Of a DNA stretch of 60,827 nucleotides, positions 1 to 60,827 are shown in pieces; position 1 is the stretch's first letter; each line of letters starts with the position of its first letter. Source of the DNA: Bacteriovoracaceae bacterium (GTDB taxonomy: Bacteria; Bdellovibrionota; Bacteriovoracia; Bacteriovoracales; Bacteriovoracaceae). The stretch is from the NCBI GenBank assembly GCA_016786485.1, contig JAEUWD010000015.1, positions 1-60,827 of the forward strand, written 5' to 3'. Under the pieces are notes generated by a model. The model ran no database searches. It was not told the origin of the DNA and saw only the letters and a program-made list of their open reading frames with translations. The translations under genes were made by a program, and so were the position numbers.

Positions 1-856
1 TCATCGGTGGTTCAGATTTTAATTTTAATAAACCATAAATTTTTTCCAGCATAAATCCAATCGCATACACCAGAGAAAATGGAATTTTGGTGGTGACAGG
101 TTTCTGACCATTCATGGTAAGCGCTTGATTGATAAAATTCCAAAGATTGACTGGTTCATTTTGGCCGATAAAATAAACTTTTCCCGTGACTTTACTTCCA
201 GGGGCCAAATGATGAAAAGCTTGAACGTGAGCATTGGCCGCATTATCAACGTATGTCACATCTACTAAATTTCTACCATTGCCGACAATTTTTAATTTGC
301 CTTCGCTCGCTTTTGAAAAAAGGCGTGGGAAGATATGTGGATCACCTGGTCCCCAAATGAGGTGAGGCCGTAAAGCAACTACTAAAAAATCCGTGGGGTG
401 AGCGTGACTTAAAAGATATTTTTCCGCTAAGGCCTTGGTTTCCGCATAAGCGCAAGAAAAACGTGTAGGATAATCCAGACTCTCATCTACGCCATTCAGA
501 TTTGGTTGGTCGAGAATCGTGCTAGGGCTACTGGTGTAAACACATTTTTTTATTTTTAATTCTAAACATGCGTCTACGATATTTTTCGTGCCCATAAAAT
601 TAGCATTAAAATAATCTTCGTAATCGCCCCAGACACCAGCTTTGGCCGCGACGTGAAAGACAGCATCCATTCCTGTCAGCGCTTTTTTCACCGACTGATA
701 ATCGCTCAAGTCTCCCGTGAGATTTTTCACACCCATCGTTTCCAGATGAGGGTAAGTATTACGCGAAAAACTATACAGTTCGTAAGGATAATTTTTGAGA
801 ATTTTAAGAATGGCCGTACCAAGAAATCCACCGCCACCTGTGACTAAAATTTTCAT
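1..856 (-). CDS. oleD: OleD-like NAD(P)-dependent 2-alkyl-3-oxoalkanoate reductase (partial, C-terminus off the left edge)
   Basis: Translating the minus strand from the ATG at 854-856 gives an open frame to the window edge (285 residues). It begins with a Rossmann motif GGGGFLG at residues 7-13 and later has the short-chain dehydrogenase catalytic pair YAETK (Tyr-x-x-x-Lys), typical of extended SDRs. In the olefin pathway OleD reduces the beta-keto acid made by OleA to a beta-hydroxy acid. The ATG shares one base with the oleC stop codon (TGATG), so the two are translationally coupled. The position directly after OleA, OleB and OleC homologues makes OleD the best call; a sterol-dehydrogenase-like epimerase would look similar in isolation. 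The stop codon is not in the window. Confidence 0.85.
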   Translation of the reverse strand, partial: MKILVTGGGGFLGTAILKILKNYPYELYSFSRNTYPHLETMGVKNLTGDLSDYQSVKKALTGMDAVFHVAAKAGVWGDYEDYFNANFMGTKNIVDACLELKIKKCVYTSSPSTILDQPNLNGVDESLDYPTRFSCAYAETKALAEKYLLSHAHPTDFLVVALRPHLIWGPGDPHIFPRLFSKASEGKLKIVGNGRNLVDVTYVDNAANAHVQAFHHLAPGSKVTGKVYFIGQNEPVNLWNFINQALTMNGQKPVTTKIPFSLVYAIGFMLEKIYGLLKLKSEPPM

Positions 857-2466
857 CAGACTTTTCCTTGATAGTAATCTCTTAATTTTAATCTATCTAT
901 TTTAATATTATGTCTTACATCCACGGGAAATGAAGTCGCGAAAAAGACATCCTTAATAGGAGTCTTCGTTGGTAAATTATGCTTTATCGTTTCGATTTTT
1001 TTAAGCACCAGATTTTTTTGAAAAACTGATTTTAATTCAACCACCAAAGCTGGCGCAACTTTTTCATTGTACATTAAACCTACGAGGGCCGTGCGTTTAA
1101 TTTCCGGAATCTGATTGAAAATATTTTCAATTTGTACCGAATAAATTTTTTCAGTTCCAGTTTCAATCACGTGCGACTTTCGACCACAGAACCAAAGATA
1201 TCCATCCTTATCAAAATATCCTACGTCGCCCATTCGATGCCACAGACCTTCTGGTCCTGTAATTTTTGATTCAAGCGTTGCGACCTGAGCATTAAAATAG
1301 CGAGCTGTCACCGTATCAGAATGAACCAGAATTTCACCGACACTTCCCAATGGTAGCTCGTGACAATCACTTACGTTTAAAAAATTACGATTTTCATTAC
1401 TAATAATTTTTATTTTTACACCAGGAGCAGGCTTACCAACACAAGTGCCCGCACCTGTCGCATACTTGGACTGCTGATTCTTTAGTATCAATTGTCCCGA
1501 GATATTAGTAATTGGTAAACATTCAGTCGCCCCATAAGGAGTGTAGCTGTCACCGTTAGGTAAAATTTGTGCGAGCTTACTTAAAAGTTCCGGCTCAACT
1601 GGTGCTCCAAACATGACAAGACTGCGCACACTGCTCAGTTTGATTTGATTTTCTAAACAGTAATCAGCCACTTTCAGCCAAATGGCAGGGGAACCTGCCG
1701 CAAAAGTCACGTTTTGTTCTTGAATATTTTTAACAATTTTTTTTGGATTCACTTTCGCTGGTCGGCTCGGATTCATTGCAGGAATACAACTAGTCATTCC
1801 GATTGCTAAGGTAAAAAGCGAAAATAAAGGAAAACCAGGTAAATCTACATCCATCGGTGTTAACGTGTACATTTCTTTTAATTTTAAAGTCTGCGCCTTA
1901 AGAATTCCGTGAGTATACTCCACACCTTTAGGCTCACCTGTTCCACCCGAAGTGAAAAGAATCGCCGCCAGATCTTTTGCTTCAAGATTTTCACAAATCT
2001 CTGTAACGTTACTTTCCTTGCCGACTAACCGACTAAGGCCTTTTATTTTTCCGAAGGTAAAGTCATTCGGCGTGAAAGTTAATTTCAAACTCTTGAATGC
2101 ATCTTTTTTTAATAGTCGAATGAGATAAACCAGTGGCTCAGCAATCATCACTTCTGGACTGGCATTTTTAATTGCCGTCAGAAGATTTTTAATTCCCATC
2201 CCAGGATCAATCATGATCGGAACTGCACCCAAACGAAAAAGAGCAAAAATAATAATAGAAAAATTCAGTGATGGTTTAATAAAAACCAGAACGCGCTGAC
2301 CTCTTACGACCCCTTGGGACTTTAGAACTTGAGCATACTTATGGCTTCTCTCATTATAAGTTTTAAAATCATAGTATTCGTAAAGACCACTTGATGACGG
2401 GTATGTGATCGCTTTTTTTGTGGGAAAGCGCTTGGCATTTTCTGAAATAAATTCAGCTATATTCAT
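856..2466 (-). CDS. oleC: OleC-like beta-lactone synthetase (ANL superfamily AMP-forming enzyme)
   Basis: A 536-residue protein of the acyl-adenylate-forming superfamily. The ATP-binding P-loop SGGTGEPKG is at residues 173-181, and a YGATE motif and the C-terminal GDVGYFDKDGYLWFCGRK hinge region are present. In known Ole systems OleC turns the beta-hydroxy acid from OleD into a beta-lactone using ATP. The ATG at 2464-2466 directly follows the oleB stop codon, and the gene overlaps oleD by one base. Length fits the OleC family. An ordinary fatty acyl-CoA or acyl-AMP ligase is possible from sequence alone, but the neighbours make OleC much the likelier. Confidence 0.88.
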   Translation of the reverse strand: MNIAEFISENAKRFPTKKAITYPSSSGLYEYYDFKTYNERSHKYAQVLKSQGVVRGQRVLVFIKPSLNFSIIIFALFRLGAVPIMIDPGMGIKNLLTAIKNASPEVMIAEPLVYLIRLLKKDAFKSLKLTFTPNDFTFGKIKGLSRLVGKESNVTEICENLEAKDLAAILFTSGGTGEPKGVEYTHGILKAQTLKLKEMYTLTPMDVDLPGFPLFSLFTLAIGMTSCIPAMNPSRPAKVNPKKIVKNIQEQNVTFAAGSPAIWLKVADYCLENQIKLSSVRSLVMFGAPVEPELLSKLAQILPNGDSYTPYGATECLPITNISGQLILKNQQSKYATGAGTCVGKPAPGVKIKIISNENRNFLNVSDCHELPLGSVGEILVHSDTVTARYFNAQVATLESKITGPEGLWHRMGDVGYFDKDGYLWFCGRKSHVIETGTEKIYSVQIENIFNQIPEIKRTALVGLMYNEKVAPALVVELKSVFQKNLVLKKIETIKHNLPTKTPIKDVFFATSFPVDVRHNIKIDRLKLRDYYQGKV

Positions 2467-3342
2467 TTAGCCTCTCAGAAATTTTTTAATCAGTGGTAAA
2501 CATTCAGTGAGAGCGTCTTCCAAGACATAATGTCCCACATCTTTAAAATAATGAGCTTCAGCTTCAGGGTAAATCTCAAGCCACTTTTTATAAAATTTAT
2601 CATTAAAACAAAAATCCGCGCCACCCCAGAGAATGAGTTTTGGCATATCTAATAATGGTAACTTACTTTCGATATCAAGAATCGTTTCGTAACTTTGATC
2701 TTTGGGTGTCATAGGAATATCTTCCACGAAACGACGTACCGCAATTCGATTGGCAAAGCTATCGTATGGAAGAAGATAACCTTCCTTAACTAAACTGGTC
2801 ATAGGTTTAGTTGTCGTCATAAAGGTCGCTGGCCAAGCAAAAGCGTTCATCGCTTGTACCAAGAAGGCCCCAATTTTCGTACGGCAAAAAGCAATTCTAC
2901 GCGGAATATGTGGGCTTAAAAAAGCCGCCGTATTCATGATCATAATTTTTTTAATCAACTCCGGTCGCTTCGTTGCTAAGCCAAACCCAATCGCGCCACC
3001 CCAGTCATGTACCATTAAGTTCACTTGAGTGAGTTGTAACTTATGAATGAGTACCAAAAGATTTGAAATATGCGTGTCCAAAGTATAAGCATACTCTTGC
3101 GGCTTATCTGATAAACCACAACCCATATGATCTGGGACGATAATGCGATAATCTTTTTTTAGTGTACGAACTAAATTGCGATAATAAAAAGACCAAGTCG
3201 GATTCCCGTGTAGCATAAGGATCACTTCGCCTTGCCCTTCATCGAGGTAATGATATCGCTGGTCACCGATCTTCAAAAAGTTTGATTTAAAAGGATAAAG
3301 ACTTGCCATAGGTGATTGATTTTTTGCTAAGACTTCTACCAC
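2467..3342 (-). CDS. oleB: OleB-like beta-lactone decarboxylase (alpha/beta hydrolase of the haloalkane dehalogenase type)
   Basis: A 291-residue alpha/beta hydrolase. The oxyanion-side motif HGNPTWS (45-51) and the nucleophile elbow VHDWGG with Asp113 are both visible; an aspartate nucleophile, rather than serine, is the mark of haloalkane dehalogenases and OleB. The other likely catalytic residues are Asp242 (in WGGADF) and His270 (in DVGHY). OleB removes CO2 from the beta-lactone to give the alkene. The start is a GTG at 3340-3342 lying inside the end of oleA (7-base overlap), so translation is coupled. A dehalogenase is the alternative, but the operon context argues against it. Confidence 0.87.
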   Translation of the reverse strand: MVEVLAKNQSPMASLYPFKSNFLKIGDQRYHYLDEGQGEVILMLHGNPTWSFYYRNLVRTLKKDYRIIVPDHMGCGLSDKPQEYAYTLDTHISNLLVLIHKLQLTQVNLMVHDWGGAIGFGLATKRPELIKKIMIMNTAAFLSPHIPRRIAFCRTKIGAFLVQAMNAFAWPATFMTTTKPMTSLVKEGYLLPYDSFANRIAVRRFVEDIPMTPKDQSYETILDIESKLPLLDMPKLILWGGADFCFNDKFYKKWLEIYPEAEAHYFKDVGHYVLEDALTECLPLIKKFLRG

Positions 3343-4367
3343 TCTACCCCCAACATGACAGAACTAATACCACTGCCAATTCCAAGCATCGCAACAGTGT
3401 CACCCTTCTTTAAAAACTTCGCTTCGCTCGCGAGTGATAAAGTGAGTGGTAGCGCAGCTGATCCGGTATTGCCCCATTGCTCAAAAGAAGAAAAATCTTT
3501 TGCCAAATTGAGTTCACAACTTTTGTAGAGTAACTCGCGATGAGCACTCCCCACTTGATGAGTAATATATTTATCAGCACTATCATTATTCCATTTCATT
3601 TCTGACTTTAAATTTTGCCAGTTAGCATAAGCCAAATTCACACCCGCTTGTAAAAGCTCAGGTGAATTCGTTTCCATCATCAGGCCAGACTGATCACCAC
3701 TGCCTTGGCATAGGTGGTTGGCCGAAGTATCACTCATAACCGAGCTCGCAAGTATCTGATGCCCTTCTGATGCCCATCCATTTTTCGTTACCAGCACTGC
3801 GACTCCAGCACTACCGATGGTTAGATTGGCGACATATTTTTTACTTTCTTTGCGATCAATTTTTTCATTAGTATTTAAAAGTTCAACGGTTTGCTTAATC
3901 AGGGGCCCACTATTTTCACCTGAGACAATTAAGGCCGCATTGATTTGTTCGCTTTCAATTAATTTAGCGGCAAGATCAATCCCACTCATCACACCTAAAC
4001 AGGCTTGAGAAAGATCATAATGCTGACAATGAGGACTTAAACCTAATTTCTGATGAACCACACTCGCTGTCGCTGGCTCTAAAAAATCCCGACAGACACT
4101 GGCAAAAATGAGAAGATCAATCTTATCTCGTGCGATAGAACTTTTACTCAAACATTTTTCTGCTGCTTCCGTCGCAATCAAACTCGGAGCTGTTCCTACT
4201 GGCCAATGCCCACGTTGCTTAATTCCTGTTTGTAATTCTAAACGACCAGCTGGTAATTTACATCGCTCATAATGAGGCGCCAGTCGTGTTTCTAAATCTT
4301 CAGAACTGACTAATATCGGAGGTAACACATGAGCAAGCGAAGCAATTTTGGCCTTAGTAAAAATCAA
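3336..4367 (-). CDS. oleA: OleA-like head-to-head acyl condensing thiolase
   Basis: A 343-residue FabH-fold thiolase. Catalytic Cys123 lies in QACLG, His270 in THQVG and Asn300 in WGNTGSA. The stretch CRDFLEPATAS (93-103) carries Glu97 at the place of the glutamate that OleA uses to activate the second acyl chain, which separates OleA from plain FabH. OleA joins two fatty acyl thioesters by Claisen condensation to a 2-alkyl-3-keto acid. The start is a TTG at 4365-4367 that overlaps the stop of the FAD oxidoreductase gene (TTGA). It is in one operon with its partners OleB, OleC and OleD. Confidence 0.9.
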   Translation of the reverse strand: MIFTKAKIASLAHVLPPILVSSEDLETRLAPHYERCKLPAGRLELQTGIKQRGHWPVGTAPSLIATEAAEKCLSKSSIARDKIDLLIFASVCRDFLEPATASVVHQKLGLSPHCQHYDLSQACLGVMSGIDLAAKLIESEQINAALIVSGENSGPLIKQTVELLNTNEKIDRKESKKYVANLTIGSAGVAVLVTKNGWASEGHQILASSVMSDTSANHLCQGSGDQSGLMMETNSPELLQAGVNLAYANWQNLKSEMKWNNDSADKYITHQVGSAHRELLYKSCELNLAKDFSSFEQWGNTGSAALPLTLSLASEAKFLKKGDTVAMLGIGSGISSVMLGVEW

Positions 4368-5758
4368 CTCTCCCCCATTAAACCATAAAGGTTCGAAATT
4401 GAGATCCCTGATAAAATACTACCGACAATACCAACGAAACCTTGATCGGTTCCAATAATAAAAAGATTTTCGATTGGTGTTTTTCCCGCGCGGCTTTTTT
4501 CCGTGCTACCGTAAACGGCACCGGCCTTATGCCAAGTATAGCGCTCGATAGTGGTTGGAGAAAATACGTCACTAAAAGTGACATTTCCATCAAAATCAGG
4601 AATTAGTGTGTTCACGAGTTTAATCGAATCCGCAAGCACTTCTTGTTTTTTCTGCAAATACACTTCGCGCTCTAAACTTTTCCATAAATTGTAATTGGCC
4701 ATATAGGTAATACGTAAGACACCTTCGCCATCACGCTGATTTGGATGATAATTATCAGGAGCACAGAAAACGGCACTCGTGTTGTCATACAAACTGCTTG
4801 GTCGCTGATAACGATATTGAGAAGCATTATTGTAAAACACGATAGTTGAATCAAATTGCTCAAGGGGAACTTTCTTATCATAAAACAAAATCGTTTCCGT
4901 AAAGCTTAAGGGGCCCGCTGGTGCCATTGGCAATCTCACACCTTCACTCACACGTTCATAAGTTTCAGGTAGGCCCATGGAAGAGAAAACTTGTTTGCTT
5001 TCGACAAAACCATTTGGCGTTTGCACGCCTTTGATTTTTTTATTTTCGACGATAATTTTTTCAACTGGTGTACGATATTTGATTTCACCACCGACTTCTA
5101 AAAACTTTTTCGTTAATAATTCCAGAATAGTTCGTACGCCACCACGCGGGCGAGCGAAGCCTTCTAAGAAAATGGATTTAAACATGATCACGAACTGAGA
5201 AAAATCCATATCATTTTCCCAAGCCGAACCATAAATCAAAAGCGGACACATGATCATTTCGACTAACTGCGGATTTTTGATTCTTTGAGATAAAAGCTCT
5301 TTCGTTGACTGGTATGTAGCATTTAAATCCAGTTCATTAAACTGCACAATTGTTTCCACTAAGTGCAGAAAATTTTGATAATCATCTGGAAAAAATCGCG
5401 CTACTTCGCTTTTGAGTAATTCAAAATCGTTACTGAATTTCAAGATAGCATCTGGAAATTGAATTTTTGAGTGTGACTGTTCTTCTAATTGGAAGCTATC
5501 ATAATCGAGTCTTAATTGTTTTAGCAGCTTACTAAACGGCTTACCTTTCTCACCCTTACGAATGAAATTGGTCATAGCGTGCAAACCCACATCGAACTTT
5601 CGCTCTTCAAGTGGCTCTCTTCTTCTTCGGTAATAGGAATTAAGCCCGCCTGGAATGGAGTGTTTCTCGAAGATACAGACTTTCTTATCAAACATGGCCA
5701 ATCTGATCCCAGCGGCCAAACCTGACATGCCTGCACCAACTATGACGGCGTCGTACAT
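4364..5758 (-). CDS. FAD-dependent oxidoreductase, phytoene desaturase / retinol saturase type
   Basis: A 464-residue flavoprotein. The N-terminal dinucleotide-binding motif GAGMSGLAAG is at residues 8-17, followed by an acidic strand end (FEKH) and PGGLNSYYRR. The C-terminus has the family's FAD-contact segment GTDQGFVGIVGS and a short hydrophobic end, as in CrtI, carotenoid isomerase and all-trans-retinol saturase proteins. Such enzymes add, remove or isomerise double bonds in polyenes. The ATG overlaps the ACP stop (TAATG), and the gene overlaps oleA at its other end. It therefore probably acts on the ACP-bound or free acyl chain before condensation, or on the olefin product. There is no carotenoid synthase gene nearby to suggest carotenoid work. 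Confidence 0.78.
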   Translation of the reverse strand: MYDAVIVGAGMSGLAAGIRLAMFDKKVCIFEKHSIPGGLNSYYRRRREPLEERKFDVGLHAMTNFIRKGEKGKPFSKLLKQLRLDYDSFQLEEQSHSKIQFPDAILKFSNDFELLKSEVARFFPDDYQNFLHLVETIVQFNELDLNATYQSTKELLSQRIKNPQLVEMIMCPLLIYGSAWENDMDFSQFVIMFKSIFLEGFARPRGGVRTILELLTKKFLEVGGEIKYRTPVEKIIVENKKIKGVQTPNGFVESKQVFSSMGLPETYERVSEGVRLPMAPAGPLSFTETILFYDKKVPLEQFDSTIVFYNNASQYRYQRPSSLYDNTSAVFCAPDNYHPNQRDGEGVLRITYMANYNLWKSLEREVYLQKKQEVLADSIKLVNTLIPDFDGNVTFSDVFSPTTIERYTWHKAGAVYGSTEKSRAGKTPIENLFIIGTDQGFVGIVGSILSGISISNLYGLMGES

Positions 5759-6006
5759 TACTGAATAAATTTAGGAGTCAGATACTCAACACAACTCGCA
5801 AGAGTTGCAAGTCTTGGATAATCATCAGCTGGAACTTCTACACGATGTCTCTTTCTAAGCTCCATAACGATATCTAAGAAATCCATTGAATCGAGATCTA
5901 ATTGTTCACGTAGACTCACATCTTCTTTAATAACAGAAAGATCTTCATCTGGTGCAATGTCTGCGATGATATCGATAACAACTTGTTTAACATCTTGAGT
6001 GGTCAT
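5758..6006 (-). CDS. Pathway-dedicated acyl carrier protein
   Basis: An 82-residue acidic helical protein with the phosphopantetheine attachment motif LDSMDF, Ser40. It differs from housekeeping AcpP in its C-terminal half, where it has RKRHRVEVPADDYPRL. A clear Shine-Dalgarno GGAG precedes the ATG. It lies 9 bases after the ketosynthase gene and overlaps the FAD oxidoreductase gene by one base. This fits a pathway-specific carrier that holds the growing or modified acyl chain for the upstream ketosynthase and possibly for OleA. Which enzymes load and unload it cannot be read from the sequence. Confidence 0.9.
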   Translation of the reverse strand: MTTQDVKQVVIDIIADIAPDEDLSVIKEDVSLREQLDLDSMDFLDIVMELRKRHRVEVPADDYPRLATLASCVEYLTPKFIQ

Positions 6007-6015
6007 GAATAGCTC

Positions 6016-7260
6016 CTATTTTCCTTCGTATTTTTTTACAATTAATGCTGAATTAATTCCTAACATTCCAAAAGAATTATTAAGAATAGTTTTCACATTG
6101 CCAACATATTTAGATTCTTGAATCACTAATCCAGGGCACTCGCAATCGGGATCAAGTTCATCCACGTTTAAGCCGAGGTGCACAATGCCATCTTCAAATG
6201 CTGACAGGTTACCAGCTAACTCTAAAGCACCCGCTGCACCCATGCAATGGCCAATATGACCTTTGGTAAAGTTAACATAGGTTTTTGACGACGCTGAGAA
6301 GACCTCTCTAACAGCTGCCGCCTCAGAAATATCCCCCGCACCGGTTCCAGTCGCATGCATACTGACAATATCAACATCAGAAGCTTGCATTTGAGCGCGA
6401 TGAAGCGCCAGACGCATACATTCTGTTTGTCGCCCTGTATGAGGGTTCACGTAATCAGAAGCATCTGAATTAATCGCGTAACCAACGATTTCGGCATAAA
6501 TCTTTGCTCCACGAGCGAGAGCCGTTTCTAATTTTTCAATAATATATAAACAGCCACCTTCACTAATAACAGTGCCGTTTCTTTTCTTATCCATTGGTCG
6601 AATCGATTTTGTCACATCGTTAGCATCAAAACCTAAGGCACCTTGAGCAGCAAAGCCTGCGAAAATTCCAAACGTTTGTGGACTTTCCGAGATACCACCA
6701 GCGATCGCCAATTCCACTTCACCTAAGCGTAGCATTTGCACCGCTTGAATAATCCCAGCGTTACCCCCAGCACAAGCTGCACCGATCGTGTAATGAGGCC
6801 CAGTGATTCCAAGCGCGAGAGTCACTTCACCTGCTGGATTATTTGCGACCGTTCTTGGATTGTGATGTGGTGACCACAATTTTGTATCTAATTTATTTTG
6901 ATGAAGCTCGTAGATTTCATTTTCCGTTTCAACGTTACCGTGTTCAGTAATTCCCACGTAAACGCCAACTTTTGATTTATCTAAACTGGCCCAATCAAGC
7001 TTCGCGTCGGTGATAGCTTCGTTAGCACAGTAAATTGAAATCGAACCCGCACGTGTCCCACGACGACGCTGTTTTTTACTTTGATATTTCATTTCATCGA
7101 AACGACAAAGACCAACTGCTTGTTGACCCATGTAACGAATTTCACTTTGTGTAATTCCAGAAACACCTTGAACTAAGGCTTGACGATATTCAGTCAGGTT
7201 ATTGCCATTAGGAGCAGTGAGTCCAACACCGGTAATGACAATTCTTTGATGGGAATACAA
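6016..7260 (-). CDS. Beta-ketoacyl-ACP synthase, FabF/KAS II type
   Basis: A 414-residue condensing enzyme with an intact Cys-His-His triad: Cys163 in GAACAGG, His302 in MHATGTGAGD, and His338 in GHIGHCMGAAG. The intact cysteine argues for a chain-elongating enzyme and not a chain-length factor. The GTG-for-G substitutions around His302 (HATGTGAGD in place of HGTGTPLND) mark it as a divergent, probably secondary-metabolism FabF. The TTG start at 7258-7260 has GAGAAG upstream. It is the first gene of the seven-gene ole operon and faces the histone gene across a 176-base divergent promoter region. Confidence 0.85.
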   Translation of the reverse strand: MYSHQRIVITGVGLTAPNGNNLTEYRQALVQGVSGITQSEIRYMGQQAVGLCRFDEMKYQSKKQRRRGTRAGSISIYCANEAITDAKLDWASLDKSKVGVYVGITEHGNVETENEIYELHQNKLDTKLWSPHHNPRTVANNPAGEVTLALGITGPHYTIGAACAGGNAGIIQAVQMLRLGEVELAIAGGISESPQTFGIFAGFAAQGALGFDANDVTKSIRPMDKKRNGTVISEGGCLYIIEKLETALARGAKIYAEIVGYAINSDASDYVNPHTGRQTECMRLALHRAQMQASDVDIVSMHATGTGAGDISEAAAVREVFSASSKTYVNFTKGHIGHCMGAAGALELAGNLSAFEDGIVHLGLNVDELDPDCECPGLVIQESKYVGNVKTILNNSFGMLGINSALIVKKYEGK

Positions 7261-7291
7261 AATCTTCTCACTTTCTTGTTTAGGTCATATT

Positions 7292-7318
7292 TTTATAATT
7301 ATTACCAAATAATGGCAA
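7292..7318 (-). promoter_or_regulatory. Candidate ole operon promoter with a palindrome between its boxes
   Basis: On the minus strand a TTGCCA box (7313-7318) and a TATAAA box (7292-7297) are 15 bases apart. The space between is filled by the perfect palindrome ATTATT-N4-AATAAT (7298-7313). It lies 31 bases before the ketosynthase TTG start. The spacing is shorter than the usual 16-18, so the assignment is tentative; the palindrome itself is certain and may be a repressor site. Confidence 0.4.
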
Positions 7319-7436
7319 CCAAAATTGACTCACTCCACACTACCAAAATGTATCTTTCCTATGACTCTTTGCAACTTGCTGAGTTTGATGCGCAGGAATA
7401 TCTTTAATGCACACAACCTCTCAAAACGGAGTACCC

Positions 7437-7829
7437 ATGGAAAACTACATTATTGCTTCCAAAGTAAAAAAATTTATTAAAGAAAAATCTGGTATGAACA
7501 CTTCTGCTGCTTTTTTTGAAAAACTTAATCAAGACGTTTTGTCATCACTGACTTCAAGTATTGAAGCAGCGAAAACTTCTGGTCGTAAAACCGTTATGGC
7601 ACGTGATTTCAGCCTCTATGTTGAAAATCCACAAATTGAAGAGAGCTTAGTTGTTGCTTCAAAAATTAAAAAATATATTAAAGATACTGCAGGTCTAAGT
7701 ACTTCTGCTCAAGCTTTTGATCAATTAACTTTAAGAGTGCAAAAAGCTTGCACGTTAGCGATTCAAAACGCGACTAACGATAAAAGAAAAACTGTTATGG
7801 ATAGAGATTTTGCAGCACCGTCAGCTTAA
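7437..7829 (+). CDS. Bacterial histone, two fused histone folds (doublet)
   Basis: A 130-residue protein made of two copies of a histone fold. Residues 4-58 and 71-125 align without gaps at a period of 67 residues, with 25 of 55 positions identical. Each half has the order short helix (SKVKKFIK / SKIKKYIK), long central helix, then RKTV-M-x-RDF, matching the RKTV DNA-contact loop of archaeal and bacterial histones. Bdellovibrio has known single-fold histones. This one would fold as an intramolecular dimer and bind DNA as a nucleoid protein. The start is the ATG at 7437, preceded by CGGAG at a good distance; an ATG 30 bases earlier lacks this. It is divergent from the ole operon. Confidence 0.85.
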   Translation: MENYIIASKVKKFIKEKSGMNTSAAFFEKLNQDVLSSLTSSIEAAKTSGRKTVMARDFSLYVENPQIEESLVVASKIKKYIKDTAGLSTSAQAFDQLTLRVQKACTLAIQNATNDKRKTVMDRDFAAPSA

Positions 7830-7982
7830 TTAGTAAAACCACTTATCGATGTCAGGTGCTTTGGTCTTTTCCATTTCACCTGATATCGTTCGTTCGCCTA
7901 CCATTGTTTGATTCTTCGCCACAAAAACCAACACCGAACATAAGAAAATAAGAATGAATTTAAAAATAACAATTCTTTTCAT
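7830..7982 (-). CDS. Small membrane-anchored peptide, 50 residues
   Basis: An open frame on the minus strand encodes a 50-residue protein. It starts MKRIV, has a hydrophobic segment at about residues 4-23, and ends in a polar tail closing with DKWFY. Its stop codon abuts the histone stop codon with no base between them, as convergent genes often do in this window. The topology predicts either one inner-membrane helix or an uncleaved signal anchor with the tail in the periplasm. I do not recognise a family. No strong Shine-Dalgarno is visible upstream of the ATG at 7980-7982, which lowers confidence. Confidence 0.5.
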   Translation of the reverse strand: MKRIVIFKFILIFLCSVLVFVAKNQTMVGERTISGEMEKTKAPDIDKWFY

Positions 7983-8024
7983 GCACGAGACTCATCGTCA
8001 GGCATTAAAAAAAATTAAGTGAAT

Positions 8025-9149
8025 TTAGTTCAGAATTTTTTCCATCAAATAGACCACAAAAAACCCGCAATAATTACCTACGGCATACCCAACTAAACCA
8101 GTTGTAATACCTGCGATGAGCATCTTTTTGTTTCGAAGTTTGGCCGCCACTGGTGGAATAAAAGCTGGGCCGTAAATACCTGCGACCGAAGTGATAACGG
8201 CGGTGTGGCCATCAATTTTAAAGCTGGCACATAAAAGCATATGAATAAGCGCGGAAGCGGTTAAAACCAATAAAACATAGATAAAATAAACTTCGCTACC
8301 ATCGACGAGTTCAGAAGCTTTGGCCATGCTGCCCATACTAAGACAAAAAACTAACAGAAAATAATGGCCAACTTCATAACTCATTGTGAATTTTCGTAGC
8401 CAAGGAAAACCTGCCAAGATGAGCGCATAAGTCGTTGTAAACATCAAAAACCAACCAACAGTTAAAGCACCGAAGATTAACTGAGTTAAAAAGTAAGATA
8501 TGACCAAACCACCCAGGCCTAAAAGAATCAAAGCTGGCGCCTCTTTGGTGAGTTGCTTGCGAAGCTCACCTTTAGTTTCTGTCTTTTCTTCCACGACAAA
8601 ATCTTCTGGATTTGGGTAAGGTTTAAGTAAACCCGCCATCCAGCGAGCACCGAATGAAATCAGAAATAAAAAATAAAAACCACCAATAAAAACATCCGTT
8701 GCATTCAATAGAAAAAACGATTTTTCACTTACACCTAAAGCGAGTCCAATCGCTGAAAGATTCACGGTTCCACCGATATAAACTCCGACCATCATCGCCG
8801 CGAGTTTTGAAATCTCTGGTAATTTATCACTGAAAAAATAGGAAACACTGATGCTTCCCACACTGACGGCCACGATCATAAGACCAAAAGAAATAATAGT
8901 GGCCTTACTTTCTTTTAACCAACTTTTGAGATCAGTAGCAAAAAGTAGTAAGCAAATGGCCATGGGAACGCAAAATTCTGAAACCTGCATGCCGATTTTG
9001 GAATCAAAATGAAACCAAGGCAAATTGGCCAGCAGTAAGCCGACGGCATAACAAACACCGACCGGCCCCAACCACTCGAAAAGTTTTATTTTAGGCGTAA
9101 GATAAATAATCCCAAAAGGTATCAAAAAAAGCGCTAAAATCTGCCACAT
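8025..9149 (-). CDS. DUF819-family inner membrane protein
   Basis: A 374-residue, very hydrophobic protein with about ten membrane segments and glycine-rich turns such as GVYIGGTVNLSAIG. This matches the DUF819 (YjcL-like) family of putative transporters of unknown substrate. It follows the OPT transporter gene by only 3 bases, so the two are almost surely cotranscribed. That suggests a shared role, perhaps in peptide or amino acid recovery, but the substrate is unknown. Confidence 0.75.
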   Translation of the reverse strand: MWQILALFLIPFGIIYLTPKIKLFEWLGPVGVCYAVGLLLANLPWFHFDSKIGMQVSEFCVPMAICLLLFATDLKSWLKESKATIISFGLMIVAVSVGSISVSYFFSDKLPEISKLAAMMVGVYIGGTVNLSAIGLALGVSEKSFFLLNATDVFIGGFYFLFLISFGARWMAGLLKPYPNPEDFVVEEKTETKGELRKQLTKEAPALILLGLGGLVISYFLTQLIFGALTVGWFLMFTTTYALILAGFPWLRKFTMSYEVGHYFLLVFCLSMGSMAKASELVDGSEVYFIYVLLVLTASALIHMLLCASFKIDGHTAVITSVAGIYGPAFIPPVAAKLRNKKMLIAGITTGLVGYAVGNYCGFFVVYLMEKILN

Positions 9150-9152
9150 TAA

Positions 9153-11003
9153 TTATGCTCGTTTAGCTATTCGATATAAATAAAAACACATACCCGCCAA
9201 AGCCAGAATTGAGACTAACTCACTTACAGTATGTGACAACCAATCAACAGAAGTGCTGATGTTGAAATACATCAATAGAGCAACTAAAACACCCATAACC
9301 GCTTCGCCAGCGATGAGGCCTGAACTCATCAAGACACCATCATCCTCACCTTCATTATGGGTGGTATTCTTACGATGAACAAAATAATTAATAAGTCCGC
9401 CAAAAAACATAGGAACGGCCAACGTAATGGGAAGATAAATTCCCACCGCCATCGGCATTAAGTGCAGGCGAAAACCTTGGCGTTTTTCTAAAATGAATTT
9501 ATCAAAAGCAATAACAACAACACCTAAGATCATACCAAGGACAACCATTTTTATTGGTAAATTTCCGTCTGCAAAAAGAGCATTGGTAATCGATGCAAAT
9601 AGAGTTGCTTGAGGTGCTTTAAGGCCGGTTCCAATACCATAGTTGTTATGTAGTAAAGTTAAAACGGGTGCAATAACAAACGCAGGAACAACAACACCAA
9701 TCATCTCTGCAATTTGTTGACTACGAGGAGTTGCTCCTATCAATTGACCTGTTTTTAAATCTTGTGAACAATCTCCAGCAGTACAAGCAGCACAACAAAC
9801 AACTGCTGCGACACCAAGAGTTGAAAGAATCGCCGATTGGCCAGTAAAGCCTAGAACTAAAAAGAAAGCAGAGGTAACAAGTAAAGCCGATATTGTCATA
9901 CCCGAAACAGGGTTATTAGAACTTCCCACCAAACCTACAACATAACTTGAAACTGCTACGAAAATAAAAGAACAAATGATCATAAGTATCGTTGTCAAAA
10001 ATGAAAGACCGAGATTTTGAATGAGATAATAATAAAGACCAAAAATAATCAAAAAGGCAGCTCCAAGAACGAGGACTAATTGGCTTAAACCTAAATCCAC
10101 ATTCGTCCGCTCTACGACTTTCACATCTTTATTTTTATAAGCTGCATTTATTCCTTTCAGGCCGGCAACAATTCCTTTTCTAACAGAAATTATTGACCAA
10201 ACTCCCCCTACGATCATCGCACCCACCCCTAAAAAGCGAATTTTCTTTGACCACAAGGTCCAGGCAAGGTCAAGATTGGCCAAATCACCAAACTCTATTG
10301 GTGTGCCTTCAAGTGGAATACCAAGTGTCCAGCCAATCATCCCACCGATAAGAACCAGTGTGGCGACTTCGAGTTTTACAATATACCCTACGGCCACCAG
10401 TGCAGGAGAAATATCAGAACCGATAAAGAAGACAGACTGACCTGCTTTAGTTGCAACTTCGACACTGCCTTTAATTAAATTCATACCGGTCGATAGAAAT
10501 TTAAAAACGGCGCCTAAGCCAATACCTTTAACAATCGCCATGAAACCTTTTTTTGCCCCAGCTTCTGAACCGACACGCAAAACTGCCGCACACGCAATCC
10601 CTTCTGGGTAAATTAAAGTTTTGTCTTCGATGATGAGGGCTTTTCGTAAAGGAATCATAAAAATAACCCCCAATAAGCCACCGGCAATAGCGATTAAAGT
10701 TGTTGGCCAAAATTCGAATTTATTCCAAGCTCCTACTAAAATTAAAGCTGGTAAGGTGAAAATAACTCCAGCCGCCAAGGATTCACCAGCACTGGCCATT
10801 GTTTGCACAATATTACTTTCATAAATACTACTTCTTCTTAAGATACCACTATAGAATCCCATCGATAATACTGCTGCTGGAATAGAAGCCGAAACCGTCA
10901 TCCCCGCATACAATCCCAAATAGACATTGGCAGCGGTCATAATAATCCCGATCAAAATCCCTAAAGTGATCGATGTCTTGGTAAGTTCTCTGATCTTTTC
11001 CAC
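9153..11003 (-). CDS. OPT-family oligopeptide transporter
   Basis: A 616-residue polytopic membrane protein with about 14-16 predicted segments. It contains OPT-family signatures: AANVYLGLYAGMTVSASIPAA near the N-terminus, YPEGIACAAVLR around residue 135, and GDCSQDLKTGQLIGATPRSQQ near residue 410. OPT proteins import small peptides or metal chelates using the proton gradient. The start is a GTG at 11001-11003 with GGGAG just upstream. Peptide uptake would suit a protein-degrading predatory or scavenging lifestyle, but that is inference. Confidence 0.87.
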   Translation of the reverse strand: MEKIRELTKTSITLGILIGIIMTAANVYLGLYAGMTVSASIPAAVLSMGFYSGILRRSSIYESNIVQTMASAGESLAAGVIFTLPALILVGAWNKFEFWPTTLIAIAGGLLGVIFMIPLRKALIIEDKTLIYPEGIACAAVLRVGSEAGAKKGFMAIVKGIGLGAVFKFLSTGMNLIKGSVEVATKAGQSVFFIGSDISPALVAVGYIVKLEVATLVLIGGMIGWTLGIPLEGTPIEFGDLANLDLAWTLWSKKIRFLGVGAMIVGGVWSIISVRKGIVAGLKGINAAYKNKDVKVVERTNVDLGLSQLVLVLGAAFLIIFGLYYYLIQNLGLSFLTTILMIICSFIFVAVSSYVVGLVGSSNNPVSGMTISALLVTSAFFLVLGFTGQSAILSTLGVAAVVCCAACTAGDCSQDLKTGQLIGATPRSQQIAEMIGVVVPAFVIAPVLTLLHNNYGIGTGLKAPQATLFASITNALFADGNLPIKMVVLGMILGVVVIAFDKFILEKRQGFRLHLMPMAVGIYLPITLAVPMFFGGLINYFVHRKNTTHNEGEDDGVLMSSGLIAGEAVMGVLVALLMYFNISTSVDWLSHTVSELVSILALAGMCFYLYRIAKRA

Positions 11004-11098
11004 AAATTCTCCCTTTTTTATAAGTCATTCTATCAAATAATTGTTAAGCTTTTTTGTAAAGTTTTTTCGCATTTGCGATTTCTTACAAATTTACTAAA

Positions 11099-11998
11099 AT
11101 GGTGCCTATGCGAAGAATCCTTTTTGGGCTTATTTTTTTGACGAACACGACTATGGCAAACGAATTAACACTTTATTTTATCCGTTCACCTCACGGAATT
11201 AATTGGGAATCAGGGACGACACTCGCTCGCAGTATCATTCGCAACTACATCACATTCGAACCCAACTTCATGGGACATGTGAATATCGAAATCAAATGTG
11301 ACCAAGATAAAAATCCGGATGAAACTGTTTTAACTGGAATGATTGCGCGTAAACTTAATGCTGTCGATTTATTATTTCGTCATGATATCGGAATGGGGAT
11401 TCTCTTTCATAGCTTCGAAGGACACCTCGAAACTCGCCGTGAGTTACTAGAAAAGGTCCAAAATTACCTTGTTGATGGTGATCGCATAAATTTCGTCACC
11501 TTTAAAATCAGTGCCGAAGCTTGTACGCGATTAAAAAAATATCATAAGGAATACAAAGAGAATGGTTATGAGAAACGTTATGGTCTCTATAATCGTCCTC
11601 TGTATAAAGAAGGATCGGGCTGTAGCGCTTTTGGTGCAAGCTTTCTTGAACTCATTGGATTGCTCGACGAAGATATGAAAAAAAATTGGACCTATTCGGT
11701 AAAAATTCCTTTCAAATATATTGGTCTTCCTCTTATCAAACAGAAAGTGAGCTTCTTAAATTTATTATGGGGAAATAATTATTGGGCGAGCGAATCTGAA
11801 CCCCATAAAGAAATCTTTTTTTGGGATCCAGACAAAATGTACCAATGGGTAAAAGCTAAATATGAAAATCCTGGTCAATATCAAAGAGTAAAAAAAGAAA
11901 ATTCAATCGGACTTTATGTCGATTTGAGCCAAATCCCCACACCAAAAAAAGATATTTGGTTAAGAGACACACGTCCATTACCTGAATGGAAATTCTAA
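11099..11998 (+). CDS. Secreted protein, possible permuted NlpC/P60-like fold
   Basis: A 299-residue protein with a cleavable-looking signal peptide (basic start, then GLIFLTNTTMA). The mature part has a conserved-looking histidine in FMGHVNIEI and, about 120 residues later, a cysteine in GSGCSAFGASFLEL. That His-before-Cys order is what circularly permuted NlpC/P60 (YiiX/YaeF-type) proteins show, so a papain-like fold acting on cell wall or lipids is possible. I would not go further than that. Two in-frame ATGs lie nine bases apart (11099, 11108); the second begins the signal peptide more naturally. No clear Shine-Dalgarno precedes either. Confidence 0.6.
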   Translation: MVPMRRILFGLIFLTNTTMANELTLYFIRSPHGINWESGTTLARSIIRNYITFEPNFMGHVNIEIKCDQDKNPDETVLTGMIARKLNAVDLLFRHDIGMGILFHSFEGHLETRRELLEKVQNYLVDGDRINFVTFKISAEACTRLKKYHKEYKENGYEKRYGLYNRPLYKEGSGCSAFGASFLELIGLLDEDMKKNWTYSVKIPFKYIGLPLIKQKVSFLNLLWGNNYWASESEPHKEIFFWDPDKMYQWVKAKYENPGQYQRVKKENSIGLYVDLSQIPTPKKDIWLRDTRPLPEWKF

Positions 11999-12032
11999 GC
12001 ACGATCATCCGTGGTAAAAAGTGGACACGCTC

Positions 12033-12060
12033 TTTACGAATAGCAAAAAAGCTTTAAACT
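12033..12060 (+). promoter_or_regulatory. Promoter candidate giving a leaderless transcript for the next gene
   Basis: TTTACG (12033-12038) and TAAACT (12055-12060) are 16 bases apart. Six bases separate the -10 box from the ATG at 12067, so transcription would start at or next to the start codon. The gene has only a weak purine run before it. Confidence 0.45.
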
Positions 12061-12066
12061 GAAAGA

Positions 12067-12567
12067 ATGAATAAATTATTCCTTATAATTTTTCTCAGCC
12101 TCTTGAGCACCAACGCTTTTTGCTTTTGGGTTGAAACAAAGTTAGGCCAAACCATTTCAAAATGGTCACAAGGTAACATGTCAGGCAGCACACTTGAATT
12201 AAAATTTGGCCCAGAAATTATGCACCCTTGGGTTTTCGGACCACACATTAATCTTTCACAAAATACCTTTACCGATCAACGTTTACCCAATGCTACTAGT
12301 GCTCAGCACTTCAGCATTGGACCCCATCTCACCTATAACGGAACTTTTTTTCGCTCATGGATTGCCCTTACATTACGTGATTTTCTAAGTACGGATGATG
12401 AAACAGCTTCCACTTTTCAAGGTTATGGTTGGAAAATTGGTCACGGTCAAAATATCGCCAAACATTTTGGAATAAATTTTGAAGTGCAGCAAAAATATTT
12501 AAGTAACAAAGAAAATTTAGACCTCAATGCCATTCAATATTTCTTATCTCTGAGTGTTTTATACTAG
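12067..12567 (+). CDS. Small outer-membrane beta-barrel-like protein
   Basis: A 166-residue protein with a signal peptide (cleavage probably after NAFC or NAFCF). The remainder has alternating polar and hydrophobic strands with aromatic ends (LELKFGP, FGPHINLS, FSIGPHLTYNG, IALTLRDF, GINFEVQQKY) and terminates in SLSVLY, an aromatic C-terminus as recognised by the BAM machinery. This suggests an eight-stranded barrel. I do not recognise the family and no function can be given. Confidence 0.6.
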   Translation: MNKLFLIIFLSLLSTNAFCFWVETKLGQTISKWSQGNMSGSTLELKFGPEIMHPWVFGPHINLSQNTFTDQRLPNATSAQHFSIGPHLTYNGTFFRSWIALTLRDFLSTDDETASTFQGYGWKIGHGQNIAKHFGINFEVQQKYLSNKENLDLNAIQYFLSLSVLY

Positions 12568-12656
12568 TACTCCCTCGAGCATTTTTCCGCACTTGGAATT
12601 AATCACAATCATGTTAAAATAAACCATTAGAATTTTAATTTTTGAGAAGGATTCTC

Positions 12657-13772
12657 ATGAAAAAAATCATTACGATTATTTCCACTTGTCTGTTTGTAAG
12701 TCTCAATTCATGTGCCAGTTCACAAAATATTTCTACTGAAAGTTCTGATCAAGTTTCGACGATTCAAAGTGCCAATAAAATTATCAAAAAATTACGTTAT
12801 AAAAAAAGAACTGCTGGTCGTCATTTCTTAACGCCAGTGAAATCTAAAAGTTATCATTTCTGGATTAATTATTTTTCAAAAAAAGATACCGAACGTTTTC
12901 ACCGTTACTTAGACAATGGTTGGAAACATAAAAAAATGATCGAAGAAATTTTCCAAAGTTATAATTTACCAAAAGAACTCTTCTATGTCGGACTCATTGA
13001 AAGTGGCTACAACATGAAGGCCAAGAGTCATGCCAAAGCCGTTGGCCCATGGCAATTTATTGAAGACACTGGTCGCCGTTATCAGTTAAAAATTAATTCG
13101 CATGTTGATGAGCGTATACATTTAGTTAAAGCGACCCATGCAGCTGCTCGCTACTTTCGCGATCTTTATCAAATTTTTGGTTCGTGGGAACTGGCACTTA
13201 GTGCTTACAATTCCGGCGAATATGGCTTAATGCGAAGAATTCGCAAATATCAAACAAAAAACTTCTATGAGCTTTCTCGTATTCGTGGAATCGCCAAAGA
13301 AACTCGTCATTATATTCCAAAAGTTTTAGCAGCTTTGGAAATTCTCACCAATCCTGAGAAATATCGCATCCGCATCCCGAGTGAAACGACCAGTCCTTAT
13401 GTTTATACACAAAAATATCGTTTGAAAAAAAGCCACAACCTCAATACTATCGCTAAGCAATTGGACATCAATCCAGATGTGCTGAAAATTTTAAATCCCG
13501 ATTTAAAAAGTAACAGAACACCGAAGTATCATTACAATGAACATGTCTTGTTTGTGCCAAAAAAATCAGAGAAAAAAGAACTCGTATCTTATCTTGAAAA
13601 AAATTATCCCGAAGAATTCAATACCACCCAGGTTCACCTCGTTCGTCGTGGCGAAAACCTTCATTTGATTGCTAAAAAATATCGTGTAACACCTGAAAGT
13701 ATCAAAGAAGAAAACAACCTACGTCGAAGTAAAATTTTTCCAGGTCAGAAGCTTTTTATTGCGCAAAATTAA
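12657..13772 (+). CDS. Membrane-bound lytic murein transglycosylase, MltD-like, with LysM domains
   Basis: A 371-residue lipoprotein. The lipobox LNSC places the lipid-modified cysteine at residue 19. The SLT-type catalytic domain follows, with the catalytic glutamate Glu115 in GLIESGYN and the family motifs AVGPWQF and SAYNSGEYG. Two LysM-like peptidoglycan-binding repeats lie in the last 130 residues, the last one LVRRGENLHLIAKKYRV. It cleaves the glycan strands of peptidoglycan from the periplasmic side. The ATG at 12657 is chosen because GAGAAGG stands 6 bases before it; an in-frame TTG 15 bases upstream is not supported. Confidence 0.9.
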   Translation: MKKIITIISTCLFVSLNSCASSQNISTESSDQVSTIQSANKIIKKLRYKKRTAGRHFLTPVKSKSYHFWINYFSKKDTERFHRYLDNGWKHKKMIEEIFQSYNLPKELFYVGLIESGYNMKAKSHAKAVGPWQFIEDTGRRYQLKINSHVDERIHLVKATHAAARYFRDLYQIFGSWELALSAYNSGEYGLMRRIRKYQTKNFYELSRIRGIAKETRHYIPKVLAALEILTNPEKYRIRIPSETTSPYVYTQKYRLKKSHNLNTIAKQLDINPDVLKILNPDLKSNRTPKYHYNEHVLFVPKKSEKKELVSYLEKNYPEEFNTTQVHLVRRGENLHLIAKKYRVTPESIKEENNLRRSKIFPGQKLFIAQN

Positions 13773-14821
13773 AGCGTAATCTCAATCAGATAAGGCAAGT
13801 GATCTGATATCGTGACACTTTGAATGACTTTAGCTGAATTAATTTTAAATTTCTCATTCACAAAAAGATAATCTAACTTTCGATCCGCCTGATGAGCTGG
13901 ATAAGTGTAATAATGTTTTTCATTTAAAAGATATTCTTCGACGGTAATCGAGTCCTTGAGAGGCGACGTGGTCCGTATCAAATCAATAGTCGAATCTGGT
14001 CGATAAAAGTCCACCGAGTCCCCGAAATAGTTTTTATTCATAAAACTCTCCTGAGCAATGGCATTAAGATCTCCACCAACAATCAAGATCGGCGAATCTT
14101 TTTGATGATACTGATGAATTTGATGAATCAATTGTGTTGCTTGAGCTTGTCTTGAAACCTTATCAAAAGCTTCCAAATGCTGATTCAGAACCCAATAATA
14201 GTCCTTGGCAATTTTTATTTGAACTGCTTGTGAATAGCGATAAAGATAAAATAAATTGTACCACCAAGCATTAGTCGTCGGGTGTTCAAAGAGTAAAAGT
14301 TCATTTTTTTCAATAGGAAAACGAGATAAAACCGCCCCACCTGAATTCATCACACCAAACTGTTGTGTGATTGGCCAGTAAGGAAAAGGAATATAGTTAT
14401 TTGCCCATGAAACGGCCGTAGCATAATAGTTAAGCCCTGCCTGCTTCGCTAATTCTGCCACTTGATCCACAAAATAAGTTCGCGAACTGGCCATGTCGAT
14501 TTCTTGTAAAAGCACCAGATCAGCACCAGACTTTTTTATTAAAGCCGCAGCTTCTGCTAACTTCTGCTGATAAATTTCCGCTGGCAATTTCACATACCCA
14601 GTTCCCTCTGAACCAGGCCCGTGCATGAAGGCCACATTCCAAGTCATAATCGTTAATTTTTTAGGTCGACTGGTGGCAGGAATAAAAGCTGGATCGACCT
14701 TTGAGATCACTGCATTACTCTTTCCTGGTGTTAATGGTGTTAGTGAGGCCCACCATAGAAAAACAACTGGCATGAGCAATATCGTGACTAAAATAACGGA
14801 TAATTTATATCTCAGCTTCAT
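13769..14821 (-). CDS. Endonuclease/exonuclease/phosphatase-family protein, membrane anchored
   Basis: A 350-residue protein with an N-terminal hydrophobic segment (about residues 8-27), then the EEP fold. Visible signatures are TWNVAFM, LLQEIDM (metal-binding Glu), VLNQHLEAFD, GGDLNAIA and a terminal SDHLPYLIEI with the catalytic Asp-His. The family includes DNases, sphingomyelinases and inositol phosphatases. The membrane or secretion signal means it acts outside the cytoplasm, on nucleic acid or on lipid head groups. Its stop interlocks with that of the MltD-like gene at TTAA. Confidence 0.82.
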   Translation of the reverse strand: MKLRYKLSVILVTILLMPVVFLWWASLTPLTPGKSNAVISKVDPAFIPATSRPKKLTIMTWNVAFMHGPGSEGTGYVKLPAEIYQQKLAEAAALIKKSGADLVLLQEIDMASSRTYFVDQVAELAKQAGLNYYATAVSWANNYIPFPYWPITQQFGVMNSGGAVLSRFPIEKNELLLFEHPTTNAWWYNLFYLYRYSQAVQIKIAKDYYWVLNQHLEAFDKVSRQAQATQLIHQIHQYHQKDSPILIVGGDLNAIAQESFMNKNYFGDSVDFYRPDSTIDLIRTTSPLKDSITVEEYLLNEKHYYTYPAHQADRKLDYLFVNEKFKINSAKVIQSVTISDHLPYLIEITL

Positions 14822-14830
14822 GAAGTTAAA

Positions 14831-14859
14831 ATTCTAACTATCCGCCCCTGGCTTGTCAC
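14831..14859 (-). promoter_or_regulatory. Sigma70-type promoter with near-leaderless spacing
   Basis: On the minus strand GTGACA (14854-14859) and TAGAAT (14831-14836) are separated by 17 bases. The -10 box ends 9 bases before the ATG of the EEP-family gene, so the leader would be only about 2-3 bases and no Shine-Dalgarno is present. Confidence 0.6.
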
Positions 14860-14956
14860 GGTCCAAAAAAATTTTCTAACAACTTCTTGCTTGTACTATC
14901 CTGAGCAATTTAATCATTTTAAACTATTTGAGTAACTTCTCATGGAATGAGAGTAA

Positions 14957-15973
14957 ATGTATTACTACAAATGGATTTTAACTTCACTTTTCGTCTATCA
15001 ATCGGCTTTTGCGTCGATCAATCCTGATCGTGTGTTAAATCACCTCTTTTTTGTGAACAAAGAACCAAGTTTCGAACAAGGCCAACTAATAACAGAAGGT
15101 ATTTCGGTCGAACCAAGTAAAAAACATGCTAACCGCGCGACTATATCTAAAAACCGGCGCATGAAAGTTTATGTGAAAGAAGATTTCTACCAATTTGTGC
15201 AAGATAAAGCGATGTCCGTTTTTGAAATCAAAAATGAAACAAGTGCGAACACAGATTCCCATGGTTCAGGTTTTTTATTGGATGGAAATATTGTCATAAC
15301 CAATCATCATGTTATCTTTTCAAAATATACTCAAAATGGATGCCACACCACTCGCTTGAAAGTGATGGCCCAAGAAAATGACACTTCATCCATTCAGTAC
15401 TTATCCTGCAAAGAAGTTCTTTACTGTGATGAATTGAATGATTTCTGCTTGGTTGAGTTTTATCCATTAAAATATCGTAGGCAGACTTATGATTTAATTG
15501 ATTTATTTCCCAAAGTGCAGTTCGATACCACTTATTTAACCACCGCCAACCCTCGAATTTTTGTCAACTCACAAGGTTTGATCGACAACCAAGCTGAATT
15601 GATTTCAATTAATAATAGTTTTGGTTTAGGCATTCAAGCTAGTAGTGGTTACGGTTTCATAGTAAAAAAAATGCACAAAGAGATCCAGCGCGAATGTCGT
15701 CAGAAAAAAGATAAAAGAAGGAAACGTTGTCTCGAACGTCAAAGAAAGAAAAGCATTACACAGCTTCATCATTTCGCACCAGTTTTTCAAGGTGCTTCTG
15801 GCTCACCTGTTTTTAATCGTGAAGGTTCAGTCGTTGCGATCACTCGTGCGATGACTGCTGATGAACAATATGGGAAACACGCTGTTAATTACGCGACTCC
15901 GATTAATGTTATCATTGATAAATTGAAGGCCGATAATCAATTGAAGCTCGTGCAACTTTTTGAAAATAATTAA
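14957..15973 (+). CDS. Secreted trypsin-like serine protease
   Basis: A 338-residue protein with a signal peptide (about residues 1-19). The chymotrypsin-fold catalytic residues are apparent: His118 in VITNHHV, Asp162 in ELNDFCLVEF, and Ser281 in GASGSPVF, with an oxyanion loop before it. The GSGFLLDG lead-in is typical of DegP-like and V8-like members. Residues 243-266 form an unusual insertion rich in Arg and Lys just before the catalytic serine, which may bind an acidic partner or be cleaved during activation. Several cysteines suggest disulfides in the periplasm or outside. Its stop interlocks with the next minus-strand gene. Confidence 0.83.
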   Translation: MYYYKWILTSLFVYQSAFASINPDRVLNHLFFVNKEPSFEQGQLITEGISVEPSKKHANRATISKNRRMKVYVKEDFYQFVQDKAMSVFEIKNETSANTDSHGSGFLLDGNIVITNHHVIFSKYTQNGCHTTRLKVMAQENDTSSIQYLSCKEVLYCDELNDFCLVEFYPLKYRRQTYDLIDLFPKVQFDTTYLTTANPRIFVNSQGLIDNQAELISINNSFGLGIQASSGYGFIVKKMHKEIQRECRQKKDKRRKRCLERQRKKSITQLHHFAPVFQGASGSPVFNREGSVVAITRAMTADEQYGKHAVNYATPINVIIDKLKADNQLKLVQLFENN

Positions 15974-16746
15974 AAATTGATACCTGAACTTAATAACAGA
16001 ATGTATCGATTCAATTCAGGGCGATAGTTGAGTCCCACCGAAGGTGACTTGAAAGTTTTTGTCGGTCGCTCCCAGGTATAATTAAAACCAAAACTAATAG
16101 CGAGATCTTCGCCATAAATATCATCAAAGGGATTTTTACGAATTTGTCCTGCACCAAGCGTGAGATATTCGTTATCTTGAATTTGATAACAAGCATCCAC
16201 AAACCATTCTGATCGCTGGCGGTCTTTTTCTTGAGCTTCCAGCTGAGCATTGGTCGCCTCATCATCGGTCGTGACTGAACCCGTGTTTATCACCAGACCG
16301 TAAGTCCATCTAGAACCGAGTGGAAGATAATTAGCACCAAGGCTGGTTTGCATAACAGTTAACTCTGTAAAAGGTTGTCCTAGACTGGACGGAACATCAA
16401 AATCTATAGCGCTCATTCCAATCGTCCAAAACCATTCTTCACCTTTCCAAAAATTGAGTTTCATAACAAGATTGGATGAGTGTTTGACCTCATTTTCTTC
16501 TTTAGACTTAATCAAATAGGGAAACGGCATTATCCCGATATCGAGCCTGGGAAAGACACCCAATAACAATCCATACTGACTACCGGTTGAGGCACTGATC
16601 ATGCCAGGAACAGTTTGAAAGGAAAAATTCCCTCTCCCTAAAGGTCTTGCATCATACGTTAAGTGTGGATGAAAAACTTCTGGCACGACTTCTTGTGCAC
16701 TAACATTCTGTGAAAGAAATAAGCTTAAGATAAAAGCAATAAACAT
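15970..16746 (-). CDS. Predicted outer-membrane beta-barrel protein
   Basis: A 258-residue protein with a short signal peptide (ending SAQE). The mature part consists of amphipathic strands (GNFSFQTVPG, YGLLLGVFPRLDIGI, LVMKLNFW, WTIGMSAIDF, TYGLVINTG, YLTLGAGQI) and ends in SSGINF, a terminal phenylalanine as in barrel proteins. Around ten to twelve strands are likely. No family is recognised. The pattern resembles small porin-like proteins that are common in this lineage, but the function is unknown. Confidence 0.65.
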   Translation of the reverse strand: MFIAFILSLFLSQNVSAQEVVPEVFHPHLTYDARPLGRGNFSFQTVPGMISASTGSQYGLLLGVFPRLDIGIMPFPYLIKSKEENEVKHSSNLVMKLNFWKGEEWFWTIGMSAIDFDVPSSLGQPFTELTVMQTSLGANYLPLGSRWTYGLVINTGSVTTDDEATNAQLEAQEKDRQRSEWFVDACYQIQDNEYLTLGAGQIRKNPFDDIYGEDLAISFGFNYTWERPTKTFKSPSVGLNYRPELNRYILLLSSGINF

Positions 16747-16754
16747 ATCTCATG

Positions 16755-16782
16755 ATCATAGTTTGAATAGCGAAAATGTAAA
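16755..16782 (-). promoter_or_regulatory. Sigma70-type promoter with near-leaderless spacing
   Basis: Minus-strand TTTACA (16777-16782) and TATGAT (16755-16760) are 16 bases apart, with 8 bases from the -10 box to the ATG at 16744-16746. The gene has no convincing Shine-Dalgarno. Confidence 0.55.
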
Positions 16783-16798
16783 GGCAAAGAAATTATAA

Positions 16799-17623
16799 CT
16801 ACAATTCTGACTTAATTGATTCAATTTTCTTGAGAATATTAAGATTGTTCTTTCGCTGGCACAAAGGACCAAGTTCTTTAATCATACGGCCAATCTTGCG
16901 TTGCTTACTGATAAATCTTTCCGCCGTTTTTTCTGAACTATCCAAGTAACTGGTATTCAAAATGTAATAATCAAAAAAATCAAAACCAATTTTATAACAA
17001 AGATCAACGGTTTTAAGGCTTTCAGCATAACTAATTTTTAGGATTTTTTTTCGTAAGATTTCAATGTCTTTAAGAATTTTTTCATGATGGGCCTTATCAA
17101 TACTCTGCTCTAATTGCTCAAAATATTCTCGATAGTTCAGCGAAAAATCAGTATCTTGATAAACAGAATCAATCGCCAATTTTGCCTCATTACCAAATTT
17201 CATGAGCTTTAGTTTTATCTCACGACGTTCAGTATTTTCACACAGACTCTTCCAGCTCTTTTCACCCTTAAGCATAAGATGCGATATGGTTTCCGTTTGT
17301 GACTCAGGCCAAATCTCTTTATTGCGCTGGTAAGTAGCACTTAATTCATCTTGAATGCTATCCATTTTGCCTAATTCAAAACATAAGTATTCTTGTGTAT
17401 TGGTAAAAAATAAGGAATTCGATGAATCAATAATTGTTTTTAAAATTTTTTGTAATTGGCGAGTCGAAATAACCGAGGCCATAAAGTCTTCCGAGCTTTG
17501 AACCCCTTTTGTAACGACTGAAGCTGGCAAACGATGAGTAGGATTGCTGGCATCACCCATCAGCATAATCAGCGCAGCGATGAAAATAAAGAAGCTGAAT
17601 AAAAAGGTATAAAGTCTAGGCAT
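16799..17623 (-). CDS. Hypothetical membrane-anchored helical protein
   Basis: A 274-residue protein with one N-terminal hydrophobic helix (residues 5-22) and an otherwise helical, charged body with coiled-coil-like stretches around residues 165-200. It contains a few cysteines (in EYLCFEL, KSLCENT, VDLCYKI, GPLCQRK) that could pair if the body is periplasmic. GAGGG stands before the ATG, so translation initiation is standard. I do not recognise a family. It is followed by a gene with its own promoter, so it may be monocistronic. Confidence 0.6.
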   Translation of the reverse strand: MPRLYTFLFSFFIFIAALIMLMGDASNPTHRLPASVVTKGVQSSEDFMASVISTRQLQKILKTIIDSSNSLFFTNTQEYLCFELGKMDSIQDELSATYQRNKEIWPESQTETISHLMLKGEKSWKSLCENTERREIKLKLMKFGNEAKLAIDSVYQDTDFSLNYREYFEQLEQSIDKAHHEKILKDIEILRKKILKISYAESLKTVDLCYKIGFDFFDYYILNTSYLDSSEKTAERFISKQRKIGRMIKELGPLCQRKNNLNILKKIESIKSEL

Positions 17624-17726
17624 AATCCCTCAAAGAACCTATCGGTTAATATCCAATAAAGAATGAATCAATTAGAATATCCGACCATTTCAAGCTGATA
17701 TCTTTTTAAGTGTGATGTTTGTCCTA

Positions 17727-17755
17727 TTAACTTCCGAGGCTTTTTCTTCTAAACT
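17727..17755 (+). promoter_or_regulatory. Promoter candidate giving a leaderless transcript
   Basis: TTAACT (17727-17732) and TAAACT (17750-17755) are spaced by 17 bases. Only 5 bases (TAGTT) lie between the -10 box and the ATG at 17761, and there is no Shine-Dalgarno. Confidence 0.5.
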
Positions 17756-17760
17756 TAGTT

Positions 17761-18732
17761 ATGAGCAAAATATTTAAACTATTACCTGAACTGAATGTGA
17801 TTGAAGACTTGGCCAAGGCCCAACCTGAAATCATTCGCCATATTAAATTAACTCAAATTGATTGTGGGATGGAGCGATTCCCGATCGATGCATTGATCTA
17901 CGGTCCTGATGATCCCACTTTACCTTGTGTGGTTTTAGTTGGTGGCGTGCATGGGCTCGAGCGCATTGGAACTCAGGTTATTATTTCTTATTTAAAAACA
18001 ATTACTCATTCACTAAATTGGGACGCTGATTTACGTGAGAGCTTCAAGAAAACGAGACTTATCGCTATCCCTATTCTTAATCCCGCGGGAACGGCTTATC
18101 ACTGGCGCTGTAATCCTAATGGCGTCGATCTGATGCGAAATGCCCCGGTCGAAGCTGATCCTGATGATACGACTTGGCTTCTATCGGGCCACCGTATTTC
18201 GAATGCGCTCCCTTGGTATCGTGGCAAAGAACAAGCACCGATGGAAATTGAAACTCAGACGTTAGTAGATTTTTTTAAAAAAGAAGTGATGCCATCAAGA
18301 GCGAATATCACAATGGATTTTCACTCAGGCTTCGGCACCAAAGATCAAATTTGGTATCCGTGGGCAAAAACGCGAAAAGAAAAATTTCCTTTCTACGATC
18401 AGTTTATTAATCTTCAAAGGCTTTTTGAAACTTCATTTCCAAATCATATCTATAAAATCGAACCTCAAACAAAAAACTACGTAACCCATGGCGACCTTTG
18501 GGACTACCTACTGCAAGAACATCGCAAAGAAAAACGACCAGGTGTTTTTATACCACTCACCCTCGAAATTGGTTCATGGATTTGGGTGAAGAAAAATCCA
18601 TTACAACTCTTCTCAATTTTAGGCCTTTTCAACCCGATCAAAGAACACCGAATTCGTCGACAGCTAAGACGTCACGTCTTCATGTTGGATTTTCTCCAAC
18701 GGGCGGTTCGCAACTACGACGCATGGCACTAG
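17761..18732 (+). CDS. M14-type zinc carboxypeptidase / DUF2817-like protein
   Basis: A 323-residue protein. The zinc ligands of the M14 fold appear as His64 and Glu67 in GGVHGLERIG and His188 in DFHSGFG; Glu269 in TLEIGSW is the likely catalytic base. NPAGTAYHWRCNPNGVDLMRN is the substrate-side motif seen in DUF2817 and aspartoacylase-like members. There is no signal peptide, so it probably acts in the cytoplasm, trimming a C-terminal residue from peptides or an acyl group from amino acids. Its exact substrate cannot be predicted. Confidence 0.78.
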   Translation: MSKIFKLLPELNVIEDLAKAQPEIIRHIKLTQIDCGMERFPIDALIYGPDDPTLPCVVLVGGVHGLERIGTQVIISYLKTITHSLNWDADLRESFKKTRLIAIPILNPAGTAYHWRCNPNGVDLMRNAPVEADPDDTTWLLSGHRISNALPWYRGKEQAPMEIETQTLVDFFKKEVMPSRANITMDFHSGFGTKDQIWYPWAKTRKEKFPFYDQFINLQRLFETSFPNHIYKIEPQTKNYVTHGDLWDYLLQEHRKEKRPGVFIPLTLEIGSWIWVKKNPLQLFSILGLFNPIKEHRIRRQLRRHVFMLDFLQRAVRNYDAWH

Positions 18733-18822
18733 TTCACTTATAATCTTTACAACAACTCAAATAAACTTATTTTTTTAACACATTCTTCTTTAAAATCAGG
18801 CCAAATTTGATGGGGTTTGAGA

Positions 18823-20940
18823 GTGAAGTTTCTGGTTATTTCAACGCTTAGTATTTTTATTGGTTTCAGTCAGGCCAAGGCCGCTTCGCAACCTTTTGTC
18901 GAATTATTAAATTCTATTGCTGGTTATTCTGATTATTTGGATAAAGAAGATGTGATGTCGCACTTAATGGCAGCTTATTACGAACAAGTTGAGGTGAGTC
19001 AAGGTTATTTTAATTCGGAGCGAGCTATCGGAGTAAGATTACTTTTACCTAAAATTCATCGCATCGAAGAAGCTTTCCATTTTCCGCTAGAACAACAAGA
19101 GGCCATGAGCATTTACTTTCTAGCAGTTATTGCTGGCAATGAAGGTTATATTGGTCTTTTTAGAAATGAAACACATCACGATCGTAAAACCATCAAAAAG
19201 CATCATCATGAATTTACAGCATTCCTAAGCGCTGAAGTAGAAAAAATTCTTAATGTTAAAATTGATTGTTCTGCCATTCAATATCAAATTAATTCGATGG
19301 GCCTCATCTTCACGCAAGGTCCATCGCAAAAAATGTTTAATCTTTATGAACGGCTAAAATTTATCGATAAAGCTTTTAATTATCCGACCACCAGTTTTGA
19401 TGTGGCTTATTATCAAAATCAAGAGCGTTTGCAACTTTCATCTCTGGGGATTCAGCAATACCTAAATTATTACTACCCAATACTAAAAACGTATGTGTCG
19501 AGAGAAACAATTGCTCCAAGTTTAGAAGACACGATTCCGCTCTTTCAAAAACTCACAGTCTACGGACGAACAGAGCGCAGTTCAGAATTAAACAAGATTA
19601 TGCAAAAAGATTTACTAAGCTTATCGCCGACTCAAAAAGCGACCATCCTGACTTTAATCATGAATTATGCTGATAAAACCATGCAAGATATCACAAAAAA
19701 ACTTTTGGTTGATGCCATTGATCTGAATTCAAAACTCGATCGCTTTAACAAAGAAAAAATGGTTTTAGAAATGTTCAAAGATCCCGACATGAGTCCTTCC
19801 ATGGCGGAAAGTTTACTTAATCCGAAGACCAAATTTCAATCAAGTTTATGGAAAGATTTCTTTGCTTACTTTCGCGTGATCATTCCTGCACTTGAAAGAA
19901 ATATCAAATCTCTTGAGTGGCAAAACAAAAACAAACCATTACCACTAGTGAAACCGGCGTTTGATGCTTCTCCAATGGATCACTTCTTTTATTTAATTAA
20001 GAAAAATAGCTCCATTTACCATATAGACCTTGAACACAAAATCATGGGACTTTATAACAATTTCATTGGAGAATTTAATCGCAATAACAACAAAGGTCTC
20101 GTTACACTACCTATTCTTGGCAGTTTTGATGATTTGTCTCTCCTCTCTAAAATCGAACAAAACTACGCAATTATCTATTTAACCGTTTTGATGGCACGTG
20201 ATCCTGAAGGTTATGATTCATACTTAAACTTAAAAATTCACTATCACAGTTTATTAACCGAACTCGAAACTTTCTATAAAGATCATTATCAAGTTTCTAT
20301 TTCTTTAAAAAATTATTACCTTGCTCAAATTAGTAATCGCCCTTCCTCTCCTGCTTTTAAATTTTTAGATGCTCTCTCGGTACGCGAGGGAATTCGTAGA
20401 ATTGAAGATGAGATTATTGCGAACGTCACCTATCAACAAATCTTAACACGTGAAACGACACTTTATAAAAAACTAGGAATGACTAACTATCTGAAGCTTT
20501 TCTCCGCCAAAAATATTTCGTATCTTGATTTTTTGAGTCGCTTAGGAGCAAGTGCTCCTCACTATCGCGCCTATCAATTTTTCAAATACAGCCCTGAGGT
20601 GGCCTTAGAATTTATTGATGGACTTTCAAGCTTAAATGCTAAAGAGAAGCTCAATTTCTTCCACCAGATTTATCATGATGGAAATGCTGATTTTAAAGAA
20701 GCGATGGTCGATTATTTTGTTTGGAGTATGAACAAAGAAGAAACACGCGTCGATAAACGCCGTAAAGAATTGGCCCGAACGATTCTTAGCGAACTCGAAA
20801 ATTATGAAAGTATTATTGATACGGCATTCGCTACCGGAGAAATCAAAGAGTATTTAGCTAAGAAATCTTACGTTCCATGGTTAAAAGAACTTAGCCGTTA
20901 CGAATCATATTATAATTGTAATAATCACTTAAAAAAATAA
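18823..20940 (+). CDS. Large secreted hypothetical protein
   Basis: A 705-residue protein with a signal peptide (hydrophobic stretch, then SQAKA). The rest is almost wholly helical, with no repeats, cysteine pattern or catalytic motif I can name. The GTG at 18823 is preferred: it has TGGGG at proper distance, whereas the in-frame TTG six bases earlier sits too close to it. The stop codon directly abuts the stop of aconitase on the other strand. It probably acts in the periplasm or is secreted. The function is unknown. Confidence 0.65.
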   Translation: MKFLVISTLSIFIGFSQAKAASQPFVELLNSIAGYSDYLDKEDVMSHLMAAYYEQVEVSQGYFNSERAIGVRLLLPKIHRIEEAFHFPLEQQEAMSIYFLAVIAGNEGYIGLFRNETHHDRKTIKKHHHEFTAFLSAEVEKILNVKIDCSAIQYQINSMGLIFTQGPSQKMFNLYERLKFIDKAFNYPTTSFDVAYYQNQERLQLSSLGIQQYLNYYYPILKTYVSRETIAPSLEDTIPLFQKLTVYGRTERSSELNKIMQKDLLSLSPTQKATILTLIMNYADKTMQDITKKLLVDAIDLNSKLDRFNKEKMVLEMFKDPDMSPSMAESLLNPKTKFQSSLWKDFFAYFRVIIPALERNIKSLEWQNKNKPLPLVKPAFDASPMDHFFYLIKKNSSIYHIDLEHKIMGLYNNFIGEFNRNNNKGLVTLPILGSFDDLSLLSKIEQNYAIIYLTVLMARDPEGYDSYLNLKIHYHSLLTELETFYKDHYQVSISLKNYYLAQISNRPSSPAFKFLDALSVREGIRRIEDEIIANVTYQQILTRETTLYKKLGMTNYLKLFSAKNISYLDFLSRLGASAPHYRAYQFFKYSPEVALEFIDGLSSLNAKEKLNFFHQIYHDGNADFKEAMVDYFVWSMNKEETRVDKRRKELARTILSELENYESIIDTAFATGEIKEYLAKKSYVPWLKELSRYESYYNCNNHLKK

Positions 20941-23622
20941 CTACTCGTTAAGTTTTCTTAAAACGTAATGGAGAATCCCACCGTTTTTAAAGTATTCCAA
21001 TTCATTGGCAGTATCAATACGAGATTGAACTTCGATATTCTTTTTTGCCCCGTCTTTGTATTGGATTTCAACTTTTAGCGTGCCACCTGGCTTAAGCGTT
21101 TCAATACCAGTGATATTGATTAATTCTTCACCCGTGAGCTTTAGCGTTTTACGACTCTCACCTGCTTTGAATTCTAACGGAAGAACACCCATACCAATTA
21201 AGTTTGAACGGTGAATTCTTTCGAAGCTTTCAGTGATAACAGCACGGATACCTTGTAAACGAGTTCCCTTGGCCGCCCAGTCACGTGATGAACCAGTTCC
21301 ATATTCTTTACCTGCTACAACAACGAGAGGTACTGCTTCTTCTTTGTATTTCATGGCCGCATCGTAAATCGACATCGTTTGACGACTTGGATAGTGAACC
21401 GTTATGCCACCTTCAACTCCACCTAACATTTCGTTTTTGATTCGAATGTTCGCAAAAGTTCCGCGAGTCATAACTCGGTCGTTACCACGACGAGCACCAT
21501 AAGAGTTGAAATCAATTTTTTTTACCCCATGCTCTTGTAAAAATTTTCCAGCTGGCGAATCACCTTTAATATCGCCCGCAGGAGAAATGTGATCGGTCGT
21601 AGTACTATCAGCTAAAATCGCTAACACTCGCGCACCCTTAATATCTTTAATCGGTGCTGGCGTTTTTTTCATATCTTCAAAATAAGGTGGATTCTGAATA
21701 TAAGTTGAAGCTTCTTCCCACTTAAAGGTTTCACCTTTCGTCGTCTTAATTTTTTGCCAATCACTTGTCCCATCAAAAACATTAGCGTAACGAGACTTAA
21801 ACATTTTTGGTGTTAATGCCTTCGTCATTGTGGCTTGAATCTCAGCATCACTTGGCCAAAGATCTTTTAAAAAGACATCCTTACCTTTAGTGTCTTGGCC
21901 AATCGGATCTTTGGTAATATCAATTTTCATATTTCCAGCTAATGCGTAAGCTACAACCAGCGGAGGTGATGCAAGATAGTTCGCTTTAACATCTGGAGAA
22001 ATTCTTCCTTCGAAGTTTCTGTTTCCAGAAAGCACCGCTGTTACCACTAAATTTCCATCTTTAATCGCTTTTGAAAATTCTGGTTTAAGCGGACCAGAGT
22101 TTCCAATACAAGTCGTACAACCATAACCAACTAAGTTAAAGCCCACTTGATCCAGAGATTTTTGAAGATCAGCTGCTTCTAAATAATCTGAAACGACTTT
22201 TGATCCTGGGGCCAAAGAAGTTTTTACCCAAGGTTTTACTTTCATGCCACGTTCACAAGCTTTCTTCGCTACTAAGCCGGCAGCAATCATAACAGATGGG
22301 TTTGAAGTATTGGTACATGAAGTGATCGCAGCGATCATCACGTCACCTTGCTTAATTGAAAAATTATGCGCATCAACTTTAACTTCTTTACCTGCATCAG
22401 CTGCTTCAACTTTGAAGCCATCTTTTAAGTCCGCATGAAATTTCTGAGCAGCATCTTTTAAAACAATTCTATCTTGAGGACGTTTCGGTCCTGAAATCGC
22501 TGGTTCTACTGTCGAAACATCTAATTCAAGTGTGTCAGTAAAAACTGGCACATCACCTTTATTTCTCCAAAGGCCTTGCTCTTTTGCGTAAGCTTCTACT
22601 AATTGAACGCGCTCTTCATCACGACCTGAGAAACGTAAATATTCAATCGTCTCAGCATCAATAGGAAAGAATCCCATCGTCGCACCATACTCAGGTGCCA
22701 TATTAGCAATGGTCGCGCGATCAGCAAGAGATAAGTTCTCTAGACCATCACCATAGAATTCAACAATTTTTTCAACAACACCTTTTTTACGAAGCATTTC
22801 TACTACTCGTAAAACTAAGTCCGTTGCTGTTACACCTTCTTTTAAGCTACCTTTTAATTCAAAGCCAATAACTTCTGGAATCAACATAGTGACGGCCTGA
22901 CCTAACATCGCCGCTTCCGCTTCAATACCACCCACACCCCAACCAAGTACAGCTAAGCCGTTAATCATTGTCGTGTGTGAATCAGTTCCAACTAAAGAAT
23001 CGCAATAAGCGTAAGTCTCACCATCTTCTTCATTGGTCCAAACAACTTGTGCCACGTATTCTAAATTTACTTGGTGAATGATACCTGTACCGGGAGGAAC
23101 AACACGGAAATTATCAAAAGCTTTTTGACCCCATTTTAAAAATTCATAACGCTCACGATTTCGATCAAATTCAAGTCTCACGTTTTCATCAAATGAACTA
23201 TTGGTACCATAATGATCAACCATTACTGAGTGGTCGATAACCAGATCAACAGGAACAAGTGGGTTGATCTTTTTAGCATCCCCACCCATTTTACTCATAG
23301 CATCTCTCATGGCAGCTAAGTCGACAACGGCAGGTACTCCAGTAAAATCTTGCATCATTACTCGTGCAGGATAAAAATTAATTTCGTGATCTGATTTTTT
23401 ATTTTTGACCCAATCACACATCGCTTGGATATCGGCCTTTTTTACAGTGTAGTTATCTTCTTTTCTTAAAAGATTTTCCGCTAAAACTTTGAGTGACTTC
23501 GGAAGTTTCGCTAATTCTTTTAATCCATTTTTCTCAGCTTCTTTCAAACTAAAAATTTGATAATTTGTTTTTCCAATTTTTAAAACTTTTTGAGATTTAA
23601 ATGAATTAATTCGGTTTGCCAC
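20941..23622 (-). CDS. acnA: Aconitate hydratase, AcnA type
   Basis: An 893-residue enzyme converting citrate to isocitrate in the TCA cycle. The [4Fe-4S] cysteine motifs SCTNTSNPS and GCTTCIGNSG are intact, as are GTDSHTTMINGL and the C-terminal swivel-domain motif KEYGTGSSRDWAAKG. Length and order match AcnA/IRP-type aconitases. A GTG start is preceded by AAGGGG. The nearby sucA-sucB-lpd operon runs in the same direction but is separated by other genes, so the two are likely expressed apart. Confidence 0.97.
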   Translation of the reverse strand: MANRINSFKSQKVLKIGKTNYQIFSLKEAEKNGLKELAKLPKSLKVLAENLLRKEDNYTVKKADIQAMCDWVKNKKSDHEINFYPARVMMQDFTGVPAVVDLAAMRDAMSKMGGDAKKINPLVPVDLVIDHSVMVDHYGTNSSFDENVRLEFDRNRERYEFLKWGQKAFDNFRVVPPGTGIIHQVNLEYVAQVVWTNEEDGETYAYCDSLVGTDSHTTMINGLAVLGWGVGGIEAEAAMLGQAVTMLIPEVIGFELKGSLKEGVTATDLVLRVVEMLRKKGVVEKIVEFYGDGLENLSLADRATIANMAPEYGATMGFFPIDAETIEYLRFSGRDEERVQLVEAYAKEQGLWRNKGDVPVFTDTLELDVSTVEPAISGPKRPQDRIVLKDAAQKFHADLKDGFKVEAADAGKEVKVDAHNFSIKQGDVMIAAITSCTNTSNPSVMIAAGLVAKKACERGMKVKPWVKTSLAPGSKVVSDYLEAADLQKSLDQVGFNLVGYGCTTCIGNSGPLKPEFSKAIKDGNLVVTAVLSGNRNFEGRISPDVKANYLASPPLVVAYALAGNMKIDITKDPIGQDTKGKDVFLKDLWPSDAEIQATMTKALTPKMFKSRYANVFDGTSDWQKIKTTKGETFKWEEASTYIQNPPYFEDMKKTPAPIKDIKGARVLAILADSTTTDHISPAGDIKGDSPAGKFLQEHGVKKIDFNSYGARRGNDRVMTRGTFANIRIKNEMLGGVEGGITVHYPSRQTMSIYDAAMKYKEEAVPLVVVAGKEYGTGSSRDWAAKGTRLQGIRAVITESFERIHRSNLIGMGVLPLEFKAGESRKTLKLTGEELINITGIETLKPGGTLKVEIQYKDGAKKNIEVQSRIDTANELEYFKNGGILHYVLRKLNE

Positions 23623-23680
23623 GAGGTTTCCCCTTGCTTAAATTTTTATATTCATAAGTTTAACATAACCAAGCTTATTA

Positions 23681-23709
23681 TTGAATTCTTTTAACAATAA
23701 TCATAGAAT
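23681..23709 (+). promoter_or_regulatory. Promoter giving a leaderless mscS-like transcript
   Basis: TTGAAT (23681-23686) and TAGAAT (23704-23709) are exactly 17 bases apart. Five bases separate the -10 box from the ATG at 23715, and no Shine-Dalgarno is present. The mRNA would begin at or beside the start codon. Confidence 0.65.
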
Positions 23710-23714
23710 GAACT

Positions 23715-24560
23715 ATGGATAAAATCATCTCTGACATGCTCCGCTTTTGGCTCAAAAATCCTGAATTGATAAAATTTGTCGAGACACTTTTAGTCATTTT
23801 AATCTTGAATTTAACCCGTATATTCTCAGTTAAACTTTTTATGCATCTCAAGGGCAAGTCGCTCACACTTGAGCGACGCCAAAGAATCATCATTCAAAGC
23901 CGTTTGATCTTCATTTTATTGAGTATTTCGACCGTTTTCATTATTTGGGGCTCAGAAATTAAGTCCGTGGCCTTATCCATCGCAGCAGTAGCAGCTGCTA
24001 TCGCCATCGCGACCAAAGAATTATTCCTTTGTATCGCCGGTAGCTTCTGGCGCATCTCTTCACGCCCCTTTTCTCTCGGAGATCGCATTGAAATAGAAGA
24101 TATTCGCGGTGACGTTATTGATATGGGACTCTTTGCGACCGTGGTGCTGGAAGTTGGTCCTAAAAATCTGACTCACCAATTTACTGGCCGCGCGATCACT
24201 ATTCCGAATAGTGTCTTTCTGACCAAACCAGTAATCAATGAGACTTTTTCAACTGAATATGTTCTGCATGTCATCGTAGTGCCGTTGTCTATTAATGATA
24301 ATTGGCAATTGGCCGAAAAATGCTTATTGGAAGCTGCCAACATGGCCTGCGGTGAACATATCGAAAAGGCCCGTCGTCACATGACTCGAATTACCAATCG
24401 ACAAAATGTTCCAACGCCAACGATAGAACCTAACATAAGCGTGAAAGTTCCAGAGGTTGACAAAATCAATCTTGTTTTAAGAATTACCATTCCAGCTTAC
24501 AACCGCAGTCGCACAGAACAAGCTATTATCCGACAGTTTTTAACCACTTATAAAAAATAA
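23715..24560 (+). CDS. MscS-family mechanosensitive ion channel
   Basis: A 281-residue inner-membrane protein with about three membrane helices. The last, rich in Ala and Gly (ALSIAAVAAAIAIATKE), resembles the pore-lining helix of MscS. It is followed by the beta domain with RPFSLGDRIEIEDIRGDV and AITIPNS, the standard MscS core. It opens under membrane tension to release solutes during osmotic downshock. The C-terminal domain is short. It starts a plus-strand group with two small genes downstream. Confidence 0.88.
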   Translation: MDKIISDMLRFWLKNPELIKFVETLLVILILNLTRIFSVKLFMHLKGKSLTLERRQRIIIQSRLIFILLSISTVFIIWGSEIKSVALSIAAVAAAIAIATKELFLCIAGSFWRISSRPFSLGDRIEIEDIRGDVIDMGLFATVVLEVGPKNLTHQFTGRAITIPNSVFLTKPVINETFSTEYVLHVIVVPLSINDNWQLAEKCLLEAANMACGEHIEKARRHMTRITNRQNVPTPTIEPNISVKVPEVDKINLVLRITIPAYNRSRTEQAIIRQFLTTYKK

Positions 24561-24591
24561 AGACTTCCCAGTAAAATCCGATAAAAGCTGT

Positions 24592-25050
24592 GTGGAAGAA
24601 GTCATTAAAAAATTCGAGCATAATCACCATTTACAGCACTTAGTGCAAGTCTTTCCTTTTATTTTTATCGTCTTTTTAGTCCAGGTTTATTTGATTAAGC
24701 AATTCTACCAAGAGCTCGGTACGAGCGGTGAAATGATTGTGATTTTAGGTCTAGGTTTAGTCAGTATGTTATCTATGTTTATTATCTATGATTCTTTTTA
24801 CAAGATTACTCTGTATCAAAGTCATCTTCATTTGAAATTCTTATTTTTCGTTGATCAAAAAATTCCCTACGGCCAAATTACTGGGATTGAATTACAAGAA
24901 GAAGAAGCTAGCTTCACTAATATCACATTGCATTTGAATAAAAGAAAAAAACGCATGTGTTATTTCGTTGATGATCCAAAAGAATTTAAAGCTTTGATAG
25001 CTAAAAAATTATTAGAAGCAGAACGAGTGTCATTAAAAAAAGCTGCATAA
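24592..25050 (+). CDS. Small two-helix membrane protein with a PH-like C-terminal part
   Basis: A 152-residue protein. Two hydrophobic helices lie at about residues 18-36 and 45-65, followed by a strand-rich domain (YKITLYQSHLHLKFLFFVDQKIPYGQITGIELQ) similar in layout to bacterial PH domains that face the cytoplasm. The GTG start has no Shine-Dalgarno; a GATAAA box six bases upstream (24580-24585) hints at leaderless expression, but no good -35 is seen. It is 31 bases after the mscS-like gene. No specific function is recognised. Confidence 0.6.
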   Translation: MEEVIKKFEHNHHLQHLVQVFPFIFIVFLVQVYLIKQFYQELGTSGEMIVILGLGLVSMLSMFIIYDSFYKITLYQSHLHLKFLFFVDQKIPYGQITGIELQEEEASFTNITLHLNKRKKRMCYFVDDPKEFKALIAKKLLEAERVSLKKAA

Positions 25051-25065
25051 AGTTGAGGGATTGGT

Positions 25066-25407
25066 ATGACATTCAATGATATTAAAAATAGTAAAATTCT
25101 CTTTTATGATACGAATAGTTCGCGTGTTGGAGTCATTGATGCTTTTATGAAAAAACATCACAAAAATGAATATAAAATTAGTACTGAAATGGATTTTATT
25201 CGTTCAGAGAGTAAAACAAATAACTGGGATTATATTGTTTCAATCGCACAAAGCTCTTTAAAAAATGCTGTTCTTTATATAGATATCGATACCTTTTTAA
25301 CCATCATGCACGAAGCTAATAATGAAGAACTCACTAAAATGCTCGACTCATCAGAAGAGCTTAGAATGTCACAAAATGAGATCGACGATCTCTTTTTCAA
25401 ACCTTAA
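25066..25407 (+). CDS. Small cytoplasmic protein ending in a FliM-like SQxEIDxL motif
   Basis: A 113-residue soluble protein. The N-terminal half (ILFYDTNSSRVGVIDAFMKK) looks like the first strand and helix of a receiver-type fold, but the acidic pair and phospho-aspartate are missing. The C-terminus is MSQNEIDDLFF, closely like the SQAEIDALL peptide with which FliM binds phosphorylated CheY. It may therefore dock onto a receiver domain or have been derived from such a system. GAGGG precedes the ATG. Its stop interlocks with lpd at TTAA. Confidence 0.6.
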   Translation: MTFNDIKNSKILFYDTNSSRVGVIDAFMKKHHKNEYKISTEMDFIRSESKTNNWDYIVSIAQSSLKNAVLYIDIDTFLTIMHEANNEELTKMLDSSEELRMSQNEIDDLFFKP

Positions 25408-26801
25408 ATATGTAGCGCACGATTTTCCGTCGCGGCCAAACAAGCTTCCTTAAATGATTCAGTGTATGTCGGGTGAGCATGGCAAGTTCGTGCAACATCT
25501 TCTGCTGACGCTCTAAATTCCATGGCGAGAACTGCTTCCGCAATCATATCAGCACTACGAGGGGCAATCATGTGTACACCCAGAATTTCATCTGTCTCTT
25601 TATGCGCCAGAACTTTAATCAGACCATCTGATTCCTGACTAGCACGAGCACGTCCGCTGGCCTTGATCGGAAAGACACCTTTCTTAAACGCTACTTGTTG
25701 TTTCACCAAATCTTCTTCTGTCGCTCCAACACTCGCTACTTCTGGCCAAGTGTAGACAACACCTGGAACTAAATTATAATTCATATGAGGTTTTTGGCCG
25801 GCCAAAATTTCAGCCACCATAATGCCTTCTTCTTCCGCTTTATGCGCAAGCATCGCACCTTTCGTCACATCACCAATGGCATAAATATTATCCACTGCTG
25901 TTTTGCAATGAGCATCGGTTGGAATTTTACCGCGCTCATCAACCGCGAGTCCGGCTTTTTCCAAACCAAGCTTATCCGTGTAAGGTTTTCTACCTACGGC
26001 AAGTAGACAGTAATCACCTTCTAAAACTAATTCTTTATTATTTTGTTTCGCGGTCGCAGACACAGTCACAGCTGTCCCTTTACGAGTTACCGACTTTACC
26101 GCGTGAGACAAATAAAAATCCATCCCTTCCTTTTTTAGCGTTTTTTGCAATTCTTTCCCCATGTCTTTGTCCATGGTTGCGATCAATGAATCCGCAAATT
26201 CCACCACACTCACTTTTGAACCTAAACGACAGAAAACTGAACCAAGTTCTAAACCAATAACACCACCACCAATCACGATTAAATGCTTTGGAAGTTTTTC
26301 CAGTTTTAAGGCTTCCGTCGATGTGATGACACGCTCTTTATCTATTTCCACTCCTGGAAGTGTCGTGGGTTTCGAACCTGTTGCAATAATAATGTATTTA
26401 CCTTGGATTTCTTGTTTGGCTTTTCCATCATCCACAATCACCGTATTTTTATCTTTAAAACTGCCGTGTCCATGGTGAACGGTAATTTTATTTTTCTTCA
26501 TCAGAAAATCGATACCTTTAGTAGTCGCACTAACAACTTCTTCCACACGTTTTTTCATTTGTTTAATATTTAATTTAATTCCTGGCGCTTCAATTCCATG
26601 CACTGGAAAATGGTGAACGGCTTGAAAATATCTCTCCGAAGAATCCAGCCAAGCTTTTGAAGGAATACACCCGACGTTTAGACACGTTCCACCTAGAGTT
26701 GAGTATTTTTCAACAATCGCCGTTTTAAATCCAAGTTGAGCTGCACGAATCGCTGCTACATATCCGCCTGGGCCACTACCAATTACAATCAAGTCAAACA
26801 T
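25404..26801 (-). CDS. lpdA: Dihydrolipoyl dehydrogenase (E3)
   Basis: A 465-residue flavoprotein. It has the FAD motif GSGPGGYVAAIRA, the redox-active disulfide in GGTCLNVGCIPSK, the NAD motif GGGVIGLELG and the C-terminal HAHPTYTE with the catalytic His. It reoxidises dihydrolipoamide for the 2-oxoglutarate dehydrogenase complex. It lies 11 bases after sucB with AAAGGA before its ATG and is the third gene of the operon. It could also serve a pyruvate dehydrogenase encoded elsewhere. Confidence 0.96.
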   Translation of the reverse strand: MFDLIVIGSGPGGYVAAIRAAQLGFKTAIVEKYSTLGGTCLNVGCIPSKAWLDSSERYFQAVHHFPVHGIEAPGIKLNIKQMKKRVEEVVSATTKGIDFLMKKNKITVHHGHGSFKDKNTVIVDDGKAKQEIQGKYIIIATGSKPTTLPGVEIDKERVITSTEALKLEKLPKHLIVIGGGVIGLELGSVFCRLGSKVSVVEFADSLIATMDKDMGKELQKTLKKEGMDFYLSHAVKSVTRKGTAVTVSATAKQNNKELVLEGDYCLLAVGRKPYTDKLGLEKAGLAVDERGKIPTDAHCKTAVDNIYAIGDVTKGAMLAHKAEEEGIMVAEILAGQKPHMNYNLVPGVVYTWPEVASVGATEEDLVKQQVAFKKGVFPIKASGRARASQESDGLIKVLAHKETDEILGVHMIAPRSADMIAEAVLAMEFRASAEDVARTCHAHPTYTESFKEACLAATENRALHI

Positions 26802-26812
26802 AATTTTTTCCT

Positions 26813-28042
26813 TTATACATCTAAGATAAGTCTTGCAGGATCTTCTAACACTTCTTTAATCGTTTTCAAGAATGTCACTGATTCCTTTCCATCAACGATT
26901 CGGTGATCGTAAGAAAGTGCCAGGTACATAATGGGACGAATAACAACTTGGCCATTCAGCGCTACGGGACGTTCCACGATATTGTGCATACCCAAGATGG
27001 CCGATTGTGGAGCATTAAGAATCGGCGTCGACAACATCGAACCAAACACGCCACCATTTGTAATAGTAAAAGTACCACCACTCATATCTTCAACTGAAAT
27101 TTTTCCATCACGGGCTTTAAGTGCTAAACGAGCAATTTCTTTTTCGATATCTGCAAGCGAAAGGCTTTCTGCATTTCTTACGACTGGCACGACTAAACCT
27201 TTCGGAGTTGAAACGGCGATGCCAACGTCAGCATAATTAAAATAAACAATATCTTCGCCTTCAATTTGAGCGTTAACCGCTGGAATATTTTTCAATGCCA
27301 AACAAGCGGCTTTGGTGAAAAGCGACATAAAACCTAAACCGACACCGTGCTTTTCTTTAAATTGCTCTTTATATTTTTTACGAAGCTCCATGACTGGCGC
27401 CATATCAACTTCATTAAAAGTCGTGAGCATTGCTGTATTATTTTTCACCGCCACTAAACGTTTCGCTATAGTCTTACGTAGCATCGACATTTTTTGTTTT
27501 TCAATCTGACGACCACCATGAGAACCATTCATTACAGGTGCACTTGGTTTGCTACTCACTGAGGGAGCACTCGAACTTGCCGTTGCCGCCATGGCATCAG
27601 CTTTGGTTATTCGGCCATCTTTACCTGTACCAGTAAAACCAGCATCTATGCCTTTCTCATCTAAAATTTTACGAGCTGAAGGTGATGGGAAATTTTTCGA
27701 AGTGGTTGAACTTGGAGCATTTACCGCTTGAGCTGGTGGAACCGATTTTGTTTCAGCTTTTGGAGTTGGTGCCGCAGCAGCCGCAGGAGCATCAGCTGGT
27801 TTAGCGGCTTTATCATCCACTTCAGCGACAACTGCGCCAATCGCAACAGTAGTTCCGACTTCTACTAATAATTTTAAGACACCGGCAGCCGACGCGTTTA
27901 ATTCGACTGTCGCTTTATCTGATTCAACTTCAGCAATTGCCTCATCCATTTTTACGTAATCGCCAGTTTTTTTAATCCAATTGGCAATAGTAACTTCGGT
28001 AATTGACTCTCCAACACTCGGTACTTTAATTTGAACTGTCAT
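26813..28042 (-). CDS. sucB: Dihydrolipoyllysine-residue succinyltransferase (E2)
   Basis: A 409-residue protein. Order: an N-terminal lipoyl domain with Lys43 in [11 protein letters not shown], an Ala/Pro linker, the peripheral subunit-binding domain ([14 protein letters not shown]), a second linker, and the acyltransferase domain with the catalytic [10 protein letters not shown] near the C-terminus. It is E2 of the 2-oxoglutarate dehydrogenase complex, moving the succinyl group to CoA. It lies 7 bases after sucA and has AGGAT before the ATG. The single lipoyl domain and gene order fit SucB rather than AceF. Confidence 0.96.
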
Positions 28043-28049
28043 AACTTTT

Positions 28050-30803
28050 TTATCCTAGGTTAAATGCTTTATTAACGATTTCTGCTTGCTCTTTTGCGTG
28101 CACTTTCGCGTAACCAGTTGCTGGTGAAGCGGAAGATTTACGACCAATAAAATGGAAATTCATAAATTCTTTGTAACGTAGCAAGAAAGTCCATGCTCCC
28201 ATATTTTTTGGTTCTTCTTGCACCCATACCATCTCCGCGTCTTTGTATTTTTTAAAAATAGCGTTGAGTTGCGGTAAGACCATTGGATACAATTGCTCAA
28301 TACGAACAATCGCCACATCTTTGCGTTTCTCTTCTTGTTGTTTTGCTAATAAATCATAATAAACTTTACCAGTACACATCAGGACACGTTTAACTGATTT
28401 TGCTGTCACGTATGAATCGTCGATAATTTCTTGAAATTTTGATTTGGTCAAATCTTCAATAGTTGAAACACAAGCTGAATGACGAAGAAGCGATTTCGGA
28501 GTCATGACAATCAAAGGTTTTCTAAATTTCCATTTCACTTGTCTGCGAAGTGCATGGAACATGTTCGCTGGCGTGGTGAAATTTCCCACCACCATATTGA
28601 GTTCAGCTGCTAATTGTAGAAATCTTTCTGGACGAGCATTTGAATGTTCTGGACCTTGGCCTTCATAACCGTGAGGTAATAACATAACCATCCCACTCAT
28701 CCGTTGCCACTTTGATTCACCAGAGCTGATGAACTGATCGATAATGGTTTGAGCACCGTTATGAAAATCTCCAAACTGAGCTTCCCAGATCGCTAAACCA
28801 TTCGGATCACCTAGGGAGTAGCCATATTCAAAACCAAGTACGGCGTATTCAGAAAGGAGCGAGTTATAAATGGAAAACTTACCTTGATTCTTATCCAAGT
28901 TTTTAAGATTAACAAATTTATCCCAATCTTCATTGGCATTAAAAACAGCGGCATGTCGATGGGAGAAAGTCCCACGAATAACATCTTGGCCACTCATACG
29001 AACAAATTGTTTTTCAAGTAATAATGTTCCGTAGGCCAGAAGCTCAACCAAGCCCCAATCAAGCTTGTTACCTTCAAAAGCTTGTTTTCGATCATCTAAA
29101 ACTTTTTGCGCTTTTTTAATGATTTGAAAATCTTTTGGCACTTCGGTTAAACATTTTAAAACTTTTTCTAAGGTTTTTTTATCTACTGCCGTTTCTGGGG
29201 ATTCATCAAAATCACTTTCTTTGGCCTTTGGCATATTCACCCATTCCTCATCAGCTTTTTGATACTGATAAGGAAGTGGTTTTTGTTTTACGATATCTAA
29301 ACGTTGTTGCAATAAACTCTTAAACTGCTCATCCATCGTAACCGCAAGATCAGCTTCAATTTTTTTACCTTCGATTAATTTATTTTTATAAATTTCACGA
29401 GGGTCACTATGCTTGCCAATTAACTCATAAAGTTTTGGCTGAGTATATTTCGGCTCATCACCTTCGTTATGTCCGTGACGACGATAGCAAACCATATCCA
29501 CGAAAATATCCATATTAAATTTTTGACGGAATTCAATCGCCAACTCTGAAGCATAAACCACGGCTTCAGCATCATCACCGTTGACGTGAATGATAGGACA
29601 ATTCACCACTCGACCAACGCTCGTACAATACAGAGAAGTTCGAGCTTCAGTAAAATTCGTAGTAAAACCAATTTGGTTATTGATAACAAAGTGAACTGTT
29701 CCGCCAGTTCCATAACCTTCAAGGCCCGACATTTGAATCAATTCGTAAACAATCCCTTGTCCCGCTACCGCTGCATCACCATGGATTTGAATTGGAACAA
29801 CTTTATTGCGGTCACGATTATATAAAAAGTCACCTTGCGAACGAGTGTAACCTTGTACGACTGCGGCCACGACTTCCAAGTGCGAAGGGTTTGGCATTAA
29901 TTTCAAATACACTTTTTCACCGTTGGTAGCTTCAATTTTTGAACTAAAGCCTAAGTGGTACTTCACATCCCCGTCACCTAAAGTTAAATCAGGAGTCGCT
30001 TGGCCTTCAAATTCATTAAAAATATATTCGTAGGTCTTACCAAGGGTATTGGCCAGAACATTCAGACGACCTCGGTGGGCCATCCCAATCACGAATTCTT
30101 TTGCTCCAAGCTCAGCACCTTTATTAATAAGGGCATCTAAAGCAGGAATGGTGTTTTCTCCACCTTCGAGCGAAAATCTTTTTTGGCCGACATATTTTTT
30201 ATGTAAGAAATTTTCAAAAGCGACTGACTCATTTAACTTCGATAAAATTCTTTTTTTCTTCTCAATTGGAAAATCGATTTTACCAGCATTTGATTCAAAT
30301 TTGTCTCGAAACCAACGTCTGACATCAGTGCTAGTGATGTGCATATACTCTACGCCGATATTACCGCAATAAAGCGTATGTAAGTGTTTTACAATATTAC
30401 GTAAGCTGGTTTTACCTAAGCCAAGATATTCACCACAAATAAATTCTTTCTCTAAATCGGCATCGCTCAATCCGTAATCCGTTAGCTCCAAGTGAGGCTT
30501 ACGATCTTTTCTGTTTCTAACGGGATTCGTATTTGAAATTAAGTGTCCACGGGCACGGTATGACTGGATAATACGATAAACTCGAAATTCTTTATCCACT
30601 TGATTTTTATCTAAATCGCTGCCGCTTGAAGTTGATGAGGATGCGCTAAGGTCAGTGTTAGCTAAACCTTTGCCAATCGCAAATTCAAAACCTTCAAAAA
30701 ATTTGCGCCAGCTTTCATCTACTGCCTGCGGATCTTTTTGAAATTTTTCATAAAGTGAATCAATAAAAGTATTATCCGAACTCGATAAATAGGCGTAGTC
30801 CAA
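28050..30803 (-). CDS. sucA: 2-oxoglutarate dehydrogenase E1 component
   Basis: A thiamine-diphosphate enzyme of 917 residues from the start preferred here. It shows the N-terminal SucA segment ([21 protein letters not shown]), [21 protein letters not shown], and the C-terminal [22 protein letters not shown] and [13 protein letters not shown] motifs. The TTG at 30801-30803 is chosen. It has a GGGGGG run 5 bases upstream and lies after a consensus -10 box, while the longer frame to 30923 starts before that promoter and adds 40 residues unlike any SucA. First gene of the sucA-sucB-lpd operon. Confidence 0.94.
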
Positions 30804-30833
30804 AGTGCCCCCCAAAAAAAACTTATTTGTCTT

Positions 30834-30862
30834 ATTATATCTCTTACTTAAGATCCTGAAAA
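30834..30862 (-). promoter_or_regulatory. Promoter of the sucA-sucB-lpd operon
   Basis: Minus-strand TTTTCA (30857-30862) and a perfect TATAAT (30834-30839) are 17 bases apart. Transcription would begin near 30827, leaving a leader of about 24 bases to the TTG of sucA. Confidence 0.65.
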
Positions 30863-30957
30863 CACTCAGCAATAGTTTCTGCAAATTATTTTTATAAGCG
30901 AATGCGTCAAGTAAAAGGAGCACTTCTCAATGACTCATTAACTTGGTAAGTTAGCGC

Positions 30958-31560
30958 ATGAGCATTACACCCTATCAAGTTTACGTTTTTCCACTACCCA
31001 AGGTTGTGTTCTTTCCTCATACTTCAGTAGCTCTGCAAGTTTCTGAACCGCGTTACCTCAAGATGGTCAAAGATTCTTTGCTCAATAAAGTTCCTATCGC
31101 TCTCGTACCGGAATTTATTCTTAACGATAGTCCTTTTCCACCTGTTTGTAGTATGGGAATGCCCAGCATTTTACAAAAAAAATCAGATGGAAGTGCTGTG
31201 ATCATGCTTCACTATGTAGAAAAAATCTCACTAGTGTCCCAACTTCGTCAGGACCCTTACTTAGTTTACAATTGTTTTCCAGTGCTCGAAAACGAACAAC
31301 TTGAATTAGAAAATCGTTTCCGCTTCAATCGTATTCGACAAGAACTCCTAGCGTTTACAGCAAAATCCTACAATCCCAAGGCCAGAGAACAGTTCTGGGA
31401 AAAGGTCAAAAACCACGGACAAATCATCAATCATGCCTGCTTGCACCTACTCAAAGATCCAAAACAGCAACAAGAACTATTAGAACAAGAAAATATTAAT
31501 CAACGCCTTAATCTGCTTCTCACCTTTCTTGACGACTCAAACTTACAAGTCACCTTGTAA
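30958..31560 (+). CDS. LON N-terminal substrate-binding domain protein
   Basis: A 200-residue protein consisting only of the domain that begins Lon proteases: VFPLPKVVFFPHTSVALQVSEPRYLKMV at the N-terminus, GMPSILQKKSDGSAVIMLHYVEKI in the middle, then a helical C-terminal half. There is no ATPase or protease part. Such stand-alone proteins are widespread and of uncertain role, perhaps peptide binding or Lon-adaptor work. It is divergent from sucA. No clear Shine-Dalgarno is seen before the ATG. Confidence 0.82.
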   Translation: MSITPYQVYVFPLPKVVFFPHTSVALQVSEPRYLKMVKDSLLNKVPIALVPEFILNDSPFPPVCSMGMPSILQKKSDGSAVIMLHYVEKISLVSQLRQDPYLVYNCFPVLENEQLELENRFRFNRIRQELLAFTAKSYNPKAREQFWEKVKNHGQIINHACLHLLKDPKQQQELLEQENINQRLNLLLTFLDDSNLQVTL

Positions 31561-31629
31561 CGCCCTGCATCTTTCCCGACTTAGGTACATTTCATAGTAT
31601 GTTGTCTCATTTTGAGAAGAGAGTGTTTC

Positions 31630-32712
31630 ATGTCTAAAAAATTCATCGTTTTCTTTTTGTTTTTCCTTCTTTCAGCGCAATCGCTTTTGGCCCAAACTAA
31701 TAAAGATAGCGGTTACATGGATAAAATCATTCGTTATATATCAGAAAATTCTGCACTAAGAGGTTATGGCCTCTACAAAGTCCTTGATATTCGTTGTCAA
31801 CGATACGCTGCTCATTTTATGGATCGCACGCTTTGTCCTTTTTCTCTTATGGATTTGGTGCAAGTGCTCGATTTCGATATCGTTTTTGAGCCTGAAAAAA
31901 CCGTCGTAAATATTGAAGACAGAAAATATACTGATGAGTATGAGAGACGATTTAACAAGGCTGAAAAACCAGCTGAGTCAGCTTCAGCTCCTTTACCTCG
32001 TTATGTTTTTTCAGCTTTCAAAACAAAACTACTCGAACTCTTAGAAAATCCGCAAACCCACGATTACTTGAAAGTCCTCAATCAAAAATTTTATCGTTAC
32101 AGCCAAAACATCGACAAAGATTTTGATCTTTGGACCGCAACACTCACTCATTTTAAAGGTGATCGCTTGAGTGCACTCACACATATCGCCGTTCTCTTGC
32201 AAGATACCACCCACTTAAAACTGCATATTGAATACGTGCGCACGGTAAAGAAAACGATTAGTACTCAAATGGAAAAAAACCTGACAATACTTTCAAGCCT
32301 CATCGACAATATGAATTTTTTAGCTGAAATGGATATGCCAAAATATGTGAAGGCCTTGTATCCTCCCACTGAAAACAAAAACCGCAATCTTTCAGCTTAT
32401 CACTTTTATGTTCCAGCCTATTTAGCAAAACGCTTACAGAATCGTGGATATACCAAACGCTTAAGTGCTGTCACAGCTTTTATGCTTCCGTTAACTTATG
32501 AACTGGTTTCAGCGGAAGAAGGACTCACGAATATTCTTTGGGACCCTAAAAAAATTGAGAACAATGATTGGAAACTGCAAGATATTATGCAAGGTCATGG
32601 CGGAGCTTTATTTGGTATAAATTACGATAACAAACTTAAAGATACAGCTAAGGTAAAAAAATATTTTGCAGTCGCGACTTTTTTTGGGGCCTATTACTTA
32701 ACCGACCTGTAG
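31630..32712 (+). CDS. Secreted hypothetical protein
   Basis: A 360-residue protein with a strong signal peptide (hydrophobic core, then SLLAQT). The mature part is mainly helical, with two cysteines near the N-terminal third (IRCQRY, RTLCPF) that could pair. No catalytic or binding motif is recognised. The ATG at 31630 is preferred over an upstream in-frame TTG because GAGAAGAGAG lies just ahead of it. It overlaps the convergent HNH gene by 15 bases at the 3' end. Confidence 0.62.
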   Translation: MSKKFIVFFLFFLLSAQSLLAQTNKDSGYMDKIIRYISENSALRGYGLYKVLDIRCQRYAAHFMDRTLCPFSLMDLVQVLDFDIVFEPEKTVVNIEDRKYTDEYERRFNKAEKPAESASAPLPRYVFSAFKTKLLELLENPQTHDYLKVLNQKFYRYSQNIDKDFDLWTATLTHFKGDRLSALTHIAVLLQDTTHLKLHIEYVRTVKKTISTQMEKNLTILSSLIDNMNFLAEMDMPKYVKALYPPTENKNRNLSAYHFYVPAYLAKRLQNRGYTKRLSAVTAFMLPLTYELVSAEEGLTNILWDPKKIENNDWKLQDIMQGHGGALFGINYDNKLKDTAKVKKYFAVATFFGAYYLTDL

Positions 32713-33201
32713 CCAACGATCCCATTCTTGCGGATCATCCTCACCGGGCTTGATAACCAAATGAGCTGACCATCGCGGCCTCGTTGGTTTCTTCAGTAAA
32801 CGATAGGCGAATTCTTCTGGCAGTTTATTACCTTTTTTATGATTACAAAGTGAACAACAAGTCACGACGTTTTCCCAGCTGCTGGCACCACCTTTTGAAC
32901 GCGGAATAACATGATCAAGGGTGAGATCTTTCTGAGCAAATCGTTCATGACAATACTGACAAGTATAGTTATCACGATAAAAAACGTTATTACGATTGAA
33001 CTTCACTTCCATCTTTGTACGATTTCGATTAAAGAGTCTGAGAATTTTTGGAAGCTGAAAACTGCGTTGTGGTGATCTAATTTTGAGATTGGCGTATTCT
33101 TCGATGACCTCTGCTCGACCAGTCAAAAAGAGTATCATCGCCTTTTCCCAGGCGATAATCTTTACTGGCAGATAGGTGTTGTCCAAGAGCAATGTCCTCA
33201 T
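32698..33201 (-). CDS. HNH endonuclease
   Basis: A 167-residue protein. The HNH core has two zinc-binding cysteine pairs, CQYC and CSLC, around LDHVIPRSKGG, with the catalytic His in LDHV, then SWENVVTCC and NHKKGNK. The N-terminal part (LLDNTYLPVKIIAWEKAMILFLTG) is characteristic of a widespread chromosomal HNH family whose role is unclear, rather than of intron or phage nucleases. GGGAGGG precedes the ATG. Confidence 0.85.
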   Translation of the reverse strand: MRTLLLDNTYLPVKIIAWEKAMILFLTGRAEVIEEYANLKIRSPQRSFQLPKILRLFNRNRTKMEVKFNRNNVFYRDNYTCQYCHERFAQKDLTLDHVIPRSKGGASSWENVVTCCSLCNHKKGNKLPEEFAYRLLKKPTRPRWSAHLVIKPGEDDPQEWDRWLQVG

Positions 33202-33337
33202 TAAAACCCTCCCTAGTCCTCTCTTATATTGTGAGGGTAAACAAAAATCCTAGCAAGTGGGTGTCATAAAATATGAGATTTCAAGGACTTAATGACACCA
33301 CCTGCGAAGCTTTTGCCCAGAATAAAGACCATAACAA

Positions 33338-33373
33338 TTGACATGTATACAAAATATACATACAATATATACA
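33338..33373 (+). promoter_or_regulatory. Toxin-antitoxin promoter with operator half-sites
   Basis: Perfect TTGACA (33338-33343), a 17-base spacer and TACAAT (33361-33366). The spacer is exactly the palindrome TGTATA-CAAAA-TATACA (33344-33360), and a third half-site TATACA follows at 33368-33373, overlapping the antitoxin ATG. Six bases separate the -10 box from the ATG, so the mRNA is likely leaderless. Occupation of the palindrome by the antitoxin would block RNA polymerase. Confidence 0.8.
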
Positions 33374-33624
33374 TGAAAAAGAAGCAATACACTATCCGTA
33401 ACATTCCTGAAAGTGTCGATAATGTCTTAAAAAAGCGCTCACAGGAATCAGGCAAAAGCTTTAATCAGGTCGTGCTTGAGGCCATTATCATTGGTGCAAA
33501 AAATAAACTTATACCTGAAAGAAATTTTAATGAAATTATTGGTTCCATTTCTGAAAAAGAGGCCAAGGAAATAGAACAGGAAGTTGCTCTACAACGCCAA
33601 ATTGACTTAAAACTCTGGTCATGA
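33373..33624 (+). CDS. Ribbon-helix-helix antitoxin
   Basis: An 83-residue protein. The N-terminal strand and two helices (YTIRNIPESVDNVLKKRSQE, then SFNQVVLEAI) form a ribbon-helix-helix DNA-binding domain. The acidic C-terminal half (residues 52-75, SISEKEAKEIEQE) would wrap around the toxin. Antitoxins of this type repress their own operon together with the toxin. The start is placed at 33373 because the promoter boxes end just before it; a longer frame from 33292 would run through the promoter. Overlaps the toxin gene by 4 bases. Confidence 0.85.
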   Translation: MKKKQYTIRNIPESVDNVLKKRSQESGKSFNQVVLEAIIIGAKNKLIPERNFNEIIGSISEKEAKEIEQEVALQRQIDLKLWS

Positions 33625-34013
33625 TGAAAATCGTACTCGACTCCAATCGATACACTGATTTCTGCCGCGGAATTCCCGAGGTGGTAGAAATCGTCAGTTC
33701 AGCACAAGTCATCTATCTTCCTCTCATTGTGATCGCAGAACTTCGCGCTGGCTTTAGTTTTGGTAATCAAAGAGAAAAAAACGAGCGTGTCCTATCACTT
33801 TTTTTGCAGAATGAAGGCATATTCACCTTAGCTCCAGATACACAAACAACATATTACTATGCCGAGCTCTATAGCTATTTGAGAAAAAAAGGAAAACCTA
33901 TTCCTACCAACGATCTTTGGATCGCAGCACTTTGTATCCAACATCAAGTAACACTTTTTGATCGTGACTCCGATTTTGATCATATTCCACAACTAAACCG
34001 AGTGAATATCTAG
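33621..34013 (+). CDS. VapC-type PIN-domain toxin (ribonuclease)
   Basis: A 130-residue PIN domain. The acidic metal-binding residues are in VLDSNRYTDF, VIAELRAGFSFG, TNDLWIAALC and FDRDSDFDHI, in the order expected for VapC toxins, which cut tRNA or rRNA. Here the first motif is LDSN instead of the commoner DTN/DTS. It is coupled to the ribbon-helix-helix antitoxin by overlap (two ATGs at 33621 and 33624 are possible). That pairing is like the FitAB type of VapBC. Confidence 0.86.
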   Translation: MMKIVLDSNRYTDFCRGIPEVVEIVSSAQVIYLPLIVIAELRAGFSFGNQREKNERVLSLFLQNEGIFTLAPDTQTTYYYAELYSYLRKKGKPIPTNDLWIAALCIQHQVTLFDRDSDFDHIPQLNRVNI

Positions 34014-34105
34014 CACTGTCGAACCTTTAGACACTCAATGTAATCTTTTCTAGCATACTGGTAGTAAATTTAAAATAAATTAGACTTAAATAAATGAGGT
34101 TATTT

Positions 34106-34789
34106 ATGAAAAAAATATTGTTTCTTGTTGTTTTAATTTCTGTGACCAATACATTCGCTCAAACCAATCGGCCTAAAACTAAGTTAGAAGCAACTCAAAA
34201 ACTTATGATAAAAGGTGGTTCTAAGATCAGCCAGGCGGAATATGCAGTCGGGGTAGCTACATACGTGACTGATCAAGTAGTATTAACGACAAAAAAAAAG
34301 GATATTATCCATACTCCTCTTAACAAAAATACACAACAAGTATTAGTTGAGCTAGAGAATTCATTAAAAGATATGGACCCTCAAATAAGAGCAAAAATAA
34401 TTGAAAATGAAAAAAGTATTTTATCAAAAACTTTAAATGTTGATATAGCAAGAAAAAGCGCTTTGTTAAAACCTGAATTATCTGAAAAATTTAGTAAAGT
34501 AATCGCTGATGAATATCTAAGAAATCCCAAAGAACTAAGAGATAAATTTATTGAGCTAACAAATAAGCCAAGCAGTAAAAGAATTTCATATAGAGGCTTA
34601 TCAGTTTTAGGAGTAGTGCTAGTACTAGATGCTGTTCGACGAGATTTGTATGAGTTGTTTGGAAGTGGGTATACTTACGAAGAATATCAAAAAGATTTAG
34701 ACTTCATCGATAGCTCAAATCGCCTACCAGCAAAAGAAGAAGTAAAAAGTGAAAAACCAAAAATCACAAATAAGGCGTTTGGATACTAA
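34106..34789 (+). CDS. Secreted hypothetical protein in AT-rich DNA
   Basis: A 227-residue protein with a clean signal peptide (FLVVLISVTNTFAQ). The rest is helical and charged, with a hydrophobic stretch near residues 158-175 (ISYRGLSVLGVVLVLDAV) that may be a membrane helix. Use of AGA and ATA codons is heavier than in the neighbouring genes, and it lies right after the toxin-antitoxin pair, so recent transfer is possible. The ATG at 34106 is chosen because GAGGT lies 5 bases upstream. No known family recognised. Confidence 0.6.
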   Translation: MKKILFLVVLISVTNTFAQTNRPKTKLEATQKLMIKGGSKISQAEYAVGVATYVTDQVVLTTKKKDIIHTPLNKNTQQVLVELENSLKDMDPQIRAKIIENEKSILSKTLNVDIARKSALLKPELSEKFSKVIADEYLRNPKELRDKFIELTNKPSSKRISYRGLSVLGVVLVLDAVRRDLYELFGSGYTYEEYQKDLDFIDSSNRLPAKEEVKSEKPKITNKAFGY

Positions 34790-35481
34790 TAAAATTTAGC
34801 GAGAAAATTCTGAGCACGCTTAATAACATCCCAAGAAATGGTGTGACCACCGTTAAAGCGTACAAAATCACCCTTAAGACCTTTTGATTCTAATTGCTCA
34901 AAAAGTTCCTGAGCACCAGCAAAGCCAAGAATGGGATCTTCATCGCCATGACTTTGAAAAAATTCGATACTCTTTGTAGATTTATTTTTAAAAAATTCTT
35001 TGGCCAGTAAATTACCAGAAAATAACACTAGACCTGCAACCTTTTGAAGCCCAAAAAGCAAATGCGAACACATCATGGCACCTTGAGAAAAGCCACCTAA
35101 AATAATTTCTTCGTAATCTTGCTCGATGATTTTGATCGACGCAGTAGTATTCGCGAGAACTTTCTCAAAAGTCTCCGGAACAGCTTCACCAAAGCTGCGC
35201 CATTCGCCTCGGGCCATGGCAGCTTCCAGCTCTTGTGCATTAATCGGAAACCACGCACGACCGCTCATCATAAAGCCTAAAGGGACTTCCAATGGAGCAT
35301 TGGGAAAATACCAATCAAACTGACCTTCAGGATCAAGTTCCTGACCTAAAGGAAAGAGGTCTTCCCAGTTAGCACCATATCCATGCAACATGATAACGGC
35401 CTTATTAGCACTTGCTCTTTTTAAGCAAAGAAAGTCTAAATCACCTATTTTAACTGGAATTTTTTTGTTATTTTGATTCAT
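34786..35481 (-). CDS. Phospholipase/carboxylesterase-family alpha/beta hydrolase
   Basis: A 231-residue enzyme of the carboxylesterase/thioesterase (YpfH-like) family. Visible are MLHGYGANWEDLFPLG, FPNAP, the nucleophile elbow GGFSQGAMM with the catalytic serine, and the C-terminal GGHTISWDV with the catalytic histidine; the Asp lies in HGDEDPILGFA. It hydrolyses short-chain esters or thioesters in the cytoplasm. It starts only 13 bases from the divergent EamA gene, so its promoter must overlap that gene. Confidence 0.88.
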   Translation of the reverse strand: MNQNNKKIPVKIGDLDFLCLKRASANKAVIMLHGYGANWEDLFPLGQELDPEGQFDWYFPNAPLEVPLGFMMSGRAWFPINAQELEAAMARGEWRSFGEAVPETFEKVLANTTASIKIIEQDYEEIILGGFSQGAMMCSHLLFGLQKVAGLVLFSGNLLAKEFFKNKSTKSIEFFQSHGDEDPILGFAGAQELFEQLESKGLKGDFVRFNGGHTISWDVIKRAQNFLAKFY

Positions 35482-35494
35482 AAGGATCTTTTAT

Positions 35495-36352
35495 ATGAAA
35501 TTCTCTCGAGGCGTCCAGTATATATTAATCTCTGGCGTATGTTTTAGTATCGTGCACGCTTCGGTGAAGGCACTCTCGCATATCGATATCTATGAAGTCG
35601 TCTTTTTTCGGGCCCTTATCAGTCTCATCATCTCTTATTACTTTCTTTATAAAAAAAAGATCCCGATTTTCGGTGCTCACAAGTTTGGACTCTTTTTAAG
35701 AGGAATTACCGGTTCAATCGCCCTTGGACTCTATTTTTACACCCTTCAGAAAATGCCTCTGGCAACAGCTGTAACGCTGCAATACCTCTCACCCGTTTTT
35801 GTCATCTTTTTTGCTTATCTCTTTTTAAATGAGAAATTTAATCCCTGGCAGATTCCTTTTATCGCACTTTCTTTTATGGGAGTTGTCATTGTTAAAAACT
35901 TTGATCCTAATACTTCGTTTGAATTAACCCTTATTGCGCTGGCGGGAGCACTATTCTCTGGTTTGGCCTACACCTTCATTCGCAAACTTTCAGGTAAGGT
36001 TGATCCGCATCTTACCGTCTTTTATTTTCCTTTTGTCACCTTGCCTATTGCGATTCCTCTGATGTGGGCCAATTGGACGACACCTAACTTTTATGAATCT
36101 CTGCAATTACTGAATATGGGTGTATTAACTTATGTCGCTCAAATTTTTCTGACCAAGGCTTATTACGCTGAACAGCCTTCAAAAGTCGATCCTTATAAAT
36201 ACATTGCGGTGATTTATTCTGTCATCATTGGTTACGTCTTTTTTGATGAAGTCATTTCGGTTCAGTCTTTTTTCGGAATTGTGATTATCATCTTAGGTGT
36301 TTATGGGAGTGATTATTTTGCTCGCAAGCCCATTAAACAAACGACCATTTAA
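35495..36352 (+). CDS. EamA/DMT-family transporter
   Basis: A 285-residue membrane protein with ten predicted helices arranged as two five-helix EamA repeats. Marks include EVVFFRALISL in the first repeat and LPLATAVTLQYLSPVFVIFFAYLFLNEK-type packing, with the FFDEVIS acidic segment at the end of the second. DMT transporters export or exchange small metabolites; the substrate is not predictable. AAGGAT lies 8 bases before the ATG. Stop codon interlocks with the lipoprotein gene. Confidence 0.87.
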   Translation: MKFSRGVQYILISGVCFSIVHASVKALSHIDIYEVVFFRALISLIISYYFLYKKKIPIFGAHKFGLFLRGITGSIALGLYFYTLQKMPLATAVTLQYLSPVFVIFFAYLFLNEKFNPWQIPFIALSFMGVVIVKNFDPNTSFELTLIALAGALFSGLAYTFIRKLSGKVDPHLTVFYFPFVTLPIAIPLMWANWTTPNFYESLQLLNMGVLTYVAQIFLTKAYYAEQPSKVDPYKYIAVIYSVIIGYVFFDEVISVQSFFGIVIIILGVYGSDYFARKPIKQTTI

Positions 36353-37092
36353 TGAAGCGAAAAATAGATATAAGGACTTTTTACTCGTAGACCTTCACGC
36401 TGATTTTTTTCGGCAAATTTCAAAAACAATTTAGTGACACTAAGGACACCAAGCTTCACCTGATCAACTTTAATGCTGAGCTCATCTGAAGTAGGAAGAT
36501 AATCCACATTACCTTTCAATTCAAAACTACCACTAAGCTTGGAATATATATTTCCCTGAGCGTTTAATCGCTGATTTCGAATATTAATTCTTAAATTTAA
36601 AATTTCAAACTCATCAACTTTGTCGAAATAACGATAAAGATTTAATCTCATGACATTAAAACAATTCTGAATGAGGCGTTGTTTTAATTCCAGCGATAAC
36701 TCGCCGCCATGACATTCAATCTCCAGTTCTTCCAATAGTAGTGAATCATCTTTATAAACATGAAAATAACGAGGGAAAGATAATTTCGAAGTTTCGACAT
36801 TACTTGAAAAAAGAAATTGCTCCAATTCAAGTGAGGAAAGCGATTTAAAAAAACTTGGGATTTTTTTCATCGAGTATTGTAGACCTGGTAACTGAATTAA
36901 AAAGTCCGACTCTCTTCGCGTTAACTCAAAATGCAAATAATCAGACTTGGCCTCAGGCAAATAAGCTAATTTCAAATCTCCTGTCCCTTGATTCTCCGCG
37001 TAAGCAAAATCTTTCAATTCAAAATCCAGTTTATATCCTTCGTCGAAGCGACAGGAAAATAATAGGACCAGTAATAGAAGAATAAATCGCAT
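36349..37092 (-). CDS. Hypothetical lipoprotein
   Basis: A 247-residue protein whose N-terminus is a lipoprotein signal peptide with the lipobox LFSC (Cys13). The mature part is strand-rich and has no motif I recognise; it may form a lipid-binding half-barrel. The ATG at 37090-37092 is preferred over the adjacent GTG. A GATAAT box six bases upstream of it (minus strand) suggests leaderless expression, though the -35 is weak. Confidence 0.6.
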   Translation of the reverse strand: MRFILLLLVLLFSCRFDEGYKLDFELKDFAYAENQGTGDLKLAYLPEAKSDYLHFELTRRESDFLIQLPGLQYSMKKIPSFFKSLSSLELEQFLFSSNVETSKLSFPRYFHVYKDDSLLLEELEIECHGGELSLELKQRLIQNCFNVMRLNLYRYFDKVDEFEILNLRINIRNQRLNAQGNIYSKLSGSFELKGNVDYLPTSDELSIKVDQVKLGVLSVTKLFLKFAEKNQREGLRVKSPYIYFSLH

Positions 37093-37143
37093 CACTTTAT
37101 TATCATCAACTTAGCGTCATAAGCTACTTGAGCAAAATTTACC

Positions 37144-37172
37144 TTGGTAAAAGAACCGCTTCTGCTTACAAT
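37144..37172 (+). promoter_or_regulatory. Promoter of the pseudo-receiver gene
   Basis: TTGGTA (37144-37149) and TACAAT (37167-37172) are 17 bases apart. A leader of about 11 bases with GAGG then leads to the ATG at 37190. Confidence 0.55.
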
Positions 37173-37189
37173 ATTTAAGTGAGGTACCT

Positions 37190-37729
37190 ATGACAGATAA
37201 AAATGATGAAGCAACTATTGTCGTTGACATAAAAGCGCTCAAAGCGGCACAAGCTGAACCAAAAAATCACGATTTAACCAGTCATAATGTTTCGTTATCT
37301 GATTTATCTTTTGCTATTAATAATGATGAAACAAAAGTGCAAACCATCAGCGCAGAAAAATACAATTTTCCCGTTATCTGTTTTGATTTTACTGATAACT
37401 TTTTTCAAAAAAATATTCAATATTTTCCAAAAGAATTTCGTTACACAGTGACCAACGAGCTACCAAAAATTAATCATTTTTTACAAAAAAATGAATTTAA
37501 AATTCTTTTTCTGTATTACCCAGCAAATCCGAATTTGATTAACCAAATTATCCCGCAAGTAAAAAAGAAATTTCCCTTTTGCAAAGTTGTTTTAGTAGCG
37601 AACGCTCTTGACCCAGAAAAAGTAAAAATTCACGCAGCTTCTGCTGGCGGCGCTCATGAGTATCTCAAGTTCCCACTAACTGAAGTGGTGATTCGTGAAG
37701 CGATTTTAAAACTTCATAGTAAAAAATAA
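37190..37729 (+). CDS. Receiver-like (pseudo-receiver) protein
   Basis: A 179-residue soluble protein. The first 70 residues are polar and probably flexible, with DEATIVVDIKALKAAQ near the start. The C-terminal half follows the receiver pattern: strand KILFLYYP, helix, strand CKVVLVANA, GGAHEYLKFPLTEVVIREAI with the conserved-looking Lys before Pro. The phospho-acceptor aspartate after strand 3 is replaced (LFLYYP), so it likely is not phosphorylated in the usual way. It may bind a partner constitutively. Confidence 0.6.
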   Translation: MTDKNDEATIVVDIKALKAAQAEPKNHDLTSHNVSLSDLSFAINNDETKVQTISAEKYNFPVICFDFTDNFFQKNIQYFPKEFRYTVTNELPKINHFLQKNEFKILFLYYPANPNLINQIIPQVKKKFPFCKVVLVANALDPEKVKIHAASAGGAHEYLKFPLTEVVIREAILKLHSKK

Positions 37730-37733
37730 AAAA

Positions 37734-37751
37734 GGGCCAATTCGATGGCCC
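37734..37751. terminator. Bidirectional intrinsic terminator
   Basis: Stem GGGCCA/TGGCCC with a six-base loop lies between the convergent pseudo-receiver and yceI genes. A T-run follows on the plus strand and a long A-run precedes it, which gives a U-run for the minus-strand transcript as well. Confidence 0.8.
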
Positions 37752-37780
37752 CTTTCTCACTCATTCAGAATTTAATTCAA

Positions 37781-38347
37781 TTAATTTTTAGTAGAGATTT
37801 CTAGCGCGATTTTAACTTCGTCTGCTAGAACGTTTTTACTTAGGTCAGCAACTTTGAAAGTATTATTCCAAGAAATGCCAAACTTATTTCTGTCGATAGT
37901 CGTTGAAGCTGTGAAAACTGGAGCATCAACACTACCTTTAACTTCAAGATTCAAAGTGACGTCTTGAGTCTTATCTTTAATAGTTAATTTACCTTTGATA
38001 TTCGCTTTGTTGTCTTTGATCACAGCTTTTTCAGTCGATGTAAAAGTTAAAGTTTTGAAAGTTGTAGTATCAAAGAAGTCAGCAGTTCTTAAATGCTCAT
38101 CTCTTTTAGCATCTTGAGTATCGATCGAAGCCGCTTGAACCGTGACGTTAACATTTGAAATGGTTTGAGTGGCCTTGTCATAATCAAGTGTGCCTTCATA
38201 TTGCTTGAATTCACCGTTAACTGGGCCGCCAATTTTGTACTTGTAAATTTCGAATCCCACTTTACTTTTAGTAGAATCGATTTTTAGTTGAGCTGCAAAA
38301 GCACTCGTAAATAATGCGAAAGAAAGAACCGTTAGTAAGCATTTCAT
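37781..38347 (-). CDS. YceI-family periplasmic lipid-binding protein
   Basis: A 188-residue protein with a signal peptide (ending TSAFAAQ). The mature part shows the YceI lipocalin-like pattern: LKIDSTKSKVGFEIYKYK at the start, the HLRTADFFDTTTFKTLTFTST motif, and DRNKFGISWN near the end. Members bind isoprenoid or fatty-acid derivatives in the periplasm. AAGGAG precedes the ATG, and a TACAAT box with TTGTAT 16 bases upstream is a likely promoter (38381-38408). Confidence 0.92.
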   Translation of the reverse strand: MKCLLTVLSFALFTSAFAAQLKIDSTKSKVGFEIYKYKIGGPVNGEFKQYEGTLDYDKATQTISNVNVTVQAASIDTQDAKRDEHLRTADFFDTTTFKTLTFTSTEKAVIKDNKANIKGKLTIKDKTQDVTLNLEVKGSVDAPVFTASTTIDRNKFGISWNNTFKVADLSKNVLADEVKIALEISTKN

Positions 38348-38502
38348 GTCATTACTCCTTAATTAGTAAATTGTTAGTTGATTGTATGCTTTGGAGCTAA
38401 TGATACAAGTTCACAATTGTTAGATCTTTGTAAACTTCGAAAGTTGACGACCTACGATGGTTTTAGGAAAATTATCTCATAAACATCGACCAAGGAGTTA
38501 GG

Positions 38503-40182
38503 TTGTTGCTTATAGGAGCTGCTTTATCAGCATGGCTAACCTATGCCCAAGTACCAGACTGGTCCAGTCGGGCCACCCTTGCACATCAAAACGACTTATC
38601 CGACTTTTCTAGTCGGGAAAATATCTACCAATTACCGGTCATGCGTTGGCGCACTAGAATCACCGATGGCAAAAAGCACGCGCTCATCTATCCTATTTCT
38701 ATTACACCTTTATTAATTCCCTACGAACCTATTAAATACTTCTTTGAAGCACCTCGAGGCACACCGCTTCGTCGTTGGCTCTTTGAGGGTATGCAAGATA
38801 TAGCGAAAATGGATCAACTCGATGATCTTTTTAAATGGTTAGGTCTCCATTCTTATCCCAAAACTGCGAGCGAGAATTTTTCTCAAATTCCGGAACTCAG
38901 TCCAACTTATAAAAATTTTCGTCTTGGGGCCACTATCATTGAGCAAAACGAAGCCAAAGGCCTCACATTCAGCTGTGCTGCCTGCCACTCAGGACAACTT
39001 TTTGGAAAAACCATTTTAGGTTTAACCAATCGCTTTCCACGTTCGAACGAATTTTTTCTTTATGGAAAAACCGGCTCACCCTATGTCAGTCCAGAATTAT
39101 TTCACTTAGGACTAAAGGCAACCGTCGCGGAAAAAAAGATGCTCGAAAAATCAATTGACTCCATGAAGTGGGTCAAAATCAAAAAGCCACTAGCGTTGGG
39201 ACTAGATACATCGCTAGCACAGGTAGGTTTAAGTTTAGCTTTACGCGCGGATGATGAATATGCCACTCAAATCAAACAAACTAAAAAGAAGCACCCGCTT
39301 GAAACAGAACCTGCCGATAGTAAACCGGCCGTTTGGTGGAATTTAAAATATAAAACGCGCTGGCTTTCTGACGGGTCGATTATTTCAGGTAATCCTGTCT
39401 TCACTAATTTTTTGTGGAATGAAATTGGTCGTGGAACAAACTTGCATGAATTAGAAAGCTGGCTGCAAAATCATCCTAAAGTAGTTGAAGAATTAACCAC
39501 GATGTTATTTGCCACCAAAGCACCTCAGTATTGGGAGATTCTTCCGATTGAAAAAATCGATGTCGAACGAGCTCGCCGAGGCGAAAAACATTTCCAGCAA
39601 TCGTGCCAAAAATGTCATGGGGAATATCAAAAAGCTTGGTCGAGCGAAGGGGCCGAGCGTTTATCCTTATCTGAATATTTAAGCACGACGAAAGTGATCT
39701 ATCACGCCAAGACACCGGTGATTAATGTGGGAACAGACCCGCAACGCTATCAAGGGATGAATTACTTTTATGAAGGTCTTAACAAACTTAAGATTTCCAA
39801 AATGAGCGGTACCGTGGTGGTGCCCCAGAAGGGTTATGTCCCACCTCCACTGGTTGGGATTTGGGCACGTTGGCCGTATTTTCATAACAACTCTATCCCG
39901 AACTTATGCCAACTCATGACTCCTCCCGCAGAAAGAGTAACTCGTTATTGGTCGGGTGAGGCCATAAACCCAGAGACTGACTTTGATGAAGAATGTAATG
40001 GCTATCCGCTTGGCGATAAAGCACCAGAAAGCTGGAAAACCAAAGACCATCTCTACGAAACAAAGATCAAAGGCTTATCAAACCAAGGCCATTACGAGCG
40101 CATTTTTACGGACGCTAACGGACAAGAAAAGTACACAAAAACCGAAAAAAGAGAGCTCATCGAGTTCCTTAAGACCCTTTAA
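38503..40182 (+). CDS. Diheme c-type cytochrome, MauG/RoxA-like
   Basis: A 559-residue protein. A hydrophobic N-terminal signal is followed by two haem-binding motifs, CAACH at 158-162 and CQKCH at 368-372. PPLVGIWARWPYFHNNSIPNL near residue 450 resembles the distal region of diheme peroxidases and RoxA-type oxygenases. It likely acts in the periplasm as a peroxidase or oxygenase. There is no ATG in frame above; a TTG with AAGGAG 5 bases upstream is the start. A TTGACG/GAAAAT pair 17 bases apart (38444-38472) is a possible promoter. Confidence 0.78.
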   Translation: MLLIGAALSAWLTYAQVPDWSSRATLAHQNDLSDFSSRENIYQLPVMRWRTRITDGKKHALIYPISITPLLIPYEPIKYFFEAPRGTPLRRWLFEGMQDIAKMDQLDDLFKWLGLHSYPKTASENFSQIPELSPTYKNFRLGATIIEQNEAKGLTFSCAACHSGQLFGKTILGLTNRFPRSNEFFLYGKTGSPYVSPELFHLGLKATVAEKKMLEKSIDSMKWVKIKKPLALGLDTSLAQVGLSLALRADDEYATQIKQTKKKHPLETEPADSKPAVWWNLKYKTRWLSDGSIISGNPVFTNFLWNEIGRGTNLHELESWLQNHPKVVEELTTMLFATKAPQYWEILPIEKIDVERARRGEKHFQQSCQKCHGEYQKAWSSEGAERLSLSEYLSTTKVIYHAKTPVINVGTDPQRYQGMNYFYEGLNKLKISKMSGTVVVPQKGYVPPPLVGIWARWPYFHNNSIPNLCQLMTPPAERVTRYWSGEAINPETDFDEECNGYPLGDKAPESWKTKDHLYETKIKGLSNQGHYERIFTDANGQEKYTKTEKRELIEFLKTL

Positions 40183-40184
40183 CA

Positions 40185-40193
40185 TGCTATATT
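40185..40193 (+). promoter_or_regulatory. Extended -10 promoter of nadE, leaderless
   Basis: TG-C-TATATT (40185-40193) is an extended -10 box. Six bases then lead to the ATG of nadE, and no Shine-Dalgarno is present. It begins three bases after the stop codon of the cytochrome gene. The -35 region is weak, as extended -10 promoters allow. Confidence 0.55.
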
Positions 40194-40199
40194 GCCCCC

Positions 40200-41942
40200 A
40201 TGAAAATTTTGATTCACCAGACCCATCACCAAATCGCTGATTTTGAAAATATTTTTTCAGATCTAAAGTCTGCTATTCAAAAAAAAACAGATAAGCCCCA
40301 ACTACATCTATTTCCAGAGCTTTATTTGACCGGCTATCCCCTACAAGACCTTTGCTTACAGCCTTCTTTTTATCAGACATATTTAACTTACTTGAATGAA
40401 CTCAATCAGTTTGTCGTCAAACAAAAACCGGATGAAAAATTACTTCTCGTCAGCGGCCTTCAATATACATTTGACGACAAAGGACTCGCTCAATATATCC
40501 GTAACGTCATTTACGAAATTCGTTGTGGTAAAGAAATCAAAGCTATCTATACCAAAATGTTGTTACCCAATTACGATATTTTTGATGAAAAAAAATATTT
40601 CACACCTGGAACAAAAGCTGAGTATATCGAATTTGCAGGTAAAAAAATTGCCCTGCAAATTTGTGAAGATATGTGGGCCAGCACTTATCACGATCTAGAC
40701 CCAACCGTTATGCTAAAAGGCCTGAATATTAATTTCGACCTTGTCATTAATTTAAGCGCCAGCCCATTTAATCTCTTTAAAAGTGAATCACGTTTTAATC
40801 GCGCGAAAGAAATTTCTAAAACCTTAAAAGCTCCTTTTGTTTACGTTAATCGTGTTGGTGCTGAAGATGAAATTCTTTTTGATGGCAATAGCTTTATTGT
40901 TAATAATGATGAAGTGGTCGCTCAGTTAAAGTCATTTGCGGCGGAAACCAAAGAATTTGCTCTGCCAAAAAAGGAAATCTATCCAGAAGTCACTCCGCAT
41001 ATTCATAATCATTGGGAAGAACTTTTTTCTGCCAATATTGTAAAAAATAATAAAAGTGTTGAACTAAAACCACTTAATGATGAAAATTGTCAGGCACTGA
41101 TTGATTCATTGATTTTTGGCTATCAAGAGTACGCCAAGAAAACGAAACACCAAAAATTTACCGTCGCACTTTCTGGTGGCATGGACTCCGCTCTCGTTCT
41201 AACTATTCTGAAGCTTGGATTACAAGCAGGTCAAACACTTGAAGCGCTTTATATGCCAAGTCGTTTTTCAAGTGATTTGAGTCGCAAGCTATCAGAAGAT
41301 CTATGTAAAAAACTAGATATTCCGCTTTATGTTCTCCCTATCGAAGATTCGTTCAAACAACTTAGCGGCCAAGTGGCAGAACAGTTTGATCAAAAGCTGC
41401 AAGGCCTCGCCCTCGAAAACATTCAAAGCCGTCTGCGTGGATTGATTCTTTACACACGTTCGAATCAGACTGGTTCAATGGTTATCAACACGAGTAACAA
41501 ATCGGAACTGGCAGTGGGCTACTCAACCCTTTATGGTGATAGCGTAGGGGCCCTAAGTTTACTTGGTGATATTTATAAAACAGAAATTTATCAACTCGCA
41601 AAATACATTAATAAAAAATATAACAACTGCATTCCAGAACAAATTTTAAGCCGACCTCCAACCGCTGAATTACGTGAAAACCAAAAAGATCAAGACTCGC
41701 TCCCTGAATACAACGTACTAGATATTATTCTCGAAGGGATTCTTTCTTATCGTTTTAGTGCACATGATCTGATCAAGCTTGGAATCAATACTAACGATGT
41801 TCAAAAAGTTTTCAAACTTTATGCTCAAAGCGAATTTAAACGTAAGCAATTCTGCCCAATCTTAAAGGTGAAGGGCAAAAGTTTCGGCTTTGGTTACCGC
41901 ATACCGCTAACGAAAAACTCACAATTCTATTCGGCCCCATGA
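40200..41942 (+). CDS. nadE: Glutamine-dependent NAD+ synthetase
   Basis: A 580-residue fusion of a nitrilase-like glutaminase domain and an NAD synthetase domain. The glutaminase triad is Glu40 (LFPELYLTGYP), Lys119 and Cys155 (LQICEDMW). The synthetase P-loop SGGMDS is at 325-330, with NTSNKSELAVGYSTLYGD later. It makes NAD from nicotinic acid adenine dinucleotide, ATP and glutamine. It overlaps the AlkB-like gene by 4 bases (ATGA). Confidence 0.96.
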   Translation: MKILIHQTHHQIADFENIFSDLKSAIQKKTDKPQLHLFPELYLTGYPLQDLCLQPSFYQTYLTYLNELNQFVVKQKPDEKLLLVSGLQYTFDDKGLAQYIRNVIYEIRCGKEIKAIYTKMLLPNYDIFDEKKYFTPGTKAEYIEFAGKKIALQICEDMWASTYHDLDPTVMLKGLNINFDLVINLSASPFNLFKSESRFNRAKEISKTLKAPFVYVNRVGAEDEILFDGNSFIVNNDEVVAQLKSFAAETKEFALPKKEIYPEVTPHIHNHWEELFSANIVKNNKSVELKPLNDENCQALIDSLIFGYQEYAKKTKHQKFTVALSGGMDSALVLTILKLGLQAGQTLEALYMPSRFSSDLSRKLSEDLCKKLDIPLYVLPIEDSFKQLSGQVAEQFDQKLQGLALENIQSRLRGLILYTRSNQTGSMVINTSNKSELAVGYSTLYGDSVGALSLLGDIYKTEIYQLAKYINKKYNNCIPEQILSRPPTAELRENQKDQDSLPEYNVLDIILEGILSYRFSAHDLIKLGINTNDVQKVFKLYAQSEFKRKQFCPILKVKGKSFGFGYRIPLTKNSQFYSAP

Positions 41943-42754
41943 AAGACATTTTACCTAAAGGTCTATACTACAAAAAATTCTTTATTAATCGCCAAGAACG
42001 CAGTGATATTTTAAATTATCTAAAAACGCTTTATCCGATTTGGGAGAATCGCTTCTCTGAACATCACCCGCCGCCGCCAGAGGATGAACAACGCGAGCTC
42101 TTACGTCCTGTCTACTGGTTAGGGAATTGGCAATTTGCTTGCCTCGGTTATTATCATCCACCTAAAGGTTATAAATATCGCTGTGTCTATGCAGAGCCAT
42201 ATCCAAAACTTTTAAGAGAACTTATTAACCGCATTGAATTTATTGCGAAAAAAGAACTACCAAAAAACTATATTCCTGAAAAATGGCATTTAAATACCTG
42301 CCTCATTAATTATTATGGCGATAAAATTGAAAATGGGAAAAAAGTCGATCGCGCGCGCGTTGGCGACCATCAAGATTTCGAGCCCGGTCCGGTAGCATCA
42401 CTTTCCTTGGGTGAACGTGCCTTCTTTCAATTTGTAGCAGGAAAATCAACCCTCGGTCGCGAAAACGTCATTTTTGAGCAATGGTTAGAAGACTCCTCTC
42501 TACAAATTTTTGCGGGACCGAAATGGAAAGATGAACTTTTTCATCGTGTACAAAGAGTTGAAAAAAAGCGTAAAGAAATTTTCGATTTAAATACGAAAAA
42601 CTTTGAAACACGCCGGATCAATTTTACTTTCCGTTACGTCCCGACAGAACATTTTCATCACTGGAAGGATTTACCCAAAGAAGATCAAGCCGATACAAAG
42701 GGTTATGTTCAAGAGCTTGCTCAGCATTCAGAATTTTTCAAGAAATTTATTTAG
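41939..42754 (+). CDS. AlkB-like 2-oxoglutarate/Fe(II) dioxygenase
   Basis: A 271-residue protein. Iron ligands are His144 and Asp146 (GDHQDF) with His202 (FHRVQRV). Arg226 and Arg232 in RRINFTFR bind 2-oxoglutarate as in AlkB. AlkB enzymes remove alkyl lesions from DNA or RNA, and this call is best described as AlkB-like because the N-terminal nucleotide lid (residues 35-75) is divergent and proline-rich. Translational coupling to nadE is clear. Its 3' end overlaps the DUF805 gene by 8 bases. Confidence 0.82.
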   Translation: MKDILPKGLYYKKFFINRQERSDILNYLKTLYPIWENRFSEHHPPPPEDEQRELLRPVYWLGNWQFACLGYYHPPKGYKYRCVYAEPYPKLLRELINRIEFIAKKELPKNYIPEKWHLNTCLINYYGDKIENGKKVDRARVGDHQDFEPGPVASLSLGERAFFQFVAGKSTLGRENVIFEQWLEDSSLQIFAGPKWKDELFHRVQRVEKKRKEIFDLNTKNFETRRINFTFRYVPTEHFHHWKDLPKEDQADTKGYVQELAQHSEFFKKFI

Positions 42755-43226
42755 CAAAATAGTTTTTAATTTTTTGCAGCAAGTGCACTTGCGAAGGTTC
42801 ATCTTCATACGAGCTTAAACCAGGAAAAAAGAAGAGAACCAAAACGAGAGCGATATTAAGTGGCAAATAAACAATACCTAAAATATCCATGACAATTGTG
42901 AGAAAAACCGTCAGTTTATTCGTATTCACTTCAAAAATATCATTCACTCTTTTGATAGTAACACAAAAAGAAGTGTATAAAAAAAGCAAGAAAAGCGCTC
43001 CCATGAGGGCCACACCAACACTACCCGTTGGATTTTCTAAAATCTGTTGGTAAGAACGCGCCATCTGCATTGGATCATTAGCGTTATTACCCATCACACT
43101 GATAGCAACAATCGCACCGACCATGGCAATAAAGAAAACCAAAGTCATAATGAGTGAAATTTTAAAATAATCCCAACGGCCCATAAAGCCTTTTGGAATA
43201 AAATAGCATTTCCAAAGATTACGCAT
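42747..43226 (-). CDS. DUF805-like inner membrane protein
   Basis: A 159-residue protein with about four membrane helices. The N-terminal FMGRWDYFKISLIMTLVFF and the central TIKRVNDIF (position of the family's R-x-x-D motif) match DUF805 in layout. The function of the family is unknown. AGGAT precedes the ATG, and the gene follows transketolase by 7 bases, so they may be cotranscribed. Confidence 0.7.
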   Translation of the reverse strand: MRNLWKCYFIPKGFMGRWDYFKISLIMTLVFFIAMVGAIVAISVMGNNANDPMQMARSYQQILENPTGSVGVALMGALFLLFLYTSFCVTIKRVNDIFEVNTNKLTVFLTIVMDILGIVYLPLNIALVLVLFFFPGLSSYEDEPSQVHLLQKIKNYFAK

Positions 43227-43233
43227 AATTATC

Positions 43234-45219
43234 CTATAGTAGTGATTTAACCGCTTTTACAATCGCCACTTCATCGATCTCATGTTTACGGTAAAGTTCA
43301 TCTGCTGAGTAAGCCGACTGACCAAACTCTCCGTGAACTGCAAGTGACTTTAATTTCAAACCACTAAAACCATTATTTAATAATCCATGAGATATAATAC
43401 TACCCATTCCGCCAATTATTTGATGGTCTTCAACCGTTACTAAAAGATTATTTGTTTTTTTAATTTCGGCTTGAAGTTTGGTGTAGTTAGTATCATTCAC
43501 GCTCGCAACGTTAATCACGTTAAGTTGAATATTATCTTTGGCCAAAAGCTCACTGGCCTTAAGCGCTTTTGCTACTTGAGCTCCATTCGCAACAACAGTT
43601 GCTGCCGTTCCCTTTTTAAGAATCTGAAATTCGCCCAATTGGTATTTCGCATCCTCCGAATACTTCTTTGGAAAATTTTCACGACCTAAAAAGAAAACAT
43701 ATGAATAAGCATGTTCGCCAGCTTCACGACTTTTTATAATCGAAGTAATCGCTTCGTACATCAGGGCTTCCGCTTCCTCTGAACAAGACAGAACCACCGT
43801 CTTCACGTAAGGAATCGCCGAAGTCGCCGCGAGATAAGTTAAACTCTGGTGGCTTGCTCCGTCCGCTGCATCTTGAAAACCTGTATGAGAAAAAACTGCA
43901 ATGATAGGCGCCTTTGAAAGACTCGCCATAATCAAAGGTAAATTTCCTTTCGTCACACCAAAAGCGGCAAAAGTATCAACGATCGGAACAAAACCGACTT
44001 TCGACATACCCGCAGCAGCGCTCACCATATTTGATTCAGCAATCCCAACATCCACTGACAAGTTTGGATAGGCCTTATGAAAGTCTGCCATTCCCGTTGA
44101 GCCTTGCAGGTCAGATGAAATTGAAAAAACAGGGAGACCTTCTTTGGCCGCACGAATCGCCGCTTTCGAAATTCCTACCTGGATTTTTTCGGTTGGTGTT
44201 GTATCACCTGAACTTTTACTTACGGTTGGTTTTACAATCGAAGCTTTCGCCCAATCTAAAAACTCAGCAGGTGCCTTATCATGGTAAATTTCATTTACGA
44301 ATTTCAATAAATCTTCGCTATAAGCTTTAAGCGGAAAACCATGTCCACCAGTTTTGCTTTCAGCGGTACTCTTCACTCCATAACCTTTGGTCGTTTTAAA
44401 TACGAGTGCTACCGGCGCTTTTGGGTTACTCTTCACGTCTTCGAATGCACGCTCGAGTGTTTGGTAAGCTAGTTCGAGATTGTGTCCATCTTCAATAAAG
44501 ACTGTTTTCCAACCTAAGGTTTCCAGGGTACGGAAAGTTGGCTTCATATCAAATGAGTCATCATTAATTCGACCCGATAATTTTGTATTATTGTCAGAGA
44601 TAATTAAAACGAATGGATTTAATTTTCCTTTTGAGGCCAATCCAGCAATCGCAGCAAAAGCTTCTCTCGCTTCACCTTCCATCGCTGCGCCATCAGACAG
44701 AGCACAAATCGTCGTACGGCTATTTTTTGCGACAATATCCCCCATCGCCAAACCTTGCGCCTGCGCCAGTGCTGAACTCAAAGGGCCATTACTTAAGAGG
44801 ACACCCTCTGGATATAAATGAGCTTCACCATGGCCAGTCAGTTTCGATTGAATACTTCTGAATTTCCAAAGGTCATCAAAACTTAATCCACCTAATTTCC
44901 AATTAGCGCGAAGAGCGTATAAGCCGTTTTCTGCATGTCCAATATCATTCACGAAATTGAAATGCTCAAACCAATTTTTTTCCTTAAACATTATTGAGTG
45001 AAGGGCCGACATGACTTCGGCCATCGCCGCAGGACCACCCCAGTGACAAGCAGCTCCGCCGTTAACAGCATACATATCCATAATCGCCACTAAAGCTCTC
45101 GTTGCTTTGGGATCGGCACAGATAACTTCCTTGCCGCTTTTACTTTTGATTTTGACTTGGTAGACCGGTTGATTTTGAGGTGTATTAGCTAACAGAATTT
45201 CTTCTTGAATTAATTTCAT
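43234..45219 (-). CDS. tkt: Transketolase
   Basis: A 661-residue thiamine-diphosphate enzyme of the pentose phosphate pathway. GHAENGLYALRANW, LSDGAAMEGEAREAFAAI with the GDG-like cofactor site, the catalytic Glu region DVGIAESNMVSAAAGMS and HQSLTYLAATSAIP are visible. The start at 45217-45219 is preferred over an upstream ATG because AAAGGA stands before it. It follows a 66-residue gene by 40 bases. Some members of this branch act as 1-deoxyxylulose-type or dihydroxyacetone synthases, but transketolase is most likely. Confidence 0.88.
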   Translation of the reverse strand: MKLIQEEILLANTPQNQPVYQVKIKSKSGKEVICADPKATRALVAIMDMYAVNGGAACHWGGPAAMAEVMSALHSIMFKEKNWFEHFNFVNDIGHAENGLYALRANWKLGGLSFDDLWKFRSIQSKLTGHGEAHLYPEGVLLSNGPLSSALAQAQGLAMGDIVAKNSRTTICALSDGAAMEGEAREAFAAIAGLASKGKLNPFVLIISDNNTKLSGRINDDSFDMKPTFRTLETLGWKTVFIEDGHNLELAYQTLERAFEDVKSNPKAPVALVFKTTKGYGVKSTAESKTGGHGFPLKAYSEDLLKFVNEIYHDKAPAEFLDWAKASIVKPTVSKSSGDTTPTEKIQVGISKAAIRAAKEGLPVFSISSDLQGSTGMADFHKAYPNLSVDVGIAESNMVSAAAGMSKVGFVPIVDTFAAFGVTKGNLPLIMASLSKAPIIAVFSHTGFQDAADGASHQSLTYLAATSAIPYVKTVVLSCSEEAEALMYEAITSIIKSREAGEHAYSYVFFLGRENFPKKYSEDAKYQLGEFQILKKGTAATVVANGAQVAKALKASELLAKDNIQLNVINVASVNDTNYTKLQAEIKKTNNLLVTVEDHQIIGGMGSIISHGLLNNGFSGLKLKSLAVHGEFGQSAYSADELYRKHEIDEVAIVKAVKSLL

Positions 45220-45259
45220 GGGGACATCCTTTGTACCCACATACATTAACTAATTTTAT

Positions 45260-45460
45260 CTACTCCTCCAAGTCCTTGCTGATTAATTTATTCAGACCTT
45301 TATTTTCAAATTCAATCTGAAAAAAATAATCGCTAACGAATTGAATCCAATTCTCCAATTTTAATTCTTCTTTGAGACTCTGAAGAAATCTCCATTTGTC
45401 CGTAAGCTCTTCCTGAGTTCGAGTGAGTTCATTTTGCCAGTTCATTAAGAGAAGTTTCAT
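45260..45460 (-). CDS. Small helical protein upstream of transketolase
   Basis: A 66-residue acidic, helix-forming protein (NELTRTQEELTDKWRFLQ, LKEELKLENWIQFVSDYFF) with no membrane segment. It is supported by a very strong Shine-Dalgarno AGGAGG 7 bases before the ATG. It lies between the TetR gene and transketolase in the same direction, so is probably cotranscribed with transketolase. The family is not recognised. Confidence 0.65.
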   Translation of the reverse strand: MKLLLMNWQNELTRTQEELTDKWRFLQSLKEELKLENWIQFVSDYFFQIEFENKGLNKLISKDLEE

Positions 45461-45486
45461 AATACCTCCTTGTTCTATTTTATATC

Positions 45487-45496
45487 CGAACGTTCG
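45487..45496. promoter_or_regulatory. Operator-like palindrome upstream of the small gene and transketolase
   Basis: Perfect palindrome CGAACGTTCG. It lies in the 60-base gap after the TetR stop and between weak minus-strand boxes TAGAAA and TAAAAT that are 17 bases apart. This would let a repressor, perhaps the adjacent TetR, control the downstream pair. Confidence 0.45.
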
Positions 45497-45520
45497 TACT
45501 TTCTAGTCGGCAAATTTTTT

Positions 45521-46105
45521 TTAGACTTTATATCTTCCTACTAATCCTTCAAATGCTACATTCAGGCGATTTTTAGCATTTTTGTCGGCCAATAGACGAT
45601 TATAAACATGGTGACCCATCATGAGCGAATAAAGTTCGTAAGCAAACTGTTCAGTATCAAGATCAGCTTTTAATTGACCTTCATCGACTGCGATCTGAGC
45701 CGCTTTCGCATACGTCGCCATCATCAGTTGAAGTAATTCTTGAATGCGATCACGGATATTACCTGGACGATCATCAAATTCAATCGCCGCTGCCACGATT
45801 GGACAACCACCAGAGTGAGTTGATGTCGACCACTTAACCCAACCTTCTACCATCCCTTCAAGACGAGGAATACCTCGTGGACGAAGAAGTGCGGGTTTAA
45901 TCACTTTATGTGTGAAATTTTCAGCTGAAAAATCGAGTACCATCATTTGCAATTTTTCTTTCGACTTAAAGTGACCGAACAAACCACTTTTACTCATACC
46001 AACGGCCTTCGCAAGCTCACCGATAGTTAAACTTTCCAAGCCAAATTTGCTGGTAAATTCAAAAGCTGTTTTAATAATTTTGTCTTTAGTCGTTTCGATA
46101 CTCAT
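45521..46105 (-). CDS. TetR-family transcriptional regulator
   Basis: A 194-residue regulator. The N-terminal helix-turn-helix is clear (FGLESLTIGELAKAVGMSKSGLFGHFKSKEKL). The C-terminal ligand domain resembles the TetR_C type seen in YcdC/AcrR-like members (STHSGGCPIVAAAIEFDD). The start is placed at 46103-46105 since a promoter overlaps the longer frame to 46141. It lies upstream of the small gene and transketolase and may control them as well as itself. The ligand is unknown. Confidence 0.88.
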   Translation of the reverse strand: MSIETTKDKIIKTAFEFTSKFGLESLTIGELAKAVGMSKSGLFGHFKSKEKLQMMVLDFSAENFTHKVIKPALLRPRGIPRLEGMVEGWVKWSTSTHSGGCPIVAAAIEFDDRPGNIRDRIQELLQLMMATYAKAAQIAVDEGQLKADLDTEQFAYELYSLMMGHHVYNRLLADKNAKNRLNVAFEGLVGRYKV

Positions 46106-46112
46106 ATTCAAC

Positions 46113-46141
46113 AAAATAGCACGACCGTGCTTAACTGTCAA
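46113..46141 (-). promoter_or_regulatory. TetR promoter with operator in the spacer
   Basis: Minus-strand TTGACA (46136-46141), a 17-base spacer and TATTTT (46113-46118). The palindrome AGCACG-N2-CGTGCT (46118-46131) fills most of the spacer, as expected for autorepression. Seven bases remain to the ATG, so the transcript would be leaderless or nearly so. TTGACA begins right after the receiver stop codon. Confidence 0.75.
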
Positions 46142-46555
46142 CTACATTTTTATGTCGTATGATTTTTTCCAAGAACTAAGGATTTTTTTTTCGAGGTCTG
46201 CTAGGTTCCAAGGTTTTAAGAGATAGTTGCTTACCCCTAGCTCGATGCATTCATTTACTGTCTCAAAATCGTTATTAGATGTCAGCATTAAAAATGGAAT
46301 ATCCTTATATTTAGGCTTAGATCGGACATAAGTCAGAAAATCTTTCCCGGAAACTCCCGGCATGAAGTAATCACAAATGATAAAATCAATGGACTGGCTC
46401 CCAATGATTTCTTGGGCTTCCTCACCATTATAGGCAATGCTCATTTCGCCGGTGTACTTAAGCTCTTTAAGGTCTTTAACGAGGGTATCCAAGATAATGT
46501 CATCATCATCCACGACCAAAAATCGGATTTTAGGACTGAGATTCTTAAGTAGCAT
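46142..46555 (-). CDS. CheY-like single-domain response regulator
   Basis: A 137-residue receiver domain with no output domain. The acidic pocket is at residues 16-19 (VVDDDD), the phosphorylated aspartate is Asp62 (IICDYFMPG), the conserved Thr92 (MLTSN) and Lys114 (LLKPW) are present. It should be phosphorylated by a histidine kinase encoded elsewhere. It lies 22 bases after the YkgJ gene in the same direction, so it is likely the last gene of that operon. Confidence 0.9.
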   Translation of the reverse strand: MLLKNLSPKIRFLVVDDDDIILDTLVKDLKELKYTGEMSIAYNGEEAQEIIGSQSIDFIICDYFMPGVSGKDFLTYVRSKPKYKDIPFLMLTSNNDFETVNECIELGVSNYLLKPWNLADLEKKILSSWKKSYDIKM

Positions 46556-46577
46556 AGGATTTTATTGTGCCAAAGAT

Positions 46578-47123
46578 TTAATGAAGTTCAACTGATATTT
46601 TTCTCATATGAAAGTCGAGTAAGGCAACAGGTATAGGTTTTTTGTCCCAGGTCACACCCAGCTTTGCCTGTAATTCAACATTACGTGCCTTGGCTTGAAC
46701 GTCACAAGCTTCTAACGCCGCAACTTCAGAACGACAGTGCCCAACTTCACTCACGGCCTCAGTCGCAGGATTAAATGCCAAGCATCCATAAGGCTTTATC
46801 TCTGTCGGCAGCTGACAACCTAGATTGTGACCGTTATAAAAGGGACAGGTATAAGTTCGACGGAGAATGCTTTTCTTACCAAGCGATAAATCTTTATCTA
46901 AACGAAATTGAGTCACATTATCTTTTAATTTTTGAATCAATTCTTCGTTCATGAGGTGGTTTTTTTGCAGGTAAGAATAAATATCCCAAGTTTCTTGCAC
47001 GGTAATTTGCATCGAATTCGCAATCGAAGTGCAGCAATGACCAACACAACTTTGGCAATCCACACCTTGGCTGTGAATCGATTGCATAAAATCCAAGATC
47101 GGTTGGCGTGGATTAGTGCTCAT
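46578..47123 (-). CDS. YkgJ-family cysteine cluster protein
   Basis: A 181-residue protein with the YkgJ (UPF0153-like) pattern of cysteines: CQSCVGHCC near residue 19, then CPFYNGHNLGC and KPYGCLAFNP. The cysteines probably bind zinc or an iron-sulfur cluster. The start at 47121-47123 is chosen; it overlaps the ATP-grasp gene by 11 bases, and the longer frame adds nothing family-like. The function of YkgJ proteins is not established, but they often neighbour modification enzymes. Confidence 0.82.
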   Translation of the reverse strand: MSTNPRQPILDFMQSIHSQGVDCQSCVGHCCTSIANSMQITVQETWDIYSYLQKNHLMNEELIQKLKDNVTQFRLDKDLSLGKKSILRRTYTCPFYNGHNLGCQLPTEIKPYGCLAFNPATEAVSEVGHCRSEVAALEACDVQAKARNVELQAKLGVTWDKKPIPVALLDFHMRKISVELH

Positions 47124-48129
47124 AGCTCGACCAAGTGAAACCAAGAGTTAAAATCTTTTTAATGAGTTTTTTATAAGACAACTTTAAATTTTGTGCGCTT
47201 AATGCAAATTCATCATCACTTTCTAAGTTTGGATTAGGATTAGCTTCTAAGATATACACTTTCCCATCATCAGTGACTCGTAGATCTAAACGAGCATATC
47301 CATTTAAATGCAGGGCCTTGTAGGTTCGTTTACAAATTTGTTGAATTTTATTAGTAAGTTCACTTGGCAATTGCGCCTTTTCTGAAGTAATACCTTTTTC
47401 TTTACGATACTTCATATTGTATTTAGCACGGGCCGAATAAATTTCTTTGCTAGGCTCAGTCGATTTTTCAAATTTAAGTTCCCACACTGGCAGCGCTTTA
47501 ATTTGATAATTCCCGTAGAGGCCAACGTAATATTCCTTACCTGGAATAAATTCTTCGACCAAAGCATCATCGGCCAGACTACGATTGATAAATTCAATTC
47601 TTTCTTGAAGTTTCTCATCATTATGCACAATCGAAGCTTGCGATATACCAGTTGATGATTCCTCTCTTAAACATTTCACGATTAATGGAAAGGTTAAATT
47701 TTTTGGTCGCTTCATTTTTTTATTTTTTGGAAAAACAAAAAACTTCGGCGTTGGCAAACGATGATAGGTCATGATTTTTTTAGCGAGAGCTTTATCACGT
47801 GCAATCATCAAACCACGTGGAGAACACCCGGTGTATGGAATTTTCAAAAGTTCTAAGAAGCTCACTACGTTGTGGTCCAGAATACTTAAACCATCAAAAC
47901 CTTCCATCAGATTAAAAACGATGTGAGGTTTAAATTCCTCAATTTTTTCTTTAAGTTCGTTGAGATTATTATCAAGACCAAAAACATTTACGTCGTACTT
48001 AAGATCTTTAAGTGCTTGCAACACATCGTATTCGGTCATGAAATTAAATTGGTGGCGCTGATTCTCTTGAATTTTTTCTTCTTTTGGAACAAATTCTTTA
48101 TGAACAAGTAAAAGGACTTTTTGCTTCAC
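47113..48129 (-). CDS. ATP-grasp ligase, D-alanine--D-alanine ligase-like
   Basis: A 338-residue enzyme. An N-terminal pre-ATP-grasp part (HIVFNLMEGFDG) is followed by FPLIVKCLREESSTGIS, VEEFIPGKEYYVGLYG and the metal-binding C-terminal YILEANPNPNLESDDEFALSA. These are shared by Ddl enzymes and by a group of Ddl-like ligases of unknown substrate, to which it more likely belongs. It overlaps the zincin peptidase gene by 4 bases. It may join an amino acid or peptide to a carboxylate in a pathway with that peptidase. Confidence 0.85.
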   Translation of the reverse strand: MKQKVLLLVHKEFVPKEEKIQENQRHQFNFMTEYDVLQALKDLKYDVNVFGLDNNLNELKEKIEEFKPHIVFNLMEGFDGLSILDHNVVSFLELLKIPYTGCSPRGLMIARDKALAKKIMTYHRLPTPKFFVFPKNKKMKRPKNLTFPLIVKCLREESSTGISQASIVHNDEKLQERIEFINRSLADDALVEEFIPGKEYYVGLYGNYQIKALPVWELKFEKSTEPSKEIYSARAKYNMKYRKEKGITSEKAQLPSELTNKIQQICKRTYKALHLNGYARLDLRVTDDGKVYILEANPNPNLESDDEFALSAQNLKLSYKKLIKKILTLGFTWSSYEH

Positions 48130-49079
48130 ATCTCAATCCGATATTCATCACGTTTTAAATATTTCGATAGCATATGTTCTATTTTAGTTAACATTTGTTT
48201 ATTTGAATAGGTCGTCAGTTTTTGTTGCTTCGAAACTAAAACCGCGTGTTTAAAAAGCAATTCACACTGGTATTTTTTATAATTGCCGCTAGGATTCATT
48301 CTTTTTAAAATTTTACTCTTATTCGCCTTTAGAAAGGTTGAAAGCGGAATATCTTTTTTTGATGCCTTCGTACTTTTCCAATTTTTAAAAAGATTTCGAC
48401 TTGCTCGATGTTGGTAAAATGTTTTTAAAGTTTGTGATATCTTTTCTAACGGCTCAACACGAATGGTATTACGGCATTTTGGTTCTTCATGCTTGAGCGA
48501 TTTCATAAGTTCATCAATATAGATTAACTTTTCTTTCACCACAGGATTTTGATATTTCTTTCTCCAGTGAGATTTTGGATTTAGCCAAATAGCAAACGTC
48601 TCGGCCCAATCTTCTTCGGGATGTGCTTGCGCGTAACCATCACCAATATTTGTCACATATTTTTTACTATAAAGTTGTGGGCGATAGCTTTTGGGATATC
48701 GAGTTTTGCTCGGACCAAAAATTTCCTGACGCTTTTTGAGTCCTCGTAACTGATAAGCATTATCAATCGCATGACCACATTCATGTCGCAGATAGCGCAT
48801 CAGATCGTCATGATTTTTGCCCTCGATCTTTTGACCTTGCTGCTTATGTAACTTCATTAAGTTGGGATCGAATAAGTAAAAAGGAATGGCAATTCCTGGA
48901 TGTCCATCGGCGCAGAACCATTCACGGCTAATCCAGTAGTAAGGTTTAAATTTTAAACCTTTACGTTTTAGTTCTCGTTCTAATTGTTTGATTGCGGGCA
49001 CGAGTCGGCTACCCTCGATTTCAAGAGCTAAATCTGAGAATTTTAAGCGCAGCAATTTGGCCGTATCCATGCTGTGCAC
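48126..49079 (-). CDS. Putative zinc metallopeptidase (zincin, PF15887-like)
   Basis: A 317-residue protein without signal peptide. The zinc motif HECGH is at residues 99-103 (RYLRHECGHAIDNAY), and QAHPEEDWAETFAIWL at 151-165 supplies the third ligand, a pattern seen in putative zinc-binding peptidases. The last 110 residues are very basic and may bind nucleic acid or a membrane. It is coupled to the Ddl-like ligase (4-base overlap) and follows the RlmM-like gene by 12 bases. The substrate is unknown. Confidence 0.78.
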   Translation of the reverse strand: MHSMDTAKLLRLKFSDLALEIEGSRLVPAIKQLERELKRKGLKFKPYYWISREWFCADGHPGIAIPFYLFDPNLMKLHKQQGQKIEGKNHDDLMRYLRHECGHAIDNAYQLRGLKKRQEIFGPSKTRYPKSYRPQLYSKKYVTNIGDGYAQAHPEEDWAETFAIWLNPKSHWRKKYQNPVVKEKLIYIDELMKSLKHEEPKCRNTIRVEPLEKISQTLKTFYQHRASRNLFKNWKSTKASKKDIPLSTFLKANKSKILKRMNPSGNYKKYQCELLFKHAVLVSKQQKLTTYSNKQMLTKIEHMLSKYLKRDEYRIEM

Positions 49080-49091
49080 TATACTTGTTTT

Positions 49092-50000
49092 TTATTTAAA
49101 TAACAATAAAAGTGCCGTTTCCTGACGATGAGAAGGTAAATGTTTTATCAGAACTTTGGCCTTAAATTTAACCCCTAATTCATGCTTAATTTTAAGTACT
49201 TCCTTGAGCTGAGTCGGCTTTTCGATCTTGGCGGTAATCACAGCCCCCTTTAATTTCGTAAGCTTTTGAATATGCGGAGTCAGGTGCTTCATGACTACTT
49301 TAAAAGGAAGATTTATGTCACTTACCACCCAGGCCACATCCTTAGGATATTCACGCTCAGTAAGCTTTTCTAGGGAGTTATTAAGGTGATGATATTTCTT
49401 ATTGGCTAAAACACTCGCATCCATTTCCGCTTTATCTACACCCCAAACTTCCAGCTGCTGGTTAAGCAAATAGGTCGTAATTCCACCTGGGGCCGAACCT
49501 AACTCTAAAACCTTATCGGCCGCTTTCAAATCAAGCGCAAACGCCTTGGCAGCTTCCAGCATCTTTAAATAAGCTCGTGACGGTGCTTGGAAATCCTCAG
49601 ATAGACCCACTTCGCCTACCGTGCCTAGAGAATATGCTTGTGGGACCAATTCTCCCTGCCATACTTCATCAGGTGCCACCAGAACCATGAGTGGTTGTGA
49701 CCCTAAATTAATTTGAGATTGCTTAATCACATATGTCGTTGGCCAATCCCAACTTTCATCAAGCTTAAGAAAAAAACCTTTAAAATTTTTCGGAAATTCT
49801 TTAACTTTACCTTTCGATTCACCCCAGACTCTAGCCATCATCAGTTCAGTTGGAAAGTCGTCGTTTTCTGGACCGACATAAGTTAAAAAGCCTGGACGAG
49901 AATAAGCAAATTTCCAAGAAGGATAACGAAATTCCATCTCAGTCTTTAGCAACTTCTCGTTGCCGATATTAGTAATGGCAAAGAAATATTTTTTACTCAT
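49092..50000 (-). CDS. RlmM/FtsJ-like rRNA 2'-O-methyltransferase
   Basis: A 302-residue protein. The S-adenosylmethionine motif VLELGSAPGG lies at 164-173 and the catalytic K-D-K-E set appears complete: Lys146, Asp228, Lys258 and Glu294 (RQETALLLL). The N-terminal 140 residues form a domain of the RlmM type (23S rRNA C2498 methyltransferase). It probably methylates a ribose in rRNA. It overlaps the phospholipase-D-like gene by 4 bases. Confidence 0.82.
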   Translation of the reverse strand: MSKKYFFAITNIGNEKLLKTEMEFRYPSWKFAYSRPGFLTYVGPENDDFPTELMMARVWGESKGKVKEFPKNFKGFFLKLDESWDWPTTYVIKQSQINLGSQPLMVLVAPDEVWQGELVPQAYSLGTVGEVGLSEDFQAPSRAYLKMLEAAKAFALDLKAADKVLELGSAPGGITTYLLNQQLEVWGVDKAEMDASVLANKKYHHLNNSLEKLTEREYPKDVAWVVSDINLPFKVVMKHLTPHIQKLTKLKGAVITAKIEKPTQLKEVLKIKHELGVKFKAKVLIKHLPSHRQETALLLLFK

Positions 50001-51595
50001 AATTGATTACTAAATAATGAGAATAGCAAATCCATTTCAGGTGATTCAGGTAAAGGAATCTGCTCTTCACTCGTGACAAGAACCGCATCGGTGATTCCAT
50101 TCTCAAAGTTTTCATTTATTTGCTCCACAGCTACCGGCCCTAGAAAAACATGCACTTTTTCTGCTTCATAGAAAGTCGAACGTGGATGATTATTATAAGT
50201 TCCAGAAATGGCCATATTATCAATTCCCCATTGCTTAGTATGAAGTGTCTTGCCCTTCTTTAGATAAATTTGTGCACCAGCACGGTACATTTCACGCACG
50301 CTCTTCATAATAAGATACGTGATAATCGGCTCATCAATACTTTCAGCTGAGTTCGTAAAAATTCTTACTGGGACACCTCTTTTGAGCGCGGCTTCAGTTT
50401 CTCTTTTCATGATAGGATCGAGAATATAATACGCATTCATCACATCAAATTTAGTTTTCGCATTTTTGAGTCCGTATAAAACTAAAAGATGAATGGGGTC
50501 ATAACTCAAAGCTGATGGTATTTGTGCAACTGTCGCGACTAATCCATCCAGGTCACCTTCTGAAATAGGCTCGATAAGTTTCAGTTTATTAAAACTTAAA
50601 CCCTGTTGCTCAACTTGTTCATTCCAATGCTGGGCAAAGAAATTGGGATTTTCAATACCAGTTAAACCTCCACCAGTAATTAGGTAATCACTGTCCATCC
50701 ACTGTGCTGGAGATAAATAATGTTCACCAATATTACGACCACCACCTAGGGTCTGCCAGTAATCCACGTTATATTCTTTAATGTGTAGACCAAAAAAAGG
50801 ATTCTCTTTCCCTTTGAAATAAATGACAGGAACACCAGCTTCGGCCATTCGCTTAAGCTCTTGATTATAACCAGGCTTAAGTGATGTTAGATAATCAACC
50901 ATGATATATCCCTTGGCCTTGCCACGCTTATGAGCGGCAATCACTTCATCTGCCATAAGTTTACCGATGGTATCGTCATGCCATCCCCAAACCATAATGG
51001 TGAAAATTTCTTTTGCTCTACGAATTAATTCCACTCTTTTCGTGAGTGAATGATAAGGTTCACCAAGAAAAGTAAATTCATTATAATTATAAAAAACTTG
51101 ATTGGTGATTTTCTTAAATGTCGTTTTAAATTCCTCATCTAAGAAATCTTTAGTCGGTGGTAATGTTTTTAAAATCTCGTCAATTTTAGCCATTTTTTCC
51201 GGCCAAGTTGGAAACCGATAACCTTGATGATAACCGCGGGCCAATAATTCGGCCTTTAAGACCATTGATAGTTGTGCAATAAGCATCGTGTCTGGGTAAT
51301 TTTTAATTTTTTCGCCGTATTCTGACTGACGAACCATTTTTATTAAATCGCCTAGCGATGCTTCCAGCTGGTTATTTGATTCTAAGCTGAAAATAAGATC
51401 ATAAAATTCTTTTTGAAAGGCTTCAGGATTTTTGGCCTTTTTACTTAATGCCTTTTTACCCCACTGGATTAATCTTTCACGATCAACTCGAGTTGATAAT
51501 TCTTGAATCTGCTCAAGTGTTAATTTCTTATCACATTCGTTTGAAGCAAAAACAGGTAACGCCAATAGAAGTTTAAGTCCTAAAATCAAGATCAC
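49997..51595 (-). CDS. Secreted phospholipase-D-fold protein
   Basis: A 532-residue protein with a signal peptide (ending VFASNE). Two HKD motifs are present, H271-x-K273-x4-D278 and H452-x-K454-x4-D459, so a complete PLD active site forms. Cardiolipin-synthase-like context GGGRNIGEHY and SGTYNNHPRS is seen, but the N-terminal 170 residues and the signal peptide point to an exported lipase or nuclease rather than a synthase. GTG start with GAGGT upstream. It heads the 51595-46142 operon. Confidence 0.83.
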   Translation of the reverse strand: MILILGLKLLLALPVFASNECDKKLTLEQIQELSTRVDRERLIQWGKKALSKKAKNPEAFQKEFYDLIFSLESNNQLEASLGDLIKMVRQSEYGEKIKNYPDTMLIAQLSMVLKAELLARGYHQGYRFPTWPEKMAKIDEILKTLPPTKDFLDEEFKTTFKKITNQVFYNYNEFTFLGEPYHSLTKRVELIRRAKEIFTIMVWGWHDDTIGKLMADEVIAAHKRGKAKGYIMVDYLTSLKPGYNQELKRMAEAGVPVIYFKGKENPFFGLHIKEYNVDYWQTLGGGRNIGEHYLSPAQWMDSDYLITGGGLTGIENPNFFAQHWNEQVEQQGLSFNKLKLIEPISEGDLDGLVATVAQIPSALSYDPIHLLVLYGLKNAKTKFDVMNAYYILDPIMKRETEAALKRGVPVRIFTNSAESIDEPIITYLIMKSVREMYRAGAQIYLKKGKTLHTKQWGIDNMAISGTYNNHPRSTFYEAEKVHVFLGPVAVEQINENFENGITDAVLVTSEEQIPLPESPEMDLLFSLFSNQL

Positions 51596-51660
51596 AATTC
51601 ACCTCACAATTAATGTAGATGGCTTGTAGCGCAAGGGGGAAAGTTTGAGTAGAGAATTAA

Positions 51661-52668
51661 CTAGGATTTGTAAAATTCATCCCACTTTTTCATCAGTGTA
51701 TTTTTGCGTTGTGAAGATAAAAAGGTGGCCTTTAAATTATTACAGTTAAGTTGCCAAATTTGCTCCCAACTAAAGCCTGTTTCAAGTAGATAAAGATACT
51801 CTTGGGTCAGGCTAGTCATAAACATAGGTGGATCATCAGAATTAATAGTGCAATAAACCCCGGCTTCGAGTATTTTTTTCAAAGGATGAGGCTCCCCTTT
51901 TTTCACAACACCCGTACAATAGTTACTCGTTGGACAAACCTCCAACGGCGTTTGAGTTTTTCTTAGTAACTCCACCACCTTTGGGTCTTCTAAACACCGA
52001 ATGCCATGACCAATTCTTTCAGCTTTTAGCGATTCTATCGAACCTCGAATACTTTCAGGTCCCATATTTTCACCAGCGTGGGCGACAACATGCATGCCAG
52101 CAGCTCGCGCTTGAGCAAATGTTTCAGTAAAAAGCTCTGGCGGAAAGCCATCTTCAATGCCACCGAGGCCCAAGCCTAAAAAAACTTTTTCATGAAAGCC
52201 TTCTAAAACAAAATCTAAAACTTTTTTCTGAGTTTTAGGCTGCTCGCGAGAAATATCTGGTAATAAAGCGACTTCGACCTGGTATTTTTCTTGGCCACGT
52301 TTAAGCCCGGCCTTAATCGCCTTTAGCATTTCGGCCGTCGGGATTTTATTAACAAATAAACTGGCGCTTAAAAAAGCTTCAGTATAAAGAATATTTTGCG
52401 AAGCCTGATAACGACAGAATTCCTCGAGAAGAAAAGCATAGTCATCAGCCGTTTTTAGACTGGTGGCCGCGAGAATATAAATTTCAATAAAATGCTTAAA
52501 ATCTTTAAAGGCATAAAAACTTTTCCATTCTTCTAATGATTTCGCCGGAAGTTTTATTTTATTTCGCTTGGCGATTTCCCACATCGTCTCTGGTGTTGTT
52601 GCGCCTTCAACATGAACATGAATTTCAGTCTTCGGCATTTGCTTAATTCGCTCTTTCATTTTTTCCAT
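51661..52668 (-). CDS. Adenosine deaminase-family protein
   Basis: A 335-residue metal-dependent deaminase. The first metal motif is H17-V-H19-VEG, followed later by HAGEN, RIGHGIRC, EVCPTSNYCTG and the terminal NSDDPPMF. These make a full adenosine/adenine deaminase active site. It converts adenosine (or a related purine) to inosine. The HVHVEGA form differs from the usual HLDGA or HLHLDG, so adenine or aminodeoxyfutalosine could be the real substrate. GAGAG precedes the ATG. Confidence 0.85.
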   Translation of the reverse strand: MEKMKERIKQMPKTEIHVHVEGATTPETMWEIAKRNKIKLPAKSLEEWKSFYAFKDFKHFIEIYILAATSLKTADDYAFLLEEFCRYQASQNILYTEAFLSASLFVNKIPTAEMLKAIKAGLKRGQEKYQVEVALLPDISREQPKTQKKVLDFVLEGFHEKVFLGLGLGGIEDGFPPELFTETFAQARAAGMHVVAHAGENMGPESIRGSIESLKAERIGHGIRCLEDPKVVELLRKTQTPLEVCPTSNYCTGVVKKGEPHPLKKILEAGVYCTINSDDPPMFMTSLTQEYLYLLETGFSWEQIWQLNCNNLKATFLSSQRKNTLMKKWDEFYKS

Positions 52669-52784
52669 ATCACACTCTCTTTATCTAATAATAACTTACA
52701 TCAGACTCTACGTCACAAAAAACTCTTTCAAATTCATACTTCGAGCACCAAACTTACCGGACAAAAGTGCGAGGAGGATTACTC

Positions 52785-52934
52785 ATGATTTCACGCCCGG
52801 CCATTCTACTTACTATCTTAGTTTTACTTTTTATCAGCTTGAGAACTCGTGCAGCTGGAGAAAGAGAATTTACAAAAATTGCAGCTGGAGAAAGAGAAGT
52901 TGGGAAAATGCGCTGTTTGTTTATGCCTTATTAA
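52785..52934 (+). CDS. Small secreted or membrane peptide with a 10-residue tandem repeat
   Basis: A 49-residue product. It starts MISRPAILL, has a hydrophobic segment to about residue 19 and then a signal-like RTRA. The rest is a two-copy repeat, AAGEREFTKI followed by AAGEREVGKM, and a short tail RCLFMPY. A very strong Shine-Dalgarno GAGGAGG stands 7 bases before the ATG. Its stop interlocks with the convergent gene at TTAA. No known family; it may be a processed signal or antimicrobial peptide. Confidence 0.6.
   Translation: MISRPAILLTILVLLFISLRTRAAGEREFTKIAAGEREVGKMRCLFMPY
52851..52910 (+). repeat. Two-copy 30-bp tandem repeat
   Basis: Two adjacent 30-base units (52851-52880 and 52881-52910). 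The first 18 bases of each are identical (GCAGCTGG then AGAAAGAGAA); the last 12 diverge. They encode the AAGERE repeat of the small peptide. Confidence 0.85.
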
Positions 52935-53332
52935 AAAACGAGCTCTATTTGATAGCTTGAGTTTGGTGTCCAGCAATGACTACCTTTGATTTTATTAATT
53001 TTCAGGCGCTTTTTAAGACCGCGCGCTATTTGCGAAACTAAGTGACAGTTAGTATCGCCTTTTAGTTTTATCACTTCACGTACCTCAGGAATTTCCACAT
53101 TAAAAGTTGTTGAAACGAAAGCTGAGGTCGAAACACCAATGGGATTATAACCTCCACTGCAAGTCACTTCTAAATCTTTAACTGTGAAGTGTTTAAGAAA
53201 ATCAGTGGTTTCATTTTTGACTGAATCGCAGCTGTAGTAAGCGCGATTACTATTTGTAAATTCACTTATGATGAAACTCGTCGTGTTTTCTTGCGCATAA
53301 ACTAATGAAAATAAGCTTAATAAAAAAAACAT
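52931..53332 (-). CDS. Small secreted cysteine-containing protein
   Basis: A 133-residue protein with a signal peptide (ending VYAQEN). The mature part has four cysteines (YYSCDS, VTCSGG, TNCHLV, HCWTPN), probably two disulfides, and a strand-rich pattern. GGGAGGT stands before the ATG, so translation is well supported. No family is recognised; a periplasmic or secreted binding protein or inhibitor is possible. Confidence 0.62.
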   Translation of the reverse strand: MFFLLSLFSLVYAQENTTSFIISEFTNSNRAYYSCDSVKNETTDFLKHFTVKDLEVTCSGGYNPIGVSTSAFVSTTFNVEIPEVREVIKLKGDTNCHLVSQIARGLKKRLKINKIKGSHCWTPNSSYQIELVF

Positions 53333-53502
53333 AAGACCTCCCGAATAAATAAAACTTACTTAAGACTAGCAAGTCTTCTTAGTCTTGTCACAAAGACCAA
53401 ACAACGCTTAGCGTCTTTAATATTTACGCACTCTATAAATTCCTTTAGTCATTGCCCAATATTAAGTCTACAAGGGGATAATTTATTTTTTGGAGGATAC
53501 CT

Positions 53503-55443
53503 ATGAAATCTATCAAGATTTTGGCCCTACTTGTCCTAAGCACTCTTTTAAATTCATGTTTTCAAGAGCCTTACCCTAACCGTCCGTTGAATACCAATCA
53601 AATGATTTCAGATTTTCAGCAGCATCTAACAGACTATGATGTGCATTATGCCTTCACAAAATATAAAGAAACCACTCTCGATTACCGAGCACAAAAACTA
53701 GGCATAGGAGCTGGTTTACTTTTCAAAGGACCAAAAATTGAAGGCGTCCATGACGGTGTCATCAAAGCTTATAAATTTACTGAGCTTAATAAATTAATGA
53801 AGAAAATTATCCGTAGTGGTAAATTAAATAACATTACTTATTCTGCCCTTTTACAAGAATATGTGGCCTCATTTCGTGATGCTCATAACTCATTAGCTTT
53901 CATGCCTAACAATCAGAAGAATGCTTCAAAAATTGCTTACAGTGGAATTTTTGCTGTACGTGAAGGTGAAAATGCCATGGTAGCTGAAATTCATCCCTTG
54001 ATGTCAAAGTCGGCCAGTTTTCCAGTGGTCCCAGGAGACATCATCACTCATGTCGATGGCGTAAAGATTCGCGATTATATTGATAATGAAATGGCACGCT
54101 TTAGAAATCTTGGGAAAGGCGAAGCCAATATGACATTCCTTATGAACGGAATTTTTAACCGCAATTCACTTCAACATGAGTTACCTGCAGTTGGTTCAGA
54201 CATCGTTTTGACAGTTGAAGGTAAAGGCAATGTGACTCTTCCATGGGTTCACCGTGATTATGCTGATTTTGAATATTTACTAAATCAGTTAAAAGAAGAT
54301 CCTTTTGCACTAAAAATTACGGATAAAGTAAGTGGAACATCTTTCGAATTAGTCATGGTTGAAGCTAACGGTCGTCCAAAAAATCTTTTGAAGGCCTTAG
54401 TTGGAACTAATGTTGCAGAAACTGATCTCGATGCACCTCATCTTGCTGAGAATAATTTTTTTGCATTAGCTGATGCTGTTACTTTTTCAGCTAACGCCGA
54501 TAAATACCGTGAGCGTATTCAAGCAACAGGAAAAGAAGTTCTTTTAAATGAAGGTCGTTACATTCCAAGTGATGCTCTTTTCATTGAAGAAGCACAAACT
54601 TATCCAGCTTATGTGACACTAAGAAATAAAAAAATGATGGGCTATATTCATATCGGTACTTTCAGCCCACAAGCTCAAGAAGAGCAAGTCATGGCAGAAC
54701 TCAATGCCACTCTAGCAAGATTCCAAGCTTTGGGTGTCGAAGATATCGTCCTTGATACTTTAGACAATCCAGGTGGTTCATTAAGTTTAGTTATCAATGT
54801 AGCGCAAGCTTTCAATAACGAAAAAAACAAAAATATCGATATGCGCTTTGGTCTTAATGAAAATTGGATGAACGATTTTTTAAAGATGACACAAGCGATT
54901 GGCATGAACTCAGAATCAGAACTTGCTCGTCGAGTTTATGAAGAATTAGAAGCTGATTTCAATAAAGGTTTAAAGCTTTCAAGCAAAGCTTATCCCATTG
55001 AAAGCTTCATGCCATACAGTATTCAACCAAATACTGGTCTACGTAAAAAATTCAATATCATCCTTCTTCAAAGTGAAGGAAATGCTTCATGCGGAGACAT
55101 TCATCCATATATTATGAAAAGAAATGGTCTAGCTGTTCTAGCAGGTTCAGACACGATGGGTGCTGGTGGTAACGTGGTAAAACACTTACAAACAGGTAAC
55201 ACTCATGGTGAAATGCGTATTACTGAGTCGGCCCTTGTCGATGAAATGGGTGGCTTCCTCGAAAACCAAGGTGTTAAAGCCGATGTTGCGATGGATACAA
55301 CTTTTAAAACAAGCGGATACGCGGATTTAATTGAAACTTCATTTGATATGCTTGCTAACCGTCGTTCATTTGCTCAGTTAAGAACAAATGCCATTAAAAA
55401 GTATCAAAAAGAAGTTTGCAATAAATTGTTAAAATTAAAATAG
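53503..55443 (+). CDS. S41-family (C-terminal processing-like) peptidase, lipoprotein
   Basis: A 646-residue lipoprotein (lipobox LNSC, Cys19). A PDZ-like domain is around residues 150-250 (VPGDIITHVDGVKI), and the S41 domain follows with DTLDNPGGSLSLVINVAQAF and the catalytic Ser529 in SEGNASCGD. The usual Ser-Lys context is altered, so the mechanism may follow the tricorn-like branch. It likely cleaves proteins at the cell surface or in the periplasm. GGAGG precedes the ATG, and an intrinsic terminator follows. Confidence 0.82.
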   Translation: MKSIKILALLVLSTLLNSCFQEPYPNRPLNTNQMISDFQQHLTDYDVHYAFTKYKETTLDYRAQKLGIGAGLLFKGPKIEGVHDGVIKAYKFTELNKLMKKIIRSGKLNNITYSALLQEYVASFRDAHNSLAFMPNNQKNASKIAYSGIFAVREGENAMVAEIHPLMSKSASFPVVPGDIITHVDGVKIRDYIDNEMARFRNLGKGEANMTFLMNGIFNRNSLQHELPAVGSDIVLTVEGKGNVTLPWVHRDYADFEYLLNQLKEDPFALKITDKVSGTSFELVMVEANGRPKNLLKALVGTNVAETDLDAPHLAENNFFALADAVTFSANADKYRERIQATGKEVLLNEGRYIPSDALFIEEAQTYPAYVTLRNKKMMGYIHIGTFSPQAQEEQVMAELNATLARFQALGVEDIVLDTLDNPGGSLSLVINVAQAFNNEKNKNIDMRFGLNENWMNDFLKMTQAIGMNSESELARRVYEELEADFNKGLKLSSKAYPIESFMPYSIQPNTGLRKKFNIILLQSEGNASCGDIHPYIMKRNGLAVLAGSDTMGAGGNVVKHLQTGNTHGEMRITESALVDEMGGFLENQGVKADVAMDTTFKTSGYADLIETSFDMLANRRSFAQLRTNAIKKYQKEVCNKLLKLK

Positions 55444-55458
55444 TTTTTTCGTATTAAC

Positions 55459-55487
55459 GAGGGGCCTTTTTAGGCCCCTCTTTTTAT
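55459..55487 (+). terminator. Strong intrinsic terminator between two peptidase genes
   Basis: A perfect 9-bp stem GAGGGGCCT/AGGCCCCTC with a four-T loop (55459-55480) is followed by TTTTTATT. It ends 13 bases before the GTG start of the M16 gene, and no promoter fits in that space. Confidence 0.9.
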
Positions 55488-55499
55488 TGTGAGGTTCAA

Positions 55500-58346
55500 G
55501 TGTTCAAGTTCATTCTCTTCACCTTATTTATTTCTCTCAATATTTATGCTCAAGAACGTGATTGGAAAGTAAAAAAAGAAATCATTAATGATGTTCCAGT
55601 TTATTTAATTAATACTGGTAGCGGTAATCAATACTTTGTAAGCACAGCCGTTAACTACGGCTCAATGAATGATGAACCAACAAGACAAGCTGGACTAGCG
55701 CACTTCTTTGAACATTTTATTCACGACGGAAATCAAGTTTTTCCAAACGCAGCGGCAGTAAAAGCGGAAGAAACTCGTTTAGGTGCAAGCACGAATGCTT
55801 TCACTAGCGCTGATAGAACTTTCTATTTTTTACAAATTCCAAAAGAGAAAATAGAAGGCGCGATGAAATTGCAGGGGGCCATGATGTCAGGCCCAGCTTG
55901 GCTTGAAAGCGAATTCGCACCAGAAATGAAAACGGTGATGGATGAAGCACTCAAGTATCAAAACGGAGAACTTTATTACCAACTTAACAGTGGAATGCAT
56001 TTAAACTTATTACCTGATGGCCACCCTTTTAAAACCTACAATATCGGAACACAAGAACAACTCGCGGCCATGAATATGGATGATGTTAAGGATCTTTATT
56101 ATCGAGAATACACACCGGCCAATACCAACATTATTATTGCCGGGAACTTCTCAGACGAAAACGAAGCACTTGTGGAAAATGTTAAAACTTGGGCCGCCGA
56201 ACACTACCATCTACCGCAATCAGCTAAGCATCCTGGAGATGAGAAATTTACCAAAGCATCAATTCGTTATCGTCCAGTACCAAATTACTATAATGGAAAA
56301 AGCCACCGTCTCGCACTGGAAATGAAAACCAGCACCAATAATCGGCTCTTCCAACTTAATATGCAGTTGAGTCCAAAAATGGCTGGTGCAGACTATAATG
56401 TGATGGAAGTTTTGACTGATTATTTATCACTTAAATTACCTGGTAGTTTTAATTATACTGTCGTTAACGAACTTGAATGGGCCACTAGTGTTGGCTTCGA
56501 CCTTTCTATTATTGGCCAACAACCAGTCATAAAACTCACAGCACAGCTAACACCTGAAGGGGCGCTTAATAAGTACAAGTTAGTCACTTTTTTCTACAAC
56601 ACCCTTAATCGCATCAAAACTGATGGTATCAATAAAGAAGTTTTAGAAATGATCATTAGAAGAAATATCAATTCTTATGCCAAAATTTTTACAGAAGATG
56701 TTGAAACATCCGCATCAACATTTTCTGATTTTATTAAACGCCAAGATGAAGTTATTATGTCTTTAGATTTCGAAAAAGCTTTTGGCAAAATTTCCTCAAA
56801 TGACGTACAGAATGTTATTCGTTTCTTCAATCCTGAGCAAACGCTAGTTGGTTACATTGGGCCTGAAGTTGTCGCAACTAAACCTGGATTAGTTTTTAAA
56901 GAACCGGCAAACTTAGTATCGATAGAAACAGAACAAGAAAAATGGCAGCAAGCTTTTAATCAAGGTATTAACTTCTTAGATGATAAATACTACCAGCCAA
57001 TTCTTCGAAAAATTCCTTATATTTCACGCGAAAGTGTTCTTGGTGTAAAAGGCCAACCACAAATTAGACAAGAAGCTAATACACGTTTGATTTATCGCCA
57101 AAGCGATCTTTCTACTGACAGTGCCATTAGAATAAAATTAACAAATCGTAGACTTAAAATCGAAGAATATGTTGCTAAAACTATTTTTGCCCATGCCTTT
57201 CAACGTGCGATTGCTCCAGAAATATCTTACGTTTCAGCTGATACGGTTCACATGGGTATGAATACTGATGTGCTGAATACTTTTTTTGAGCTTGAAGGAA
57301 ATTCCTTGGCGATTCAAGATCTAACTCATTGGTTAATTAATCGCTTTGAAGACTTCACGCTGACTGACAAACAACTTGAACAAATTATTACTCGTATAAA
57401 GGCCATGGCCGCCAGTGAGAAACGCGGCATGACCGCGAGCCAAGCTGTAAAGGCTTATCAGTATAACCAATTTAAAGACCGTTACATGACGACACACTTT
57501 TTACCATATTTAGAAAATATGACTGCTGCTAAAATTAATGCCGTTGTAAAAGAAAGTATTTACTCTAATGTGGACGTTAATGTTATGGCATGGGGTGATT
57601 TCTCAGATATGGAAATGACAGGTCTTAATCAATTCGTCATGCATACCTATACCTCTGGACTAGAAGAAGTGCAACGTAATGAACTAAAAAATCTACTCGT
57701 CGAATTCGGTAAAAATGAAACATACTATTATCCACTAGCTGAAAATGCTTCTCCAGCTGACTATGGCTTCACTCGAATTTTTGCGGCCCCAAGTCATGCC
57801 AACAAACAAGACTTTATCGCTTCTATCGTACTATCAGGTCTGCTAGCAGATCAGCTTTACGAGGAAAATCGCCAGATAAAAGGTCTTGGTTATGTTCAAG
57901 GCGCAAGCTTTGGTTCAGGTACCAGACATGAACCAGGTCGCTTTCTACTCTACGGACAAACTGAAACATTAGAAAATCTCGCATCATTAAAAGATGGGAT
58001 TGATGTGGTGTTAAAAGTTTATCAAGACAAAACACTTAAAATCGACGTTTTTGAGAGTCAACGCTTCTCAGTGCTTAGTACTTTTGAGCAGCAAGTGACG
58101 ACCGCAGGTGAAGAATTAAACCGCATGACAAATATGTATATGCAGACAGGTGAAATTGGTTACCGCGATGAACTTGTAAAAGCGTTAAAAGAATTAAAAA
58201 TTGAAGACATCTATGCTTTAGCAGATAAATATCTTTTACAACCAAAAACTGAAGGGAAATATATCGATTTCATTGCAACACGAAGTGAAAACATCCCTAA
58301 AGATGCGAAGTTATTTGATTGTAATAAATTTCTAAAACCAGAGTGA
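55500..58346 (+). CDS. M16 (insulinase/pitrilysin)-family zinc peptidase
   Basis: A 948-residue secreted protein (signal peptide ending IYAQE). The inverted zinc motif H68-x-x-E71-H72 lies in GLAHFFEHFIHDG, with the downstream glutamate region MKTVMDEALKYQNGEL. A second, inactive M16 half forms the rest, as in two-domain single-chain members. It degrades peptides in a closed chamber. The GTG start has GAGG upstream. Its transcription must pass or begin before the terminator at 55459-55487. Confidence 0.88.
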   Translation: MFKFILFTLFISLNIYAQERDWKVKKEIINDVPVYLINTGSGNQYFVSTAVNYGSMNDEPTRQAGLAHFFEHFIHDGNQVFPNAAAVKAEETRLGASTNAFTSADRTFYFLQIPKEKIEGAMKLQGAMMSGPAWLESEFAPEMKTVMDEALKYQNGELYYQLNSGMHLNLLPDGHPFKTYNIGTQEQLAAMNMDDVKDLYYREYTPANTNIIIAGNFSDENEALVENVKTWAAEHYHLPQSAKHPGDEKFTKASIRYRPVPNYYNGKSHRLALEMKTSTNNRLFQLNMQLSPKMAGADYNVMEVLTDYLSLKLPGSFNYTVVNELEWATSVGFDLSIIGQQPVIKLTAQLTPEGALNKYKLVTFFYNTLNRIKTDGINKEVLEMIIRRNINSYAKIFTEDVETSASTFSDFIKRQDEVIMSLDFEKAFGKISSNDVQNVIRFFNPEQTLVGYIGPEVVATKPGLVFKEPANLVSIETEQEKWQQAFNQGINFLDDKYYQPILRKIPYISRESVLGVKGQPQIRQEANTRLIYRQSDLSTDSAIRIKLTNRRLKIEEYVAKTIFAHAFQRAIAPEISYVSADTVHMGMNTDVLNTFFELEGNSLAIQDLTHWLINRFEDFTLTDKQLEQIITRIKAMAASEKRGMTASQAVKAYQYNQFKDRYMTTHFLPYLENMTAAKINAVVKESIYSNVDVNVMAWGDFSDMEMTGLNQFVMHTYTSGLEEVQRNELKNLLVEFGKNETYYYPLAENASPADYGFTRIFAAPSHANKQDFIASIVLSGLLADQLYEENRQIKGLGYVQGASFGSGTRHEPGRFLLYGQTETLENLASLKDGIDVVLKVYQDKTLKIDVFESQRFSVLSTFEQQVTTAGEELNRMTNMYMQTGEIGYRDELVKALKELKIEDIYALADKYLLQPKTEGKYIDFIATRSENIPKDAKLFDCNKFLKPE

Positions 58347-58350
58347 TCAT

Positions 58351-58419
58351 ATGACAAAATCTTCAAAAGCGACTTATATGGGTGAAAAATTAGGTTGCAC
58401 ACTTACAAAGTCTGAATAA
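58351..58419 (+). other. Possible 22-residue leader ORF between the M16 and endonuclease genes
   Basis: An ATG four bases after the M16 stop opens a 22-codon frame (MTKSSKATYMGEKLGCTLTKSE) that ends TAATG, the last A being the first base of the next gene's ATG. It may couple translation of the two genes. No good Shine-Dalgarno precedes it, so it might be chance. Confidence 0.3.
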
Positions 58420-59306
58420 TGATATCTGCTATGAAAATACTATTATTTGTTTTATTCGTTTCCCAGGCTTACGCCCAATCTTATTACTCAGAAGAATTTT
58501 TAAATTCAAAGCATGCTTTAAACGAAGCTGAATTAAAAAGCGCTCTTTATAAAATCGTATCGAAAAATCATAAGACGACAGAATACAAAGAGGCGCGTAA
58601 GTATCTTTTTGGCCAACTTCATCTTATCACTAACGGAAAAAGACTTTATAAACGTTTAACGAAAGCCGAAGGTTCTGGAAAAACTTTTACTATCTTTGAT
58701 GTCTATTTAGGACGAGAACTTACGGACAAAGATTTTAAAACTGGCAAAGGTCCGACGCCATTTTATATCAATGAAGATGGAACAACGCCTGAGCAGGAAA
58801 AACCAGATCCTGAGCATACAATCATTAATACCGAACACACATGGCCAAAATCGCGTTTTAGCACGAAACATTCTCATGCGACACAGGAAGGAGATCTTCA
58901 TCACCTCTTCCCGACTGACGCCAGACTTAATGCTATTCGTTCAAGCCACCGTTTTGGAATGATTCAAAATCCTGAAGAAAATGTTGGTAACGCTTTTTTA
59001 GAAGGAGCTGAGTATCAGCGTGATGCAAGTGTGACTGACGAAAATGGTATGGCCTATAAAGACCATAATAATAAGTATTTTGAACCTTCTTACGAAGCAC
59101 ATCGTGGTAATATCGCACGTGCCCTTTTTTATTTTTCAGTTCGTTATGAATTAAATATTGATCCAGTTGAAGAAATCTTTTTAACTCTATGGAATTTAGA
59201 AGATCCGGTGGATGAAGACGAAACACTTCGCAATGAAGCCATATACAAGATTCAGAATAATCGAAATCCATTCATAGATTATCCTGAACTTGTTTTGCAA
59301 TATTAA
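58419..59306 (+). CDS. Secreted endonuclease I (EndA/NucM family)
   Basis: A 295-residue nuclease with a signal peptide (LLFVLFVSQAYAQ). The beta-beta-metal core is seen as NTEHTWPKSRF, then GDLHHLFPTDARLNAIRSSHRFG, with catalytic His and metal-binding residues in place. It would cut DNA and RNA non-specifically outside the cytoplasm. The ATG at 58419 overlaps the preceding 22-codon frame; the ATG at 58431, giving MKILLFV, is an equally good start for the signal peptide. Confidence 0.92.
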   Translation: MISAMKILLFVLFVSQAYAQSYYSEEFLNSKHALNEAELKSALYKIVSKNHKTTEYKEARKYLFGQLHLITNGKRLYKRLTKAEGSGKTFTIFDVYLGRELTDKDFKTGKGPTPFYINEDGTTPEQEKPDPEHTIINTEHTWPKSRFSTKHSHATQEGDLHHLFPTDARLNAIRSSHRFGMIQNPEENVGNAFLEGAEYQRDASVTDENGMAYKDHNNKYFEPSYEAHRGNIARALFYFSVRYELNIDPVEEIFLTLWNLEDPVDEDETLRNEAIYKIQNNRNPFIDYPELVLQY

Positions 59307-59307
59307 G

Positions 59308-60042
59308 ATGTCAACAAAGTCAGAAATATCCTACCGTGAACATTGTTTTAAGTGTATGCGCCCTCAAAAAGCGTGTTTCTGTGCGGAGATAAAACCTTTT
59401 GCAACCGAAGCCGAATTTTGTCTGCTCATGCATCCAATGGAAGCTAAATTATCTCATATAGGCACCGGACGTTTGGCCAAAGTTGCGCTTAAAAACAGTC
59501 GAATTATTGTGGGTGAAAGCTTCGATGACAATCTTGAGGTTCAAAAACTTATTCATTCGGAAGAATATTTCCCTGTTCTTTTATATCCAGGTAAAACGGC
59601 GATCAATATCTCCAAAGATGTATTACCCATGGATTATTTTCAGCAGAAAAAACCCCTTTTTTTCATTCTTGATGGAACCTGGCCATGTGCTAAAAAGATG
59701 ATGAAACTCAGCCGTACTTTGCATACGCTTCCAAGAGTGAGCTTTGAAACAGAAACCGTATCCCAATATCATATTCGCCAGCAGCCTGCTAAATTCTGTC
59801 TCTCGACTATCGAATCCATCTATCAAGTGCTTTCGATTCTCGAAAAACAAGGTCGCGAAAAAGTCACACCTCAAAAGGAAACTCTTCTTTTTTGCTTAAG
59901 CAAAATGGTTGAATTCCAAATAAAATGCGCGAGTGACCCTAATCTTCAAAGTTATCGCGGAAAAATTAAGCCATATTCTAAGGTGGAAGACCGTAAGATC
60001 TCCAAAAAATGGACCAAACACAAGATTTGTTACGAGGGTTAA
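59308..60042 (+). CDS. DTW-domain protein (TapT-like tRNA-uridine aminocarboxypropyltransferase)
   Basis: A 244-residue protein. A cysteine cluster (C13-x2-C16 ... C23-x-C25) is followed by LLMHPMEAKLSHIGTGRLA and the family signature LDGTW at 121-125 (DTW family motif in its DGTW form), then KFCLSTIESI. The family adds a 3-amino-3-carboxypropyl group from S-adenosylmethionine to tRNA uridine. The ATG at 59308 is chosen; a TTG 18 bases earlier is inside endA. One base separates it from the endonuclease stop. Confidence 0.86.
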   Translation: MSTKSEISYREHCFKCMRPQKACFCAEIKPFATEAEFCLLMHPMEAKLSHIGTGRLAKVALKNSRIIVGESFDDNLEVQKLIHSEEYFPVLLYPGKTAINISKDVLPMDYFQQKKPLFFILDGTWPCAKKMMKLSRTLHTLPRVSFETETVSQYHIRQQPAKFCLSTIESIYQVLSILEKQGREKVTPQKETLLFCLSKMVEFQIKCASDPNLQSYRGKIKPYSKVEDRKISKKWTKHKICYEG

Positions 60043-60046
60043 GAAA

Positions 60047-60827
60047 CTACTCTAAATAGATTGTCTCATAGAGATGTCGTGATAAGTCAGCTTCGGGTAC
60101 CCAGATATGACCCTTATCACACTTGTGATGAGGATAATTCGTACAGCCTTCGCCCCAACTATTACGTAAAATATATTCGCAACGATTGGCCGTATCATTA
60201 AATTGCCGTCCAACAATTGTGAGATAATGAGTGGGATATAGTTTACGGGGGCGTGGAACATCATCTTCAAAGATTCTACTTACATTGACCGCGGCCAAAA
60301 TAATTTCGCCTGACTCTAGTGCCTTGTCGATATTTTTTTGATCGTCAAAAAATTCATTATTGTTCAAATATATTTTTTTTCTAAAACTATAAGGAACTTC
60401 CTCTCTCACACTTTTGCAATTCTGCTCCACCAAGTTGTCATAAACATTATCTTTGCGACTGCGAATAACCGTTCTTAAATAATCATACTGACTTAAATGT
60501 GGAAATGAATTCTCCCAAGATGCCGGTGGTGAACAAGCATATTTTTCCATATCAAACTTTGTCCCTTGAGCCTGAACTTCCCCTACTAATTTCTCTGCTT
60601 CAGTCATAATCGAGCGGATATCCATGTTAACGGTCGGCAGATCCTTTTCTAAACAAACACCACGGTCCATAACAGCATTAAATAAGATTGAACCATAGGC
60701 CGGAATATCTTCTAAGAATTCTGATTCTGAAATTTTAAAATTATGTTGTATGTCACCTGCAATTCTTTCGAAATAAGTGTTTGCAATATCTGCCGCTGAA
60801 ACTTTTTTCTTAAGCTTATGGGAAATC
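60047..60827 (-). CDS. Papain-family (C1A) cysteine protease, partial (N-terminal part off the right edge)
   Basis: The frame is open from the right edge to a stop at 60047-60049, 259 residues in view. The C1A catalytic histidine lies in THYLTIVG and the asparagine in LRNSWGEGC; PAYGSILFNAVMDRGVCLEKDLP matches the papain segment after the catalytic cysteine. The nucleophile cysteine itself must be beyond the edge. An ATG at 60668-60670 is inside the frame and is not the start. It is probably exported, by analogy, but the signal is not in view. Confidence 0.8.
   Translation of the reverse strand, partial: ISHKLKKKVSAADIANTYFERIAGDIQHNFKISESEFLEDIPAYGSILFNAVMDRGVCLEKDLPTVNMDIRSIMTEAEKLVGEVQAQGTKFDMEKYACSPPASWENSFPHLSQYDYLRTVIRSRKDNVYDNLVEQNCKSVREEVPYSFRKKIYLNNNEFFDDQKNIDKALESGEIILAAVNVSRIFEDDVPRPRKLYPTHYLTIVGRQFNDTANRCEYILRNSWGEGCTNYPHHKCDKGHIWVPEADLSRHLYETIYLE

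Follow-up and report, generated by a model that had tools for sequence, protein, structure and literature searches.

The ole operon at the left end of the analyzed window (the whole stretch of 60,827 nucleotides, from contig JAEUWD010000015.1 of a Bacteriovoracaceae bacterium) is proposed to be one half of a two-operon pathway, in which a type II fatty acid synthase, dedicated to this pathway and independent of oxygen, together with two flavoproteins, probably provides OleA with a polyunsaturated chain that is converted to a C31:9-type olefin. The first half comprises seven minus-strand open reading frames, KS, ACP, FAD1, OleA, OleB, OleC, and OleD, and the second, outside the window, comprises FAD2, KR, DH, and ER; the seven genes other than OleABCD are hereafter called the module. 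The initial annotation had described a tight seven-gene ole operon with its own ketosynthase, carrier protein, and flavoprotein, joined by overlaps or gaps of at most 9 bases, and all of the open reading frames, families, and junctions were confirmed: from KS onward, a 9-base gap is followed by overlaps of 1, 4, and 7 bases, a junction of 0 bases, and an overlap of 1 base.

The first gene of the operon, KS (positions 6016 to 7260, minus strand, as are all seven), encodes a FabF-like ketosynthase (Pfam PF00109/PF02801) with intact Cys163, His302, and His338, exactly as previously stated, and these residues were invariant in 102 of 102 relatives. The earlier label "FabF-type" holds only as a likeness, as the score of 288 bits falls below the FabF family cut-off of 494, and thus the FabF equivalog criterion was not met, though the catalytic triad was. 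Moreover, KS was 54 to 78% identical to module KSs in other genera and phyla but shared only 33% identity with the FabF encoded in the same genome. It is followed by a dedicated acyl carrier protein, ACP (5758 to 6006; PF00550), with a DSM motif and a Ser40 that was invariant in 114 relatives, and by FAD1 (4364 to 5758; PF01593/PF13450), a CrtI/CrtISO-like FAD oxidoreductase and the signature gene of the module.

The four downstream genes are assigned to the Ole pathway, with functions inferred from known families. OleA (3336 to 4367), the predicted head-to-head acyl-condensing thiolase, exceeded the NF006720 cut-off (389 versus 285 bits) and met the OleA criterion of a Cys-His-Asn triad plus an OleA-specific Glu, with Cys123, Asn300, and Glu97 invariant in 97 to 99 relatives and His270 present in a THQ motif; its nearest PDB entries, titled 3-oxoacyl-[ACP] synthase III in the database, are taken to be OleA structures. 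OleB (2467 to 3342), a putative beta-lactone decarboxylase resembling haloalkane dehalogenases of the alpha/beta hydrolase fold, matched haloalkane dehalogenase families and met the OleB criterion, with the nucleophile Asp113 in HDWGG and the catalytic His271 both present. OleC (856 to 2466), the predicted AMP-binding beta-lactone synthetase, scored 554.6 bits against NF006754 (cut-off, 478) and 436 and 407 bits against olefin beta-lactone synthetase models, under the strict cut-offs of 900 and 850, while its operon context agrees with the assignment. OleD (2 to 856), the predicted 2-alkyl-3-oxoalkanoate reductase, is cut at its C terminus by the contig end at window position 1, leaving 285 of about 330 amino acids, and its 334 bits against NF042422 (residues 1 to 285; cut-off, 580) were obtained with this truncated protein.

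Further genes had been suspected past the left edge, and they were found there. The left tip of the contig (positions 1 to 39) has the same sequence as the right tip of contig C34, and through this 39-base exact overlap (C66/C34) and a 31-base exact tip overlap between C34 and C17, the C-terminal end of OleD was located on C34 and a FAD2-KR-DH-ER operon on C17, about 4 kb past the edge of the window in the same genome. This operon encodes a second CrtI-like flavoprotein (FAD2) and FabG-like (KR), FabZ-like (DH), and FabI-like (ER) enzymes. DH contains His43 and Glu57, with both residues unchanged in 70 relatives, which marks it as FabZ type; the catalytic Asp expected of the FabA type is not met, and the Glu residue rules out a FabA-type isomerizing dehydratase. 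Therefore, another enzyme should set the double bonds. The best PDB matches of DH (8ayc, 8ayb, and 7qv0), presumably anammox FabZ entries, led by a few bits only, which is too slim to serve as evidence.

Pfa was rejected as the source of the acyl chain for this genome and family on the basis of PfaD searches and the ketosynthase inventory. No PfaD family match was obtained in 59 relatives, and the genome has only three ketosynthase places, none of the Pfa type; the third is a PKS-NRPS hybrid. The 1,993-amino-acid ketosynthase protein on contig C40, at first considered as a Pfa candidate, proved to be a KS-AT-ACP-aminotransferase-condensation hybrid.

Both flavoproteins remain functionally unassigned beyond their superfamily. 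FAD1 scored 83.6 bits against a carotenoid isomerase cut-off of 586.9 and 54 bits with the crtI family, whose cut-off is 238, and FAD2 was likewise well under the cut-offs of carotenoid-enzyme families. The predicted fold of FAD1 (pLDDT, 89) was nearest to the gamma-carotenoid desaturase 4rep (TM score, 0.74; 18% identity), and the nearest solved structures of FAD2 were also carotenoid desaturases. Hence, the earlier label "CrtI-type" stands, as far as sequence and predicted structure can tell, as a statement of fold and superfamily only, while membership in a carotenoid family is not supported. FAD1 and FAD2 share the fold and FAD-binding motif of CrtI, CrtISO, and CrtD but are less than 20% identical to the solved members and occur in a fatty acid gene context. 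No feature separating desaturases, isomerases, and saturases was found in FAD1 and FAD2, and a search of a plasmid collection with the FAD returned only distant matches (20 to 25% over most of the length, with two short stretches near 50%).

The KS-ACP-FAD1-OleABCD order, which the initial annotation had proposed to search for across Bdellovibrionota, recurred in most of the Bacteriovoracaceae genera sampled. Since the same order was observed in more than 20 genera, the seven-gene arrangement is far beyond chance. Of 97 genomes of the family, 85 carried FAD1, as against none of the 194 other genomes of the phylum, and relatives of FAD1 were counted in at least 541 genome stretches. Within the family, OleA and FAD1 occurred together in 28 genomes and were both missing from 8, with FAD1 alone in 1 and OleA alone in 0 (Fisher P = 2e-7). 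All 11 genes lie in a single run in Halobacteriovorax (L144), and an in vivo screen found OleA of Halobacteriovorax marinus to be active (PMC7064751).

Outside the phylum, the KS-ACP-FAD1-FAD2-KR-DH-ER set was detected with OleABCD or OleA in Smithella, Planctomycetota, Chloroflexota, Nitrospinota/Nitrospirota, and another desulfobacterial order. A Smithella-type locus (L098) holds all 11 genes in one uninterrupted run, the same set occurs in Nitrospirota (L139), the full set occurs in desulfobacterial loci (L160-L163/L174), and Planctomycetota (L149/L138) have all of the set but KR. Within one desulfobacterial order, 177 genomes carried both FAD2 and OleA, 9 carried FAD2 alone, 12 carried OleA alone, and 45 carried neither (P = 9e-29), while PfaD was detected in 1 of 243 genomes. 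Regular separation of the KS-ACP-FAD genes from ole genes would have counted against the initial annotation. Within the family, the two were almost always adjacent (exceptions, G003 and G025); in other phyla they sometimes lay on different contigs, yet 21 of the 23 genomes concerned also contained OleA. The suggestion that this set builds a special chain for OleA is thus supported by near-obligate co-occurrence and linkage, with the product chemistry unproven. In Chloroflexota/Dehalococcoidia, the output of the module may differ, because only OleA, and not OleBCD, was seen near it.

Considering these features, KS and ACP, together with KR, DH, and ER, would constitute a private, complete type II elongation cycle apart from the housekeeping one, and FAD1 and FAD2 would act on the ACP-bound chain without oxygen, placing or isomerizing its double bonds. 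The cycle would yield a polyunsaturated medium-length acyl chain (16:4 by analogy with Shewanella), two of which OleA would join head to head, followed by OleD reduction, OleC beta-lactone formation, and OleB decarboxylation to a long-chain polyunsaturated internal olefin of the C31:9 type. The elongation chemistry, like that of the Ole enzymes, is deduced from known families. Polyunsaturation and the exact roles of FAD1 and FAD2 are inference only, and no product has been measured in any of the module carriers examined. The OleABCD enzymes of Xanthomonas, Micrococcus, and others have the same catalytic residues, but their acyl chains come from general fatty acid metabolism, whereas the window encodes a private supply line. 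A closer parallel is the coupling of a dedicated synthase, Pfa, to OleABCD: the Pfa product goes to OleA in Shewanella, giving 31:9, and pfa combined with oleA yields a 31:8 ketone (PMC6463001), and Geobacter bemidjiensis, with pfa and ole in one tandem cluster, makes hentriacontanonaene, C31:9 (PMC4882568). In both cases, OleA accepts the polyunsaturated intermediate. In contrast, the module consists of separate small type II enzymes and two CrtI-like flavoproteins, without a Pfa protein, and has a FabZ-type dehydratase where Pfa has a FabA-type counterpart. A plausible but still tentative reading is that the module is a dissociated, oxygen-independent type II counterpart of Pfa, in which FAD1 and FAD2 would be two isomerases performing the trans-2 to cis-2 and trans-2 to cis-3 steps assigned to the FabA-like domains in Pfa, with the chains passing straight to OleA, and that it is the unknown source of C31:9 in Pfa-less bacteria of several phyla.

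Such bacteria include Desulfotalea psychrophila, which makes C31:8 and C31:9 without Pfa (Rattray 2009, PMC2649909), from a source unclear since 2009. A route through FASII and phytoene-dehydrogenase-like proteins to polyunsaturated hydrocarbons has already been proposed for Desulfotalea, with OleA unmentioned; the extended FASII clusters of Desulfotalea and Kuenenia likewise combine FASII genes with an extra FabF and such flavoproteins and were proposed as an oxygen-independent route to polyunsaturated hydrocarbons or ladderanes (PMC2649909). Those clusters include radical SAM genes. The module is compact and tied to OleABCD. The phytoene-dehydrogenase-like genes DP2405 and DP2406 are adjacently numbered (PMC2649909), resembling FAD1-FAD2, and the link between D. 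psychrophila and the module rests only on this numbering and on prevalence in an order that we identified as its own. No described KS-ACP-flavoprotein-ole module was found in the literature searched, a weak negative given that most subscription journals were outside the search; as far as that literature goes, the connection of the module with the Ole pathway is new, and the module is shown here in several phyla. This compact, conserved gene set is present in cultivable organisms and is therefore a directly testable candidate, and, if confirmed, it would represent a second, oxygen-free path to polyunsaturated chains, with bearing on the membranes of anaerobes and predatory bacteria, lipid biomarkers, and the question of ladderane precursors.

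Other products of the same genes have to be considered. Retinol saturase, which belongs to the same superfamily as the CrtI-like flavoproteins, reduces double bonds, and FAD1 and FAD2 could accordingly be saturases or ring-forming enzymes, with the private line making a special non-polyunsaturated chain (such as one that is very short or very long, saturated, cyclic, or ladderane-like) for an unusual Ole hydrocarbon. The candidate ladderane clusters of Kuenenia, which also hold CrtI-like flavoproteins and FabF paralogues, would agree with this, and their two flavoproteins lacked lycopene-forming activity (PMC4790861). However, a further reductase is unneeded beside the FabI-like ER, and the Desulfotalea lipid data point to C31:8 and C31:9 rather than rings (PMC2649909), leaving this possibility unlikely. 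That the cluster makes a carotenoid-like or aryl-polyene pigment is barely credible: the nearest solved structures of both flavoproteins are carotenoid desaturases, but the carotenoid-enzyme cut-offs were missed widely, and linkage and co-occurrence bind the module to Ole. Moreover, the Cys of the single KS is intact and most loci show no inactive second KS beside it, so that a chain-length-factor partner is missing and the aryl polyene/type II PKS criterion was not met.

The destination of a polyunsaturated chain could also differ from an olefin. The module might mainly supply unsaturated chains for membrane phospholipids, with OleABCD a mere neighbor using any acyl-CoA, as the Nitrospinota module without ole genes within 10 kb and the Dehalococcoidia module without nearby OleBCD might suggest; this appears rather improbable, considering that the module and OleA almost always occur together in two unrelated groups, that the genes of the window overlap or abut, and that those Nitrospinota genomes have OleA elsewhere. 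Finally, a polyunsaturated ketone or beta-lactone as the end product is quite improbable here. G025 and Dehalococcoidia keep OleA without adjacent OleBCD, and OleB-less clusters make beta-lactones (PMC7064751), but the window and most relatives have all three of OleB, OleC, and OleD, catalytic residues included.

The source assembly comprises 67 contigs, and the window, whose placement in the Bacteriovoracaceae rests on named matches, represents one contig end and starts inside a minus-strand operon of seven genes, KS, ACP, FAD1 (a CrtI-like flavoprotein), OleA, OleB, OleC, and OleD. From KS to OleD, neighboring genes overlap or stand apart by at most 9 bases. The gene names proposed for all seven in the initial annotation were matched by Pfam and NCBIfam, OleA scored above its own family cutoff, and catalytic residues were found in the operon proteins, the checked positions being invariant or nearly so in up to 124 relatives. 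In relatives, a second recurring block adjoins the ole operon, consisting of a FabI-type enoyl reductase (ER), a FabZ-type dehydratase (DH), a FabG-type ketoreductase (KR), and a second CrtI-like flavoprotein (FAD2). This block is also present in the window's own genome, on contig C17, while the C terminus of OleD lies on contig C34 (4,023 bases), which shares 39 exact bases with the window's left tip and 31 exact bases with the C17 tip. These overlaps place FAD2-KR-DH-ER ∼4 kb outside the window on its left side, in the convergent orientation relative to the ole operon that is also seen in relatives, and thus bear out the earlier suspicion of further genes past the left edge. Chance alone would not be expected to produce two exact overlaps of this length, although repeats cannot be ruled out entirely.

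Within the family, FAD1 was detected in 85 of 97 genomes, versus none of the 194 other genomes of the phylum. In a family sample, OleA and FAD1 were both present in 28 genomes and both absent from 8, with one genome having FAD1 only and none OleA only (Fisher P = 2e-7); many of the genomes used throughout the analysis are incomplete. The sole FAD1-only case (G033) rests on a 3,091-base contig ending within FAD1, and two genomes (G003 and G025) retain KS-ACP-FAD1 with OleA on a different contig. Two genomes from another family of the phylum (L060 and L061) possess OleABCD without the KS-ACP-FAD set. Their OleA proteins are only 32 to 36% identical to that of the window.

A public-genome scan for FAD1 yielded at least 541 relatives, and neighborhoods were retrieved for the best 80. 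Among these 80, all eleven genes stood together as a single run in Halobacteriovorax (L144) and Smithella-type genomes (L098, L099, and L103); the arrangement was OleABCD-KS-ACP-FAD1-FAD2-KR-DH-ER in one Nitrospirota genome (L139), OleABCD-KS-ACP-FAD1-FAD2-DH-ER in Planctomycetota (L138 and L149), and OleA-KS-ACP-FAD1-FAD2-KR-DH-ER in Chloroflexota. The Chloroflexota neighborhoods examined showed no OleBCD close to the module, so its output there may differ from that elsewhere. In Nitrospinota, the seven-gene module had no ole genes nearby, with OleA and OleB at other places in the same genome; overall, OleA was present in 21 of 23 module genomes outside the family. Loci L126/L173 and L128/L172 (Dehalococcoidia and one Planctomycetota-labeled genome, a label that may be a binning matter) had KS in two copies, along with one or two genes resembling OleA, around the module, and OleBCD was not seen close to it. 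In one order of the Smithella phylum, which we take, without verification, to be Desulfobulbales, the order KS-ACP-FAD1-FAD2-KR-DH-ER-OleABCD was observed, and FAD2 occurred in 186, OleA in 189, and both in 177 of 243 genomes (P = 9e-29), with PfaD in only one.

The window KS shared 54 to 78% identity with module KSs within and across phyla, versus only 33% with FabF of its own genome. Distances of KS, FAD1, FAD2, and OleA correlated at 0.66 to 0.75 across 31 loci, without correction for how closely the organisms are related. The FAD1 tree placed Smithella sequences beside Halobacteriovorax (L125 and L144) with 98% SH-aLRT support, and the fused 11-gene operon is common to L098, L099, L103, L125, and L144, indicating that the whole pathway was likely transferred between phyla as a unit.

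A polyunsaturated chain for OleA could come from a Pfa synthase, as in Shewanella, where Pfa products pass through OleA to 31:9 (PMC6463001), and Geobacter bemidjiensis, which carries pfa and ole genes in tandem and makes C31:9 (PMC4882568). No Pfa synthase was found in the window's own genome, where KS occurs at three places only, the third being a PKS-NRPS hybrid, and PfaD was absent from all 59 relatives searched. That hybrid, a separate natural-product locus (G000:C40, 701-6682), encodes a 1993-aa KS-AT-ACP-aminotransferase-condensation protein with an AMP-ligase nearby. The DH has the His and Glu residues of the FabZ type and is therefore not expected to place double bonds, leaving FAD1 and FAD2 as candidates. 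Both were predicted with good confidence to adopt the carotenoid-desaturase fold (pLDDT 89 and 86), members of which can act without oxygen and include a redox-neutral isomerase. Without Pfa, Desulfotalea psychrophila produces both C31:8 and C31:9, and its FASII clusters hold phytoene-dehydrogenase-like genes, two of them adjacently numbered (DP2405 and DP2406) (PMC2649909); OleA is not mentioned anywhere in that paper, and the module fits this gap. OleA of Halobacteriovorax marinus, a relative of the window organism, showed activity when screened in vivo (PMC7064751). On this evidence, and without product data for any of the module carriers examined, we regard a special, probably polyunsaturated chain delivered to OleA by the module as reasonably likely. 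Identifying C31:9 itself as the product is a less assured suggestion, toward which we do not quite lean.

Upstream of KS and divergent from it, a 140-aa protein (7407-7829, plus strand; neighbor cluster c16), conserved in several relatives, carries two tandem histone-fold-like repeats with RKTVMxRDF in each half. It matched archaeal histones weakly and is, from its sequence, a predicted doublet histone-like protein. A TrmB/ArsR-like winged-helix protein of 200 to 255 aa lies immediately ahead of KS in 14 relatives (loci L036, L038-L043, L045, L046, L048, and L050-L053), though not at that position in the window, and is likely a regulator of the operon.
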